DNA from: Paracyclopina nana | Lineage: Eukaryota > Arthropoda > Copepoda > Cyclopoida > Cyclopettidae | NCBI GenBank assembly: GCA_019096065.1 | Contig: JAGUCH010000004.1 | Coordinates: 5,270,001-5,334,000 of the forward strand | Direction: 5' to 3' | Length of the DNA: 64,000 nucleotides | In this document: positions 1 through 64,000 of the stretch, piece after piece | Position numbering within the stretch: the stretch's first letter is position 1 | Layout of the letters: the number at the start of each line of letters is the position of its first letter | Translations under genes and position numbers: made by a program | Notes under the pieces: generated by a model | Seen by the model: only the letters and a program-made list of their open reading frames with translations | Told to the model about the DNA's origin: nothing | Database searches by the model: none

Positions 1-36
1 AAAAAGTACTCAATTTGATGCAATAGTGACAAGTAC

Positions 37-1276
37 CTTTTTCTCAAAGAGCTCTGGGTTATTCAATGGCTTGATTTTACTTTTCTCCATCTCAACTTCC
101 CAATCAGACTTTTTAGTTAGAAACAGGATAAAACAGTATTCAGCAAGTGAGTAAAAAACTCCAATATAGCAAAACAGTGTCCATAAGTCGGCAGATTTCA
201 TATAGGATGTTGTTGGCCAAGATGCCCTGGAAAACATTCAAATTAGAATTTAAAAATTAATGTTGTCAATGAAGCTTACTTTGCTCCATTAAAAAGTGAA
301 ATAATGGAGAGAAAAGTGGTGATGCAAAGGCTCATTCTGCCAGGAATCAGGTCCGAAGGAATGTAAACTGAGCAAGCTGACAAACTGCAAAGCATAAAAC
401 TTGGGATATAAGTATGGAGCAAGTGATTAGAATAGATCCTTTTGAAGCTGAATGCCATGATGAATGTTGAAAATTTTACGTTGTCCTCTTCTAAGTCAAA
501 GACTGTGTCCGAAATTTCACTTTTCTCCAAAGTTACATAAAAGTCAGATAATTGAATGTCCGATGACCTGGTATGCTCAGCCAAGTTATACAACATGGTT
601 ATATTTGCTTGCTCAGTATCATGATCTATTATGTCAAATCAGAAGTAAAGAATTGAAAAAATACATATAACCAGGAATTACCTAATGATATAACAACTTC
701 ACAAACATTGTAATCGAGTGGAAACCACTCAAATCCCATGCTACACCTAGTTTTCAAGATGTACCTGCCTCCATAAGTAACATACCCAGAATCAGTCATA
801 GTCAAAGTGAGAGACTCCTTCAGCTCACTGACAACTGATACAGAGACAATATCATCTATGTAAATCAAAGGAATCCAAAAAGGCTTCCAATTGTTCTTGT
901 CAATAGCAAATTCTTGGTTGTCATCTGAAAGGCACTTATCTGGCCATTTCAACCTGTCATCTTGCCAGGACATCTTAAACACAAAGTCAAGGACTAATTC
1001 ATGATTTTTTGTATCTAAAGCAGATATTGCTTTGATTTCAATGTCAAATGTGATAGTGGTAGGGTCATCCAGTTTCAATGCATTGTTTGGGGTCTTGAAT
1101 TTTTCATACTTTAAGCATTTCATTATATTTGGCAAATATTCACCATCAAAAAGTACCATTGCTTTGTAATCATCACACGTCATTTCTTCAATGCTTTTGC
1201 AATTCAAACCCTCTTGACCCCAAACTAAGCCCATAATGAGGCAATTGAGTATGACAAGATAAAATAACTGTTTCAT
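37..1276 (-). CDS. Cys-loop (pentameric) ligand-gated ion channel subunit, 3' end beyond window
   Basis: Subunit of a plasma-membrane Cys-loop receptor. Three exons read on the minus strand, 1276..682, 625..280 and 226..37, with phases that join cleanly; the next donor points off the window, so TM4 is missing from view. The start was placed at the Met that gives a signal peptide ending near GLVWGQ (about residue 21). The ligand-binding domain follows, with the diagnostic Cys-loop C178-x13-C192 containing the FPLD core. TM1 (around HTYIPSFMLCSL), TM2 (PGRMSLCITTFLSI) and TM3 lie in exons 2 and 3. The PGRM start of TM2 resembles the PARV entry of anion channels, but selectivity and ligand cannot be decided here. 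A truncated duplicate of its first exon lies just upstream. Confidence 0.85.
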
Positions 1277-1609
1277 AGTTGTTGCAATACTGACCATGGG
1301 CAAAGTGTGGACATAGTAAGAATGAAAAAACCTTGCCTAGTGCCCTTGTGATCTCCTAAAATATTCATGAATATAATTAATGCAAAGTCTACATGCTTTT
1401 GGACCCAAAATGGTCCCGTGAAAATTTCAGGCTATTCATCAAAAGTTAATTTACAGTCCATTGCCTACATATTAGGCCGGCTTGGCTACCAATTTTCTTC
1501 AAAACTATGACAAAGAAAAGATGTAGATCAAGCCACACCAATTCTAAGTTGCTAAAAGGCCATAGGGAATTTTATTTGCAAGATTAAACAACAGTTCACA
1601 AAATCCTTT

Positions 1610-1909
1610 TTAAGTTGACCATTGACCATGCTTGAAGTGGGAAACTTCTTCAATGGACACATTCAAATGGTAAACCAGAGCTGAGATATGGGGAGTGGGG
1701 CTGTCCAGATTCAGAGCTTCTGTTGGGCTTTTGAACTTTTCATATCCTAAGCACTTCATTATATGTGGCAAAAGCTCTCCATCATGTTGAACCATTGCTC
1801 TGTAATCATCGCAGGACATTTCCTCTCTACTTTTGCACTTCAGGAAATCTTGGCCCCACACAAGGCCCAAAGGGAAGAGATGAAAAACTAGCTGAATTAA
1901 CTGCTTCAT
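1610..1909 (-). pseudogene. Truncated tandem duplicate of the Cys-loop receptor N-terminus
   Basis: A 99-residue open frame that starts like the neighbouring receptor: signal peptide MKQLIQLVFHLFPLGLVWGQ, then CKSREEMSCDDY and IMKCLGYEKFK, each nearly matching the intact gene. Similarity continues to the segment around ISAL after a short internal deletion. The frame then becomes unrelated and stops, with no Cys-loop and no membrane segments. The flanking DNA upstream of the start is also recognisably duplicated. An AATAAA on the minus strand lies about 35-40 bp past the stop, so a short secreted product is possible. Most likely a decayed gene copy; a functional soluble fragment cannot be excluded. 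Confidence 0.65.
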
Positions 1910-2516
1910 GTTTGAGGCCAAACTGACATTGAGTATTGTAGCCCTTAAAAAACTTTCCCCCACACACAGTGGTCTTTCAAATAATTTATGTACAATAATT
2001 AATGCAGATGTCTGCTATTTGATGACCTTAGGCAACCAAAAAGTAAAAAGAATGATTGCTTGCTCATTGGAATTGCTTATCAAAGCATGTACTACAACAA
2101 GATCAATTATAAACTCACAAATATATCTGCTTAAGTAGTGGCCAAAAAGAAGAGAAAGCTGCATTTAATCATCTATGAAATATGTCAATCTCAGTTAAAT
2201 TAAAAACACATCAATCCAGAGAGAGCTCTAAGTTGTGCTTTGCAGTTGACCAAAAAAGTAATTTAGATTATCACAAGATTGCTAATTACAACGCAAAGAG
2301 AAAAAAGACCATCCTACAGTCCCATGAGATATTTTTTGAGCTACTTCTCTTCCATCAGCTTTCTAGCTTCATTTTATGCCCATAAAAGACCTGAGGGACA
2401 CCTCAGTAAGGATTATCCTTAGCCAAGAACAAGAGGATAAAAATGTAGCCACTTAAAAGCATCCTTGCCAGTTTGCCCCTGTGTGTCTTACTATCAAGAA
2501 CCTGGCAAGAACAATA

Positions 2517-3040
2517 ATGTTCAAGTCTTTTCTGATTTTTGGCATTTTGGTCACACTATCAATTGCGGAAGGTATTGATAACTCTACATAACCAAAAGTA
2601 TCCGTTAATATTTCCATTTTTTAGCTTATGTCAATGAAGACCTGATGGGAGATGACCAATCTTTAGAGCAATTAATCAAAGATTTGGCGCAGTTGGAAGA
2701 GGATTTGCCATTGAGGGCATTGAGAAGTTCCAGTTGGAAGTTGAGGGCAGGTAAAAGGGGTGATGGGGCTCTATGGAAGCTGAGAACAGGAAAAAGGGAA
2801 GCTCTTTGGAAGTTGAGAAGCATGAAGAGAGACTCAGCTGATTTTGACTCAGTTGAAGTAGACAACTCAGGAGAAGCTTCAGCTGAGTCTTTTGAAGGTC
2901 CAGCCGCTGAGAAAAGAGATGCTCTGTGGAAGCTGAGAAGCATGAAGAGAGATGCTTTGTGGAAGCTGAGAAGTGGCAAGAGGGATCCTTTGTGGAAGCT
3001 GAGAACCGGAAAGCGTTCAGCTGTTGCTGAGTCAATATAA
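2517..3040 (+). CDS. Neuropeptide precursor with six WKLR peptides
   Basis: Secreted prepropeptide of 156 residues from two exons (2517..2571 and 2625..3040; 53-bp intron, phase 1). Exon 1 supplies a signal peptide starting MFKSFLIFGILVTLSIAEA. After an acidic spacer come six copies of a WKLR core, each ending at a Lys-Arg processing site. Five have the form [D/E/G][A/P]LWKLR[S/T]; the first is SSSWKLRA. Four copies end in GKR, predicting C-terminal amidation, and two end in MKR, predicting a free Met end. A non-repeated acidic spacer (about residues 90-118) separates copies three and four; the C-terminus is SAVAESI. This layout is typical of arthropod neuropeptide precursors that are cleaved by prohormone convertase. 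I do not recognise the LWKLR[S/T]amide family. Confidence 0.85.
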
Positions 3041-3382
3041 GCAGTGCGCCAAAATTCAAACTTGGTTGGCAGCTCTCCAAATATTTGAACACAACAAATT
3101 AATGGTGAATAAAGGTGAATTTTAAAGGTTTTTTTATCACATCTTGTTAATACTTTGTTTTGTTTTCAGGCGTCAAATCACAGCTCTCTATCTCTAGTTC
3201 CAGTCATTGTAATGTTCAGCATCAAGAAATCCAAAAAAGCAGACTACTATTAGTTATTGAAGACATCATCTTTTATACACTATAAAAAGCACATATAAGT
3301 TTTTCCTCCTCTCTCTCTTATAATTATCCTCTCACTTAACATTATATAATACAAAACGTATAGTAGCTATAAAGCAATAACA

Positions 3383-4651
3383 TCAAGATTTCAATAAATC
3401 TTTTTTGTTTTTATATCTTTTTGCCTGGCTTGCTCTCAAACGATTGATAAACTTCATTTCATCCATGGCCATTAATGCACATTTTGGCTTATTATTATGC
3501 TGAACTCTGTAAGCCATCACACCAGACCCATAGAGCCTTTCACGAGGAATTAGGTACTCATTTGGAATTTGCTGAAATCCGCAGTCTTTCTGAGCCTCAG
3601 CATTAAATTTTTCAAGCAAAGCCAATTGAGAAGTCATTTTTGATTTGCCCAAAGATGCTACTTTCTTGTGAAAAGCAGCCACAAAATGGTCATACAAGAG
3701 GAAATCAGCTTTGAGCCAATGTCTCAGTTTTGCTCTACCTTGGGGGCTTAACTTGGACTTAGTGGAGACCTTATGGGAATTAAGTTTGATGTAGGTGAAA
3801 TTGGAATACTCCCAGCAAAGGAGCTGATTCAGCAAAACCAGAGACTCATCAAAGTGCTCTACAACCATCACAAGGTCAAAGGTGTCTTCAACCTCTTGGA
3901 TTTTGGCTTGCACAGCATCCATATCATCCATTTGCTCAGGTTGGAGACCAAAATCAAATAACATTGTGTTTCTTGGGAACATTTGGCCTATAGAAGCTGG
4001 TTTGGGTTTGGGGCTCAAAAATGCAAATTGCTCAAGTGAGAGATGCAAAGACTTGCCCATTTGGTTGTAGTCCCACAAACTGATGAACACATCAATGGGA
4101 TTTCTGACAATGGTGAAGTAAGTAACTGGCTTTGTGAACATCTTGGCCACTTCCGACCCGTTCCACCTGTTGTGCAAACAGAATATGTCCAATGGTGCAG
4201 CCAAATGTTGAGTATGTTTGGACATTTTTTGGAACGCCTCTACAGAGAATCCGGACAAGTTGCCAACATAATTGCCAGAGTCCGGCAAGGCCACATTCAG
4301 GTCATGATTGGAAGCAAATCGAAAAAGGATATTTTGCATGGTTGTACTTGAACACTTATGGGTCTTATGAAACACTATCGACCTCATTTTGGCAGTGGTG
4401 CAATAGTGATGATCCGTGTGATCCGATTGGTTTTGCGAAGCTTCCAATAGATAGGGAATTGGTTTTCTCCTGCATTAAGAAGAAAATTAACCATGTCCTT
4501 GAAAACATCAATTAATTTACCTCCTTCCAAGGAAATCATTTACTTCTACTTGGTTGCTTAACAACTCCGTGAGGATTACAAGAGTCAAAGCCAATGAAGC
4601 CAAAATCAGAATGAATGTCTTGGACGTTGTTGTACTTTTTTGTAGCAGCAT
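3383..4651 (-). CDS. Galactose 3-O-sulfotransferase-like (GAL3ST family), Golgi type II
   Basis: Predicted Golgi sulfotransferase of 405 residues transferring sulfate from PAPS to a galactose-containing glycan or glycolipid. Two exons (4651..4521, 4469..3383) are separated by a 51-bp intron; an AGG codon is completed across the junction. Exon 1 encodes a short cytoplasmic tail and one N-terminal membrane anchor (about residues 12-32), as expected for a type II Golgi enzyme. The PAPS 5'-phosphosulfate loop is FHKTHKCSSTT (residues 77-87, family form F-K-T-H-K-x-x-S-S-T). The 3'-phosphate segment is IVRNPIDVFISLWDYN, followed by a conserved FDFGLQ. Length fits the family. The exact acceptor sugar cannot be deduced. 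Confidence 0.85.
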
Positions 4652-5149
4652 GTTGTAAATTAATTACATTCTGCTATGAGCACAACTTCAGCCATACTGT
4701 ATAGTAGAATTGATTTCTGCACTTTATTAGGTCTCCAGTGACTCAATGACTTTAGAAAGCTAAATGCCCACAATGGCATTCCGTAAAGAAAGGAAACCCA
4801 TTACTTTAGTTGTACGTGACTCGTAAAGAAATCAATGCGGCTTTTAATGATTCATAAAAGAAAAGAGCTTCTTCAACATTAACATGAAAGCAACTGCATA
4901 TAAACACAAATACTATAAGAAATATTCAACGAGCCAAAACAAAAAAGTCTTTTAGCTTTTAGGGAATTACTCTTTTTGTCTGTGTGATTGGAGCATGGTT
5001 TGCTGGAATATCAATTATTAAGCTCGATTCCGAGCAGGAATACTCGACCCTTCCTCTTGAATAATTTATGACTCGATATAGGCATTCTAGATAATAGAGA
5101 CACAAATTATGGTGAAGCACATTTGAGCAAAATGATCCTATTTTTGTTT

Positions 5150-7091
5150 TCACAGCACTAAGGATAAGAGGAATGCTAGAAGCATGAAATAATGTGAGAA
5201 AAAGTTGAGGGACTCCCATTTGGCAATGGTGTGTGTCCATTTGTAGCCCTCCGTTTGAACCTCTGATTGGTCAAACATCACCCCCAAGTACATGAGGTGG
5301 ACACAAGCCAGGATTCCAAAGGCAAAGTTGGTCAACATGACGCAAATCGAGGCCTCTTTGTGCCTGAAGGCTTGCTCCTCCGGATTGGCTTTCCTTGCTC
5401 CTATCGAAGCATTGAATATATTGGACAATTTTCTCCGGATTTGATGTTCAGTGTAGGAGAAGAAGCCCAAACTTAGCAGAACTGAGCCCAATTGGAAGTT
5501 GAATCCGTGTAAAAATGTGCTGGCCAAAAACGTGGTCATCACTGCGGTCCATTTGCCAAATGCTATGGTCTTTTTGAAGCAATCTAAAATTGAGAATAAA
5601 TACAATTTTCTTAAGGCAACAAATAAACAGGATTCTGCTTACATTGCTTCAGCCATTTGTGCATGGGAATATTCCAGGACACGACAACTTCCACAAGTGA
5701 TCTTGGCACTTCAATGTTGTGAGGCTCAGTGACAGGCAATTCCCACCTGACTGGACCCATATGGCCTGGTTGGTTGGCTGCACTACTGCCGAAACCTGCA
5801 GCAATAGCTGAAGCTTCAGACATGAAACTCACGAAATAATGGCTAGCTCTGAATGACATCGCATCTCTATAAGCAGCAATCCACCTAAAAAAAGAATGTG
5901 TTTTGAAAGAAATTGCAACTAATGTAGTTAGAAGAAATACTTGTGCTCGTTTTTAGGTATGAACCATGAAATCCAACAGGTTGACATGGTCAAAAACATG
6001 AACCCAAACATCATGGAAAAAATAATTTTGATCATCCAAGTAAAGTTCTGAAAAAGCAGGAATTATCTTCAAAAGCACTTTTTATGAAAATACGGATTAC
6101 ACACCCATCTCGGCGTGATGAAAATGTCAGCATAATCTTTGTAAGAAACCCAAGGCCCAAGTACTGTTGTGCCAGGGCAAAGAGCGTAGCCAAAATATTC
6201 AAACATGCTGGGCACTTTGGCTAAAATCAAATCAGCTTGTTCAGTAGTAGTATTTGACTCTTTTTTATCAGTGACTCTGTTTGGTTTGGTGGGTAGTCGA
6301 TTTCTCAGTCTTCTCTGGCTCTTCTTTGAAAGGTCAGTCTTTTCGCTGGTTTCAGCTTCTTCATTGTCTTCCTCTTTGTCTTTCTTCTCCGATTCCTCTT
6401 TGATCATGGCCTCTGAATCCATGTCAAAAGCTAAAGATATGAGCTTCATGCTCAGAATCATTTGAGCTCCTCTGATTTGATGCCAATCAACAGGATGTGA
6501 AATGAAAAGTTCGCTATAGAATATTTTCACGTTTTTAAAATTATCTAGCAGCTAAAATTAGAAGACTTACCAAATCATGTTGAACGAAACGCAAAGGATA
6601 GCTGACATGAGGCCACGAGCAGCGTGCACATAAGTATGGCAGAAATGGAGCATTAACCAGGACAACATTGTCAATGCGACAAGGTAAACAACATTCGAGT
6701 AGAAAAAGTGGGTAGTAACAATGACACCAATGACTGCTGAGAGTGAATGCAGAATCCATGATGGAATTGCTGAAGCTATTAAGCAAATGAACGTCATTAA
6801 CATGATTTAAGCTCAAAAAAGTCATCATTTACATGATTGAGATAATACTCTGAAGATGACACACCACAAAATAAGTTTGCCAATGTGCTTTAGTCCATCT
6901 TTAAGGGTCGGCTCTATGCAATGTTCAAGGATTTCTCCAAAGGAAAATGGCGACAGTAAGTTGGCATTGATCATGTCTTCGTAGTCATAATCGACCTCTT
7001 CCTTTACTGCTTCAAAAGGATCGTCAAAGTATTCACTCACAAATGGAGGCTCTGACTCCAAATTAATTCCACGCTCACTCAGAAACTCCAT
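5150..7091 (-). CDS. porcn: Porcupine, Wnt O-acyltransferase (MBOAT)
   Basis: ER multi-pass O-acyltransferase that attaches palmitoleate to Wnt ligands before secretion. Six exons on the minus strand: 7091..6833, 6775..6571, 6513..6105, 6047..5941, 5884..5643 and 5583..5150, with introns of 56-59 bp and matching phases, giving 551 residues. Recognised from the stretches HPVDWHQIRGAQMILSMKL, FEYFGYALCPGTTVLGPW and FLHGFNFQLGSVLLSLGF. The presumed catalytic His is H433 within LHG. Several hydrophobic helices are visible. Compared with vertebrate PORCN (about 460 residues) it carries a highly charged Glu/Lys-rich insertion after FDMDSEAM. The third exon start was chosen because it is the only nearby acceptor that keeps frame. 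Confidence 0.9.
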
Positions 7092-7934
7092 CTTTTCAAT
7101 TTAAGCTAAGAAAAGAATGTTTTGTTTTGATTGAGAATATTACGTCAAATTGCCGGGGGGTGAGAGCTCGATCCACATATTGAACAATCATTTTTTGCTA
7201 CTAGTATACTCATTCTCTAAATATTTGCAGCATTATCTGCAATAATTTTTTTCCTATATTTCTAAATTAAGAATTATTATCATCAGCCACAAATTTGTAC
7301 TTTTATTTCGATTTAAATCAGATTTGGGTGTGCCTTAAATAAAGTGTATCAATACATCAAAGAGTTGACTAACAGTTTTAAGGCAAACTGCTCCATTATC
7401 AATACGACAATTTTCCCCTTTGATCCCTCAAAAATTCAGAATAAAGGAACGTCAACTAATGAAAAATCGAAAAAATACATTGAGGTGTATGTTTGTTTCA
7501 AATCTTGATTAAAATTTAGTTTCCAGCACACAATTTTATTTCAGCTTGTACTCAAATTTGATGCATTTGAAGTCATTACTCATGTTGCGTCAATTCCTAC
7601 GCCTAAAAAATAGGCGTAAACCGATGGAAATCACGCAAAATCCAAGAGCTCAACAAAATTAGTAATTGATTTCTTCCAAGCTATTCGAGAAAATATGATG
7701 CAAACAAAAAGAAAATAATTGAGAAAAAATTAGCTGACATCGGTTCAAGTCTATTAACATATCTTGCTGCTGTTGCTCTGTGTGTGTCTGGAATTTCATG
7801 TATGTTAATGTGGAAACAGCAGAATTATTTCATCGTTCAGCCGCTCCCAGTTAAAAAGCAAACAAAAAAACATCATGGAATACTAGAGAACTGTTCAAAG
7901 CATTCATTTACTATTTGAGTTACCTTCAACAACC
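7092..7934. other. Intergenic region between divergent porcn and TBC1D10-like starts
   Basis: About 840 bp with no supported gene, separating two divergently transcribed start codons. It must hold both promoters or part of them. AT-rich; no clear TATA box or repeat could be singled out by eye. Confidence 0.5.
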
Positions 7935-9311
7935 ATGGAAAGAAACGGGTTTTCCGCTGAAGAACTGCGAAACAATGGCACCAATCTTGAAGAAGAAGAA
8001 GATATTGAAGATGAGGGCTCAGTCATGTCCAGCGTAGTTGACAGGTGAATATTCTTCTTTTTTCAAGCATCGTGGCCTATTTTTATGCTCGGAAAATTTG
8101 AGTCTTGGCTGAAAATTGTGAAAAATTGGTACCATATGTTTTGTTTACTTCTGCCATTCGGCCGGTTAGCCAATCAGCCCGCTTGCTTCGACACTAGCGC
8201 CACCTATGTTCTATTCACTATTCAATTCTATTAAATTTTCAGATTCGGCTTTGCTAATGAGTCGAGAATATCAACTAGCGAGGAGCAAAATGGCAAACCT
8301 CATCCGGGTGAATACGTACCAGTTGATGTGTTGAGGCGACGCGAGACAAAATGGCTGCAAATGCTTGATCATTGGGACAAGTACATGTTGGAAAGATTTA
8401 AAAAAGTGCGGCAAAGATGTCGCAAAGGAATTCCATCCTCTATCAGACCAAGAGCATGGCAGCACCTGTGCGGTGCCAAGTTCAAGATGATTAAACATTC
8501 CGGAGCGTTTGAACGCTATGTTCAAGAGCCTGGAGAGCAGCAGTGGATTGACGATATCAAGAAGGATTTGCATAGGAATTTCCCCACTCATGAGCTCTTT
8601 GGAGGAACTTATGAACACATAGGGCAGACGGAGCTTTACAATGTGCTCAAAGCATACACAGTTAGGAATCCAGTGGAAGGTAATTGTTGCTTTGCTTGTT
8701 GAAGTTGGTAGCTGAATGAAATTCCTTCTTTTGCAGGCTATTGTCAAGCCCAAGCTCCCATCGCTGCAGCGCTATTAATGAACATGCCCTCAGAAGAGGC
8801 ATTTTGGTGTCTGGTGTGCATTTGCGAAAATTACATTCCTGGCTACTATTCGGCGGGTATGGAAGCCATCCAGCTCGAAGGAGATGTCCTTATGGGTCTC
8901 TTAAAGAAAGCCAGTCCCAGTGTGCATCGACATATGAAAAAGCAACAAATCGAGCCCATTCTATTCATGACAGAATGGTTTTTGTGTCTTTTCTCTCGAA
9001 CTTTACCATGGGCATGTGTTCTGCGGATTTGGGACATGTTCTTCTTTGAAGGCGTCAAGATTCTCTTCAGAGTAGGACTCGTCCTGCTCAAGTCCGCTCT
9101 GCCCAAACGAGTGCGAAAAGAATGTCCATCCATGTTTGAAACGCTAGAAGCCATAAAAAATTTACCTCCTGGTTTGAAAGACCCTGATTTCCTTGTGGAT
9201 GAAATCCTGCGGCTAGACATCACTGACGAAGACATGAAAAATGAGAATGCCAAGCAAATGCTGAAGCGTTCAAAAATGAAACAGCAACAGCAGCAAAGCA
9301 ACTCTACTTGA
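7935..9311 (+). CDS. TBC-domain Rab GTPase-activating protein, TBC1D10/EPI64 type
   Basis: Predicted RabGAP of 373 residues that accelerates GTP hydrolysis on Rab GTPases. Three exons, 7935..8044, 8243..8679 and 8737..9311, with consistent phases. A short acidic N-terminus precedes the TBC domain. The arginine-finger motif is GIPSSIRPRAWQHL, and the glutamine finger is the YCQAQAPIAAALLM segment at the start of exon 3. C-terminal TBC signatures include WFLCLFSRTLPW and RIWDMFFFEG. The C-terminus ends in a short Gln run (MKQQQQQ). The order R-x-W then YCQ and the flanking TKWLQML-DHWDKYM resemble TBC1D10A/Whacked proteins. A decayed copy of the exon 3 tail lies about 150 bp downstream. Confidence 0.88.
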
Positions 9312-9458
9312 TGTGATACAAGTTGCAAATTCAAGTGAGGCATTTACTAGTCCTTTATAATGCATAACCACAAAAATTCATCATGTCAAGCCCATTCAAA
9401 TCATCACTCAAGTAAGTGCATGTCTTTTATCTTCAACAAACAATCCGCCAAGAATTAT

Positions 9459-9830
9459 GAAAAAGCTTCTAATCAAGTCCATTCCATTCATGACTGAATT
9501 ATTTTTATGTCTTCTTTCAAAAACTTAACCAGGGCATGCTAACTGAAGAATTGGAACGAGTTCTTCTTTGAAGATGTCAAGATTGTCTTCATAAATGGCA
9601 TCGGCATGCTCATTAAGAAGAGTGCATAAATAGTGTCCATTCATGCTTGAAATACTTTGAAAAATCCAGATTTCCTCACTGAGGGAGCTCTAAAGTTATA
9701 CATTATTGACAGAGACATGAAAACATAGATAGAGAAGAGAATGAAACAGCATTAAAAAGCGTTATAGTAGCAAAGTGGCTCAACTTGATGTGATAAACGT
9801 TGAGAGTACAAGTGAGGCATTTTCTAATTT
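9459..9830 (+). pseudogene. Decayed tandem copy of the 3' part of the TBC gene
   Basis: This stretch aligns by eye with 8935-9360, the end of exon 3 plus the start of the 3' UTR of the TBC gene: ATTCATGACTGAATTATTTT against ATTCATGACAGAATGGTTTT, GTTCTTCTTTGAAGATGTCA against GTTCTTCTTTGAAGGCGTCA, and CAAGTGAGGCATTT in both. It has in-frame stops and internal deletions and no start, so it does not encode protein. A partial segmental duplication rather than a retrocopy, since it includes non-coding 3' sequence and lies directly behind the parent. Confidence 0.8.
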
Positions 9831-12604
9831 TTTTGTGGTCATTATTTTGCATTTTTGCTCCAAAATTGCCATAGGTTGTGCAGCTAAGCATTTTTCCAAA
9901 AAAAGAGCACCAATATGTATCATGTTATCATTGTGAATCGTGATATTTCTGATATGATTTACTTATTTTTGTCTCTGTAAAGAAAAAGTCACAAAAGATA
10001 ATAAAGTATTGTTCATATCAGCAACCAAATAAACATGCTAAAAGTCTTATCTGAAAGAGATTTACCGAATGAAGGAAGAGGATGACACTTTACAGTTTTA
10101 TGTCATCACAACATTACATGATTTAATGAAGCATAATTACCTGCCATTTAATTCGTGTTGCTCAATCAAATCCAACAACAACAGTACAACGGTCCTTAAT
10201 TGTGAATAGCATGATGGTTATTTCAATGGAAAATGACTTGTTGCATAAGAAAAATTGATGTTATCTGACTAGTCCGGATATACGTTAGTACATTGTAAAA
10301 TGTACTTGACAAAGCACAATTAGATATAAATATAGTATGAATCGTAGGTATGAATGCTACTCAAAATGGCTTTTAACTATAGCCGACTTTGGTTAAAATA
10401 GTGATATAATTCATAAATCAAGCAAAGACCAAGCTGCATCAGCATTGAACTCTGATTCATAAAAAACGAACTTTGTCAGCATTGAACTCTGATTCGTAAA
10501 AAAAAGTAAACTGGAAATATATTAAGAAGATTTCGGGTTTTTTTAAAAAATCAAAGCCCCTTTTTTGGCGGATCAAACTCACGTGGAATGCAATTTCTTC
10601 TGTGTAATTTAGAGTTATTATGGATAGGCTTCATGGATCACGAATTTTTAACAGGAGCGCAAATCAATTCGTTGTGGCCTGCGACAAAAATAACAACACA
10701 CGAGCACACTGGCTTATTTTATTATTTTTGTATCGCATGCTGCTTCATGTTTGCGCATAGAGTTGCAAAATTAACCCCTGTGGAAACACATTTTCTTCTT
10801 CTGTTGTAGAGCTATTTATGACCTTGATCTACGTTACATACAATTCCTGATTATCTGACCTGATAGAATGTAAGTGGACTTTTTTGCAAATTACTTAAAA
10901 ATAATTGGCTAAGCAAATAAGCCAAGTTCCACTAAAAGCGGCTGTTTGCATAACACACTGGAGTTTATCCACTCTTGAATGCGCATCACATTCAGAGTCA
11001 CGAATATAAATAGCCCTAAAAATAAGGGAAATATTCAAATATCACCTCAGAATTATCTTAAGAACTCAATTATCCACCGTGCCCACTCTGTCCAAACTCA
11101 CAAATACAAATAAATCAACATTGAAAAGTGATCTGTTAAAGCCAATATAATGGCCTTAAAACTTAGGAAAAGACTGGTCTTTGAAAAATATCATCAAGGT
11201 AATTAGGATCTGGAGAAAAACCCTGAAAAATGTGGAAAGGAAGTCAATTGGGGGAATTTTGCACGCCATCTTTTATATTGCAGAAGATTTTGTCATTTTG
11301 GGTTTCCGGGATAATATTCTTCAGCTCCCACATTGGGCTATTTAGTCATTTAGCAGCGATTTGAGAAACCTAGACAAACTCAGAATTCGTTTTTACTTTC
11401 AATTGGGGCTGAAAATAATTTTCGAATGCGCGTCAAAGTGCCCAAATAGGCCACTGTGGCTGGAGGATTTTTGGACGCGCCAAAAAGATCACTTTTTGAC
11501 CACATTTCATGTTGTCTAATAAAAATGTCCTATTAAGTACATACGGTCGTGTAGTGGAATAACGGGTCATCTTTGGCACTCCCTCGTTATTTTTGGTCCC
11601 TCTTTTGACAAGAGCCAAATCCTTCCGGGTGAAGAAGAACTCAGGATCGCATGACTGCTACATAACACTGTAAACTCTAACTTATACCAGATCCACCAAA
11701 ACTTGCAGTCGTTCACCATGGCTCTAAATGAAAAATTACAGACTGTTTTTGTATTTTTCACATTCATTATTTGCTGCTGCGCATTTTTTTCATTCTTTTT
11801 TCCGTCGCATTGAAGTATGGAAAAATATTGATTTTGAAATAAAGTTTAATTTTATCCTAAACAAGATGTAACATTGCTTTTTACAATATTAGTCAAAATA
11901 CATCTCTGTAATATTCAACTTCCTTTGACTCAACAATCTATTTATGTGGCATGCTTTAATCATTAATGGGGTATTTATTAAAATGCATTTTGGAAGATGA
12001 GAGGCTTTGTTGCTTATTGATATGCCATATTTGCCTGTGACACATAGCGGTGTGTGCAACACCTTAAATAGAATTACAAGACAGTAAATGCATTTAACAG
12101 GTAAGTATCTACTGAGTTATTAACTTTTTTACAGTCAACCATAAAAGGCCCAATAGATTGTCTTTTTTGCCCACATCACTTTGGAGAAGTAAAAATGACA
12201 TATTCAATAATAGTATAATTTTGGCCCTTTCTCATCTGTTTGACTTGGCTTCAATGAATAATTCAAGCAATGTTAATATGAATCGAGAATTTCATTTTAA
12301 AGCGCACACTTGCCCTTTTCCCGGGAAAACTGCTCATAATTCAATGGTAACTTATTATCAATTTAGCAATAGAACATCAGTCTTTATTTTATACCAAGCA
12401 AATAGGCTATATTCCACCGTGTGTCTGTGCGTGGCTCTGAAAAGATGCGTACGTACGCATAAGGCGCGTATGCTGGTGTAGCAACTCAGTGGCGCGAGAT
12501 TCACTCTAACAGATTTTTGCTGCAACATAAAACCGTGTTCCACCTGCTAAACCAATTCAGTTGCCATTATTTCTCAACGGCATCCAAACCTATTTTTTAG
12601 CATT
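9831..12604. other. Long AT-rich intergenic region
   Basis: About 2.8 kb with no coding region I can support; longest frames are short and lack family features. One small direct repeat is visible: a 28-bp unit beginning TCAGCATTGAACTCTGATTC occurs at 10439 and again at 10476, 37 bp apart. Nothing else recognised. Confidence 0.5.
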
Positions 12605-14249
12605 ATGGCAAAGGTTAATTTACTCCAGAGTCATATTCATTACTAAGTTTATTATTTGAGTTCGTTTTTTTCTAGGTATTTATCGTGAGCCTGGGTTTGC
12701 TTGCAATCTCCAGCCTCAGCTTGGCCCAAAACAACTTTAACAACAATAATAGGTTTAACAACAACGGCAACACTAGATTTATTAATAACAACAACAACAA
12801 CAACAACAGATTTGTGAGCAACAACAACAACAACAATGGCAGATTTGTTAGCAACAATAACAACAATGGAAGGTTTGTGAGCAACAGCAATGCTGTCAAC
12901 AACCAGAACCCTGTGATTGGCAATGGTTTCAGGGCCACCCCTGCCAATGCCAGAGACAAACTGGGCAATGAAGTCTATCCAGGATGTAATGGAACTGTTT
13001 GCCTGCCAGAGGCCAACCTCTGTGCAGCCAGGAAGCAAAAACGTAAACCAAAAGTCGAGCTGGGTCACTCAAATTTATTCTATATAGCGCCCTCTACTCT
13101 TTTCTCTCTCTTTTCCCGAGTTTACCTTAAACAATTTGTAGAGGGCGCTCCACTGCTTTGAAACGAAATCTGGGTGACCCAGCCCGCCTGCAAAACACAT
13201 TAATGATTCCTAAAATTCTAATTTAGCCGGCCATTTCAACTTTGGTGGCAAGTCATACTGGATTTCCTGGGCCAGCGATGAAGCAGACCTTCGCAATGCC
13301 AGGTGGAATTGGTTCACTGGAAGGAACTATTGCCGCAAAATGTGCATGGATATGGTGAGCTTTGAGAGCAAAGAGGAGCAAGACTTCATTGAAGGGCTCA
13401 TGTCAACCTCTGGAGTTCAAGATGTGCACACTGCTGGACGTTTGTGTGACAAAGAAGTGGAGGGCTGTGACGCTCCCAGATTCCAACCCTTGAACATCAA
13501 TGGCTGGTTCTGGGCAAGCACCCTTAAGATGATGCCACCCACCAACCTCTTTTCAAGCACTGTGGTAAGCCTACTTTCATTTTACAAAAAAATGCTGTTC
13601 TAAGCTCTATAATCGGATTTAATAAGGCTAATGTTGCTTATAGCTAGTTGCCTACAATTTAAACTCAAAAATAAATATGGTTGAGATGGCCTCAAAGCAA
13701 TGTTTAATGCTACTGAGCAAGACTTACCCTTGTCATTTTTTTTATGAATTACAACTTAATCAATTCAATCTAGGATCTTGACAATGCTTGAAAAACTAGA
13801 TTCAAACTGATCGAAAATGACAGAGGTCGGTTCATTTAATACCGATAAAAGCCACAAATGAACTTTGCTCAGCTTCTACCAGCCTTAATGATCATGAAAA
13901 CGAGCCAAAATTATCATAGTCATTTTGGCAGAAATGTTTAAGGCCATCTCATCCACATTTTTTGTGATTTATGTCAACAACATTGGATTCAGTCTTCCCA
14001 AATCCCTGGACCATGCATAATTGCCATTCTTTTTGTCAGTTCAATAACTGGGCTCCTGGCCAACCAGATGGATCCATCAAAGCTGATGGATTTGGTACTG
14101 AAGCTTGCACTGCGTTGCTGCTGAAAAATGGAGTCTACCAATGGTATGACGAAGTTTGCAACACCAGAAGACAAATTGCCTGCGAAGATTTGCCCGTGCC
14201 AAACATCAATTTTGTGAGGAACCAAAACCCTGGCATCAACATCCCTTAA
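12605..14249 (+). CDS. Secreted C-type lectin with Asn-rich N-terminal tract
   Basis: Predicted secreted carbohydrate-binding protein of 307 residues. Four exons: 12605..12613 (only three codons), 12676..13042, 13227..13564 and 14040..14249. Joining the mini-exon ATGGCAAAG to exon 2 yields a good signal peptide, MAKVFIVSLGLLAISSLSLA. Residues about 21-75 are Asn-rich low complexity with recurring NNNRFVSNNN. The C-terminal half is C-type lectin-like: W-rich stretches (SYWISWAS, RWNWFTGRNYC), the long-loop motif NNWAPGQPDG and the final WYDEVCN with EACTALL. The QPD triad is the galactose-type sugar motif in classical C-type lectins. The poly-Asn tract is encoded by AAC/AAT runs. Likely immune or matrix lectin; ligand not determinable. 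Confidence 0.82.
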
Positions 14250-14307
14250 GAACTGGTCAAGAGACAATTTTGGGCATTATTTAAAAGACCAAATATATTT
14301 AAGCCAA

Positions 14308-14325
14308 CTCTCTCTCTCTCTCTCT
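14308..14325. repeat. (CT)n microsatellite
   Basis: Nine CT dinucleotides in a row in the 3' flank of the lectin gene. Confidence 0.9.
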
Positions 14326-14739
14326 AATTAACCAATTGATTCATTACACTCATTTGAAATTTAAAAACTTCCATGAAGTTATTGGTCTTTTTCTCCCCAA
14401 TTCCTAACAAAGCAAACAATTATAGTGATTTCTCCGGCTTAAGTACAATATCAATCGATCCTAATCCAAAATAAATCTAATGTTAAGCATATTTGAGAGC
14501 TTGTAAGGCTACAAACTTGAAACAACCATTTTGAGCATTGACACGGATTCAGTTCAGGTAGCTGGTAGGTTTCTTAAGCAGATACGGGAAAAGATAAGAT
14601 CCAATCAAATCACTGAGAGTCCGAAAGCATCATTTTTGGCAATTGGAAACAGCTGTTTTGGCGTCACTTAATTTCACGCCACTCAGTTTGGCAACAAAAT
14701 TTGTCTGAGGTAGGACGCCGTTTTTCAAAAATTATAACA

Positions 14740-15719
14740 ATGAAGCTTCCAATTTTCCTCCTGAGCATTTTCTTTCCATCTGCATTGTTAATGTAAGTAT
14801 TGGTCAAATCCAAGGCAAAAACCTTATGATTAAATTAATTTCCTCTAATTTAAAGGCCGTTTGAATATGCATTTGCCAGCAACATGAAAATGTAAGTATA
14901 AAAGCAAATAAAACTTCAACATAACTATTATTTTCCTTTATTAAAAGGCCTAAAGATTATCGGGAGAGAGCAAGGCATTATGGGGGAGTTTTTGGAGCTC
15001 ATTCAATTTGGAAGCCTGAAATACTATCATCAAATGGGGGAAAGTGGCCGCTTCACCAAAACTCAAAATCAACCGGGAACAAATTCAGTATGAATGAAAA
15101 TGTGCACCGATTGGAGATCACAATTGAGTTCATTGGCCACAATTTGAATGCTGATCAGGTGGCAGCTCAAATTGTCAACCATGACAGAGAGAACAAAACG
15201 TTGTTGGTTTTTGTGGAGGATATTGGCTATGAAAAGAAGATCCCACTGGATTACAAATATGACACTCATGCAATTATGACCGATTTTGAAGATGTCAGCC
15301 TTGACCATCAAGTGCTGACCATTTTGGTACCGAAATACCAGGAATTGCCACCACCAGCCAAACCTGGCAGCAACAATGATAAAAACGCCACCAAGCCAAA
15401 CTTGGAGGAACAAGTTGACGTCATTGATCACATTGACAGGACTGAGATCAAAATCGAGTTCATTGGGCACAACTTGAAGAAGGAACAATTGACCGTACAA
15501 TTGGTTGACCAGGATACTGTGGTGGTCAGAGCTGAGAAGAAGAAGCAAAAGTATGAGAAAGCTTTTGATGTTCCACCAAATCATCAAGTGGACAAAATTG
15601 TGTCCAAATTCAAGGTGGTGAGCAGGAAAAGGCAAATTTTGACGGTCATCATCCCAAAAGAGCAGGAAATCATTGATATTCCCATTCTAACTGAAGATGA
15701 TGAAGACTACAAGAATTAA
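14740..15719 (+). CDS. Secreted tandem alpha-crystallin-domain protein (small heat shock protein-like)
   Basis: A 286-residue protein from three exons (14740..14792, 14856..14891, 14948..15719), both introns in phase 2 with G completing an ATG codon each time. The N-terminus is a signal peptide (MKLPIFLLSIFFPSALL), which is unusual for small HSPs. Two homologous beta-rich domains follow, about residues 82-155 and 188-262, each opening with EI[TK]IEFIGHNL. The second shows the alpha-crystallin pattern: DTVVVRAEKK, KAFDVPPNHQVDKI, then QILTVIIPK. A C-terminal IPI (I-x-I) motif lies shortly before the acidic tail, as in oligomerising small HSPs. The domain call is by eye from pattern, not from a profile search. 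Probably an extracellular or secretory-pathway chaperone. Confidence 0.7.
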
Positions 15720-15970
15720 TGCAATGCTCCATTTTTTTTATAATAAAAGGAAACTTGGAAATGTTCTTTACCTTAAAAGGACAAATTGACTTGACAAGGA
15801 CTGAACTTTTTGAATCAACAGACTGCGCTGTTCTAATGACCAGTTCATCTACTCTATATAATTTATTCGTAGCTGCATGTCTTGTCTTACCTTTAGACCT
15901 TTAGCCTTAACAGTTCACACCACAAATTTCTATGCACTGTCGCAATACAACCGTAGCCGAGAAGAACTTA

Positions 15971-16360
15971 GGGTCTTTCCATGTGGTGTGTCAACAAACA
16001 GTAAATGAGTGATAGTGTCAAAAAATGGTAACTGTGTGCTATGCAATGCGCAATAGTGACAGTGTCAAGGAGTGACTGGCAGATGGACATGTAACAAGCA
16101 ACCAAAACACACTTTATTTCATACCTCAATTCATTTATCCCCTTTTTCTCACAAAAAACACCAATTTAAGCTATATGACTTTCTGCTTAGTCTGGTAACT
16201 CTTCATGAAAAACAAACTTTTATGCTTTTGTCCATCTGGCTTGTGTTGTGTTGTGCTGTGCTGTGATGTGACAAATTTCGGTAACTTGGAAAATTTAGCA
16301 CTGATTGTAGTGTCGAGTTTTGGTAACTTAGTGTCAAAAAAGCACCACATGGAAAGCCCC
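15971..16360. mobile_element. PIF/Harbinger-like MITE, about 390 bp
   Basis: Terminal inverted repeats GGGTCTTTCCATGTGGTG (left) and, reverse-complemented, GGGGCTTTCCATGTGGTGC (right). Both sides are flanked by TTA, a 3-bp target duplication of the size made by PIF/Harbinger transposases. The interior holds no transposase and is rich in GTGTTGTGCTGTG-type repeats. Confidence 0.7.
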
Positions 16361-17569
16361 TTACTTCGACTAGTCACTAGTCAAAAATCTCTAGTCAAGC
16401 AATAGCTGCTGCTAGGGTAAACAAAACTAAACATAATTAATTAAAGGAGCCATCTATATTGTTCATATTGCAGGCAATTAAGAATGTCTCACCCTAGTTG
16501 GCAGGCTTTACTTGCTCAAGACTCGTCCTTACATAACGAATTTATAAAACATTGAAATTTTGACAAATGAACGTACAGTGCAGCAATGATTTAACTAACC
16601 CTAGCTGGCCGGCTCTTAACCTGTTTGGCTAGCTCGGGTCTGCTCGCCCGATTCTTGCACTAACGACTACTGCACGCGCTGACTTAGTAATTAGTAGTGA
16701 TTTAAGGAAAGTAGTATAAGCCCTCAAACGCCGATATAGGGTAAAATATGGGCTATTATTTTAGTAATAAAACGTTTTTATCCTTGCTTTAGCATCACCT
16801 TTAAGACAATATGTACTTTAAATCTTGAGCAGGTTTTTTATATTTAACAAAAAGTTTATTCAAGTCATGAGCACTTTTGAAAACATTTTAATGCAAACTG
16901 AGCATCTTAATTTCAAAACTCCCTCAATTTAACTTGATTGAGCATTTAAAGATGGGTCAAACAACAATAAGTATCATCAGGATGTTATGGGATCTGGTTG
17001 CTGAAATGAATCTTTTTGCCTCAACTTTTGCTAAAATTAGCCAAAAATGCTAGATTAATCCTGTCATTATATAAAAAATGTCAACCTTAACAATAGGGAG
17101 CTGCCTGATAGCAAAATGATGATTAAATTTTTTTTCTTGAACTCAAATCCTGTTAAGAGTGATCTCATCTGAATTCAGGGTTCATCCCCAGCTATGAAAT
17201 CTGGGAAAAAGAGACGTCTCTAAAACGGGATTTTGCACGCGGGTTTTCTACATAGGTCATTTAATCTCATATAAAACCTTGTTCCTGCTCAATCCAATTG
17301 AAACCTCAAAATTTTTGGTTTGATATGACCACAAGAGATCTGTTTTTATTAGTAATTAGATCCCTAGCTTTTCCTCACACAAAAATAGTTTAGTTGACGA
17401 AACTTGCCATCAATCATGAGTTCTTGATTTTTTTGTGACAACACTGCTGATACAGTTACATCCTGAGATCTCATTCATAAGCGCATCTGAAGTGATGAGA
17501 CTAGAATCCAGATCACTTAAGAGCATTGACAGCTTTCTAATTAACAACTATGGCAAACGACATTGCTCA
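16361..17569. other. Intergenic region, nothing recognised
   Basis: About 1.2 kb of AT-rich DNA between the MITE and the 3' end of the glycosyltransferase gene. No coding region, RNA gene or clear repeat seen. Confidence 0.5.
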
Positions 17570-19437
17570 TTATTTGGGTGGGCTCCATTTGCAACTTCCA
17601 GGACCATAAGATCTCAGCAGTTTCTTCTTGATGGGAACACAATTGCCCTCCTTTTCTTTCACCTTTCGATGCATGTCTTTCATCTCTTCGATTGTCACAC
17701 CATGCGTCGAAATCGTCTGGGCATACAAGCAGGCATTGGGCCTTCGCTTGACATAACTAAATCCTATGTGGTCTTGTGGCCTTGAGACGAATAAAGTTAG
17801 CACCATCAATTTTGGATGAAATTAAAAAGGGTACCTTATGCCTGCAACCTGTGCTAAAATGCCTGTAACGTACACATCCTCCAAATGATACATAAGGGTT
17901 TCAAGGGAGGCTTCGAACAGTGTCGAGGTTGCACTCTTCGACATCAAATATGCTGTGCCTGACAAATAGTTGGGATATCTTTTCATGTGGTACAAATAGT
18001 ATGGAGCAAACCACTTGTTATATGGATCACGTATAGGAGTTGCTCCACAAATCAAAGTGCCAACCTGCAGAGAATTAAAACGCGTTTGATACCTTCTTCA
18101 AACCATGGCATCAATCTCATCTCAAAGAAAATTCAGGTATTACAGCTTATATTATGTATCTTTTAAACAAAAACTTCCATTTTGGATGCTTCTTGCTTTT
18201 AGTGCGGATGAAAATAAGTTGCTAACACTGGCTATCAACTCGGCAGAAAATCAAACATTGAAGCCATGGCTATAAAAGATTGTTACACTCTCTAATGCTC
18301 CACTTGAGAAATAGAGGATTTATCAACTTACTAATAAGTTGGGGTTCTTGTTCAGAGCTACAAGCTTGTAAAGATTGCTAACGTTGATATACATGTCATC
18401 ATCAGTCTTGAGGACATATGGGACTTGCTTGCATTGTTGGTTGAACCACTTGAGCAGCATGAGTGACTTGATGGTCAAGTTGGCATAGCTGTCGATAAAA
18501 TCTTCCTGGAGGATGTCTCCATGGTTTTCAGATTCTTTTGTCACGTTGGCTTGCAGGCTCGACGAGTCATTGCCATTGTGGCCAAGAAGGAAAATGACTT
18601 GTGTATGTGGAACATTTTCACTAGCCCAAGTATCACGGATGGTTTGTCGCTCCTGGAAATTCTGCATAGCCGAACAGACAATGACAAGTAGGACAAGCTC
18701 TTCATCAATGGAAGAATTACTACGAGTTACAGCAGACGTTTCATGCTGTAAAATAAGCGTTATTGGTGTTAGTCAGCCATCAATGCTCCAGAAACTAGTT
18801 TCCATGCTAAACATGTAGAAGCTTATTTTGCGCAAAGTTGTCATGACGATTACTCATCTTTGCTTGACTTAAATAAACTTTCAGATCACTGCATGTTTAA
18901 ACAGATTTCGCTCTTAAATGCGCTTTGAAATGAAGCTTCAAAGAGCTACTGAAATGGAATCTTACAGATGTCAAAGCTTTTCACAGACGAACATGGAAAC
19001 TAGCCAATTTAACATGGGTGAATGTCAAGCATTTTTTTTATTTAGTTTTCTAGTAGTTACCTCAGGAGGACTGTGGTTGGAGCGACAAATGGAAGAAGGC
19101 GAAAGCTTTGTGGTGACCTCATTCGGCCTCAAGAGCACATTTGCGTCTCTGCTCTGATTCGCTGGCCACACAAAGGCTATCGCTGCAACAAAAAAAATGA
19201 CAAAAATGAATATAGGGTTTAATTTGCCAGCTTTTGAATGCACTCACGCCTGCTGGATGACAATGGCAAAAATGGCAAATAAATGAAGAATGCCAAAGTG
19301 AGCAAGATGGCAAAGAGTAGCCATGTTTTGCTTGTGTGTTTGGAGCAAAAGCAAAGCAAGGCGCCTTGCTCATCTAAAACCTGAGTTTGGCCTCTCCTGT
19401 AGTAATTCCCAGCCTCTAGTAGCTGGTAGCGCCTCAT
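17570..19437 (-). CDS. Beta-1,3-galactosyltransferase-like (GT31), Golgi type II
   Basis: Predicted Golgi glycosyltransferase of 388 residues. Five exons on the minus strand: 19437..19248, 19182..19061, 18745..18332, 18064..17835 and 17780..17570, all phases consistent. Exon 1 gives a cytoplasmic tail and one membrane anchor (WLLFAILLTLAFFIYLPFL). The catalytic domain carries GT31 landmarks: ERQTIRDTWA, QVIFLLGHN, EDFIDSYANLTIKSLMLLKW, the metal-binding DxD motif in VLKTDDDMYIN (D219-D221), then YLSGTAYLMS and LEDVYVTGI. The acceptor could be galactose or N-acetylglucosamine; the family contains both activities, so a precise symbol is withheld. Confidence 0.88.
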
Positions 19438-19904
19438 GGTCAAGATGACAACATTTTTCTAATGTTATTTTTATTGTGTGCTCTCAAAATTCAGCTGAAT
19501 CTGAGATGGCTCGAATTTGAGCCCGAGCTCGGAATCTGGCCATATCGCAGTGACATTTCTAAGGCCAGCTCTCCTCCGCAATAAAAATCGAAATATTTAA
19601 TTAATTATAATGTTTTTTTATGGAATTTTGGTTTTCAAGCACCGAAATCGAGTTTTGATTTACGCGAATAGAGTCGTTATTTGTTTTCGAAGAAGTTTTT
19701 ATAAAATACATCCTAATATTTCTTTGAACATGTAGATTCCATCGATTAATGTGAAAAAAATTTGGCTATTTTATGCCATGGCGGAGTGTGATATGATAAA
19801 AAGTTAAGCTGTGCAAATTGGTTTGAAAATTATCGTGCAAAGAGAAAATTAGACTTTATGCATGCAATTTTAATTCTATTTGCAATTGGCCCTTAATACA
19901 GAGG

Positions 19905-20509
19905 TTAGTAGGCTATTCCACGAGCTTTGTCAAGGAAAGTGTTTAGAAAGGATTTAGGCTGTTGGTATTCGGTTTCACTTTCTGAATCTTCTTCGTCATC
20001 TGGCGAACCTGATTCCTCGTGGTCATCAATGTTATCAGCAGTTGGCTGATAAGACCTCGAATTTGGTAATTTGTAACCAAAGTGTCCTACAGGCTCAATT
20101 TTCTTGACAACCGTTTTCCTTTGATTGTGATCTTCATCGATGTGATTCCAATAATGCTTTTCAACGCCATCTACAAAGTCTTGGCTGTCTTCGTCGGTCT
20201 TTCCGGAATGATTTATCACAGTGATGTCATGCTCGTAGCCAGATCCTGGCATTTTGATGATGTAAATATTACCAAACCCAATGCCCTCTTCGCTGCCATA
20301 AATTTGTTTTGTTGGTTGTTGATAGCCACCATAGCCATAACCTGAAAGTTGGCCGTATCCTTGGCCTTGGGAAGGAAGATAACCAAAACTACCTAAATTT
20401 TACAATTAGAAGTTTTCATGAAGATGTATGCTACAAAATGAGTACTTGGTAAAATGAGGCAGAAAATCAAACAGAAATTGCCCAAAAAGAAACCCATACT
20501 GAATAGCAT
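19905..20509 (-). CDS. Small secreted Gly/Tyr/Gln-rich protein with acidic tail, unknown function
   Basis: Two exons on the minus strand, 20509..20446 and 20392..19905, join in phase to give 183 residues. The N-terminus is a hydrophobic signal peptide (MLFSMGFFLGNFCLIFCLIL). It is followed by a repetitive Gly/Tyr/Gln segment (GYGQLSGYGYGGYQQP) resembling cuticle or silk-like proteins. The C-terminal half is acidic, Ser/Asp/Glu-rich (SGSPDDEEDSESETEYQQP). No known domain is recognised. Its start lies about 126 bp past the CPSF3 stop on the same strand. Likely an extracellular structural or cuticular protein, as inference from composition only. Confidence 0.6.
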
Positions 20510-20635
20510 GGACGAAGGCAACTGGAAGCTAAAAGTAGAGCGGATGTCTTTTATAGCAGCTTTAGCCATAAATGGCTAGAATCATAAATTAAAATTGCTA
20601 GAATCATAAATTACTCAATAGTAATGCCTTTATTA

Positions 20636-22997
20636 CTACCAAGTTTCCCCAATTGGGACAAGCGAATGATGCAATTTCGTGAGAGCTGTCTGAACAATTT
20701 GCTCAAAAATGGGATCCTCTGTGCAAGTGGCCTTCATCAAGGCCAAGTCAACTTGAGCCACTCGAGTTGAGTCCACACTGACATCAAACTTATCGCCACT
20801 GAAGACACGTGGCACCGAGTCCTCTCCAAACATATCCTGGAACATTTCAATAAGGCATTCTTTGAAATGCATCTTGTCCACTTTGGTCGAGGCTGCAGAG
20901 GCTGGAATGTACGATGGTGTCTCCATGGCCTCTGATTGAATCACTGCACATAATACTGCGTCTGCATACATGTCATTGACAGGAGAGGCCACCCATTCCA
21001 GTGTGACCATTCGTCTGTCAATGACAAGGTCAATCGCCTTGAATGCTCGTAAAACTCGACCCTCTTCAACGACCTCAACCTCACCGCTCACTTGAGCCAC
21101 CATAAACCTAAAAAACAAAATGGATAACTCATCAAAGAGCTGCCTGAGCTATCAGCACAATAATAAATCTACTTGGGCCTTTTTAGCTAAATCAACACTG
21201 ACATGATAGCAAATGATATTACCTTAAGAAATCGAATGAGCCAGAGAAGTAGATTGACTGTCTTTGGGTCACTGTGGACATGGTCAAATCTGAGTACTTG
21301 GGCAAATCAGTACCAGACACGATGTGATAGTTGAAGTTCCTCTTGATCAAAATGCCGGATATGCGTTTCCCCTCTGATGCTTCCTCCATGGCCAACGAGC
21401 CCATGACCTTCGCCATTTTCTCACCTCGAAAATTCAGCTCCACTGCGACTGTGTTTCGAGGGTTGTAAAAGTTAATCTTGGTATCTGGATCAGCCTCATA
21501 TTCGCGAACCAAAGCTTGCTTCAGTCGATTCATTTCATTGGCCTCTCCGTGAACCAAAATCACATGAGGCGGTTTCAATTCACGGATGAATCCTGAAGTC
21601 TGCTTGTAATCCGTATGGGCAGAGAAACTGATGTAGCTGACCTAAATATGACAGTTGAACACACTTTTTGAGCTTAGAAGAATGCTGAAAAGTAACATGC
21701 CTGCATTTTAAGAGGCAATTTCAGCCCACTTAATGTGGTGATTTCCTCAGGCTCGGAGAGAATTTGCTTAGCTAGTGTTCCTTCCACGCAATAGCCGGCA
21801 ACAATGCAGCCATTTTTGCTGTCGGTGCACCATGACTCGAACAACTCTCGAGAAAGGCCACTTTGCATCATACCCGGCGAGGCTAGTACCACACATGGCC
21901 CAACATCATCAAAATGATCAATTCCCTGTAGGCAAAAAGAGAGGGCAATACAAAATATTGAAATCATTATCAAAGCGTGTGAAGTACCTTTAAATTGCTG
22001 ATGTGCTTGAAAACGAACGGATTGTTGACAGCTATAGCTCGCCTTATGCGCTCGTTCATGGCATTGACAAAAGTTTGATAGACCGCCATGCATTTTTTGG
22101 CCAACGATGAAGCATAGTAGATGGGAATCTCGTGCAGCTCCGGATGAGCAGACCAATACTCGTCAAGAATCAAGAGTAGTTCCTGAGCTCTTCCTAAAGC
22201 GAACACAGGAATCAAGCATCTGCCTCCACGAGCCACAATGTCATGAATGGTTGACGTGAATCGATGCTCCCTGTCTTCGCGTTTCTCGTGAATATGCGTG
22301 CCATAAGTGGATTCAACAATCAGTACATCAGGTTTGATTGAGGGCAATTCTGCTGCCATCAAATGTCGATCTTCCTCTCTCGAAAAGTCACCAGTATACA
22401 AAACTCGTACGCCTGTGGGTAAACATTATAAATGTATTAGTCTATTCGACTGTTCAACCAATCCTTCATACCAGCAATTTCAATCATAAACATGGCTGCT
22501 CCGAGCACATGGCCAGCATTGTAAGCCCAAAACTTGATGCCGCCAACCTCTTTCTCCTCGTGGAAGTTCAACGTCTCAATTTGGTCCATGCTGGATTCAA
22601 GCATGGACTCGGTGAAGAGCATTTGCTCAGTGGCAATATTGGACACCTTGATGAAATCAGAGAGAAGCCACCTGTAAATGGCTTTTGTCGCGTGAGTCAT
22701 GAAGCATTTGCCTTTGAAGGTGGTCTTCTGCAAAAACCAAGGCAAAGCGCCGGCGTGGTCCAAGTGGAAATGGCTGACGAGGAGCAAATCAATTTTGCTC
22801 GCGTCAATCATGTCGACAAAGGGCAAAGCGTCCATTCCGCTCAATCCTGGATGAATGCCGCAGTCAAGAAGAATTCGTTTATCTTTGAACTCGAGCAAAT
22901 GGCAACTGCGGCCCACTTCTTGACCAGCTCCAAGCGGCTTTATGATCATTTTGTCAGCATCTTCAGACGAATCGGAGATCACTTGAACTTGCGCCAT
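20636..22997 (-). CDS. CPSF3: Cleavage and polyadenylation specificity factor 73 kDa subunit
   Basis: Nuclear endonuclease that cuts pre-mRNA before polyadenylation and histone mRNA 3' ends, a metallo-beta-lactamase/beta-CASP protein. Five exons on the minus strand: 22997..22472, 22412..21988, 21925..21701, 21641..21223 and 21107..20636, giving 688 residues (human about 684). The zinc-binding motif SHFHLDHAG (H76, H78, D80, H81) is intact, followed by [20 protein letters not shown] and the [12 protein letters not shown] segment. The beta-CASP region includes [12 protein letters not shown]. The intron after residue 392 begins with GC rather than GT: the conserved [14 protein letters not shown] join only works with a CAG|GC donor. 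The gene is divergent from HP1. Confidence 0.95.
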
Positions 22998-24156
<1,159 letters not shown>

Positions 24157-24232
24157 AACAAAATACTGTAGCAACGTAAATTACATCACTTAAGATAAGA
24201 CAACTGGATGGATGAATAAAAACCTTGACAAA

Positions 24233-25087
24233 TTAAATTTGCTTTAGAATCTCGATTGGCACCGACATGCTCTGGTCATCGACAAGAACTATGTCATAAG
24301 CATCTAAAAATGATTGTAATCGCTTCAGGTTCGCACTTGTCCCTTTGAGCTCGTTGACAAAGCCAATTTTCAAAGCCGGTTTGGATGCCATGGAAATGTC
24401 ACCCAGGCTGTCGCCCATCAAAATAATGTTTCTTTCCACATCCTGGTTCTTGTCAACTGCTTTTTTGTTGTATACATGAATAATTTCACCATCCACGCCA
24501 CTGACAAAGCCTTTGTCATCAAAGGTCAAAAAATTGGACAACACCATGATATTAGGGTAGTTTTGACTAAATTTGTGTAGCACTTCCACAAGGATGTCAC
24601 CAAGCCCAGCAGACAAGATGACCATAGGAATATTCTTGGCATTCACTATCTCAAATAGCTCAAAAGTACCATCTCTGAATTCAATGTTTGACTTGTCAAC
24701 TGAATCCTTGAACATAGACTTGTTGATTTTGGACTTTTGCAAAAGCTGGTTGGACAAGTCATACCACTCCACCATGTAAGGAATCTTGTCCTCAATGGAC
24801 AAATCTGGATTCACTTCAATAGGCACATATTTTGCCCTTAAACCACGTGACTCCGATTTGAATTGATCGGGTAAAAATGAAGAGTTCTCCATGACTCCCC
24901 AAGTGCAATCGACAAGACTTCCATTTTTGTGATGTCTCGTCAACGTACCATCAAAATCAACAACGAATTTCAAGTTGGCAAATCCTCCATGAATTATATT
25001 TTTTAGCTTCTCTTCAACTATATGCTTGTCTCGCACAAGTAATTTTGGATTAGCTTGTATGAGCTGATCTAAGTATGGAGAAGACAT
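24233..25087 (-). CDS. NT5C3: Cytosolic 5'-nucleotidase III, catalytically complete copy
   Basis: HAD-superfamily pyrimidine nucleoside monophosphate phosphatase of 284 residues (family about 286-297), single exon. Motif I is VVDFDGTLT with nucleophile D44 and acid/base D46; motif II contains ILSAGLGD; motif IV is GDSLGDISMA with D226 and D230. Conserved family stretches include CTWGVMENSS, LRAKYVPIEVNPDLS and YMVEWYDLSN. The start is the only Met before the conserved region. It lies 50 bp downstream of the stop of its paralogue on the same strand, so the two could share a transcript. Expected to act in pyrimidine nucleotide turnover or on 7-methyl-GMP, which are the two known activities of this family. 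Confidence 0.92.
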   Translation of the reverse strand: MSSPYLDQLIQANPKLLVRDKHIVEEKLKNIIHGGFANLKFVVDFDGTLTRHHKNGSLVDCTWGVMENSSFLPDQFKSESRGLRAKYVPIEVNPDLSIEDKIPYMVEWYDLSNQLLQKSKINKSMFKDSVDKSNIEFRDGTFELFEIVNAKNIPMVILSAGLGDILVEVLHKFSQNYPNIMVLSNFLTFDDKGFVSGVDGEIIHVYNKKAVDKNQDVERNIILMGDSLGDISMASKPALKIGFVNELKGTSANLKRLQSFLDAYDIVLVDDQSMSVPIEILKQI

Positions 25088-25137
25088 CTTTGAAGATCAG
25101 CACCAGTGAAAAAGAAAAACCGGATTTGAAATGAACT

Positions 25138-26013
25138 TTACTCCCTTTTTATTTTTAGAATATCATTCAATATGGTCATTGGCACTTGCATAGTTTGATC
25201 ATTGACCAGCACTAAATCAAAGTTATCAAGGAAAACCTCCAAGTTTTTCTCCAATACTGGAGATCCATTGAGAAATCCAATCTTCAGCACAGTGTCAAGG
25301 CCTTGAACTCCATTGGACATGCTGAGATCACCTAGGCAGTTTCCAAGCAGGATTACATTTGACCTACCCCTGATTTTGCTGAAGTAATTTTGAGCTTGGG
25401 GCAAATGCTCATCTTTGCAATAGGTATGGATGATTTTATCCCTGATGCCAATGGCTTGGTTGCCTTCATAGGCCAAAAAATTGGACAAAACTGTAATGTT
25501 ATTCCTTTGGCCAAGGTCAAAATGATCAAGGACTTGCACAAGAGAATCACCAACCCCTTCAGACCAAATCAGGACTGGAACATTGGAGTCATGGAGGCAA
25601 TCCAGTATTGTCTTGACATCATTCCTAAGCTGCACATTGGAATCTTCCACAAAAGTCTTGAACATTTCTCTTCTTATTCCAGCCTGTTTGAGCAAATTGC
25701 CAGCTTGGCCAAACCATTCTTCCATATGCTTGGCCTTGTCAGCATAGCTCAAGCATGGATCTTGCTCAATTGGGATGTATTTGGCCCTCAGCGCATTCGT
25801 TTTTTCCGTATACTCCTTAGCCATTAATGGTGAGCAGTCCATAACACTCCATGTGCACTGCACACCTGAACAAGTCAGAGTATGATCAAAATTGGAAATA
25901 AATTGCAGCTTGTCATATCCCCCGTTGACCAATGATTGAATCTTGAGCGCCACATTTTCCTTGCTTTTCACCTTCAAAGCAGGGTAGGATTCCAGCAATT
26001 TGACTGCAGACAT
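25138..26013 (-). CDS. Cytosolic 5'-nucleotidase III paralogue with lost catalytic aspartates
   Basis: A 291-residue, single-exon tandem paralogue of the preceding gene, aligned over its whole length (for example LRAKYIPIEQDPCLSYADK, NNITVLSNFLAYEG). In motif I the nucleophile position is Asn: ISNFDHTLT, N41 (codon AAT), while D43 remains. In motif IV the first acid is also Asn: GNCLGDLSMS, N225 (codon AAC), with D229 kept. Motif II has WSEGVGD instead of LSAGLGD. In HAD phosphatases the first Asp of motif I forms the phospho-enzyme intermediate, so this protein is predicted to be inactive or much altered. The frame is otherwise intact, arguing for a maintained pseudoenzyme rather than a dead gene. 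Confidence 0.85.
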   Translation of the reverse strand: MSAVKLLESYPALKVKSKENVALKIQSLVNGGYDKLQFISNFDHTLTCSGVQCTWSVMDCSPLMAKEYTEKTNALRAKYIPIEQDPCLSYADKAKHMEEWFGQAGNLLKQAGIRREMFKTFVEDSNVQLRNDVKTILDCLHDSNVPVLIWSEGVGDSLVQVLDHFDLGQRNNITVLSNFLAYEGNQAIGIRDKIIHTYCKDEHLPQAQNYFSKIRGRSNVILLGNCLGDLSMSNGVQGLDTVLKIGFLNGSPVLEKNLEVFLDNFDLVLVNDQTMQVPMTILNDILKIKRE

Positions 26014-26330
26014 TTTTGCAATTTCAAGGTTAACTGAAGAGAATGGAGCTTGCGTGCGTCCACATTTTTATTGCATATGACAGCTAGTCGCATGCGCGCA
26101 AATCATTTAAGACGATTCAAAAATAAATGAAATTTGCCTTGAATTAATGTTGGACAAATATATCTTACTTTATATTTGACTGACCCCAGTGACCTATTGA
26201 CAAGCTGAACAACAGAGACGCTTTCCATTTAGAAGCTGATACGCGACAGCTGAGAGCTGAGATAGCTTAAAGCTACTGCTTAGTTATCATCTCAGTATCA
26301 AGATTCGACCTGTTGTTCCGAGCTAGCTTC

Positions 26331-26435
26331 ATGTGCTTTCTTCTCGTTTTGGCCTCCTTCATTGAATTAGTTCCAAAAAGTGGTGGGATAACCCTCACAA
26401 AGAAACTCATGGAAATATCGCCGACTATTTGTAAG
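26331..26435 (+). other. Possible orphan signal-peptide exon
   Basis: A 35-codon frame opening with the hydrophobic MCFLLVLASFIELVPKSGG and ending exactly at a good donor (TGTAAG|GTAAGA, phase 0). It looks like the first exon of a secreted protein, but no continuing exon could be found before NOC2. Either a remnant or chance. Confidence 0.25.
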
Positions 26436-26651
26436 GTAAGATTTGAATTTTTTCACTTTCATCCCTTTGAAAATCAAATCCTTGAACATTGGAGGGCTTG
26501 AGTCCTAATATCAAATATATGAAAAAGAACTTTCATATAACAATTCGCACGCTAGTTAAATTAATAGGGCTAGTGAGCGTTTATTTCAAATACTCTGAAA
26601 TGTGACATTATGAATTAACAAATGTGGTAAAATTAAAATCATACTAAATAT

Positions 26652-26725
26652 TTTAGTAGATTTTTTTATTTAAATGAATAAATATTTATTTAGTAGATTT
26701 TTTTATTTAAATGAATAAATATTTA
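26652..26725. repeat. Perfect 37-bp tandem duplication
   Basis: Two abutting identical 37-bp units beginning TTTAGTAGATTTTTTTATTT, in the short AT-rich gap upstream of NOC2. Confidence 0.9.
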
Positions 26726-26864
26726 TGTAAGCGAAGTGAAAGTGTTATTGTAAAATAATGGTGCTAAAATATTACCCAACACGTTGATAGGTCAACAAAA
26801 ACAAACACCGCATGTGAATTCAGAATTTTTCTTGCGTATCAACTTTGAAGTGCATTGATTTAAA

Positions 26865-29195
26865 ATGGGGAAGAAAAGCAAAGCCAAGGCACCAAAAGTC
26901 ACAAATGATGACCAAGAATCGTTGAAATCTAAGAATTTAGACGAGTTTCTTCAAGATTGGAGTGAAAACGAGGAAGAAAACTCTGGAGCAGAAAGTGTAG
27001 ACGAGGAGCATTCTGAAGCGGAAAGCGAAAATGGGGGAGATTCCGATCAAGAAACTGATGACAACGAAGACGATGCAGAAGAAAAGGAGTCTGGTGCCAA
27101 GGATCAAAAAAGATATTTGGCCAGCCTGAAAACCAAAGATCCAGAATTTTTCAAGTTTCTCAAGGAAAACGATGAAGAACTGCTGAACTTTGATGAAGAA
27201 TCATCCGAGGAAGATGATGATGGCAAAGACGAGCTTGATCCCATTCACAAGCTGCCGGACAGCCTTGAAGTTGGTAGCGATGAATCAGACTTTGAAAATG
27301 ATGATGAAGAGCTGAATGTAAAGAATGCCAACAAAGTGAATAAGGCCATGATTGATGCTTGGAGTGAAAAGCTTGACAAGACACCTAATATCAAGGTCAT
27401 TTCAGAGGTAATTCTGGCCTTTAGGGCTGCCATAAGCAAGATCACTAATGAAGGAGACAATGTGGAAGGCCCCAAAAAGAAGCCAGGAAAAAAGGCCATC
27501 ATCAAGAAGGCAACCTTCAAAATTGAAAATGGAGCCTTGTTCAACTCATTGGTGAAGTTGTGTATCACCAAGCTAGATGTGGCCTTAGCAGCCTTCCTTA
27601 AGGTCGATGTGGCCAAGTTGAAAAAGGTTGAAGCAGTGACCAAAGCTAAGAATTGGAGGCCTTTGAATAAGTGGCTCAAATCCTACACTGTGGACTTGGT
27701 CAAGCTTTTGGCCTCAATGAATGAGCCTTCAGTTGTGTCAGCCTTGCTCAAACACATCAATGGCCTTATTGGATACTATGCCAATTTGCCCAAGTCCGGC
27801 AAAATGCTGGTGAAAACACTTGTCTCCGTGTGGAGCACCCATGCTGAAGAGTCGGTCAGGGTTTTGGCTTTCATGGCCATTTTGAGGCTGACAAGATCGA
27901 CACTGACCTCTGAGTCACCTTTGACTGAAATAGTGATCAAATTGATGTACATGGCATACATCCGGAATGCCAAGTTCACATCACCAAACACTTGGCCAAT
28001 GATCCATTTCATGCGAAGGAGCTTGGCAGAAATCTTCGCTTTGGATCCAGTGTTGGCATATAAGCATGCTTTCATCTACATCAGGCAATTGACTATCCAC
28101 TTGCGCAACGCCATGATGACCACAATGGGAAGTGAGCAGAACAAGAACAAAACCAAGAAGGAAAATCCCATACAAACTGTCTACAATTGGCAATTTGTCC
28201 ATTCGATTCATCTTTGGGTTCAACTCCTTGGAGACAACAATAGCAGTCCAATTCTGGAGCCTTTGTTATATCCGTTGGTCCAATTGATATCTGGCACCAT
28301 AAGGCTGAACTACACGTCAAAGCACTACCCACTCAGGTTCCACTTGTCGCATTTGCTCACAGAGTTGTCTGACAAGTCTGGCAAATTCATCCCAATCTTG
28401 CCATACTACCTGGACATTTTGCACATGCAAAATTTTGGCAAAACGAAGAATGTGGCTGGCAAGAATATCAAGATGAAGCCCATGGATTTCAGCTGCATAT
28501 TGAGGCTATCCAAGTCCCAGTTGGGCGAGTCTGGATTCAGAGATGCCACTATGGAACATGTCTTCAATGGAATGCTTGAAACTTTAGCTTGTCACTCTCA
28601 CAAAATCAGCTTTCCTGAATTGTCCTTTCCTGCCACAGTCCAACTCAGAAGTTTCATCAAAAAGTGCAAAGCTGCCAATTACTGCAAAAAGATGAAGACT
28701 CTCCTGGACAAGATTGGAGAAAATGTCAAATTCATGCAAGACAAGAGGACCAGAGTCAAGTTTGGTGTCAAAGACCTTGACCAAATTGCTGCCTTTGAAG
28801 AAAATTTAAGAGTCGACCAGACTCCCCTGCTCAAGTACTTTGTTACCTGCAAGGGCATCAAAGAGGCTGAAAAGGCCAAGAAGGCCAAGAAAGATATGGA
28901 TGATTACAAGTTCATTCCGGAGGTCAACAATAAGAAGGGTAAAAAGGAAGTGGAGGAGTTTAAGGGACTCTTTGGAGATGACAACGATGAAGATGATGAT
29001 GACATGGATGATGAGGAAAGGTTTGAGCTGAGAGAAGAGAGGGGCAAAAAGAGGAAGAAAGATGAGAAGAAAAAGGCAGAAAAAGTCAAGAAGGCCAAAG
29101 TTGAATCAGAATCTGAGGATTATGAAGACGAAGATGAGGATGAAGATGAGGATGAAGATGACATTGTTGAAGATTTTGATGATTTCAATGAATAA
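26865..29195 (+). CDS. NOC2L: Nucleolar complex protein 2 homologue (NOC2)
   Basis: Nucleolar 60S ribosome-assembly factor of 776 residues, single exon. The N-terminal third is highly acidic with Ser/Glu/Asp stretches (about residues 30-155) and is preceded by a basic MGKKSKAKAPK. The conserved Noc2 domain occupies about residues 200-640: FNSLVKLCITKLDVAL, MYMAYIRNAKFTSPNTWP, FIYIRQLTIHLRNAM, QTVYNWQFVHSIHLWVQLL, IRLNYTSKHYPLRFHLSHLL and FIPILPYYLDIL are typical. The C-terminus alternates Lys-rich nuclear/nucleolar targeting segments with Asp/Glu runs. In yeast Noc2 pairs with Noc1 or Noc3 in pre-60S particles. Intronless, like HP1 and the nucleotidases beside it. Confidence 0.93.
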   Translation: MGKKSKAKAPKVTNDDQESLKSKNLDEFLQDWSENEEENSGAESVDEEHSEAESENGGDSDQETDDNEDDAEEKESGAKDQKRYLASLKTKDPEFFKFLKENDEELLNFDEESSEEDDDGKDELDPIHKLPDSLEVGSDESDFENDDEELNVKNANKVNKAMIDAWSEKLDKTPNIKVISEVILAFRAAISKITNEGDNVEGPKKKPGKKAIIKKATFKIENGALFNSLVKLCITKLDVALAAFLKVDVAKLKKVEAVTKAKNWRPLNKWLKSYTVDLVKLLASMNEPSVVSALLKHINGLIGYYANLPKSGKMLVKTLVSVWSTHAEESVRVLAFMAILRLTRSTLTSESPLTEIVIKLMYMAYIRNAKFTSPNTWPMIHFMRRSLAEIFALDPVLAYKHAFIYIRQLTIHLRNAMMTTMGSEQNKNKTKKENPIQTVYNWQFVHSIHLWVQLLGDNNSSPILEPLLYPLVQLISGTIRLNYTSKHYPLRFHLSHLLTELSDKSGKFIPILPYYLDILHMQNFGKTKNVAGKNIKMKPMDFSCILRLSKSQLGESGFRDATMEHVFNGMLETLACHSHKISFPELSFPATVQLRSFIKKCKAANYCKKMKTLLDKIGENVKFMQDKRTRVKFGVKDLDQIAAFEENLRVDQTPLLKYFVTCKGIKEAEKAKKAKKDMDDYKFIPEVNNKKGKKEVEEFKGLFGDDNDEDDDDMDDEERFELREERGKKRKKDEKKKAEKVKKAKVESESEDYEDEDEDEDEDEDDIVEDFDDFNE

Positions 29196-29269
29196 ATATT
29201 GAGGCCTATTCTAACGAAGCATTAAATCACTTTTTTAATAGCAGTTATTGTGCAGTATTTTGTTCGGAA

Positions 29270-32200
29270 TTAAATTAAGGTTTGAATCTTGGCTGATACT
29301 CTTGAGTTCCAATTTGGCATTCCTTGTGGAGTACCGAAAAGTGGCGAGTAGGCCACTCTTTCATCCAGCAATTTTTGGGCTGCAGATTTATTGCCAGACC
29401 GAATTGCAGATTGGATCAAGACTTGATTGAGAATGTCGGTCTGAGCTCGACTTCCAGCCATAGTTTGCTGCCAATCAAATCGAATGGGCCTTAGTAATCC
29501 TAGAGCCATATCATACTCTCCTTCAGCAAATGCCTACAAATAAAATTCAAGCTAGTATCATTTTAATTTTGTGCCACAAAAGCACAAGACTCCCAATTTG
29601 ATCATTCATGATCAGAAAGTTCAGGTATTGCTCAGGCATGACAAGAATATTGGTATAAAATGTTCATTGGGCCTGGAAGCTTGCTAATTAATGACAAAAT
29701 TTGAAGAAGTTGTTCACCTTAAGGCCTTTCATCATTTGAAATCCATATTTGGCAACAGCTTGTCCATTAGTGCTACATGGATACTTGTGGGCCTCACTGG
29801 AAAATTCTTCAACCAAATCAATCAGTTTTTTGGCACTGGCCCTGTAATTATGTATGATTATAAAGTAATTTGACTACTACATCGACTGATTTTCTCACTT
29901 GTCATTTCCATAGAGGCACCCAAGCAGTGCATGGAAATCATAGAACAAATATTGTGTGGCTGTTGATTCAATAATCTCTGAATACAAATTAGCCACTTCG
30001 CGCCAACGACTCCTCAAGTTGGTGGTAGCCTCTCTATCCTCAAGTTGCAGCCTCATTAATAATGCAGTAGCATTAGAAAGGGGAAATGAAGAAGGCTCTT
30101 AATGAAAAAAAGCGATAATAGTGCGAGAGATTCTTAAATATTGAAAAGCCATAATTCACCTTTTTGCAACCTGGCAGAATCATGTTGTCAAAAAGGTTGA
30201 TTGCCTCTGCATAGTTCCCAACTTGAACATGGAATAGGGATTCATGCCACCAAATGTGATTCACCATTCCAGCTTGTCGTTCTATCCATTGGCTCTTTGT
30301 ATCAGTTAGGAATTTTAATCCTTCACTCACACTGAAATCAAAAGTCATTTCAGACCTTTCTGAAATAATTCACACTTCCATAGAAAGGCTTTCTGTGATG
30401 AGTATTGGTGTGATAAGTTTCTTTGTTGTGCTAATTACCAACATGTCTCTTCTCGAATATGGGTAATGGAATGGATGGCCCAAATGTCATTAGGAGTATG
30501 ATCCAAAGCAATAGCTCCTGCCTTATCAGCTTCTGCATACTGGCCACATTCTTCATAGCCAAAGCATAGCTTTCCTTGAACAGACCTATATAAAGAATGT
30601 TCATGTATTGTAGGTAAGGGCAGGAAAATCCATTAAGCTGCCTGCACAAAAATGCAAGCTCAATTTTCTGGCTCAGCATGAGCTGGAAATTTCCATTTTC
30701 ATCCAATTTCATAAATGAGAAATTCATCTTCCAGCTGTTAACCAAAATAATTTCAGCATAGGAGCATTGTTTATTTATTACTGAACTGTGTTTAAAGCAC
30801 AAGAAATGTCACATTTAAACAACCTCATCATCACAATGAGTGTTTTAGCATGATGACATCATAGATAGTACAATGCAAAACACAAGAGGAGAGAAGTGTA
30901 CTTTGATATACAGGATATTTTTTCCTACTACTTACAGCATTCTATGAACTAGACTTGTATATTTTGAGGGGATGGTGTTTGAATGCAATTTTTGTGAGTG
31001 ACAATGTGTTGTCAATATTTGCCATTAAAGGACATATGGATTGGTGGTGGGCAGGAAATAGTTATTCTGAATGTAATAAGTGCAATTTGAAAGCATAATA
31101 TTGCACTTAAAATATATAGAGTATGTCAGATTCAATGTGTTAGTCTATGACATTCAATTTGTAGCTGAGTCACACCTATGTGAGAGATTTTGCCCTGCTT
31201 GCATGACGATAAGGTGTAAATTTCATTACTTATTGTGATGGCAGTTGCAGGTTTTCACACCTTTAGTTGGCAGTTGAAGGTGTCAATATTCACATGCTTT
31301 CTCTAAAAAAGATTAGCTCTTCTCTTTAGGTCACATCTCTTCCAATAGGGTAGCCGATAAAAGTCATCACGGAGGCACTTAAACATGACCTCAAAATCAG
31401 CATCAGTGAGATGTCGCTCCAAGTTGCATCGGTCAACATCGCCAGGCAATCTGTAGTTAGTGGTTAAAAGCAGGTGCAAGGGGTACACATTGGGTGCTTG
31501 TGGCAAAAATTCGTACTCTTCATCCTCTTCATCAGTGGCAGCCAGTGATGACGGGGGCATGTTAGGCAAAGAGCCCCCTCCAGGTACAGATGCCATGTTG
31601 CTTGATGGAGGGGTGTAAGCAGATTGCACTCGAACAGGTTTCACCGTATCCCCACCCCCATCAGACATGTCAGTACTGAAGTCAGTACTGTAGTTCAACC
31701 CAGCTGCAGAGGAGCCAGGGTGGGCAGGGCTGAGTCGAGAAGGAAGGGTGGACGACTTCCTTCCTCCAGGCTTTGGTGAAATAGTTGCCCCAACCAATCC
31801 AGGCGTTGATGGCAAAAAGGGTGTAGCTGAGAAGAAGCTTCTTCTTGAAATATTTCCATCATAGTCATCATCCCAAGGGCGCAGATGATCAGCAATTCTG
31901 GATGGTGATGCATTTACTGGACTGTCATACCTGTAAAAATTGGCACATAGGTATTAGAAGTGTAACATAAATGTGACAGCTAGCACCAAGATGAGCCCTA
32001 AAAACTAGCCATCAGGTGTTACTTTTGACAGATTCTCACCTCAGTTTGAAGTGAGGTTCTCGATTGGCAGCTGGAGTCCTAGCAGCACTTCTGGGATCAA
32101 TATATCGGGTTGACCTAGCACTCTTCCGCCTTTGCCTTTCAACAGCCAAATCGGACAAAAAGACACTAGCCATGCCAGTGCTAATCTTCTTCAACTCTGC

Positions 32201-35200
32201 CTCAGTTTGATCCAGCTTGGGATCTGGTACCTCTTCTTCAGCTTCGGAGCTGGATTCCACTGTCTCCACAGGTTCATCCTCTTCCTCTGAGCTGGAGCTC
32301 CTCATAGGTTCTGACCAATGCCTTGTTCTTAAGAAAGGGGCTGGGGGAGCCGGGAAGTCATCCCTTTCAATGGGCCTCTTCTTGCGCCTTCTTTTGGGCT
32401 TTCCATTCTCCACTACAGCCTAGAATTAGTTATAAAACATCTTTTACTTTGCTTTACAAAAAATAATGCCTTAACTAATTTGAGTTTATTTAGCTCATTT
32501 TTTTAGTAAATGATGCAATTGCATGCCTTCGGGGTTTTTGTAATAAGCTTAAAATAGCTGTAGGCCTGATTCAAGTGTTTTATTCACTAAGATACTTGAT
32601 CATTTTTCATTTTCAATTAAGGCTCATAATTGTGGGACTTAAAGCAGCTTATTGGTTCACTCATGTTACAGCTTTGGGCTTCAAATCATGGGACTCATTA
32701 TTAAGTTGTAGAAGTAAAGAAATTAGGAGGTTAGTCATTAAGTCAAAGAATTTCAGACTGTGACATAAAATTTTTAGCCTACCTGATCAACCTCATCATG
32801 TTGAGGTGGCTGTCCATCAGGATAATGGCTATAATTGATAGGCTCCTCATTATTCATATGAGGCGACTTAGGCCTTGGTGTGGATGACTTTAGCTCCTCA
32901 AGCATGACCCGCATGCCAGTCCTTGAGTGTGACCTTGACCTGCCCCAAAGCTGTTGGCTATAGGAGCTTCTGGACCTTGAAGAGGGTCGCGAGCCGTCAG
33001 CATTGGGCGGGGGCACATGAAAGTGCATGGCAGGCGCGCTAACCTTGCGGTCATACGGGTCAATGGGTTTTTTCATGCTGAAGCCGCCATCTTGGGCTGC
33101 GCCTAGGTATGAATAGGTAGGCTGGGGCGTCAGCCTGAGCGGGCTGGGGCCGCGCTGGTCATCAGGCGGGTCAAACGCGCCGGTCATCATGCTCTGACGA
33201 GCTAGATGCTGTTGCAAAACCGTGCACATTTTTCCTAAGATGAAAAACGGTGAATTAGTCAATTTCTTGAGTGGCCTCTGGCTGACAGCACTTCAACAGT
33301 GACTTAGAGGTTATGTAATGCCTTTTCAGGTTTTAGGGAGCGGCAAAAGCAAGCAGCTGAAGTTAGTGTAGTGAGAAGCAGCTGAAGCAGTGTGTACTAA
33401 AGCAGCAGCAGGGCAGATATTTCTGTAGAAAGCTGCTGTGTGACTGCTATATACTACAGTGGCTCACAGTCTGTCTGCCTCTCAGTTTGCTAGGAGAAAG
33501 CCTTAGCTTGTATGGAGAGGGAGGGTGCTAATTATGATTTTCTGATTTTGAGGGCCAATATTTGGCCTCTTTTAGTGGCTCACAGTCTGTCTGCCTCTCA
33601 GTTTGCTAGGAGAAAGCCTTAGCTTGTATGGAGAGGGAGGGTGCTAATTATGATTTTCTGATTTTGAGGGCCAATATTTGGCCTCTTTTAGTCAAGCTTA
33701 ATTATGAAATTATTCTGTGTGCAATGGGATGATTGCCTACAGAGCAAGTTAAATTATGGCTGATAATGCCAAAGAAGCATAAGTTTTTTTTGTGAGAGTT
33801 TCTGCTCAGCAAACTTAGGACAGCACATGCACTGTAGTGTACAACTTTTACTAACACTAGGATTGAGTTCTAGAACGTCAGAGATGAGTCACGACCTGCT
33901 ATGATTTTCTTTTAAAATCCTAGCTACCTGATTTTTTTAAAACTCTCGTAATTAAAAAAGGGTCCAATTTCAAAATCAATTCTGAAACTCCATGCCACTT
34001 ATTTTTCATACAATCAAAATTGTGGGAATAATTTCACTTGAAAACGTGAGATTCATTTTGTGGTTGATAGATTTTCTCCCGAGCAATCAGGCTTATTTTT
34101 GAGTGCTGATGTAAAATATGTCTGTTCTCTCTTAGCCAAGAGCTCTACACATTACATGTTTTCTTCAGTCATTGTGGCAAGAAAAGGGACCTTTCTTCAA
34201 GAATTGTGCTCATGTTTGGCGCCATAATAACATAAAGAAGAGTGCAAGGCATGCAATAACATGCAGAGCAAAATAAATCAATTTTAGCCGCAAGCTGAAT
34301 TTACTAAGGCTCCTTTTTTAATCAGGAAAATTTGCCTTATCTTTATTGTTCAGCAACTGGGTGTGACCTTACATAGTTTACACTAGCTATGCTGAAAAAT
34401 AGGCAGCAGGAAACCTTCAGCTAAATGTCATGCAGAATTTTAAAAATGGCAAAAAACTGGCTATGAAAAGACAATAAAAATTAAAACTGGTTTTTATGCT
34501 ACTAATGCATCCTTGGCCAAAAAGGAAAACTGGATTATCAACTCAAAGCTCAGATTTGTCCAATTCAAAGTGAAGCATGAAATTATGTTTTGGGAAAAAC
34601 CCAATGAACCATGAAAAAAATTTACAGAAATTCAAAGTTATTCCGAGTTTGGATAAACATGTTTTGGGGGGCTTTTTGGACCCTTTTACGTGTCACGCAT
34701 GACCAATCTCTTTATGGGATGCCTAGCTAATGGGATACAAATGCATGCTCAATATTGAGCCACAGCCAAATAAACCAAAAAATACATCTAACATCTAAAG
34801 AAGAAAAAGAATGGAAATAATGATGCTGCTGTCAGCCAAATTCCTGAGCCATGATTGAAGCTGGAATGTTCATCAAAGAATTAATCAGAGGAACTTTGTT
34901 CGGGGTATGGCCATGTGTTAGAAACCTGAGCCAAAGTATCGTGGTGATACTTTATGCAGCCAACTCCGAAAATGGAGTCATGTCATGCGAAACCATAAAT
35001 AAATGCTGTCAATTTATGCAGTTTCATCCCATTTAAAAAAGCCCAGTTTATGCAATCTAGCCCAAAATCTGGAAAACTAAATCAATGAAGAAGTCTTTGA
35101 AACTGGGCTCTTAGTTCTAAATTCATAAAGCTTTATAGCTTAGTTTTAGAGCTGACCACTAATGACTCACTTTTTTCAATGGCACTTGCAAAATCATCAA

Positions 35201-38200
35201 TTTAATGAGTTATGAAATGCAGCATCAAATGAAAAATGCTATTGAATTTATCATCAACTCATGAATTGAATGCTTCAATGCAAAATCGAGTGATGTTTGA
35301 TTGAAAACATTGCCAAACCCTCATAAAAGCTTCTTTTATCATTGCTTTGAAGTGCATATCAAACCTAATCATAGCTGACCAATTAGGCTGAAAACAGCTT
35401 CATTGTTTCCACCCTCATGGCAATGCTTAATTGAATGTCATTCAAGCTTGAAGGGAGCAATGGCTAGCCCTGCTAAAAAGCTAAATATATAAACTAGTTT
35501 AGTTCGGAGTACTTACTGCAATACTGAGTGATTTTAGCTTCTGGCAAAGAAGAAGTGTAGAGCTTTACTGAGAGCTATGCAAGTCTGCCCAGCAACGCCA
35601 CAAGCTAGAATCAGCTGAAGCTAAGCAAGCCACACTGAGAACAGCACTCTGCACTGCACAGTGGAGTAATAAAAGAGCGCGGTGCTTCAACTTAGCCACT
35701 GTGGACTGCTGAGTGGAGAGCAGCATGAGAATGCTTTGCATTTACACAGACTTGTTGTTGTGTGGGAAAAATATGAAAAATTACCTTACCTTACTGTTGA
35801 AGTGTTTGGTTGATTGTTGAGAGCTTGATAATTTTGAAAATATGTCGAATATATGAATTAGATAAAACAGTTGACTTAATTTTTTGCAAATATTGCATGA
35901 CACATGTGTGTCAAATTGGGTTTCATGAGAAGTTGAGATAATTTCCCGTGAAAATAAAGCCTTGAAAATGAACGAAATCTCAACATCTCAATTTGATTGG
36001 GAATCACGACATTTTCCAAAATAATGCCTAAATGCTAGTTTTAAAGCAGCCGACCATATTTTATGATATTCACCCTTTTTGTGGCAATTGGGATGAAAGA
36101 TAGGTATGGAAAATATCTCATCGAAGGATATGTACAATTCTGGGAAAAAATCCTCTGTAAGCTTTCATCAATCATGAGAAATATGATGATCCTTGCTAGA
36201 TCCAATATCCATGGGACATACGCATTCACCATCAAAATAAGTAGAAATTACTGCTTATTGCCAAAGAAATATTCTTTTTTCTCTTCGTGATAAACTTGTG
36301 CGCGCAGCAGCTGACGTGAGTGCACGCGCGACAGCTAACTTTTGACATTTCGGCGGAAATTGAGTAAATTTCAAGGCCAATAAATATAAAGAGGGTGGAG
36401 ATTCCCTAGACAGATTCTGGAAGCATGAAGGACAAATTAAGATTCTTATCACATACACATTTGGAGCCATAAAAAAGCATTTCATGTCCAATTATGTTTG
36501 AAAATAGTAATTTTTTCTTCGTCAATCTGGCAACTTTTGAAGTAAAGTATGTACTCCCACACACTTGCGTTTATTTAAAGAGGCAAAACGAAATACATCA
36601 GTTATGCTGCTCACTGCAAATAAACTTGTTTTTTCCTTCTTCTTGCTTCCAACAGGCATATTTTGTGTGTCAAATCACAGGGCTATGATAAAAACGCAAA
36701 GCAGGCATCACTTTGCTAACAAAACTTAGTCATTAAACAATCACTGTGCGCAATCAATTAACAGAGCGCAATCAGTTCACAGCGCTCTCTCAGTTCACAG
36801 CGCCCACTCAGCTCACAGGGCTCACTCAGTTCACAGCGCTCACTCAGTTCACAGCGCTCACTCAGTTCACAGAGCCCACTCAGTTCAAAGGGCTCACTCA
36901 GCTCACAGGGCTCGCTCAGTTCACAGGGCTCGCTCAGCTCACAGGGCTTGCTCAGCTCACAGGGCTCGCTCAGCTCACAGGGCTCACTCAGCTCACAGGG
37001 CTCACTCAGCTCACAGGGCTCACTCAGCTCACAGGGCTCACTCAGCTCACAGGGCTCACTCAGCTCACAGGGCTCACCCAGAACGCTCACTAATTTTATA
37101 AAGTTTATGTTTGAATTGAAAAATTCAACTTGATCGTACTATGCTTATTCTTTGTATCTTATTTCTTTTTGTTTGACCCTGTGCTACTTTTTGTTATAGA
37201 AGCAGGATTATTGCCCTCGAAACTAGCAAGGGGAGCTCACATGACATTTCAAATTGGGGGATTTGTACGGCTCAAATTGCGTTTAAAGAGGCAGCATAAT
37301 AAAATGAGATGCTTTATGAATTTTTTCATTCAACAGGAAGTCTTGAAATATGATATTTACCTAATTTTCATAGAAAAAAAAACATAAACTCGAGTTCTCA
37401 GAGGATTTACAATAGCCCTTTTTTTGGCATTATCATTGTGAAAATGAACCAAGCTGCAATTGTCTTGAGTGATAAAAGCATGGCATGGGAAACAAACACT
37501 AAAATGATTAGTATTGCCTCAGGTGGCAACAAAGAGTAAAGCAACAAAAATTGAGTTACTGCAGCAGATGGCAACACTTGAAATTACATTTGCGAAAAAA
37601 ATAGCAACTCACCCGTAAAATCTGCCACTCTTGGGATAGGCATTGACCACTCTGGCTGGAATATTACGCATCAAATCCTTTTGACCAGTGTACAAACTGG
37701 TTAAGTAGCACATGGACAATGCGAAAGAGTCCAGAGGAAAGTCAAATAAAATGTCATCATAAATCCTGGTGGATTTGAATAGGTCTTCTTTTGCCAGACT
37801 TTCCAGCGCCTCCAAATGCATCTTTTCCCTATAAATATCGCTTACATTAGCTTAATAGGCTTGATCAATCCATGGTTTGGCTTTCTAATATTAGGCTTTT
37901 TTGCATGAGCAAATACTTTATAGTAGGCTTTAAATAACCATCTAAGGGTCATAGAGCGAAAAGGGTAAAGTTATTTTACCAATGTGTGGTTTTTTCATTA
38001 AGGTTGCCCTTTTTCACCAAGTCATTGATATCAAAGAGCAATTTAGGGTTTTTTCTCGGGCTCTCGCCAATGGCTTGCATGGTCAATGCCACAACCTTAG
38101 CCATGAAGAAGTCAGGGTCAGCTTGGATCATTTTAGCCAATGTTTCCTCAAGATTTCCAAACTCAGGATCATCATCATGTAGGGCTAATTGAGTTAAGGC

Positions 38201-38302
38201 TGAGTCAAATAGTTTGGCAGCCTCATTAGAAGGAGTTGACAGGGCCAAGTGATCCCTGTTAAAGGCCTCAAGATCCCTGTAGTGAAATGGGAACCAGCTC
38301 AT
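29270..38302 (-). CDS. TTC38: Tetratricopeptide repeat protein 38
   Basis: A 480-residue TTC38 orthologue (human 469). Seven exons on the minus strand: 38302..37980, 37828..37613, 30585..30439, 30331..30160, 30095..29899, 29841..29718 and 29533..29270; every junction keeps phase. Family stretches are LALSTPSNEAAKLFDSALTQ, DIWAIHSITHI, NHIWWHESLFHVQVGNYAEA and ILNQVLIQSA. Exon 2 ends in GG and exon 3 supplies G, which confirms that these two, nearly 7 kb apart, belong together. That large intron (30586..37612) contains a complete headpiece gene on the same strand and several repeats. Cytoplasmic alpha-helical repeat protein; biochemical role not established. Confidence 0.88.
31303..33229 (-). 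CDS. Villin-headpiece protein, abLIM/Unc-115 or dematin-like, nested in a TTC38 intron
   Basis: Predicted actin-binding cytoskeletal protein of 484 residues. Three coding exons on the minus strand, 33229..32783, 32419..32040 and 31930..31303, phases consistent. The long middle part is disordered: Ser/Pro/Arg-rich (SRPSSRSRSSYSQQLWGRS), then a basic-acidic stretch (KPKRRRKKRPIERDD, SSSEEEDEPVETVESSSEAE). The last 60 residues form a villin headpiece: NYRLPGDVDRCNLERHLTDA, FYRLPYWKRCDLKRRANLF, closest in pattern to Unc-115/abLIM. No LIM domains are seen. The start Met follows directly after an acceptor (CATCTTAG|GAAAAATG), so upstream exons exist, either 5' UTR or LIM-coding exons of a longer form not found here. 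Confidence 0.82.
33458..33689. repeat. Perfect 116-bp tandem duplication
   Basis: Two abutting units of 116 bp (33458-33573, 33574-33689), each starting AGTGGCTCACAGTCTGTCTG, with no difference seen by eye. Lies just upstream of the headpiece gene and inside the TTC38 intron. Confidence 0.92.
33690..36756. other. Non-coding part of the large TTC38 intron
   Basis: About 3 kb without a supported coding region. It probably contains the promoter and untranslated first exon(s) of the headpiece gene, because that gene's first coding exon starts with a splice acceptor. Candidates could not be narrowed by eye. Confidence 0.45.
36757..37089. repeat. 18-bp minisatellite, about 18 copies
   Basis: Tandem array of the unit CTCACTCAGYTCACAGGG with variants; early copies use AGCGCTC, later ones AGGGCTC, giving a visible gradient and a near-homogeneous last third. 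Because 18 is divisible by three, open frames run through it on both strands, but these are repeat artefacts (LTQLTG and SEPCEL hexapeptides). Confidence 0.92.
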
Positions 38303-38576
38303 ATCAAACGGAATTGCTAATTCGCTGTCGCAAGATAAATTGATAACAAATTGTTCAGAGTGACCAGAAAGAACATTTTGTGCATTTCAAGTGAGCGCAA
38401 CAATTTATTTCTAGGGATGCAACCTCACTCAAAAAATATTTCTCTTAACCATGGGAAGTTGAAAGCCTGAGAAATCATAGGGTTCGCCATTTTTGCAATT
38501 GATAGTACTGTATTTTTATTGTAACAAAACTTATAGAGGACAGGAAACACGAATTAATAAAAAAAATAACGAGGAT

Positions 38577-41456
38577 CTAAGGACAAGTCTTTTGTAGGTA
38601 GATAACCTTGAAGCCTTTTGTCTTTGCATCTGCTGCTGTTTCGGCTAGCTCAAAAGTATCAGACACAAAGTTCAAACGAAATGGAGCATCACGGGCTGAA
38701 ATGAATTGTCTCATGGAATATGTTTACAGGATTACTGAGTACTAAATCTTACAACAAACAGTTTTAGGTGTAGTACCACTTGCGGTGACAATTCCACCCA
38801 TTCCTCCACATTGAGAAACTGGCACTGGCAAGCTGTTATCACTTTTTATGGCCCCAGGGATCATGATGCAATCATAAACTCCAGTTGATTTCATTCCATT
38901 CGTGCCATACCCACAGCATGATTCTCCCTTTGAAGAAAGAATAGGGACTTGCTCCTTAAGCAGAAACCAAAATAGGAATACCTTCACAACTCCTTTAGTA
39001 TTTTTTCCACCTAGTTGGACATCAGTTGCTGCAGCGGCTGTCCAACAAATCCGACAGAAGCCAGCCTCTTTTCTAAATAATGTTTGTGATGATGAACTCT
39101 TCAATTCATGCCTGAATTATCTGGATTACCTGACACAAATGCGTTGGTTCTGCTCAGCCAAATGAAAGCCATTGTTGTAATTGAAAGATTTCACCGATCC
39201 GGTACCACCCATGCCAAAATAGTACTGGGTACATCCGGGTGGAGCCAAGTTGATGTAATTGCAAGGGTATTGGGTAATTTTGATGCTGAATGTTCTGGTT
39301 GGAATGGTGGTTCCTACCGCATTTTGCCCCAAAGCAAAACCCAAATCATGACATGCATCTGCGGCATCAAAATAAACTGCAAGAGATTCATGTTTAAGGT
39401 GCACTTTGCTGAATTTCAATGAGCCAATTACCATGCTCTCCCTGCATATCTCCGCATACCCTAGGCACATTTGGAGCATTGGATATTGAAAAAATATCTG
39501 TCAAGCAATTTGAGGCGTAGTTAAATTTTTTTCCTGCAGCCGCTTGTTGTCCATTAGCTTGCAAGCCAACACTTAAAGAAAGTGTGCTTGGCCCAGTGAT
39601 GGCAAAGCTGTTAAAATCCAGCCTCATCTAAAAAATGGGATCGAAAACATTCATTTCATATGTGTTTCTTTAAAGCTCGACAAAGAAAGTAATCATTATT
39701 GGGGTTTGTGAGCTTTGTTGCAAACCTAGTATGTTAACTTAAGACATTCTTATTGAAGCAGAAGTTAGTTTTTTGTAGATATATCTTTTTAAAAGGGATC
39801 CAGAAATTCCTCCGCGACTTCGTTTTTACTATAGGGCATCATACAGAGGCAACATCTGGCCCCATTAGGAACAATTCATGGGGAATTTTCGCTGAGCTAA
39901 GTGTTCCATATTAGTGCAGCTCATTTTTTTGGGTTGCCCATGCCATGAATTAACGTAGTGCTTCGAAGTCGAGGAGGAATTTCAAGAACCCTACTTACCC
40001 TGGGTTTTCAAGAACCCTAATCTTATGTCTAAAATAAACTGAATTTGGCTGGAACGAGCTGAACCTAGCTTATTAAGTAAGGTTACTTTTTCAGCGAGGT
40101 TCCTTGACTGAAATATCGAATACGGTAGCGCCATACCTTCTTTTCTGCTTGGAAAGTCTCAAGAATACCTCAACTAGACAATTACGATTTCAGTCGACAC
40201 ATACGACATATTTTGTGATACTGTGCACTGTGGACAAAAAAGCCGTTTTCGCGCTCATGGGAAATTCCGTCAAATCGCCAAATTCTCATTTCAAGTCCAA
40301 TTTTCAGCTTCTTATTTGAATGATTTCTAGGCTATCAAAAGTGTCCGAATTAGAGTGCATAGACAGATAAAGATGAAAATTCGCCTTAGAAACCAATTTG
40401 TCTTGGATTAAGTGGTGTTTTTTTTGAAAAAATGGTAGAAGAGCCAATCCAGTAGCCTGCTTTTAGGCTATAAGAAAAAAATGCTGCGTTGATCTCGCGA
40501 CTTTTTTGGGAAGAGCGTGAAAGCGGCATTTTTATATCCCGTTCATCTGCCCCCAAATTCCTTACGATAATGCACGCCGAACGCCTTACGGAAAGGAGAA
40601 AAATTGTCTTATGACAAACACAAAAAGTAAACTTCTGCTGATGCTAACACTTTGGGAAAAAACGGGTCAATTTTAAGACTATTGATAAGTAAACACTCAA
40701 AATTACATTTCAATTTCATTGCCAAATTGGTTACTTCTGAATCAATATTCATCACACAAATTCATATGAACCAACTCAAAAATGCAGAGGTCATACATAT
40801 AAGATACAGCTGAAATAATCAAAGTTTTTCTGAATTTTGCCCTAAATTTGTATACTCGATTCCTGGTTCAACTAGTTGAGAAGCCCTTCTTAAGTGGCTT
40901 GATAGCAAAACTCCTTTGCCTTATGACAATTTTTTACTTTCCGAAAAGCAACTTTGCACATGAACGGGACATTAACCACTGTGTAGTGGAAATAAGAGTT
41001 ACGTGCCAAAGTGTTTTGCAAGCAAGTAATACCTGGCAAATGTCAGAGCTGCACTTGCAAATTTTGCTTCGACAAGCTCCTGCCTTGAGATTTGATGCCT
41101 CAAAGTAGGTGCAGTTCTGGGAAAAAGTCTGTCCACATCCCATGGTGACTGAGAGCAGAAATAGTGAATTCATTTCCTTGCTATAATTTGAACGATCCTT
41201 TGTTGAGCTTACATATGCAACAGACTCCAAATCCTTGAGCGCATGAGCCACCTGAAGTTCCTCCATTGCTGGTACATTCTTCCCTTAGAAAGGAAAAAAT
41301 GGACATAACTTAAATTTATCTTTGCCTCAAATTTAAGGCATACTGGGTGTAGCAGGTCCCATTTTTGGCTCCACCAGCAATTTCGCATGGACGATTAGGG
41401 AACCTCACAATTTGGAAAATAGGCACTGCAATGAAGCAGAATGTAATCAGAGACAT
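38577..41456 (-). CDS. Secreted CUB-domain protein, copy 1
   Basis: Secreted Cys-rich arthropod CUB-family protein of 375 residues. Eight exons on the minus strand: 41456..41344, 41283..41213, 41148..41033, 39627..39432, 39376..39130, 39072..38982, 38927..38753 and 38695..38577; all phases fit. A signal peptide (MSLITFCFIAVPIFQIV) leads to GTCYTQEECTSNGGTSGGSC, then the first CUB half: NCTYFEASN, SSDICQMRLDFNSF, CLTDIFSIS, RVCGDMQGEHVYFD. The second half has GCTQYYFGMGGTGSVKSFNY, QRICVRKEAGFCRICW and CCGYGTNG, ending FRLNFVSDTFELAET. The 54-bp intron between exons 6 and 7 has no stop and could be retained. The 1.4-kb intron 3 contains a dispersed repeat. Function unknown; the family is expanded in many arthropods. 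Confidence 0.85.
40224..40533. repeat. Dispersed repeat, copy A
   Basis: About 310 bp almost identical to 45053-45360: both share GCACTGTGGAC, AAAAAGCCGTTTTCGCGCTC and GAAAGCGGCATTTTA at the ends, with only a few substitutions and small indels between. No coding capacity and no clear terminal repeats; an unclassified non-autonomous element or segmental copy. Confidence 0.85.
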
Positions 41457-41800
41457 ATTATTTTTTTCATTGAAGCTGCATTTGAGTGCTTTCGCTTTAG
41501 GAAGTCAGGCCAAAATGCAGCTTATATCATAAGCAATTTTTCATGCCCTTTTTAAATAAAGCTGACTTTGATAAATGATATTTAATTATAATTATGCTTT
41601 TTTCGATTTTTGAGAATTCCTTACAACCTTTGAAAAAAATTTAAGGTGACACGAAAAATAGTCGCTATAAATTAAATTGCGTAGCTAAACAAAAAATGCG
41701 AAAGACGAAACCTATAAACTATATGTTTATAAAAACGTAGAAGTTTTAATGAGGTTTGTTAAGGCGTATAAGGGCTCAAAAATTCCGGTCCTGCTTTATC

Positions 41801-42025
41801 TTAGGCATGGTTCACCTGCTTCTAATATCTGAAAGTCAAAATATCGAAGCGAAATACTGAGAAACTGAGAATTAAGATACTGTTGTAGGATGGCTTTTGG
41901 TACCAAAAGACCGAATCCGAAGAAAAAATCTAAAAAATAATTTGGGAAGTACCTGATATCTGCAAATATCAGCTTAACATCGCTCGATATTTTGATAATA
42001 ATATCGCAGGTGAACAAGGCCTTAA
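41801..42025 (-). mobile_element. Harbinger-like MITE, inverted copy
   Basis: About 225 bp. Read on the minus strand it begins TTAAGGCCTTGTTCACCTGC and its interior (CTTCGGATTCGGTCTTTTGG, then AAAAGCCATCCTACAACA) matches the copy at 42292 in opposite orientation. TTA/TAA bases next to GGCCTTGTTCAC-type ends fit PIF/Harbinger MITEs. Confidence 0.75.
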
Positions 42026-42291
42026 TTTGCTTGAATGAAGCTTTTCAAGAATATTTTCATTTACAAGAATTAATCAAGATTAATATGTCTAATTTATGAT
42101 TGACGCCCATTATGCAAAATATTGAAAATGCAACTTCTACTGATTCATGCTTTAAAGATATTTTCTTACCGTCAGACTTTTTTACTTGTGAGACTTATGC
42201 TCTATTCATCTACAGACTAGCTGCGTAGAGTTGTCATTATGCATGGATTTGTCATAATGCATTCCTTAAGGAACGGTAGATGAACAGTATA

Positions 42292-42527
42292 TTAGGCCCT
42301 GTTCACCTGCAATCATTTCAAAAAAAATTAACGCGCGATATTAAGCAGATTTTAGCAAATATTTATCCTGTATTTGTAAAATCATTTTTCTGATTTTGGC
42401 TTCGGAATCGGTATTTTGGTAGCAAAAGCCATCCTACAACAACTTAAAAATTCTCAGTTTTTCAGCATTTCTCTCCGATGTTTTTCCAAAATATTAGCTA
42501 TATAATAAATAAGTGAACAGGCCCTAA
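42292..42527 (+). mobile_element. Harbinger-like MITE, direct copy
   Basis: About 236 bp starting TTAGGCCCTGTTCACCTGC and ending GTGAACAGGCCCTAA, so the ends are inverted repeats with TTA/TAA outermost. Interior CTTCGGAATCGGTATTTTGG and AAAAGCCATCCTACAACA match the inverted copy 270 bp to the left. No transposase. Confidence 0.78.
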
Positions 42528-43868
42528 CTTTAGAATACATCTGATTCCTTAATGAGAAGCACACTGTTCAGCAAATTATCATATTATCTCAAATAATTGA
42601 GAGACATCAATTTCATTAGCACATTTTCTGATTCGGAGAACGAGCTGCTCACGATTGGTGGTGGACCAATTGTTGCTGTAGACTGCCTTTACCCATAAAA
42701 ATAAATAAGTCAGAACGAGGGAATGTGATGAGTTATAGGTTTGCTTTTTTTTGGAAAAGCACTTTATTTTTCGCATGTGCTAAGAAACCTTGGAAATTCC
42801 CGGAAATATTGAGCAAAAATAATTTTTTTCCGTTTCCTCCGAAGTTATTAGGACCATAGAGACCCAATACGCAACATTTGAAACCTTGAAACCTTTTGAT
42901 TGCGTTTTTTTATGAGTAGTCTTTATGAGTCATCTTTTAAAAAAACTTAGCAAAAGGTCGCCAAACTTTTGAAAGAAAGCTATGATTGCAAAATCTAAAT
43001 AGTCAAGAAGTAGCCAAAATGAAATGATCCTTTCTTGATTTGGCAAGGTAATTTTACTCGCATAAATCTCAGTTATGGTATAATAAAATTAAAGCACTTA
43101 CAAGAGTTAGTGGCACTTAAGTAGCGTGTTAAACATGCCGAGCTAAATTGAAGTTAAAATTGCGTTACATTTCAAAAGTGATTTCAACGCGCTTCACGTA
43201 CGCCAGCGCAAACGAGTTGTCACGTGCGCCCTCGTACCAGCTTTTTAACACGTTGAAATGAAAAATACACCTACATTGCGTGGCATGATAACTTTTTTAT
43301 ATACTGTAATACGATTTCCTCGTGTTATAATTCAGTTTACCGATCTGGCTCAGCTCTTTTATATCACAGTTATTTGAAAGCAGTTTGGGGGATATTAAAT
43401 ACTTAACAGCCCTGGAATCAAATTTGAGGGATTTAAAAGTAATTTAATGCCCCTCACATTCCGTGGACCTAATCCAAATTCCAAAGAATGTGGAAAAAAG
43501 AGAGGAATTACCTAAAGTAGAATCTCAGACCGTTGGATTAGCCTGACCTCGGATTTTAACATGGAAAAACACTCGTACAATTACAGCCCTAGCAGGCTCG
43601 GGCTAGTAAAGCTGTACTCGAGTTTTCCCACTTTAAAAATCCTCGCTCAGCTATTTATTGACCCTACTTTACGTGCCCCAGCTCGAAATAAATAGCTATT
43701 AGGCCCTCGTGGCTTCTAAAATGAGAATGGCATCACTGTTGCCTTCTTAACTACTTTCTATACCCTTTTCATAGGGGGAACTTGAGTCTCTTGGCCTTAA
43801 ATTTGGCTTTTAAAAATTGTAAATGGAGTCAGTTTTGGCAATAAATAGCTCATTATCTTCTGTGTTTT

Positions 43869-44032
43869 TCATCGTGGCGTAGCGGCGGGTGTTATCGGTT
43901 CTTATTTACTGAAGAGGTTGCGATGTCAGTAAATAAGAAACAATTGTTATCGGTTCTTATTTACTGACGTCGCAACTTCGTCAGTAGATAAGAACCGATT
44001 ACAACCGCAACCATGCTACGATCAAAGACTCA
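43869..44032. repeat. Nested palindrome (foldback element)
   Basis: Two adjacent hairpins share the arm ATCGGTTCTTATTTACTGA: 43893-43911 pairs with 43925-43941, and 43949-43967 pairs with TCAGTAGATAAGAACCGAT at 43981-43999. The outer flanks (GTGGCGTAGCGGCGGGTGTT and, reverse-complemented, GTAGCATGGTTGCGGTTGTA) also pair imperfectly, so the whole 164 bp can fold back. Confidence 0.75.
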
Positions 44033-44740
44033 AAAGATTATGAGCCTAGGGAGTTCTCATATCGTATTTTAGTTTGACCAAAACTGATACTGGTTAGACC
44101 AAACTGACTTTAGTCCGGACAAAAGTCAGCATTCTTGTAGTGTTAAGTTTAACCAAAATCAGTTTTGGTTAGACCAAGCTGCAATATTAGAATGCCCTCA
44201 TTAAAATGCCTGTAACGTAATCAATTTAGATGGCTTCTCTTTTAATAGTTAAGCTACTACACCTAACTCTCTTAAAAATAGATGACACGATTGCTGTTTC
44301 CCACTTAGCTATGAGATTTAGAATGAACGTACACAGCTTTGAGTCTCTGTCGCTTTCTTTGAAAGCAGACGCCGCCAATAGAAATTGACAAAGTCCAGTG
44401 AGGGCTGCAATCTGAAAATAGTAACAGAGTTTTGTAATTTTGCAGCCAAAATTGCCAAGTTCCTGGTGTGTTCTACTTGAATTCTTTGTTTTGCCATGTT
44501 TGAAATCCCCTGAGCTCTTTCCTCATCCAGAGCCAAAAAGTGAATGGCTCACTGTCACCAAGTCCACATCTGTCTAAATCAGTAGTTTTGCGCCGCTAGA
44601 AAGCTAGAATGCCATTGGCAGAAAATGCACTTTGCTTCTTCATTATCATTTGAAAAGGGGGAACGCTATTGGTAGAAAATGCACTTTTTTTCATTCTCTT
44701 TTGACGGACGTGGCTTTGCAATTTATGGCTCTTTTGCAAA

Positions 44741-46135
44741 AATGATGCTTCGAATCAGCCAATCATTAATGGCGAGCGCATGAGTTTGGAAAATGTCAGA
44801 GAAACCTTTCGGGCCATTAATTTGGCGAGCTAACCTAACTTGAGCAAATTCTCAAAAATCAAAAAAATGATTTTTAGCTCGTTCTCATATTCATCTGCCA
44901 AGACTCCAGTAATATTCAGCAAGGCCGTAGACGCTCCCACTGACTTTTTTTCCTATCGGGTCTGCATTTGCTGAGCTATTAGCAACCAAAGAGCCTTGAG
45001 CTAGCTTAACTCAACAACTCGGCCAGCCCGGTTCCAACAAGGAATATCAGCATGCACTGTGGACGAAAAAGCCGTTTTCGCGCTCATGGGAAATTCCGTC
45101 AAATCGCCAAATTCTCATTTCAAGTCCAATTTTCAGCTTCTTATTTGAATGACTTCTAGGCTATCAAAAGTGTCCGAATTAGAGTGCATAGACAGATAAA
45201 GATGAAAATTCGCCTTAGAAACCAATTTGTCTTGGATTAAGTGTTTTTTTGAAAAAATGGTAGAAGAGCCAATCTAGTGATAGCCTGCTTTTAGGCTATA
45301 AGAAAAAAATGCTGCGTTGATCTCGCGACTTTTTGGGAAGAGCGTGAAAGCGGCATTTTAAACCACTGTGGCATGGTATTGTATGGTAAACCAATTAAGC
45401 CAGGTCGAGCTGAGCGCGCAAGCTAGCAGTGACCCAACTATGCTAAAAAGTCAAGTTACGTCTCCTGACTGAGCTGATTTTCCTTGTTGGAATGGGGCTG
45501 GGATATCAGCTTAGAACAGTACGGTAAAAATGATGCTTCGAATCAGCCAATCATATCTTGTTTAATGGCGAGCGCATGAGTTTGGAAAATGTCAGAGAAA
45601 CCTTTTGGGCCATTAATTTGGCGAGCTAACCTAACTTGAGCAAATTCTCAAAAATCAAAAAAATGATTTTTAGCTCGTTCTCATTTTCATCTGGCAAGAC
45701 TCCAATAATGTTCAGCAAGGCCGTAGACGCTCCCACTGACTTTTGTTCCAATCGGGTCTGCAATTGCTGAGCTATTAGCAACCAATTACGTCTCCTGGCT
45801 AAGCTGATTTTCCTTGTTGGAACCGGGCTGGGATATCAGCTTAGAACAGTACGGTAAACCAGTTAAGTCAGGTCCAGCTGAGCGCGCGAGCTAGCACTGA
45901 CCTGACTTCTATGCTTTTAAAAAAGTCAAATGTAGTCTCCTAGCTGACTATGATGATTTCCCTTGTTGGAATCGGGCTGGGATATCAGCTTAGAACAGTA
46001 CGGTAAACATGATGCTTCGAATCAGCCAATCATATCTTCATTAATGGCGAGCGCATGAGTTTGGAAAATGTCAGAGAAACCTTTCGGGCCTTTAATTTGG
46101 CGAGCTAACCTAACTTGAGCTACCTCTCAAAAAAA
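44741..46135. repeat. Nested tandem repeat array
   Basis: Three copies of a block starting AATGATGCTTCGAATCAGCC at 44741, 45529 and 46008, each continuing GGCGAGCGCATGAGTTTGGA and TTGGCGAGCTAACCTAACTT. Between them recurs a second block with TTCCTTGTTGGAA and GGGCTGGGATATCAGCTTAG. Copy B of the 310-bp dispersed repeat (45053-45360) has been inserted in the first unit. Copies differ by scattered substitutions. Confidence 0.82.
45053..45360. repeat. Dispersed repeat, copy B
   Basis: Near-identical, same-strand counterpart of 40224-40533 (see there), lying inside the repeat array. It lacks a few T/G bases relative to copy A. Confidence 0.85.
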
Positions 46136-46469
46136 AAGTCTAATGACGTCTCCTGAATATGCTGATTTTTCTTGGTGGAACCGGGCTATTTGGATATCCA
46201 AAAAATCAACTTGAACTGAAGTACGGATTTTAATGATTTACATGTAATTTGGTGGAATAATCTAAGGCCTGTTCGAAGATTTGGACGTCTATTACCTAGG
46301 TGAACTTTTCTGAGAATTTTAGGGGATGTCATTAACTTATACGACAAAAACCTGCTGTGCAATCTAATTTAAAGTGCATTCAGAAGCATTTGGTGTGGCA
46401 AATTCCATTAAGCTTTCCAGAAAAATTCCTCTTCTTCGTCAGTCGATTTTGGAAGCTCAACGAGTAAAA

Positions 46470-48931
46470 ATGGCAAAAGTTGAACTTATCCCTTTAATTG
46501 TACTTGGCTGCATTTTTGCACTTGCATTTTCTGCAGCTGAAGTTAGCAAAACTTCGCAAACTAGCAAAGAAGGAAAAGGTTACAGCTCCATAATGAAAAG
46601 CCATTACATTTTGGTCATTGTTAAACTTCTTTTTTCTTCCAGTTTTTTCTCTATTTAGCATTGTCACTTTTAAGAATCGAGGATGTTCGTCAAATAGTGG
46701 CACCACAGGAACCACTTCGTAAACAATAATTTTAAAAAACGCCCTTTTTTCTGGAAAATCAATCTGATTTAAAATGTAGGAGGAATCGCAATGGAACTTG
46801 CTACACATCCACAGAATGCGCTAATAAAGGTGGTTCAGCCAGCGGAAACTGCGCTGCAGGGTATACAATTAACATATTTCAAAAGGGTTTGTTGTAATAG
46901 TTAATATGGCATTTAGATTTGGTGTGTGCTGTTTATTTGTGGTCACTGCAGCAACATCAGCAATCAATCAAAATTGCACTTACATTCAAAATCCTGGATT
47001 TCCCTCTGCGTACACTGCTACTACAGGACTCACATATACTGTTCAAAAATGCTCGGCTGGTATTAAAAAAATACAGCTTTCCTCTATACAAGAGCAAAAC
47101 ACCCTCTTAATTATTACAGACGTGTGCTCACTACGATTGGACTTTGAAACTTTCACTTTAGATGGTATGTCAGCCTTTGATGACAGTGGAGACTGCAAAG
47201 ACAGCTTTGCTGTCACTGCTGTAAGTTCATCAAAAGTCGATTCAAAATCATCAACATTTTGCGAAATTTTGCTCTAACTACCTATCGTTGAAAAGCATTT
47301 AATGTGGTGCTCATCTATTAATTAAGGAAAGGACCATCCTTATCGTTGAAGCCTTTTTCCGTTAGCGAATAACTTACCCAACCAGAAAAAATGAAAGGTG
47401 ACACTGAAAACTCGTGGCTTTGATTTTACTAAGGTGGCTAGGCAGCTAATGTTCCATAGTGATATAAACTCTTTGTTGATAAAACGTACGTTTTACTGAG
47501 GGCTCAGAATTTCTGGTTGGGTAAGTACTGAGAGCTTGAGCTGAAGACTAACAAGGTGTTCACCTATCCCTCGTTTCTTAAAATCTTACGGCATCCTTAA
47601 ACGATATATCTTAGTTTTCATACGTATTATTAATCAAAACACTTATAAATCACATAACTAAAAGAGGTGGGAAAAGTGGCCTACTTGAAGCTATTAAAAG
47701 TGAGTAAAAATTATCAGAACTGAAATAGGAGGCTTAAGAAAAACGCAATGTAACAGAAGGAAAAAATTCCTTTATAGGTGAACACAGCATTATAAGAGTT
47801 AGTAATATTTCTTAAAAGCTGATTTTTTAAATTCCCAATGGTTTTTAATGTGAAATAATGTTCCTAAGCACGAGAATGACGGAGTCATGAAGTCATAAGT
47901 TTCCTTACGATAAGGAAAGATGACGTAGATGAACACCACATTAGGCCCTGATCATCTCGTAATTCAGTAGACTCTTTCAAAACAAAAATGATGATATGGC
48001 AATAAAGTCATAATTAATTTCAAGCCATTTGTGATCATAATAAATCATTATGCGCTTCTCTGAGCAATAATACGAGCGTTTGAAAAGATGCGAAATGGCT
48101 TTTATGGCAATTACTAATTGCCAGCTATTAATATATTCCTCATCCAATGCAGTCGCCTTCAACCTTTACATACCCTGTGATATGTGGCAAAAACTCGGGA
48201 TACCATGGTAAATAGCGTGGAAAAAACCTGATGGCCTTATCAAAAGATTCTCTTTTCTGCAGTGTATGTCGATGTTGGGACAGCAGCAACTTCAAGCGCA
48301 AATCTAGCTTTTACATTTGGTACTGCGTCATTCAACAGAAATTGGGAAATTAAAGTCACGCAAGTGCTTTGCTACCAGAATAGCAGGCGAGTATAATTTC
48401 CAATGACCTCATATAGAATAGCAGATAATTCTCTTTATCACATAGGCCGTATTCACCAAATTGCTTCCAATATCATACTGGAATTGTTGGAAGGATTGAA
48501 ACGTTCAACTTCCAGGAGCCCACCCCTGCTCTTCAGCAGCATCTCAACAGCCAAAAGTGAAATATCATAAAATTACTTCGATTAACGACCTCTATTAATT
48601 CTCATAACTTTAGTTACAACATTTGCATTCGGCAAGAATCTGGATACTGTTGCATTCAATACTACCCTTGCGCCGACACCAACTCATTTAATATCGACTC
48701 ACCTGCAATGGCAAAGGTTGGAACGGATTGCGTAAATGATTATATTGGAATTGATGGTAATTGGCCAAAATCATGAAATGCCAGGCTAGCATTTTGAATT
48801 TATTTCATGCAGGTGGTAGTGCCCAATGTACAACCTCTCCAGGGAATGTGTTGTTTTCTCGCTTTTGTGGGCAAATATTCGCTGCTGTTGGCGCTTCGCC
48901 GGTCACAGCTCCAGTTTGTGGTAAACTTTAG
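46470..48931 (+). CDS. Secreted CUB-domain protein, copy 2, 3' end uncertain
   Basis: Second CUB-family gene, opposite strand to copy 1. Ten exons: 46470..46578, 46643..46718, 46780..46860, 46917..47059, 47120..47220, 48153..48207, 48263..48386, 48446..48556, 48614..48756 and 48813..48931, giving about 353 residues. Signal peptide MAKVELIPLIVLGCIFALAF; then LFSIVTFKNRGCSS, NGTCYTSTECANKGGSASGN, NCTYIQNPGFP, ADVCSLRLDFETF, VICGKNSGYHVYVDVG, NCFQYHTGIVGRIETFNF and YNICIRQESGYCC. Exon 7 ends with a GC donor (CAG|GCGAGT), the only choice that keeps frame. After PVTAPVC the frame meets TAG, whereas the expected family ending (VVNFRIS... FQLFYEI) continues in another frame to 49034, implying a frameshift or an unseen splice. 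Confidence 0.75.
47372..47526. mobile_element. Short MITE in CUB copy 2 intron
   Basis: About 155 bp bounded by a perfect 17-bp inverted repeat, ACTTACCCAACCAGAAA on the left and TTTCTGGTTGGGTAAGT on the right. No coding capacity. Confidence 0.75.
47556..47786. mobile_element. MITE-like element with TGTTCACCTAT ends
   Basis: About 230 bp with inverted ends (TGTTCACCTAT and ATAGGTGAACA), similar to the Harbinger-like MITEs at 41.8-42.5 kb but with an unrelated interior. Second element in the same 932-bp intron. Confidence 0.55.
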
Positions 48932-49036
48932 AATCTCACGGAGTGTGTCTTTAAAAAATGAGAATCGTTTTCAGCTTTTCTATGAAATTACAAGTGCTAA
49001 GTGCAGACATTTGAACCAAAATTCATGCAAATAATG

Positions 49037-49246
49037 TAGTTCAACTGAATATCAGAGAGAGAGTGGCAATCTTGGCTAGCTGAGATCAACGCGAGCCCTC
49101 CAATAGCAAAGGTCGAACTTATTTACTTGGCGAGGTGGAGTGACAGATTTCCTAAAAATTGCGCCACCTATGACTTCGACCTTTGCAATCTGCTCAGCAA
49201 TGTGCGTTGGATGATTGCCGCTCTCTCTTTTAATAAAGTTGAACTA
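49037..49246. mobile_element. MITE with AGTTCAACT ends
   Basis: About 210 bp; left end TAGTTCAACT...AGAGAGAGTGGCAATC pairs with the right end GATTGCCGCTCTCTC...AGTTGAACTA. A second inner inverted pair, GCAAAGGTCGAA and TTCGACCTTTGC, lies inside. No transposase. Confidence 0.75.
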
Positions 49247-50040
49247 AAATAATGGCCTGGTAGTATAGTATGGCACTTTGAAATATGCCTAGTTTGAGAA
49301 TTATAGTATGTACCTATATTTTACGAATTCGCCTTTTCTATTTTTTTATGAGACACATCACTTTGAAAAGATGCAAGAATTTGTGGTATTTATTTATGTA
49401 TGCTTTCAGATTGCTCAGCTCCATTTAACGTCAATGTTTTTCTCAATATTAAATCCGCTGCAACCACACCCCCGAATCAAAGAGGTACTGGTCATTAAAT
49501 TGTCATTTTACTTCTCTGTATTAATCCATATTAATTGCAGGAGTTTGCCTGGAATACCAGCAGTTACCATGCAATGCTTAGCTATAAGGCTTAGCTTAAA
49601 AGTGTTCTTACATTTCTACTTAAAGTTTATTGTAACAAAACTCACCTTAATTAGAGGACCAGAAATACAAACTGCATGCTACCAAACAAATACAGTGTTT
49701 CTTTGCTTCTGTTTTTGCTATTTAGCACAAAAGGCATTTGCCTTGCATACATTTAGATACAGCTTTTTGTTAGGAAAAAAATGAAGAAATCCATAGCGAA
49801 AAATAAGCATTCGTAGCAGTTGATGTTCTATTTTACCAGCTACAAATAATTCATGCATAGATAGGTATACGTTTTTTGGAAGCTGCTTTGAAATCTTTTG
49901 TTGCTCCTTCAGCAATAGTTTCAGCCAGCCAGCTCAATGGAATCAGTCACCAAGATCAAGCCAAAAAATATACATATCGAGCTTAAATGTATTGTTTCAC
50001 TATGTTAACAAGATTACTATATAAAATAGTTTAAAAATGC
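49247..50040. other. Intergenic region, nothing recognised
   Basis: About 800 bp of AT-rich DNA between the MITE and the CUB pseudogene. One 158-codon open frame (49308..49784) has biased composition and no family features, so it is not called. Confidence 0.45.
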
Positions 50041-50665
50041 TGCAGTTCTACCCTTTCCACCTCATTGAGAAACTGGTATTGCCAACCTCTCGGCACTTCA
50101 TATGGCTCCAGGTATCCGGATGCACTCATAAACTCCAGTTGATTTCATTCCATTTATGCCAAACCCACAGCAGGAGTCTCCCTTTGAAGAAAGAGTAGTC
50201 ACTTGCACTTAAAGAACATTCGAAATTAGGAGTGCCTTCACTACTCCTCCAACATTTTTTCCACCTCGTTGGACATCGCTTGCTGCAGCAGCAGTTCAAC
50301 AAATCCGACAAAAGCAAGCCTCTTTTCTAAATAATGATAGCGATGATATCTTAATTCAGTTTAAAAGAAATGTCCGAGTTATCTGGATTACTTGACACTT
50401 AGGCCTTGGTTCTGCTCAGCCAAGTCAATACCAAGGTTGGAATTGAAATATTTCACCATTCATGCCAATATAGTAGAGAGTGCATCAAGGTGGTGCCAAA
50501 TTGTTGTAGTTACTTGGGTAATGGCTGAATGACCGATGGTTGTAATGGTGCTTCCTATAGCATTTAGCCCCAAAGCAAAACCCAAATCGAGACATGCATC
50601 CATGGCATCAAAATAAATTGCAGCAAAGCTTTTCATGTCGCACTCATTAGCCAAAGAGCCAGACC
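50041..50665 (-). pseudogene. Degenerate copy of CUB copy 1 exons 5-7
   Basis: Aligns by eye with 38800-39385 of CUB copy 1 on the same strand: ATAAACTCCAGTTGATTTCA, CTCCCTTTGAAGAAAGA, AACATTTTTTCCACCTCG and CAAAGCAAAACCCAAATC occur in both in the same order with introns kept. It has stops, frameshifts and lost splice sites, and nothing upstream of exon 5 is seen. A segmental duplication fragment. Confidence 0.8.
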
Positions 50666-51601
50666 TCAAATTGGCTAAAAAAATATTTTTAGCTAATCAG
50701 GACCTTGTAAAATAGTCAAGACTCAATTGAATTGAGAAGCATACTAGCACTAGGCATGAATCCATCAGAAAATTCTGACTCTAGCCGAAATATTGGCCGT
50801 TGTCCATGTCCCTAAAAATACTGCTTTTTCATCAATGCCACCTTCGTTTTAAAAAGTTTGTTTGGAGTACAAGTACTATTTAACGCATAGATCAATCTGT
50901 TATTGCCTATTATGATAATGAGGTTGATGAGAGGGCCATTTTTATATACATTTTAAATGCGAAAAAGGGACCGAAAACTTAAGCTTATTCTGAATGCGGT
51001 AGTTTTTAAAAAAATCCTAATTGTGGCTAAATGGTGAGCACTTTCGTCGTACATGAGTACAAGTATATCATTACTGCGGAATAGGGCGCATTTTAGCAAT
51101 ATGTGCTTTTTACCTAGCAGGCCGAAAAACTTTATAGATCACATTAAGTGACGTACATGTCCGTTTTTTCATTGCTAATAATTAAAAAGGCTTTCATGCG
51201 CTATTTATTTGGTCAACAGGGCTCATTATATTTTCAACCTTTTTATCGCATGTACCGAAAATCAATACGATTATTTCGTAAGCTCTTTAAAGCAGTCCTT
51301 CCCTTGCATTTTTTCAAAGTGTCCTAAACAATCTTTAATTACATCTTGCTAATATTATGATTTGTGCTGCTTGCAATTGGGATTACTTAAAGAAATTCCT
51401 TAGTTAGGATAAGCCATCAAGTAAATCTTTTTTATTGGCTTTCCCAGAGATTTACTGATATCTGAACGGAGTTTTGAAAAAAAAAACTTGACCATCTCAC
51501 TAACTTTTTATCATTTTTTGGCTCTTTGAGTGTAGTGAGTTTATGTAACATTCTCGTAAAGTTAATAATTCATGTATCAATGACCTAGTTATAGCCAAAT
51601 G
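50666..51601. other. Intergenic region left of the retrotransposon
   Basis: About 0.9 kb of AT-rich DNA with no supported feature. It probably belongs to the original 5' flank of the DEG/ENaC gene, now separated from it by the insertion. Confidence 0.45.
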
Positions 51602-51606
51602 ATCTC
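51602..51606. repeat. Target-site duplication, left copy (ATCTC)
   Basis: Five bases ATCTC directly before the 5' LTR, repeated at 63244-63248 after the 3' LTR. A 5-bp duplication fits BEL/Pao integrases. Confidence 0.9.
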
Positions 51607-51837
51607 TGTAACGGCCAGAACTGGGCCGACGGCCTCCTCATCGTGGCCACCATCTTTAATTACCTTGTCATTATCTAATTACCTTGTGAATATGTTTGTT
51701 ATGATGCTAGCGGATCTCAGTATATCTTACCGCCAATTCAGTGTGATAATAAATACGTGTGATAGAATTCAAAGTTGGAGTTTTATTGATTCCTTTATTC
51801 GATGTATCCAATGGGAGGGTTAATCCTGACCATTACA
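51607..51837 (+). repeat. 5' LTR, 231 bp
   Basis: Begins TGTAACGGCC and ends CCATTACA, so the ends TG...CA are canonical. An AATAAA polyadenylation signal lies at 51748-51753, and a TATATC is found about 30 bp before it. No difference from the 3' LTR seen by eye. Confidence 0.95.
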
Positions 51838-51839
51838 GC

Positions 51840-51857
51840 TGGCGCCCAACGTGGGGC
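51840..51857 (+). promoter_or_regulatory. Primer-binding site matching tRNA-Lys(CUU)
   Basis: TGGCGCCCAACGTGGGGC starts 2 nt after the LTR and is the exact reverse complement of the last 18 nt (with CCA) of animal tRNA-Lys(CUU) as I know it. Primes minus-strand DNA synthesis. Confidence 0.9.
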
Positions 51858-51882
51858 CCGATGAAGGCCTCATTAGTGACCC

Positions 51883-54800
51883 ATGCCCAGGAAGATCCAA
51901 ACGGAGAGTCCTGTCAGGAGAAGTCGGAGGAAGCTTAATCTTCCTCCCACCGATTATGTCGAGTTATTTACGCCTGTCACCCCAAGAAGGATCAAGAGAG
52001 TGCCTTTCTATGATCCTATAGATGCTAGTCCTGAAAATCCGGTACTGTTTCACGGTTATGTACCTCGTCGAGATGGTTCCTTCCAAGCCATAGTCGGGAA
52101 GAAGCAGAAGAGGACCAACCTAGCCAAGAAATTAATGTCTGTTAAACACTCACCTGTCAACAAGGGGGCCAAGACTGGGCCACCCAACACTGGAGGGGCC
52201 GTTGCTACTGCTGTCTCTGTAGCCGCCACCCTCACCAATTTGGTGACCTCACTACCAAGGAGGTTCACCCCTTCACCCACTCCAAATCCGTTACCGTACT
52301 CTAGTACACCCATGCCGACCTGTACTCAGACTATAACGTCTGGAGACCAGACGCTTGTGCCTCAGCCTGGAGACGACAACCTGGATGGAGGAACCAACCC
52401 CTCCGAGAGCTCGGAAGGCCAAGCCGAGCTCGTGGAAGTCTTTGCTGATGTGCACAAGAACCCTGAGGACCCAGAGACTACCTCATCGCAAGGAGGATCT
52501 GAAGATTGGCATGTAATTGCAGAAGATCAAGGAAGGCCATCTAATGCGTCAGATTCCAGCTCCCGTCGGGAGACTGGAGAGGGCAATGCCTTGAGCTGGG
52601 GGACCTCTACGGGGCCACCTTCTGGCCAGTATCCTCCACCTGGAAACAAAGGAGAAAGTCAAGCTCCTATCGAGTCAGACAAGAGGACTGCTTCCGAGAA
52701 AAACCCGAAGAAACCCAAGACGAAGAAGAGTGCTGCCAGCCAGATGCCAAGAACGGCGGCGAGGGTTCAAGAGTTGACTAAGATAGCGGCGAGGAAATGC
52801 CTCGAAGCTCGTCAGGACACTCGTAGTGAGACTGGCTATGAGCAGCTATGTAAAATAAGGAAGAAGGTAGACGATGTGTGTAGAGAACTGCACAAATATT
52901 ATGGATATTATGTTGACACTGCCAGGGCTGCTCACATGGAGCTGTCCCCAGACATAACCAACAGAGCTCAAACTGCCTTGGAAGCTGGGAAGAAAGTATA
53001 TGAAGCTGTCTGTCAGAAAATCAAGCAGATTGAAGACAGTTTACAGACAGACGAAGATCCAGAAGTCGATTACCTCTTGTCTCAGTTGAGGGCCGAAGAA
53101 GAGGCTGATCAGTCCTCCTCACAGAATAAATCTGGGAAGGCAAAGTCCTCTGGGGGGTCGACTCAGATCTCACCGTCAGAATGTCGGCAGTCAGAGTCTG
53201 CAAACTCTCAAGGAGTTCGAGAGGTTGTCTTTTTGGATGAAAAAGGGCGTTACCTAAGGAGTGAGTTTGTGGAACCTGGGTCTGGTGCTGACAAGAAGCC
53301 CGGCGGTACAACCTCACGGGGAGACAGGAACTTGAAAGGACCGAGTGGTCAATCTGGAAAGGCAAAGAGTTGCCCCGTGGGAGATCAACAGGGCTCTGGA
53401 ACACCAACTAGATCCAATTGGCTCGAGAAGAGCAGCCCTCGGGGAAGGGACTGCCGGGGTCAGGAATCAGGCAGGGTTACCAGACCCAACCGGCGAAGCA
53501 GTGGTGGCAGTGACCCGCCTGATGACGATCCAGATGACGGACCCAGTGGTGACTCCGTTAAGGACCTGGGCTTGCTCGTTGAGTATGCCAAAGCCACTGA
53601 GGCTCTTCGAAGCATGATGGACAAAGTTGAGAGAGCCTTGGAGTTCAAGAGCAACACTATGGAGCTGGAAAAGGCCAGCATGCTGCTCGCTGCCGCCCTG
53701 AACCGATGGTTCCATGTCAAAGACGCTGTCCAGAATGCTGGACTGGGAAAGATGATCCCCTCAGGAGATTTTGGTCTACCCGACCAGGTATTCATGCTGC
53801 AGAAAAGAGTATCTGAAGCTCCCCCCACACACAAGTTTTCTGCCAACCACCGACCTCAAGCTCAAGGGGGAGCCCCAGCAGAGACCGGTTGGACTTCTGC
53901 AGCGTCGTCGACGCGTCCCCCTGGAGGAGCACGAGCTTTTTGGACAGGCTCTGCCAGTGAACCTCAGCAGGTTCTGGGATCCGCATCAGGAAGTCAACAT
54001 CCCTGGGGGCCAGTGGCCGGGGAGTTCATCAAGCCCAACAGTCGGTTGGGGTCTGCCCCTCAGGCCAACTCGGGTAGCTATATGCCTACTAATTATATTA
54101 ATCCTCCACCTGCCTTCAGAACTACTACAAGTGGATTCGGCCCTGCCGCAGGCTGGTCAGGCCCCGTGGGACCACAAGGAATTGGACAGACTGGTTGGGG
54201 CACAGGAGTGTCGAGCCAACCCGCCGCTGGATCCTCTAACAACCCGTCGGGTTGCCTGGCCGACGGCCAACCTCCTCAGCCTTCCTTCATGCCTGGAATG
54301 ATGCCTCAGCCTGTAGCTAGTTTTGGCTCCTATGATGGTATTCCTTACTCTGGATTCATCAGGGGACCCAGCGTAAAATTGGATCACCTTGAACTTCCTA
54401 AGTTTAGTGGTAACAACATACTGGAATATTTTCACTTCAAGGAACAGTTTAAGAGCTTTGTGCACGATAATGTCACTCTGAGCCTGCAGGAAAAGTGGGG
54501 ACGACTGCTGAAGCAGACTGCTGGAGGCCCCGCTTTCGACCTAGTCAATGGTCATAGGAAGGACTACGCTGGATACCTATCAGCATTGGCAGCTTTGGAC
54601 GACGACTACGGAAACTTGTCACGTCAACTACAGTGCATTACTTCTAAGCTGAAGAAGCTCCCTGTCTTAGATGTCTACAAGCCTGCTACTATAATGAAGG
54701 CCAGATCTGAAGTGAGGCTCATGTATCAGCAGCTTCGGCTGATCTTTGGAGACCCCATAGTTGATGCTGGAGCTTATGACCATTTCATCATGGACCTCCT

Positions 54801-57800
54801 CCGCATGACCAAGGCCACCACTAATTCTGTCAGGAGCTACTTGACAGCTTCAAGGATCGACGTCTTGACTCAAGATCATTTCGAGCATTGGGCCAGAGCT
54901 CAAGCTCACCAACACTTCGAAGATGTGAGCAAGACCGACGGTCTAGTGGACGAACTGGCAGTGGAGGACACTGCAGTCACCAAGCCTAGACCTCCACAAA
55001 ATCCGCGAGGCAGATTTCAACCCAGGCTAGGCCTGAATGTGGGCATCCTGGAGGAGGACTGCTGGGAACTTCCTGAGCCGGACGAGTATATTGAGGGGTT
55101 TGATTTGGACCCCCATGGCCAGGAGGCCTGTCTTCTGTTCAATATCACCGCGGAGGACCCCAAGCTGTTCACTAAGTGCCCACATTGCAATGAAAGCCAT
55201 AAACTTTTTCAGTGCGCTAAGTTCATGGAGCTGAGAGGTGACCAACGTCTCCAAGTAGCACTAGCCAAGGAAGCCTGTTTTAGGTGTTTTTTGGGTGCGC
55301 ACAAACTGGCCATCTGTACTCGCAGTTGGACTTGCCGTCATTGTCAGAGTAGATCCCACCATTCTTGCCTCCATGGTGCTTGGACGATGAGAAACGCCAA
55401 CAAGCCCACTGGCAAGGAGGGGCCCCATGGGCCTCCTGGACCTAATCCCGACGGGCATCACCTCAGTAGCCCCGCAGCGGGGCTGAAGACTGCTATAAAA
55501 ACGGTTGGCCTAGTGCAAAAGTCTCCCATGCTGGCATTTGGAGTGCTACCTGTTCGGGTGGCCAACCCTAAGATTCCAGGGGCCTGGTGTGAGGTCAATG
55601 CGTTTCTCGACAGTGGTTCTGAGCTGTCCTTAATTACTGAAGACTTATCGGCGAGACTCGGGTTGCAAGGAGTATCGGCTGACCAGATCTTGAGGACTAT
55701 AGCTACGGACACTTATGTGCCAAGCCAGCTGGTGGAGCTCCGGATTTTCTCACCTTGCCAGACCCAGCATTGGGATATTAGTGTGAATACGCTGCCGAAG
55801 CTGCCGTCAACCATGAAAACTCCGCCCTTGGATCAACTGAAGAAGAAGTTCAGATTTCTAGCGGAGCTGGACCTACCTGTCTACAAGAGCAATAAGCCCC
55901 CCCAGATCCTCATTGGAATTGATCAGTACCTCTTGATGGAAGCTACCTCAGTTGTTCACCACAAAGCTGGTGAACCTTATGTGAAGGACACCTTGCTAGG
56001 TCGCGTGGTCATATACTCTGACCCAGAGGCCAACATCATCGACGGGCCCTCCTTGCGGCAGGTGAACTTCTTGTCAGGCGGGGCATTGGAAGACCCGGTG
56101 GAAGCTTGCAGAACTTGTGGAGTGGAGACACCTCCTCCGCCGGAGGAGTTACTCAGGAAACTTTGGGAACTGGACGCTGTGGGAGTGATCGATCAACCTG
56201 ACGCAGAAAAACTCTTGAGTCTGAGCGATCAACAGGCTCTGGATATAGTCGCCAGTTCCATCTTCATCGACGATAAGAAACGGATCCACGTGAAGAGCCC
56301 TTGGAGAAACGGGGAACCCAATTTCGTCTGTAACGTAGAGGATGTGGTCCGAAGCACTTCCAGACTGGAAAAGAAGCTGAAGTTACATCAGCCTCACGCC
56401 CACGAAAAGGCCACCGCCGAATTGAAGGAGTGGCTAGATCTAGGATTCGTGAGGATACTTGACCCACAGGTTGATGCCATAAGGTTTGGCTATTTCTTGG
56501 ATTGGTTACTGGTTACGCGAAAAGACAAGCCATCGATGCCTGTCAGGCCTGTCTTTGATGGATCCAGAGAGCACAACGGGAAGTCTCTCAATGACGCCCT
56601 ATTATCTGGACCCAAACTTCAGAAGGACATATTCTACATCCTCTTGAATGCCAGGAAGCATCCAGTTTTAATTATCTCTGACATATCCAAGATGTTTTTA
56701 CAATTTGGACTACATGATGAAGACAAACCCTATCACCGGTTCTACTGGCAAGAACAATATTACGAGGCTAATAGCGTGTTGTTCGGCACCACTTCGGCCC
56801 CTTTTATGGCAGCCTTTGGAGTTAGGTACTTAGCAGATAAGTTTAAAGACACTTACCCTCTCGCCCACAAGGTGCTTAACGAGTCATTGTACGTTGACGA
56901 TGTCTGTGCTTCGCTGCCCAGCCTCGACGAGGCCAAAGAGGCCGTTCGACAGCTGAAGGAGTTGGGGTCATTGGGAAGTCTTCCCTTTCGCAAATGGGGA
57001 AGCTCCCACCCTGAAGTGCTAGCTGAAGTTCCAGAAGATTGTAGAATCGCTGGACTCAGCCTTGAATCCGAGGGAGACCCTGTTACCAAAGCATTGGGGA
57101 TGTACATCGACACTGTGGCTGATCAAATCGTGTTCAAGGCTCCTTCCTACGAGCCTTTTGAGGATCAACCTCTGACCCTTCGGATCATGGCCAAATACAC
57201 GCCCTCACTGTATGACCCACTTGGGTTGCTTGACCCCGTCACTGTGGTACCAAAGCTCCTCATTCAGAGAGTTGTTGCACTTCGGCCGATTTACAAAATT
57301 GACTGGGATACTTGCCTGGAAATGTTCGAAAGCAGAGAGCTGTCAGACGTCATGGAAAAGTGGCGCTCTTACGTGATTGACTTGAGACAATTAGAGGCTG
57401 TGAGAATCCCTAGACCATTTTCTCGTAGAACTGGGTGTGACAACGAGATTCACCTGTTCACTGATGCTTCAGAAGCAGCGCACGCAGCCGTGTCTTATTA
57501 CGTGGCCAGAGAACTGGGAGGTAGATCCTTGTCCACGATCATGTGCTCCAGGAAGAAGCTGGCCTCCTTATCAGAAAATCGCTCGATGCCTGAAAAGGAA
57601 TTGACCTCATGTGTTATCGGATCAAGACTTTTGGACTCTGTCAGAGCCGAGTTCAAGGAGGTGAAAAAGTTTTACATATGGACCGATTCTTCCACAGCTC
57701 TCACTTGGATTTCCAAGCCGGCCCACGCTTGGAAAGGTTGGGTGGCTCGACGAGTCTCTGACATTTATCAGAAAACCAAGTCTAACACCTGGAGGCACGT

Positions 57801-59925
57801 GCCTGGCAGCCTGAATCCATCAGACAAGCCCACGAGAGGCCTGACAGTAGTTGAGCTGTCAGAGTGTGATTTGTGGGTCGAAGGGCCATCTTTCTTACAG
57901 TTGGAGGAGACCGAATGGCCTAAAATGAAAATTGAAGTAAGTGATGATGATCTAGCTTTTGATTATCTTAAAATCCAGGCGGACAAGCTCACCAGGGAAC
58001 AAGTCAAGAGATCTGCCATGAAGAAAGCCAAGAAGGTGTTTCCTAAGGATTTTCATAGAGGTGAGCCAACGCCCCGGATTGTGAACCTCATCGAGGCTGT
58101 GGAAGCCCACAGACAAGAAACCACATTGGTCGTGCAAGGCTGTCTCACTGAAAGAGAAAGCAGAGCTTCAGAGCCACACGTCGTCTTGGCTCTAGCTATA
58201 GGGATGAATTTTGTACCACAACATCTTCTACCCGCCAACTACGTCATCGACATCTGGGAGAAGGCTGATCATGAATGCCCCTTGGACATTAAGAGATTTA
58301 GCTCTTACAGGAGAGCTGTGCGATCCTTTGCATATGCCTTGAGGTTCGTGAGACACACTAGAGAGAAAGAAAAGTTCAGAGCTGGACTTGAGCTCACTGA
58401 AAACGAGCTTTATTTGGCCGAGATGCAATTGGCTGTGTATCATCAGAGGGCCGCGTACAAGAAGGAACTTGATTACCTCTACTCTCGACGAGAGTGGAAA
58501 AAAGGCTCCAAATTGGCACCATTGGATCCCACGATCGGACCACATGGTGAGTTACGTCACAAAGGAAGACTTTTAGCAGCTCAGGCCAGTTGGATCGGAA
58601 AAATGAACCTGATATTGCCCTCAAGCTCTCTTGGCCGTCTGTACCTACAGGAACTTCACTTGAAAATGGGCCACGGCCTCAGCCGTACTCAGTACCTTGT
58701 CAAGGCTCAGGAGACCGTCTGGATGACAGGTGCTCGACGAGCAATGGAAAGTATTCTGAAAAGATGTTCAAAGTGTGTCAGGAAAAGATTGACTGAGTTA
58801 CCTCCTCACATGGGCCCCTTGCCACCTCACGCCATCCCTCTGACTGAGTTGCTGCCATTCAAGTACGTCTCCATGGACTTGGCCGGACCTTATCACATAA
58901 AATGTCGTCGTACTATAGTGGATAGGCACATACTCATCATTGTCTGTCTACACGTGAAAGCCATCCATACCGAAGTGTTAGAGGATCTTACCTCGGATGC
59001 CTTGTGGAGAGGGTTGGAGCGCTTTGTGGCAAGGAGGGGCTGCCCAAAGCATATACGCTCAGATCACGGCACTAACTTTCGAGGCGTCAGGAACCGAATC
59101 GCCTCTGATCCTGGCTATCATCGATTTGTAGCTCAAGTGCTGAAGATGGATTGGGACCGGCTTCGTCGAAGCGCCACCGAGTTGGGAGTGGTCAGCTGGA
59201 CCTTCAGCCCCCCTCGGGCTCCTCACTTCAACGGGGCGGCCGAAGCGGCTGTCAAGTCCTGGAAGAAAGCTCTAAGCCGAGTCGTCAACGGGACTGAGTT
59301 TCTCCTGGAAGACTTCATCACGGCTGTCGCAAAGTCCGAGGCTTTGGTGAACTCCCGGCCGCTGGGAACAATAGAAGATTACTACATTACTCCGTCTCAT
59401 TTCCTCACCTCTGGGCCTCCCGGCCAATTGGTACCGTCGGTGCCAATCCAGGATGTGAAAAACTACTCCGATTGTCTGGCCAATCTCGATCGGAGAATCC
59501 AAAGCCTCTGGGATGCATTCGCTGGGGAGCTCTCTCTGGAACTGAGGAGACAAGCTAGATGGCACAATCATCGCAAGAACCTGAAAGAAAACGAAGTAGT
59601 CGCCATATTGGACAAGAAATACTTTGTGAAAAGAAATGAGTGGCCGCTTGGCATCATCGAAAAGGTTAAAGTGGGCGAAGATGGAGTTGTTCATAGAGCT
59701 TGGGTTCGCCTTGTCGATCCCTTTACGGGACAACCTAAGTGCTTTGAAAGAGGAGCTCAATGGCTGGTGCCACTTCAGTGGATTTCTGACCAGGCTGCTC
59801 TTGATCATTTTTTAGCCAGTGGGCCCGACGGGATAGAGCCGTTGGGCCGAGAAAAAGACTTGTTGTCCTCGGACAGTGGGTGGTCAAGACTGCGAGAAAT
59901 CGCGGAGTCAATAGGTGTACAATAG
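51883..59925 (+). CDS. BEL/Pao gag-pol polyprotein
   Basis: One uninterrupted frame of 2,680 residues. Residues 1 to about 830 are Pro/Ser/Gly-rich with charged segments and match no gag region I know. The BEL-type gag core starts near 835. Zinc fingers begin at C1099 (C-x2-C-x3-H-x4-C), then C-x2-C-x4-H-x4-C and a third Cys/His cluster. The aspartic protease has DSGS at D1243. Reverse transcriptase has YVDD at 1670-1673; RNase H has FTDAS with D1861. Integrase has the HHCC finger (H2259, H2264, C2295, C2298) and catalytic D2332, D2394, E2454. All key catalytic residues are present. The ATG is the first after the primer site. The last 40 codons contain a -1 frameshift signal. Larger than usual BEL polyproteins. 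Confidence 0.93.
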   Translation: MPRKIQTESPVRRSRRKLNLPPTDYVELFTPVTPRRIKRVPFYDPIDASPENPVLFHGYVPRRDGSFQAIVGKKQKRTNLAKKLMSVKHSPVNKGAKTGPPNTGGAVATAVSVAATLTNLVTSLPRRFTPSPTPNPLPYSSTPMPTCTQTITSGDQTLVPQPGDDNLDGGTNPSESSEGQAELVEVFADVHKNPEDPETTSSQGGSEDWHVIAEDQGRPSNASDSSSRRETGEGNALSWGTSTGPPSGQYPPPGNKGESQAPIESDKRTASEKNPKKPKTKKSAASQMPRTAARVQELTKIAARKCLEARQDTRSETGYEQLCKIRKKVDDVCRELHKYYGYYVDTARAAHMELSPDITNRAQTALEAGKKVYEAVCQKIKQIEDSLQTDEDPEVDYLLSQLRAEEEADQSSSQNKSGKAKSSGGSTQISPSECRQSESANSQGVREVVFLDEKGRYLRSEFVEPGSGADKKPGGTTSRGDRNLKGPSGQSGKAKSCPVGDQQGSGTPTRSNWLEKSSPRGRDCRGQESGRVTRPNRRSSGGSDPPDDDPDDGPSGDSVKDLGLLVEYAKATEALRSMMDKVERALEFKSNTMELEKASMLLAAALNRWFHVKDAVQNAGLGKMIPSGDFGLPDQVFMLQKRVSEAPPTHKFSANHRPQAQGGAPAETGWTSAASSTRPPGGARAFWTGSASEPQQVLGSASGSQHPWGPVAGEFIKPNSRLGSAPQANSGSYMPTNYINPPPAFRTTTSGFGPAAGWSGPVGPQGIGQTGWGTGVSSQPAAGSSNNPSGCLADGQPPQPSFMPGMMPQPVASFGSYDGIPYSGFIRGPSVKLDHLELPKFSGNNILEYFHFKEQFKSFVHDNVTLSLQEKWGRLLKQTAGGPAFDLVNGHRKDYAGYLSALAALDDDYGNLSRQLQCITSKLKKLPVLDVYKPATIMKARSEVRLMYQQLRLIFGDPIVDAGAYDHFIMDLLRMTKATTNSVRSYLTASRIDVLTQDHFEHWARAQAHQHFEDVSKTDGLVDELAVEDTAVTKPRPPQNPRGRFQPRLGLNVGILEEDCWELPEPDEYIEGFDLDPHGQEACLLFNITAEDPKLFTKCPHCNESHKLFQCAKFMELRGDQRLQVALAKEACFRCFLGAHKLAICTRSWTCRHCQSRSHHSCLHGAWTMRNANKPTGKEGPHGPPGPNPDGHHLSSPAAGLKTAIKTVGLVQKSPMLAFGVLPVRVANPKIPGAWCEVNAFLDSGSELSLITEDLSARLGLQGVSADQILRTIATDTYVPSQLVELRIFSPCQTQHWDISVNTLPKLPSTMKTPPLDQLKKKFRFLAELDLPVYKSNKPPQILIGIDQYLLMEATSVVHHKAGEPYVKDTLLGRVVIYSDPEANIIDGPSLRQVNFLSGGALEDPVEACRTCGVETPPPPEELLRKLWELDAVGVIDQPDAEKLLSLSDQQALDIVASSIFIDDKKRIHVKSPWRNGEPNFVCNVEDVVRSTSRLEKKLKLHQPHAHEKATAELKEWLDLGFVRILDPQVDAIRFGYFLDWLLVTRKDKPSMPVRPVFDGSREHNGKSLNDALLSGPKLQKDIFYILLNARKHPVLIISDISKMFLQFGLHDEDKPYHRFYWQEQYYEANSVLFGTTSAPFMAAFGVRYLADKFKDTYPLAHKVLNESLYVDDVCASLPSLDEAKEAVRQLKELGSLGSLPFRKWGSSHPEVLAEVPEDCRIAGLSLESEGDPVTKALGMYIDTVADQIVFKAPSYEPFEDQPLTLRIMAKYTPSLYDPLGLLDPVTVVPKLLIQRVVALRPIYKIDWDTCLEMFESRELSDVMEKWRSYVIDLRQLEAVRIPRPFSRRTGCDNEIHLFTDASEAAHAAVSYYVARELGGRSLSTIMCSRKKLASLSENRSMPEKELTSCVIGSRLLDSVRAEFKEVKKFYIWTDSSTALTWISKPAHAWKGWVARRVSDIYQKTKSNTWRHVPGSLNPSDKPTRGLTVVELSECDLWVEGPSFLQLEETEWPKMKIEVSDDDLAFDYLKIQADKLTREQVKRSAMKKAKKVFPKDFHRGEPTPRIVNLIEAVEAHRQETTLVVQGCLTERESRASEPHVVLALAIGMNFVPQHLLPANYVIDIWEKADHECPLDIKRFSSYRRAVRSFAYALRFVRHTREKEKFRAGLELTENELYLAEMQLAVYHQRAAYKKELDYLYSRREWKKGSKLAPLDPTIGPHGELRHKGRLLAAQASWIGKMNLILPSSSLGRLYLQELHLKMGHGLSRTQYLVKAQETVWMTGARRAMESILKRCSKCVRKRLTELPPHMGPLPPHAIPLTELLPFKYVSMDLAGPYHIKCRRTIVDRHILIIVCLHVKAIHTEVLEDLTSDALWRGLERFVARRGCPKHIRSDHGTNFRGVRNRIASDPGYHRFVAQVLKMDWDRLRRSATELGVVSWTFSPPRAPHFNGAAEAAVKSWKKALSRVVNGTEFLLEDFITAVAKSEALVNSRPLGTIEDYYITPSHFLTSGPPGQLVPSVPIQDVKNYSDCLANLDRRIQSLWDAFAGELSLELRRQARWHNHRKNLKENEVVAILDKKYFVKRNEWPLGIIEKVKVGEDGVVHRAWVRLVDPFTGQPKCFERGAQWLVPLQWISDQAALDHFLASGPDGIEPLGREKDLLSSDSGWSRLREIAESIGVQ
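59802..59850 (+). promoter_or_regulatory. Predicted -1 programmed ribosomal frameshift signal
   Basis: In the gag-pol frame the heptamer T TTT TTA (59808-59814) fits X XXY YYZ exactly. The -1 frame has a stop at 59802-59804 and is then open to 63017. Seven nucleotides after the heptamer a stem can form: 59822-59831 with 59839-59848, ten pairs including one G-U, loop of seven (GATAGAG). Heptamer, spacer and stem all match the canonical layout of retroviral frameshift sites. Efficiency cannot be judged from sequence. Confidence 0.8.
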
Positions 59926-60218
59926 TGCTTGAGGACTCAACCTTGAGGCCGCCGGCCTCAAACCAGACATTCCGCTCTCTAAACCTCTTCATGTTTGTGT
60001 TTTTCTACGCCGCGCGGGCGCTGCGAAAACAACTCTGCAGAGCGTCACGTTCAGCAGCTGCTGCGGAAAAACTTGGCAGCTCGGGCAGAATAGGCCGCTC
60101 TGGGCTGACCTTGTTGACTGTTTTCGGGACGCCCCGGAAAATACTCGAATTCTTAGGACGCGTCACTTTGTCAACAACTATCAACGAGGGAAGACGTGCT
60201 TCGAGCTTGGGCTTCAAG

Positions 60219-63017
60219 ATGAGCGAAGAACGACAACGCCGAGGTAAGAGATCTCTTGACCAATCGAGTAATCGTCGAGCTAACTCCGGTCAGGAGCCAG
60301 AGCTCGAGTCAAACCTCCAAATCGCCGATTCCTTCCAAGTTCAGTCCTCTCCCGAGCTGCGCATCGACTGTGACGAATCCTTGGACCTTGGAACTGAGGA
60401 CGAAAGTGCACCTGCGGCCTCCACCTCGAATAAGTCACCTTATTCCTCTAAACGACCTCGACTCGTAGACTACAACTGCAGCGACGACGAAGAAGTGACC
60501 TTCCAGGTCGCCTTGCCAAGAGACGACCCTGTCCTCGTCGACGACGCACCACTAATTTTCTTGCCTTTTCCAGACTTGCCAGTAGTGCCAGAGGCCGACC
60601 CCCGCCGACGGCGGGAGCTCGACCAAGAACGGAGACTCTCAGCCGAATTAGCAGGAGCCTCCATAGCTCGGTTCAAGGATGAGCTGGCAAAACTTCGAGG
60701 ACTGGAGCTTCTGGATTGCTTTGCCGACGGCAGCGTCATCTGCCTCGGCCACTCAACCTCTTATGGATCGCCAGTGCCCAATGAGCAGCGATCACGTGCC
60801 GACCGACTCCATGACGCTTATCTGGCTTTGGACAAAGATATGTACAGATTGGGACTTCTGGAGTCCGGTGTACCGCCAGTTAAAGTGCTTCAGATCGTCC
60901 AACCTGACTTGTACGCGATCTACCGTCGGTACTTGGAAGAGTGCATCACCCAAGGAGTCAGGCCTTTCAGTCTGTCAGTCTTGTGTGACGAGAAGAGAGC
61001 CTTGGCAGCTCACACCCTGGAAAAGCTCACGGTCGTGCTTGAAAGGGTGCACTCACGCCAGCTCAACATCCGTGCTGAGCGTCTGGAGGCCGAAGGCCTC
61101 AAACATCGGGCTGCCACCTTGCGTGCTCTTCCCAGGATCATCAATGATCCACTTCCACTGTGGGTCAAGGGCTATTGGACCGTGCTAGCCAGGGATGCTG
61201 GGCTGGCCAAGCGTGGCGGAGCATTGGAATTGTTGGCCGACTCCACTCACAACGCCCCCTTGACTCAGCAACTGATTAAGGCACCAGTAGTCAAACCCGA
61301 CCTCAATCAAGTGCCACATTGTAGGCAGGCCTTAGCCATATTCAAGAGCTACCGTCCTGTCCCCTTGTGCGGCCGTTTGGGCTGCCTAATGGACAATTTT
61401 GCCGAGTTGCCCGATGACCGCTTGATCCTTGGCGACCCCTCAGATAGACATCTGGTCTACGAGCTCCAACGGGCTCTATGTGATCTCCAGATGGGAGTGG
61501 GCCCTTGGGACAACCGCCTCAAAGATGGACGCCGAGATTTTGTTGTCCTTGATCGTGACGAGGACTGGAAGCGAGTGCGTGGTCAACTAGTGAAAAGTGG
61601 GTTTTTTAACTCAGTCAGGAGACACGCAATCTGCGCAGCCGCGTTCATGAACTGGACTGACGCCGCATTGAAGAAACATGGGTTTCCAGCCGCCAGCGGA
61701 AGGCGCAAGGGATGCTTCACCAACCTGCTCCTGTTCGCTCCAGTGGGGGTCATGCTAGTGGTGAGAGCTCTCTATGGAGGTCAAGGGACCTCTGCCAAAG
61801 GGGCTGCAATTCCTGAAGAAGTCGTCAAGATGCTGGAGGATCCCAAGATTCGAAAAGTTCAGTTCTCCATCCATGATGAGAAACGCTATGAGCATATGGG
61901 CATCGAAATTACGAATAGGATCGACGCCACTCTCCTCACTCTGTTGCTGTTTCCTCAGCCAGGAGTGCCAGCCTCCGAAATGCAGGGTGGTATCACCTTC
62001 GCTGCCGCTCAGCTCGACTCACCGACGGTGCCTTTCGTGGAACATCGGCTCCGCTCCAATCAACTCAAGGAGAAGCCTAAGATCGACGATCTTCTTGTCA
62101 TCAACCCGGAGGTCGACGATTCAAGCGTGCCCTTTGAACAATGGGGTTGGAAGATGCAGCTATACGCCTGGACTATGGGCACATTGCCTGTAGCCGTCGG
62201 CTTTGCTCTCGGTACTCGGTTCATGGAGTTACATAAGTACGACATGCGAAGCGACTGCCTGCGTTTCGTGCATCTGGGTATGGATCTGGTGAGGAACAGG
62301 CCTGGGATCTGCCATGTCGCTGGCACTGACCGCGATCGTCGACCATTTGGAAAGGATGAAGCTTATCGCAAGTCTCTGTCCTCTGAAGGGCTGCCCTTGA
62401 AACCTCAGTGGTTCCACCTGTTGCCTAGTGCTGCCAGCTCTGTAAACGAAGGAGCCGTGGCCAGGAAGTTCCTGCTACGTGGTTTGCCCTACTCCCTGGA
62501 TTTGTTCGGACTGAAGAAGGCCGCTGCCGCTGACTTTCTCGCTTATGTCGGTGCTCCCCTCAGTGGACTTAGCTACAAGGATTTAGTCAAGAATCTTCTG
62601 AGGCCTGGCCAGTACAACCCTCATCTGTGCTCTCGTTGTGGCAGCCCAGAGCATCCATCGGACTCAGGCGAGTGCTCCTCGTGGCTGCTGAGGTGCATCT
62701 ACTGCAACTCTTCCGACCACCTCGTCGAGGTCTGTGAGAAGATGCTGGAGCGCTGTGAGCTTTGCCAAGATCTTGGCCACAACAAGCAGCAACATCAGAC
62801 CGACAATTGGATTGCCCTCAGGGAAAAGTTCGCCATCTTTAGCCTTTTGCATCACAAGCTTTTCTACCTGCATGACGGGATGGGGCTGGATCTGAAGGAA
62901 GATTCTGAAGGTCGAGTGGTCTTGGACTTAGTAGCCGATGAGAAAGGCCGCAATTTTGCCGATCGCCCTGTGCCGTTCACCTTGGCATCATGCTCGATCG
63001 TGGAGGGGCGTCTGTAA
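60219..63017 (+). CDS. Second element frame: exonuclease-like domain plus zinc knuckles (not env)
   Basis: Long frame in the -1 phase relative to gag-pol, open from 59805. From the best-placed ATG (60219, AAGATGAG) it encodes 932 residues; by frameshifting it would be a C-terminal extension of gag-pol. No signal peptide or clear membrane anchor is seen, so it is not env-like. Residues about 440-665 resemble the WRN/RNase D exonuclease fold: FMNW (M477-W479) where DxEW is expected, IPEEVVKMLEDPKIRKVQFS then HDEKRYEHMGIE, NRID (D569), and YAWTMG (Y649) where YxxTD is expected. Motif I and III acids are replaced, so catalysis is unlikely. Three knuckles follow from C804: C-x2-C-x4-H-x6-C, C-x2-C-x4-H-x4-C and C-x2-C-x4-H-x4-H. 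Nucleic-acid binding is the likeliest role. The TAA stop lies in the 3' LTR. Confidence 0.75.
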   Translation: MSEERQRRGKRSLDQSSNRRANSGQEPELESNLQIADSFQVQSSPELRIDCDESLDLGTEDESAPAASTSNKSPYSSKRPRLVDYNCSDDEEVTFQVALPRDDPVLVDDAPLIFLPFPDLPVVPEADPRRRRELDQERRLSAELAGASIARFKDELAKLRGLELLDCFADGSVICLGHSTSYGSPVPNEQRSRADRLHDAYLALDKDMYRLGLLESGVPPVKVLQIVQPDLYAIYRRYLEECITQGVRPFSLSVLCDEKRALAAHTLEKLTVVLERVHSRQLNIRAERLEAEGLKHRAATLRALPRIINDPLPLWVKGYWTVLARDAGLAKRGGALELLADSTHNAPLTQQLIKAPVVKPDLNQVPHCRQALAIFKSYRPVPLCGRLGCLMDNFAELPDDRLILGDPSDRHLVYELQRALCDLQMGVGPWDNRLKDGRRDFVVLDRDEDWKRVRGQLVKSGFFNSVRRHAICAAAFMNWTDAALKKHGFPAASGRRKGCFTNLLLFAPVGVMLVVRALYGGQGTSAKGAAIPEEVVKMLEDPKIRKVQFSIHDEKRYEHMGIEITNRIDATLLTLLLFPQPGVPASEMQGGITFAAAQLDSPTVPFVEHRLRSNQLKEKPKIDDLLVINPEVDDSSVPFEQWGWKMQLYAWTMGTLPVAVGFALGTRFMELHKYDMRSDCLRFVHLGMDLVRNRPGICHVAGTDRDRRPFGKDEAYRKSLSSEGLPLKPQWFHLLPSAASSVNEGAVARKFLLRGLPYSLDLFGLKKAAAADFLAYVGAPLSGLSYKDLVKNLLRPGQYNPHLCSRCGSPEHPSDSGECSSWLLRCIYCNSSDHLVEVCEKMLERCELCQDLGHNKQQHQTDNWIALREKFAIFSLLHHKLFYLHDGMGLDLKEDSEGRVVLDLVADEKGRNFADRPVPFTLASCSIVEGRL
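63002..63008 (+). promoter_or_regulatory. Short polypurine tract
   Basis: GGAGGGG, four bases before the 3' LTR and inside the second frame; the only purine run in the right place for plus-strand priming. Short compared with typical tracts. Confidence 0.5.
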
Positions 63018-63243
63018 CGGCCAGAACTGGGCCGACGGCCTCCTCATCGTGGCCACCATCTTTAATTACCTTGTCATTATCTAATTACCTTGTGAATATG
63101 TTTGTTATGATGCTAGCGGATCTCAGTATATCTTACCGCCAATTCAGTGTGATAATAAATACGTGTGATAGAATTCAAAGTTGGAGTTTTATTGATTCCT
63201 TTATTCGATGTATCCAATGGGAGGGTTAATCCTGACCATTACA
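63013..63243 (+). repeat. 3' LTR, 231 bp
   Basis: Starts TGTAACGGCC and ends CCATTACA; no difference from the 5' LTR was found by eye. AATAAA at 63154-63159 would end the element transcript. Its third to fifth bases (TAA) are the stop codon of the second frame. Confidence 0.95.
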
Positions 63244-63248
63244 ATCTC
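63244..63248. repeat. Target-site duplication, right copy (ATCTC)
   Basis: Matches 51602-51606. Confidence 0.9.
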
Positions 63249-63373
63249 TTCTCTACATAATTTGTTATTTGCTAAAACCTGGGCTTTCAAAATGATATAG
63301 GAAAGGCGAATGTAATTAAATTATTAATTATCAGATTAATCATGCCAAACTTTGGTCAGTTCTCTGGGCAAAA

Positions 63374-63994
63374 ATGGCAATTCAAGTTGGGCCAGCAAAA
63401 AAAGACATTTTCATGGCAAACCTCAGCGATGAGGAGCCAAAAGAAAACAAGTGCATTGAGATCATCAAAAAGTATTTCATTGAAACCTCAATTCATGGTT
63501 TGAAGTACATTTTTGAGAATGGAAGGCATGTGACTGAACGGATCTTTTGGCTGATTGCTTGTGGGTGTCTGTGGGCTATTGGTTTCTTCTTGATAGCTCA
63601 AGTGAGAAATTCTTACTTCAGCTCATTAAAATCATTTTATAATAACCCTTTTCTTCGAATAGATCATTCAAAAATGGCAAGACAGTCCTGTCTTGGTATC
63701 TTTTGACTCCAAGGTGACACCAATTTGGGAGATTCCATTTCCAGCAGTGACCATTTGTAACATGAACAAGGTTCGAAAAAGTAGGGTGGAGTATGTGGAA
63801 GCTCAAAAGGCAGCCAATCCCTCAGAGATCAAGTGGCACCATGAACTTCTTTTCATTGATGAAGTGTGTCACGGTCAAGGCCACACCAGTGAAAGCGCTA
63901 GCGAAGCAGAATCTGAGGAAATTAACATCGATGGAAAAGAGCTCCATAAATTGCTGGCAGATTTTGCTCATCCATGTGACAGGATGATTCTGAG
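63374..63994 (+). CDS. DEG/ENaC sodium channel, pickpocket type, 5' part only
   Basis: N-terminal part of an amiloride-sensitive-type sodium channel. Two exons are visible (63374..63601 in phase 0, 63663..63994 ending at a donor AG|GTAGTA), 186 codons so far; the rest is off the window. The cytoplasmic N-terminus leads to ETSIHGLKYIFE, the gating-associated H-G segment before TM1, and TM1 is IFWLIACGCLWAIGFFLIAQ. The extracellular start has the diagnostic FPAVTICNMNKVRKS motif, followed by the early finger region. TM2 and the selectivity filter are not in view. The start codon lies 131 bp after a fresh retrotransposon insertion, so its promoter or 5' UTR may be disrupted or replaced by the 3' LTR. 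Confidence 0.88.
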
Positions 63995-64000
63995 GTAGTA

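Follow-up and report, generated by a model that had tools for sequence, protein, structure and literature searches.

How is a long reading frame expressed that lies behind pol in a BEL/Pao retrotransposon whose gag and pol already share a single frame? The question is raised by an element near the end of a 64,000-nt stretch of Paracyclopina nana DNA (the window), where a second frame, ORF2, overlaps the 3' end of gag-pol in the -1 register. We put at about 0.82 the probability that this junction carries a functional -1 frameshift signal of the HIV-1 type that yields a minority of Gag-Pol-ORF2 product, a reading based on the DNA sequence and its relatives in the host genome.

Structure of the element

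The element is intact and measures 11.6 kb (11,637 nt from LTR to LTR). Its features are as follows.

51602-51606 (left) and 63244-63248 (right): target-site duplication ATCTC, 5 bp, both ends read
51607-51837, + strand: 5' LTR, 231 bp, TG...CA, found by repeat search with edges read
51840-51857, + strand: primer-binding-site-like stretch just inside the 5' LTR, assigned by position only
51880-59925, + strand: gag-pol frame, 2681 codons stop to stop, from the ORF list and Pfam
59398-59417, + strand: integrase HFLxSGPPG motif with the non-slippery codons CAT TTC CTC, corresponding to the frameshift site of another clade (below)
59805-63017, + strand: ORF2, -1 frame, 1070 codons, from the ORF list and homologues
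63000-63009, + strand: polypurine-tract-like stretch before the 3' LTR, assigned by position and sequence only, with synonymous conservation there
63013-63243, + strand: 3' LTR, 231 bp, 100% identical to the 5' LTR

Pfam matches in gag-pol are DUF1759, Peptidase_A17, reverse transcriptase, integrase zinc-binding and DUF5641; Peptidase_A17 (E 2.8e-27) and DUF5641 lie above the Pfam cut-off and the remainder below it, RVT_1 only slightly (E 6.4e-6). A Pao-type Peptidase_A17 region with reverse transcriptase is thus present, as are LTRs and a target-site duplication, all of which are expected of BEL/Pao. A further feature expected of Belpaoviridae is a primer-binding site of 18 nt matching tRNA Arg or Gly. 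Gag has a triple Cys-His box (CX2CX3HX4C, CX2CX4HX4C, CX2CX4HX4H), recognized by eye and matched by no domain model; such a box is described as a BEL/Pao feature in the relevant part of one report (PMC554778). The descriptive size range given for Belpaoviridae genomes is 4.2-10 kb (PMC8742986), and the 11,637-nt element falls outside it because of the presence of ORF2. ORF2 overlaps gag-pol by 121 nt and its stop codon lies inside the 3' LTR.

A predicted frameshift signal at the gag-pol/ORF2 junction

Three features follow one another within the overlap.

59808-59814, + strand: slippery heptamer T TTT TTA, in phase, conserved in the family copies
59815-59821, + strand: spacer GCCAGTG, 7 nt, identical in length in 3/3 copies
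59822-59848, + strand: predicted frameshift hairpin, 10-bp stem and 7-nt loop, from folding, its 3' arm CCGTTGGGCC invariant in three copies

A preliminary description had reported a -1 frame that opens one codon before a correctly phased U UUU UUA, then a 7-nt spacer, a 10-bp stem and a 7-nt loop, and these observations were correct. The TGA at 59802-59804 closes the -1 frame, which is then open throughout 59805-63017. The gag-pol frame reads CAT TTT TTA at 59806-59814, placing T TTT TTA in phase as a canonical X XXY YYZ sequence at the start of the open -1 frame. The hairpin arms occupy 59822-59831 and 59839-59848 and the loop 59832-59838, with a predicted energy of -23.9 kcal/mol. At canonical -1 sites a stimulatory structure is expected 5-9 nt downstream; here the predicted hairpin begins 7 nt past the heptamer in all three copies. 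In-phase XXXYYYN heptamers (YYY being AAA or TTT) number five in the whole of gag-pol, and only 1.9% of synonymous shuffles carried an in-phase canonical heptamer in the overlap. The 50-nt fold behind the heptamer ranks second among 2661 codon positions.

These features suggest the following course of translation. Most ribosomes would read CAT TTT TTA and terminate at 59925, producing Gag-Pol. A minority would be stalled by the hairpin, which lies 7 nt past the heptamer, shift back by a single nucleotide on U UUU UUA and read on into ORF2, giving a Gag-Pol-ORF2 fusion whose C-terminal protein is probably RNA-binding and nucleocapsid-like. The occurrence of slippage, its efficiency and the entry of the fusion into particles are what we infer here.

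Conservation within the family

Two other diverged copies of the family retain both frames at the junction, the 7-nt spacer, a hairpin and either TTTTTTA or TTTTTTG; the family thus amounts to three copies related to one another, and in the one with TTTTTTG pol is interrupted by a stop codon. Among the codon positions of these two copies, the corresponding 50-nt folds come 6th of 825 and 13th of 820, and hairpin z-scores against shuffled sequences are modest in all three copies (-2.30 in the window, -1.60 and -1.85). Alignment of the junction in other copies, which had been suggested together with a search for compensating stem changes, bore out the heptamer and the hairpin but yielded no compensatory pairs among the three: within the paired positions, only the 5' arm varies.

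Silent sites of pol are saturated between copies, that of the window and the copy C5 differing at 285 of 336. Against this background, 59809-59853 is the highest-scoring of 352 15-codon windows for synonymous conservation in 3' pol and also exceeds all 824 windows of that length in ORF2; with windows of 20 codons, one next to the 3' LTR outscores the heptamer-hairpin stretch (4.33 vs 4.15). Across 59806-59853, nine of ten usable codons are identical in all three copies (P 9.3e-6). Silent conservation drops behind the hairpin, except for a short identical run at 59869-59883, a pattern that fits an RNA signal better than dual coding. From the heptamer to a conserved AUG, the -1 frame is open in 3/3 copies across 402-411 nt, with per-copy P values for an open frame of 0.05-0.11 in the linker and 0.03-0.11 in the overlap. 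No amino-acid constraint special to the ORF2 frame was detected in the linker between the gag-pol stop and that AUG.

A slippery site at the integrase motif of a separate clade

In a separate deep clade, TTTTTTA or TTTTTTG occurs further upstream, at the integrase HFLxxGPPG motif. The survey of this motif covered all 120 pol places, together with those listed motif places that, on visual inspection, lay in pol; no motif match was obtained at 19 places. We analyzed 15 of at least 28 slippery places, and 23 of 30 pol loci served as controls, near-duplicates being left out. In the slippery elements the -1 frame stays open behind the motif in 15/15, and to the end of the available sequence in 13/15; with non-slippery codons at the motif it closes within 26-194 nt in 23/23 elements. 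It should be noted that an open -1 frame was the reason for including six of the 15 (L065, L066, L067, L069, L070 and L071), and the heptamer that for including L072 and L073. Free of this bias are the seven elements L082-L088, which were selected by their slippery codons, although the -1 position of ORF2 was known beforehand for L088. All seven are open for 799 codons, reaching the ORF2 core (E 7e-33 to 1e-21).

In the 13 slippery elements other than L072 and L073, the overlap extends over 205-247 codons, with a probability of being open of at most 0.004 by synonymous shuffling, and the +1 frame of the same overlaps contains 10-20 stops. The -1 overlap of L066 has no ATG anywhere, including upstream of the heptamer, so that AUG initiation cannot explain its open frame; L086 has none in the part downstream of the heptamer. 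Folds behind the motif are more stable in slippery than in other elements (mean -20.1 vs -11.8 kcal/mol; Mann-Whitney P 7e-7, kinship ignored). No clear covariation of the clade hairpin was found among 15 members: the position of the 3' arm shifts, and neither register does clearly better than its controls. By coordinates, the ORF2 register is +1 or 0 in four of the 12 listed slippery places with an ORF2 match. Two of these four are L072 and L073, in which the -1 frame meets a stop codon 494 and 665 nt on, short of ORF2; their TTTTTTA, considered as a separate case, was rejected as such, being the slippery site of the clade in elements whose -1 frame is closed.

The contrast between slippery and non-slippery elements coincides with a contrast between clades.

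Since the slippery clade and the family of the window form separate branches, the clade supports the window's signal only by analogy. Phase, spacing, hairpin potential and conservation in the family, together with an analogous device in a separate clade that is tied to an open -1 frame into ORF2, make it very likely that -1 frameshifting into ORF2 is real and takes place at two different sites.

Relatives without the heptamer

ORF2 is a module found at no fewer than 56 places in the host genome, one of whose contigs has CCTAA repeats at an end, suggestive of an arthropod. In many related elements no canonical heptamer accompanies it: the frame of ORF2 is then 0, +1 or -1, or a gap separates it from gag-pol, and most -1 arrangements in our survey of registers are of this kind. 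That survey took in 106 of 120 pol places and 56 of 66 ORF2 rows, the other 10 rows being short fragments adjoining listed places; the scan of relatives for heptamers covered 30 loci and heptamers not ending in G. The preliminary description had interpreted the junction as a frameshift site, and had named copies that keep both frames without the heptamer as evidence against this. Such copies do exist outside the family, and none is among its three members. The interpretation is partly borne out: a -1 signal is supported by its conservation in the family and by its analogue in the separate clade, but frameshifting is not the sole arrangement.

The ORF2 protein

Towards its C-terminal end ORF2 carries three Cys-His knuckles.

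62628-62795, + strand: CX2CX4HX6C, CX2CX4HX4C and CX2CX4HX4H, invariant alignment columns

Searches of protein databases yielded no relatives of ORF2 when run with a single sequence, a 2-row and an 18-row alignment, about 8000 best candidates being scored for each, and scans of viral contigs with pieces of pol gave no match. Knuckle matches were weak only: zf-CCHC in 4 of 18 sequences (best E 0.029), lin-28 in the PDB (E 0.023) and nucleocapsids (E 0.6). The ORF2 core had no homology to the element's own Gag (hhalign probability 0.1%, knuckles only), and no Pfam env family matched ORF2. By hydropathy alone, the core in the window has a hydrophobic stretch with a mean of 1.91 over 19 residues; a stretch above 1.6, which we take as the threshold, is present in 7 of 18 cores and 11 fall below it. 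An AlphaFold2 model of the core from single-sequence input was unusable (mean pLDDT 34.3).

Alternative routes to ORF2

Two further features lie downstream of the hairpin.

60165-60197, + strand: candidate ORF2 promoter, Inr-like TCACTTT (A+1 at 60165) with DPE-like AGACGT at +28 to +33 (60192-60197)
60219-60221, + strand: conserved ORF2 AUG with A at -3, candidate independent start, from the family alignment

Because this AUG stands behind an Inr/DPE-like promoter, frameshifting may not be the only route to ORF2, and free ORF2 initiated at 60219 is probably made in addition to the fusion. It is unlikely, in our judgement, that ORF2 is made solely as a free protein from a short transcript beginning at 60165, with the heptamer and hairpin unused. 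By what we take to be the Inr and DPE consensus, the element body (11.2 kb) contains two strict pairs with exact spacing and the first 51.6 kb of the window a single one; C5 has the pair before ORF2 in the corresponding position, the third copy reads TCAGTT and GGACGC, and all three share the AUG with A at -3. Free translation would also suit the linker, with its lack of amino-acid constraint, the other lineages in which the ORF2 frame opens 102-541 nt after the gag-pol stop, and the many relatives with an ORF2-frame ATG 219-549 nt past that stop (chosen by hand among several). However, it leaves unexplained both the silent conservation of heptamer and hairpin and the -1 frame open in every family copy. 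The motif, moreover, was sought only after the alignment had been seen; in the stretch scanned, the strict pair is absent from 18 relatives outside the family, and three of 19 (L022, L027 and L029) have a relaxed, imperfect pair.

Far less probable is expression from a spliced subgenomic RNA, as for env in gypsy-type elements and retroviruses. Several relatives have, by eye, acceptor-like stretches ahead of ORF2, and the three copies share a branch-point-like CTGAC with pyrimidines in the linker and a perfect donor, GAG|GTAAGA, at 60244; but that donor sits downstream of the ORF2 AUG, and over the 860 nt that follow the 5' LTR the copy in the window and C5 have no donor-like site in common. 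That the HFL and GP codons are slippery and GC-rich by mere chance is scarcely credible. The family does comprise only three copies with modest z-scores, yet chance would have to account for the silent identity of the heptamer-hairpin stretch, the rank of its fold and the all-or-none contrast in the other clade. We thus retain -1 frameshifting at the end of pol as the preferred reading for the window's family.

Across the host genome we give even odds to a broader scheme, in which one conserved BEL/Pao accessory protein, lacking database relatives, is reached by several solutions: a -1 shift within the integrase region in the slippery clade; an independently arisen -1 shift at the end of pol in the window's family, perhaps with an Inr/DPE promoter; and elsewhere overlapping stop and start codons (AUGA and similar) or a start of its own farther downstream. 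If so, the group would be a natural laboratory for the gain, regulation and uncoupling of a fused third gene. Related elements in one genome use or lack the signal at one motif, which makes the role of the fusion directly testable by comparison. Were the fusion packaged, the elements would carry a second nucleocapsid-like protein at low stoichiometry.

Comparison with known systems

The best-known frameshifts of retroelements link gag to pol, and the HIV-1 signal has a short spacer and a single GC-rich hairpin. The signal proposed here shares both with HIV-1, as well as the heptamer U UUU UUA, written U_UUU_UUA for the HIV-1 gag-pol site (PMC5009743). Whereas in HIV-1 the shift joins gag to pol, gag-pol is one frame in the window and the shift would add a third module behind pol.

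The Belpaoviridae are characterized by LTRs, gag, pol and, in some, an env-like third gene, gag and pol being one or two overlapping genes; their profile mentions neither a frameshift behind pol nor an ORF2 of this kind (PMC8742986). In the open-access literature searched, where the slash in the name may hamper retrieval, we found no BEL/Pao element described as shifting frame behind pol. A passage of the Atlas virus report (PMC9094657) speaks of overlapping frames in BEL/Pao elements of C. elegans. Atlas virus (PMC9094657) and roo (PMC3087523), both BEL/Pao, resemble the window's element in having a third module behind pol fused to Gag-Pol; unlike it, they have one continuous frame and envelope proteins, and the relevant parts of these reports describe no frameshift signal.

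A further comparison is SIRE1, a plant Ty1/copia Sirevirus, in which, according to PMC2829016, a single stop codon separates pol from an envelope-like frame and is suppressed; an internal promoter is proposed there for related elements. In both cases recoding at the end of pol would add a third protein to Pol, but SIRE1 uses readthrough, in a plant Ty1/copia element, and its third protein is envelope-like. In the elements described here the shift would lie within or behind pol and add to Gag-Pol a third conserved protein with no env match.

The element and its frameshift signal

The host assembly comprises 92 Mb in 10 contigs. The features of the window element are as follows.

51607-63243: complete BEL/Pao element with LTRs of 231 bp each (100% identical) and a 5-bp target duplication, ATCTC
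Gag-pol: one frame of 2681 codons, with a Pao-type A17 peptidase, RT and DUF5641
59806-59814: CAT TTT TTA in the gag-pol frame
ORF2: 1070 codons in the -1 frame, starting at 59805, overlapping gag-pol by 121 nt and ending within the 3' LTR

The canonical -1 signal of the preliminary description is borne out. CAT TTT TTA sits in the gag-pol frame, which puts the heptamer U UUU UUA in phase. The -1 frame becomes open one codon before it, and a 7-nt spacer and then a predicted hairpin follow. Five XXXYYYN heptamers in gag-pol are in phase, and the fold downstream of this one is the second strongest of 2661 codon positions. A canonical in-phase heptamer arose by chance in the overlap in 1.9% of synonymous-shuffle trials.

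Elsewhere in the window, an amiloride-sensitive-sodium-channel-like (ASC) frame lies on the same strand at 63320-63998, its first ATG about 130 nt downstream of the element; a hydrophobic frame also adjoins the diverged copy C5. Direct repeats of 73-224 nt occur in 2-4 copies at 44669-46216. CCTAA telomere-like repeats, of a kind that points to an arthropod host, occur at one contig end (C5), and long CCTGG-type tandem repeats at the contig ends C1:1-400 and C4:9687684-9688084.

Conservation in the window family

Two diverged copies of the element were compared with it. In C5 both gag-pol and ORF2 are unbroken; C4b has a stop in the pol portion read, and its ORF2 is open over 1079 codons. Of 336 synonymous pol sites, 285 differ between the window element and C5, and silent similarity is therefore informative. 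At the junction, where the preliminary description had proposed looking for a conserved heptamer, CATTTTTT is kept in all three copies, the last heptamer base being A, A and G, and so are the 7-nt spacer and hairpin, with an invariant 3' arm, CCGTTGGGCC. Covariation, to which that description had looked for compensating changes, does not prove the hairpin.

In a three-way synonymous scan with 15-codon windows, 59809-59853 ranked top of 352 windows in 3' pol and above all 824 ORF2 windows; with 20-codon windows the top pol window still covers the site but is outscored by an ORF2 window next to the 3' LTR. Within 59806-59853, the three copies agree at 9 of the 10 usable codons (P 9.3e-6). Silent conservation drops past the hairpin, except for a brief stretch of identity at 59869-59883. 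In all three copies the -1 frame is free of stops from the heptamer to AUG 60219. No amino-acid constraint special to the ORF2 frame was found in the linker between the gag-pol stop and this AUG, so the linker would be a spacer. Within ORF2, synonymous conservation is unusually strong in another stretch, 60600-60644, around the PRRRR..LDQERR codons.

ORF2 is a shared module

A genome search with the ORF2 core gave 66 matches, or at least 56 places without short neighbouring fragments; an upstream pol match was found for 53 of these 56, with ORF2 in frame -1 (32), +1 (13) or 0 (8). ORF2 is a real module common to the relatives: each of the 20 compared at the junction has it, two of them in broken form. 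Distant relatives share 25-30% identity with the window element across the core, which is about 800 residues long and contains three Cys-His knuckles, a pattern resembling the BEL triple Cys-His box as it appears in an excerpt of PMC554778. Searches of Pfam, NCBIfam, PDB and protein databases gave at most weak knuckle matches and no env match, and no relationship of the core to the element's own Gag was detected. The window core has one hydrophobic stretch that most of the 18 cores compared do not share; with no env match either, a membrane role appears unlikely.

Most likely, translation of the genomic RNA would yield Gag-Pol, with -1 slippage giving rise to some Gag-Pol-ORF2. With its nucleocapsid-like knuckles, ORF2 would go into particles within the fusion, from which the protease would free it. 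Sequence evidence backs the predicted signal and its coding consequence; slippage, packaging and cleavage we infer.

A slippery clade at the integrase motif

Junctions with a long -1 overlap carry TTTTTTA or TTTTTTG in the HFLxxGPPG motif of the integrase. The genome contains 66 occurrences of the pattern CATTTTTTRNNNNNNGGNCC and 3 of a reversed control; 31 of the 66 fall within 120 pol places, of which 28 are at the integrase motif and 3 at the window-family junction, and several of those outside are mutual copies. At this motif the 120 places divide into 28 slippery (25 TTTTTTA, 3 TTTTTTG), 73 with other codons and 19 unmatched.

Of the 28, 15 were read for the -1 frame, 6 picked for an open -1 frame and 7 (L082-L088) by codons. 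It is open in every one of the 15, running to the end of the available sequence in 13 and to 494 and 665 nt in L072 and L073, respectively. In non-slippery elements it shuts within 26-194 nt (23 of 23, including the window family's own integrase motif), and mean fold energy behind the motif is -20.1 kcal/mol in slippery elements versus -11.8 in controls; this contrast is also one between clades. In all of L082-L088 the -1 frame is open for 799 codons and reaches the core of ORF2 (E 7e-33 to 1e-21); six of them had given no ORF2 match with the window's protein as query. In 13 slippery elements the overlap spans 205-247 codons; synonymous shuffling put P(open) at 0 to 0.004, and the +1 frame has 10-20 stops. 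L066 has no ATG across the whole -1 overlap, and L086 none behind the heptamer.

A branch with 100/100 support separates the slippery elements from the window family; the window's site, at a second HFLxxGP motif near the pol end, therefore looks independent or relocated.

Other routes to ORF2

By coordinates, ORF2 is in the +1 or 0 register at 4 of 12 slippery places with an ORF2 match; in the two of these read, the -1 frame closes before ORF2. Loss of heptamer or stem with both frames kept, which the preliminary description had set against the signal, is not seen within the window family (3 of 3 keep them); outside both groups ORF2 is reached otherwise. The ORF2 frame opens 102-436 nt past the gag-pol stop in L009, L011, L013, L019, L026, L028 and L032, and 179-541 nt past it in L060-L064. 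An ORF2-frame AUG overlaps the stop (ATG at -1; AUGA) in L012, L021 and L022, or lies just before it (-4 to -19) in L023, L024, L029, L035, L030, L033 and L020. This placement, seen with both the -1 and the +1 frame, suggests termination-reinitiation in the sister lineages; among in-phase heptamers (last base not G), none able to serve the ORF2 frame was found at these overlaps.

In the window family, TCA(G/C)TTT precedes the conserved AUG 60219, with AGACGT at +28 to +33 (GGACGC in C4b). In its strict form this Inr/DPE-like pair has two occurrences in the element body, and the first 51.6 kb of the window contain one. Given this AUG and the promoter-like pair, free ORF2 is probably also made here, in addition to the proposed fusion.

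Other conserved sequences lie near these junctions. A perfect splice-donor-like GAG/GTAAGA (cut after GAG) at 60241-60249, just behind the ORF2 AUG, is nucleotide-conserved in all three family copies. At the gag-pol end, L012, L021, L022, L023, L027, L032 and near variants share (A/G/C)CAAATGGGGGA, resembling the CCAAGGGGGGAC tract that many of these elements have between ORF2 and the presumed 3' LTR; it is a candidate second polypurine tract, or scar of ORF2 added behind an old one. CTAGTCA is conserved 28-74 nt past the stop in L011, L012, L013, L019, L020, L022, L026 and L028, often close to short palindromes such as GCGCATTGCGC or GAGCCATGCTC.

Comparison with known systems

In the open-access literature searched, no report was found of BEL/Pao recoding behind pol into a third protein. 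BEL/Pao third modules are in the same frame as gag-pol in the portions of PMC9094657 and PMC3087523 available, whereas the window ORF2 is in -1; the former mentions overlapping frames in C. elegans BEL/Pao elements. The signal of the window element belongs to the HIV-1 type, whose site is named in an excerpt of PMC5009743. The closest arrangement is that of SIRE1, in which, according to an excerpt of PMC2829016, recoding behind pol leads into a third protein; SIRE1 uses stop suppression, whereas the window element has a -1 frameshift signal.
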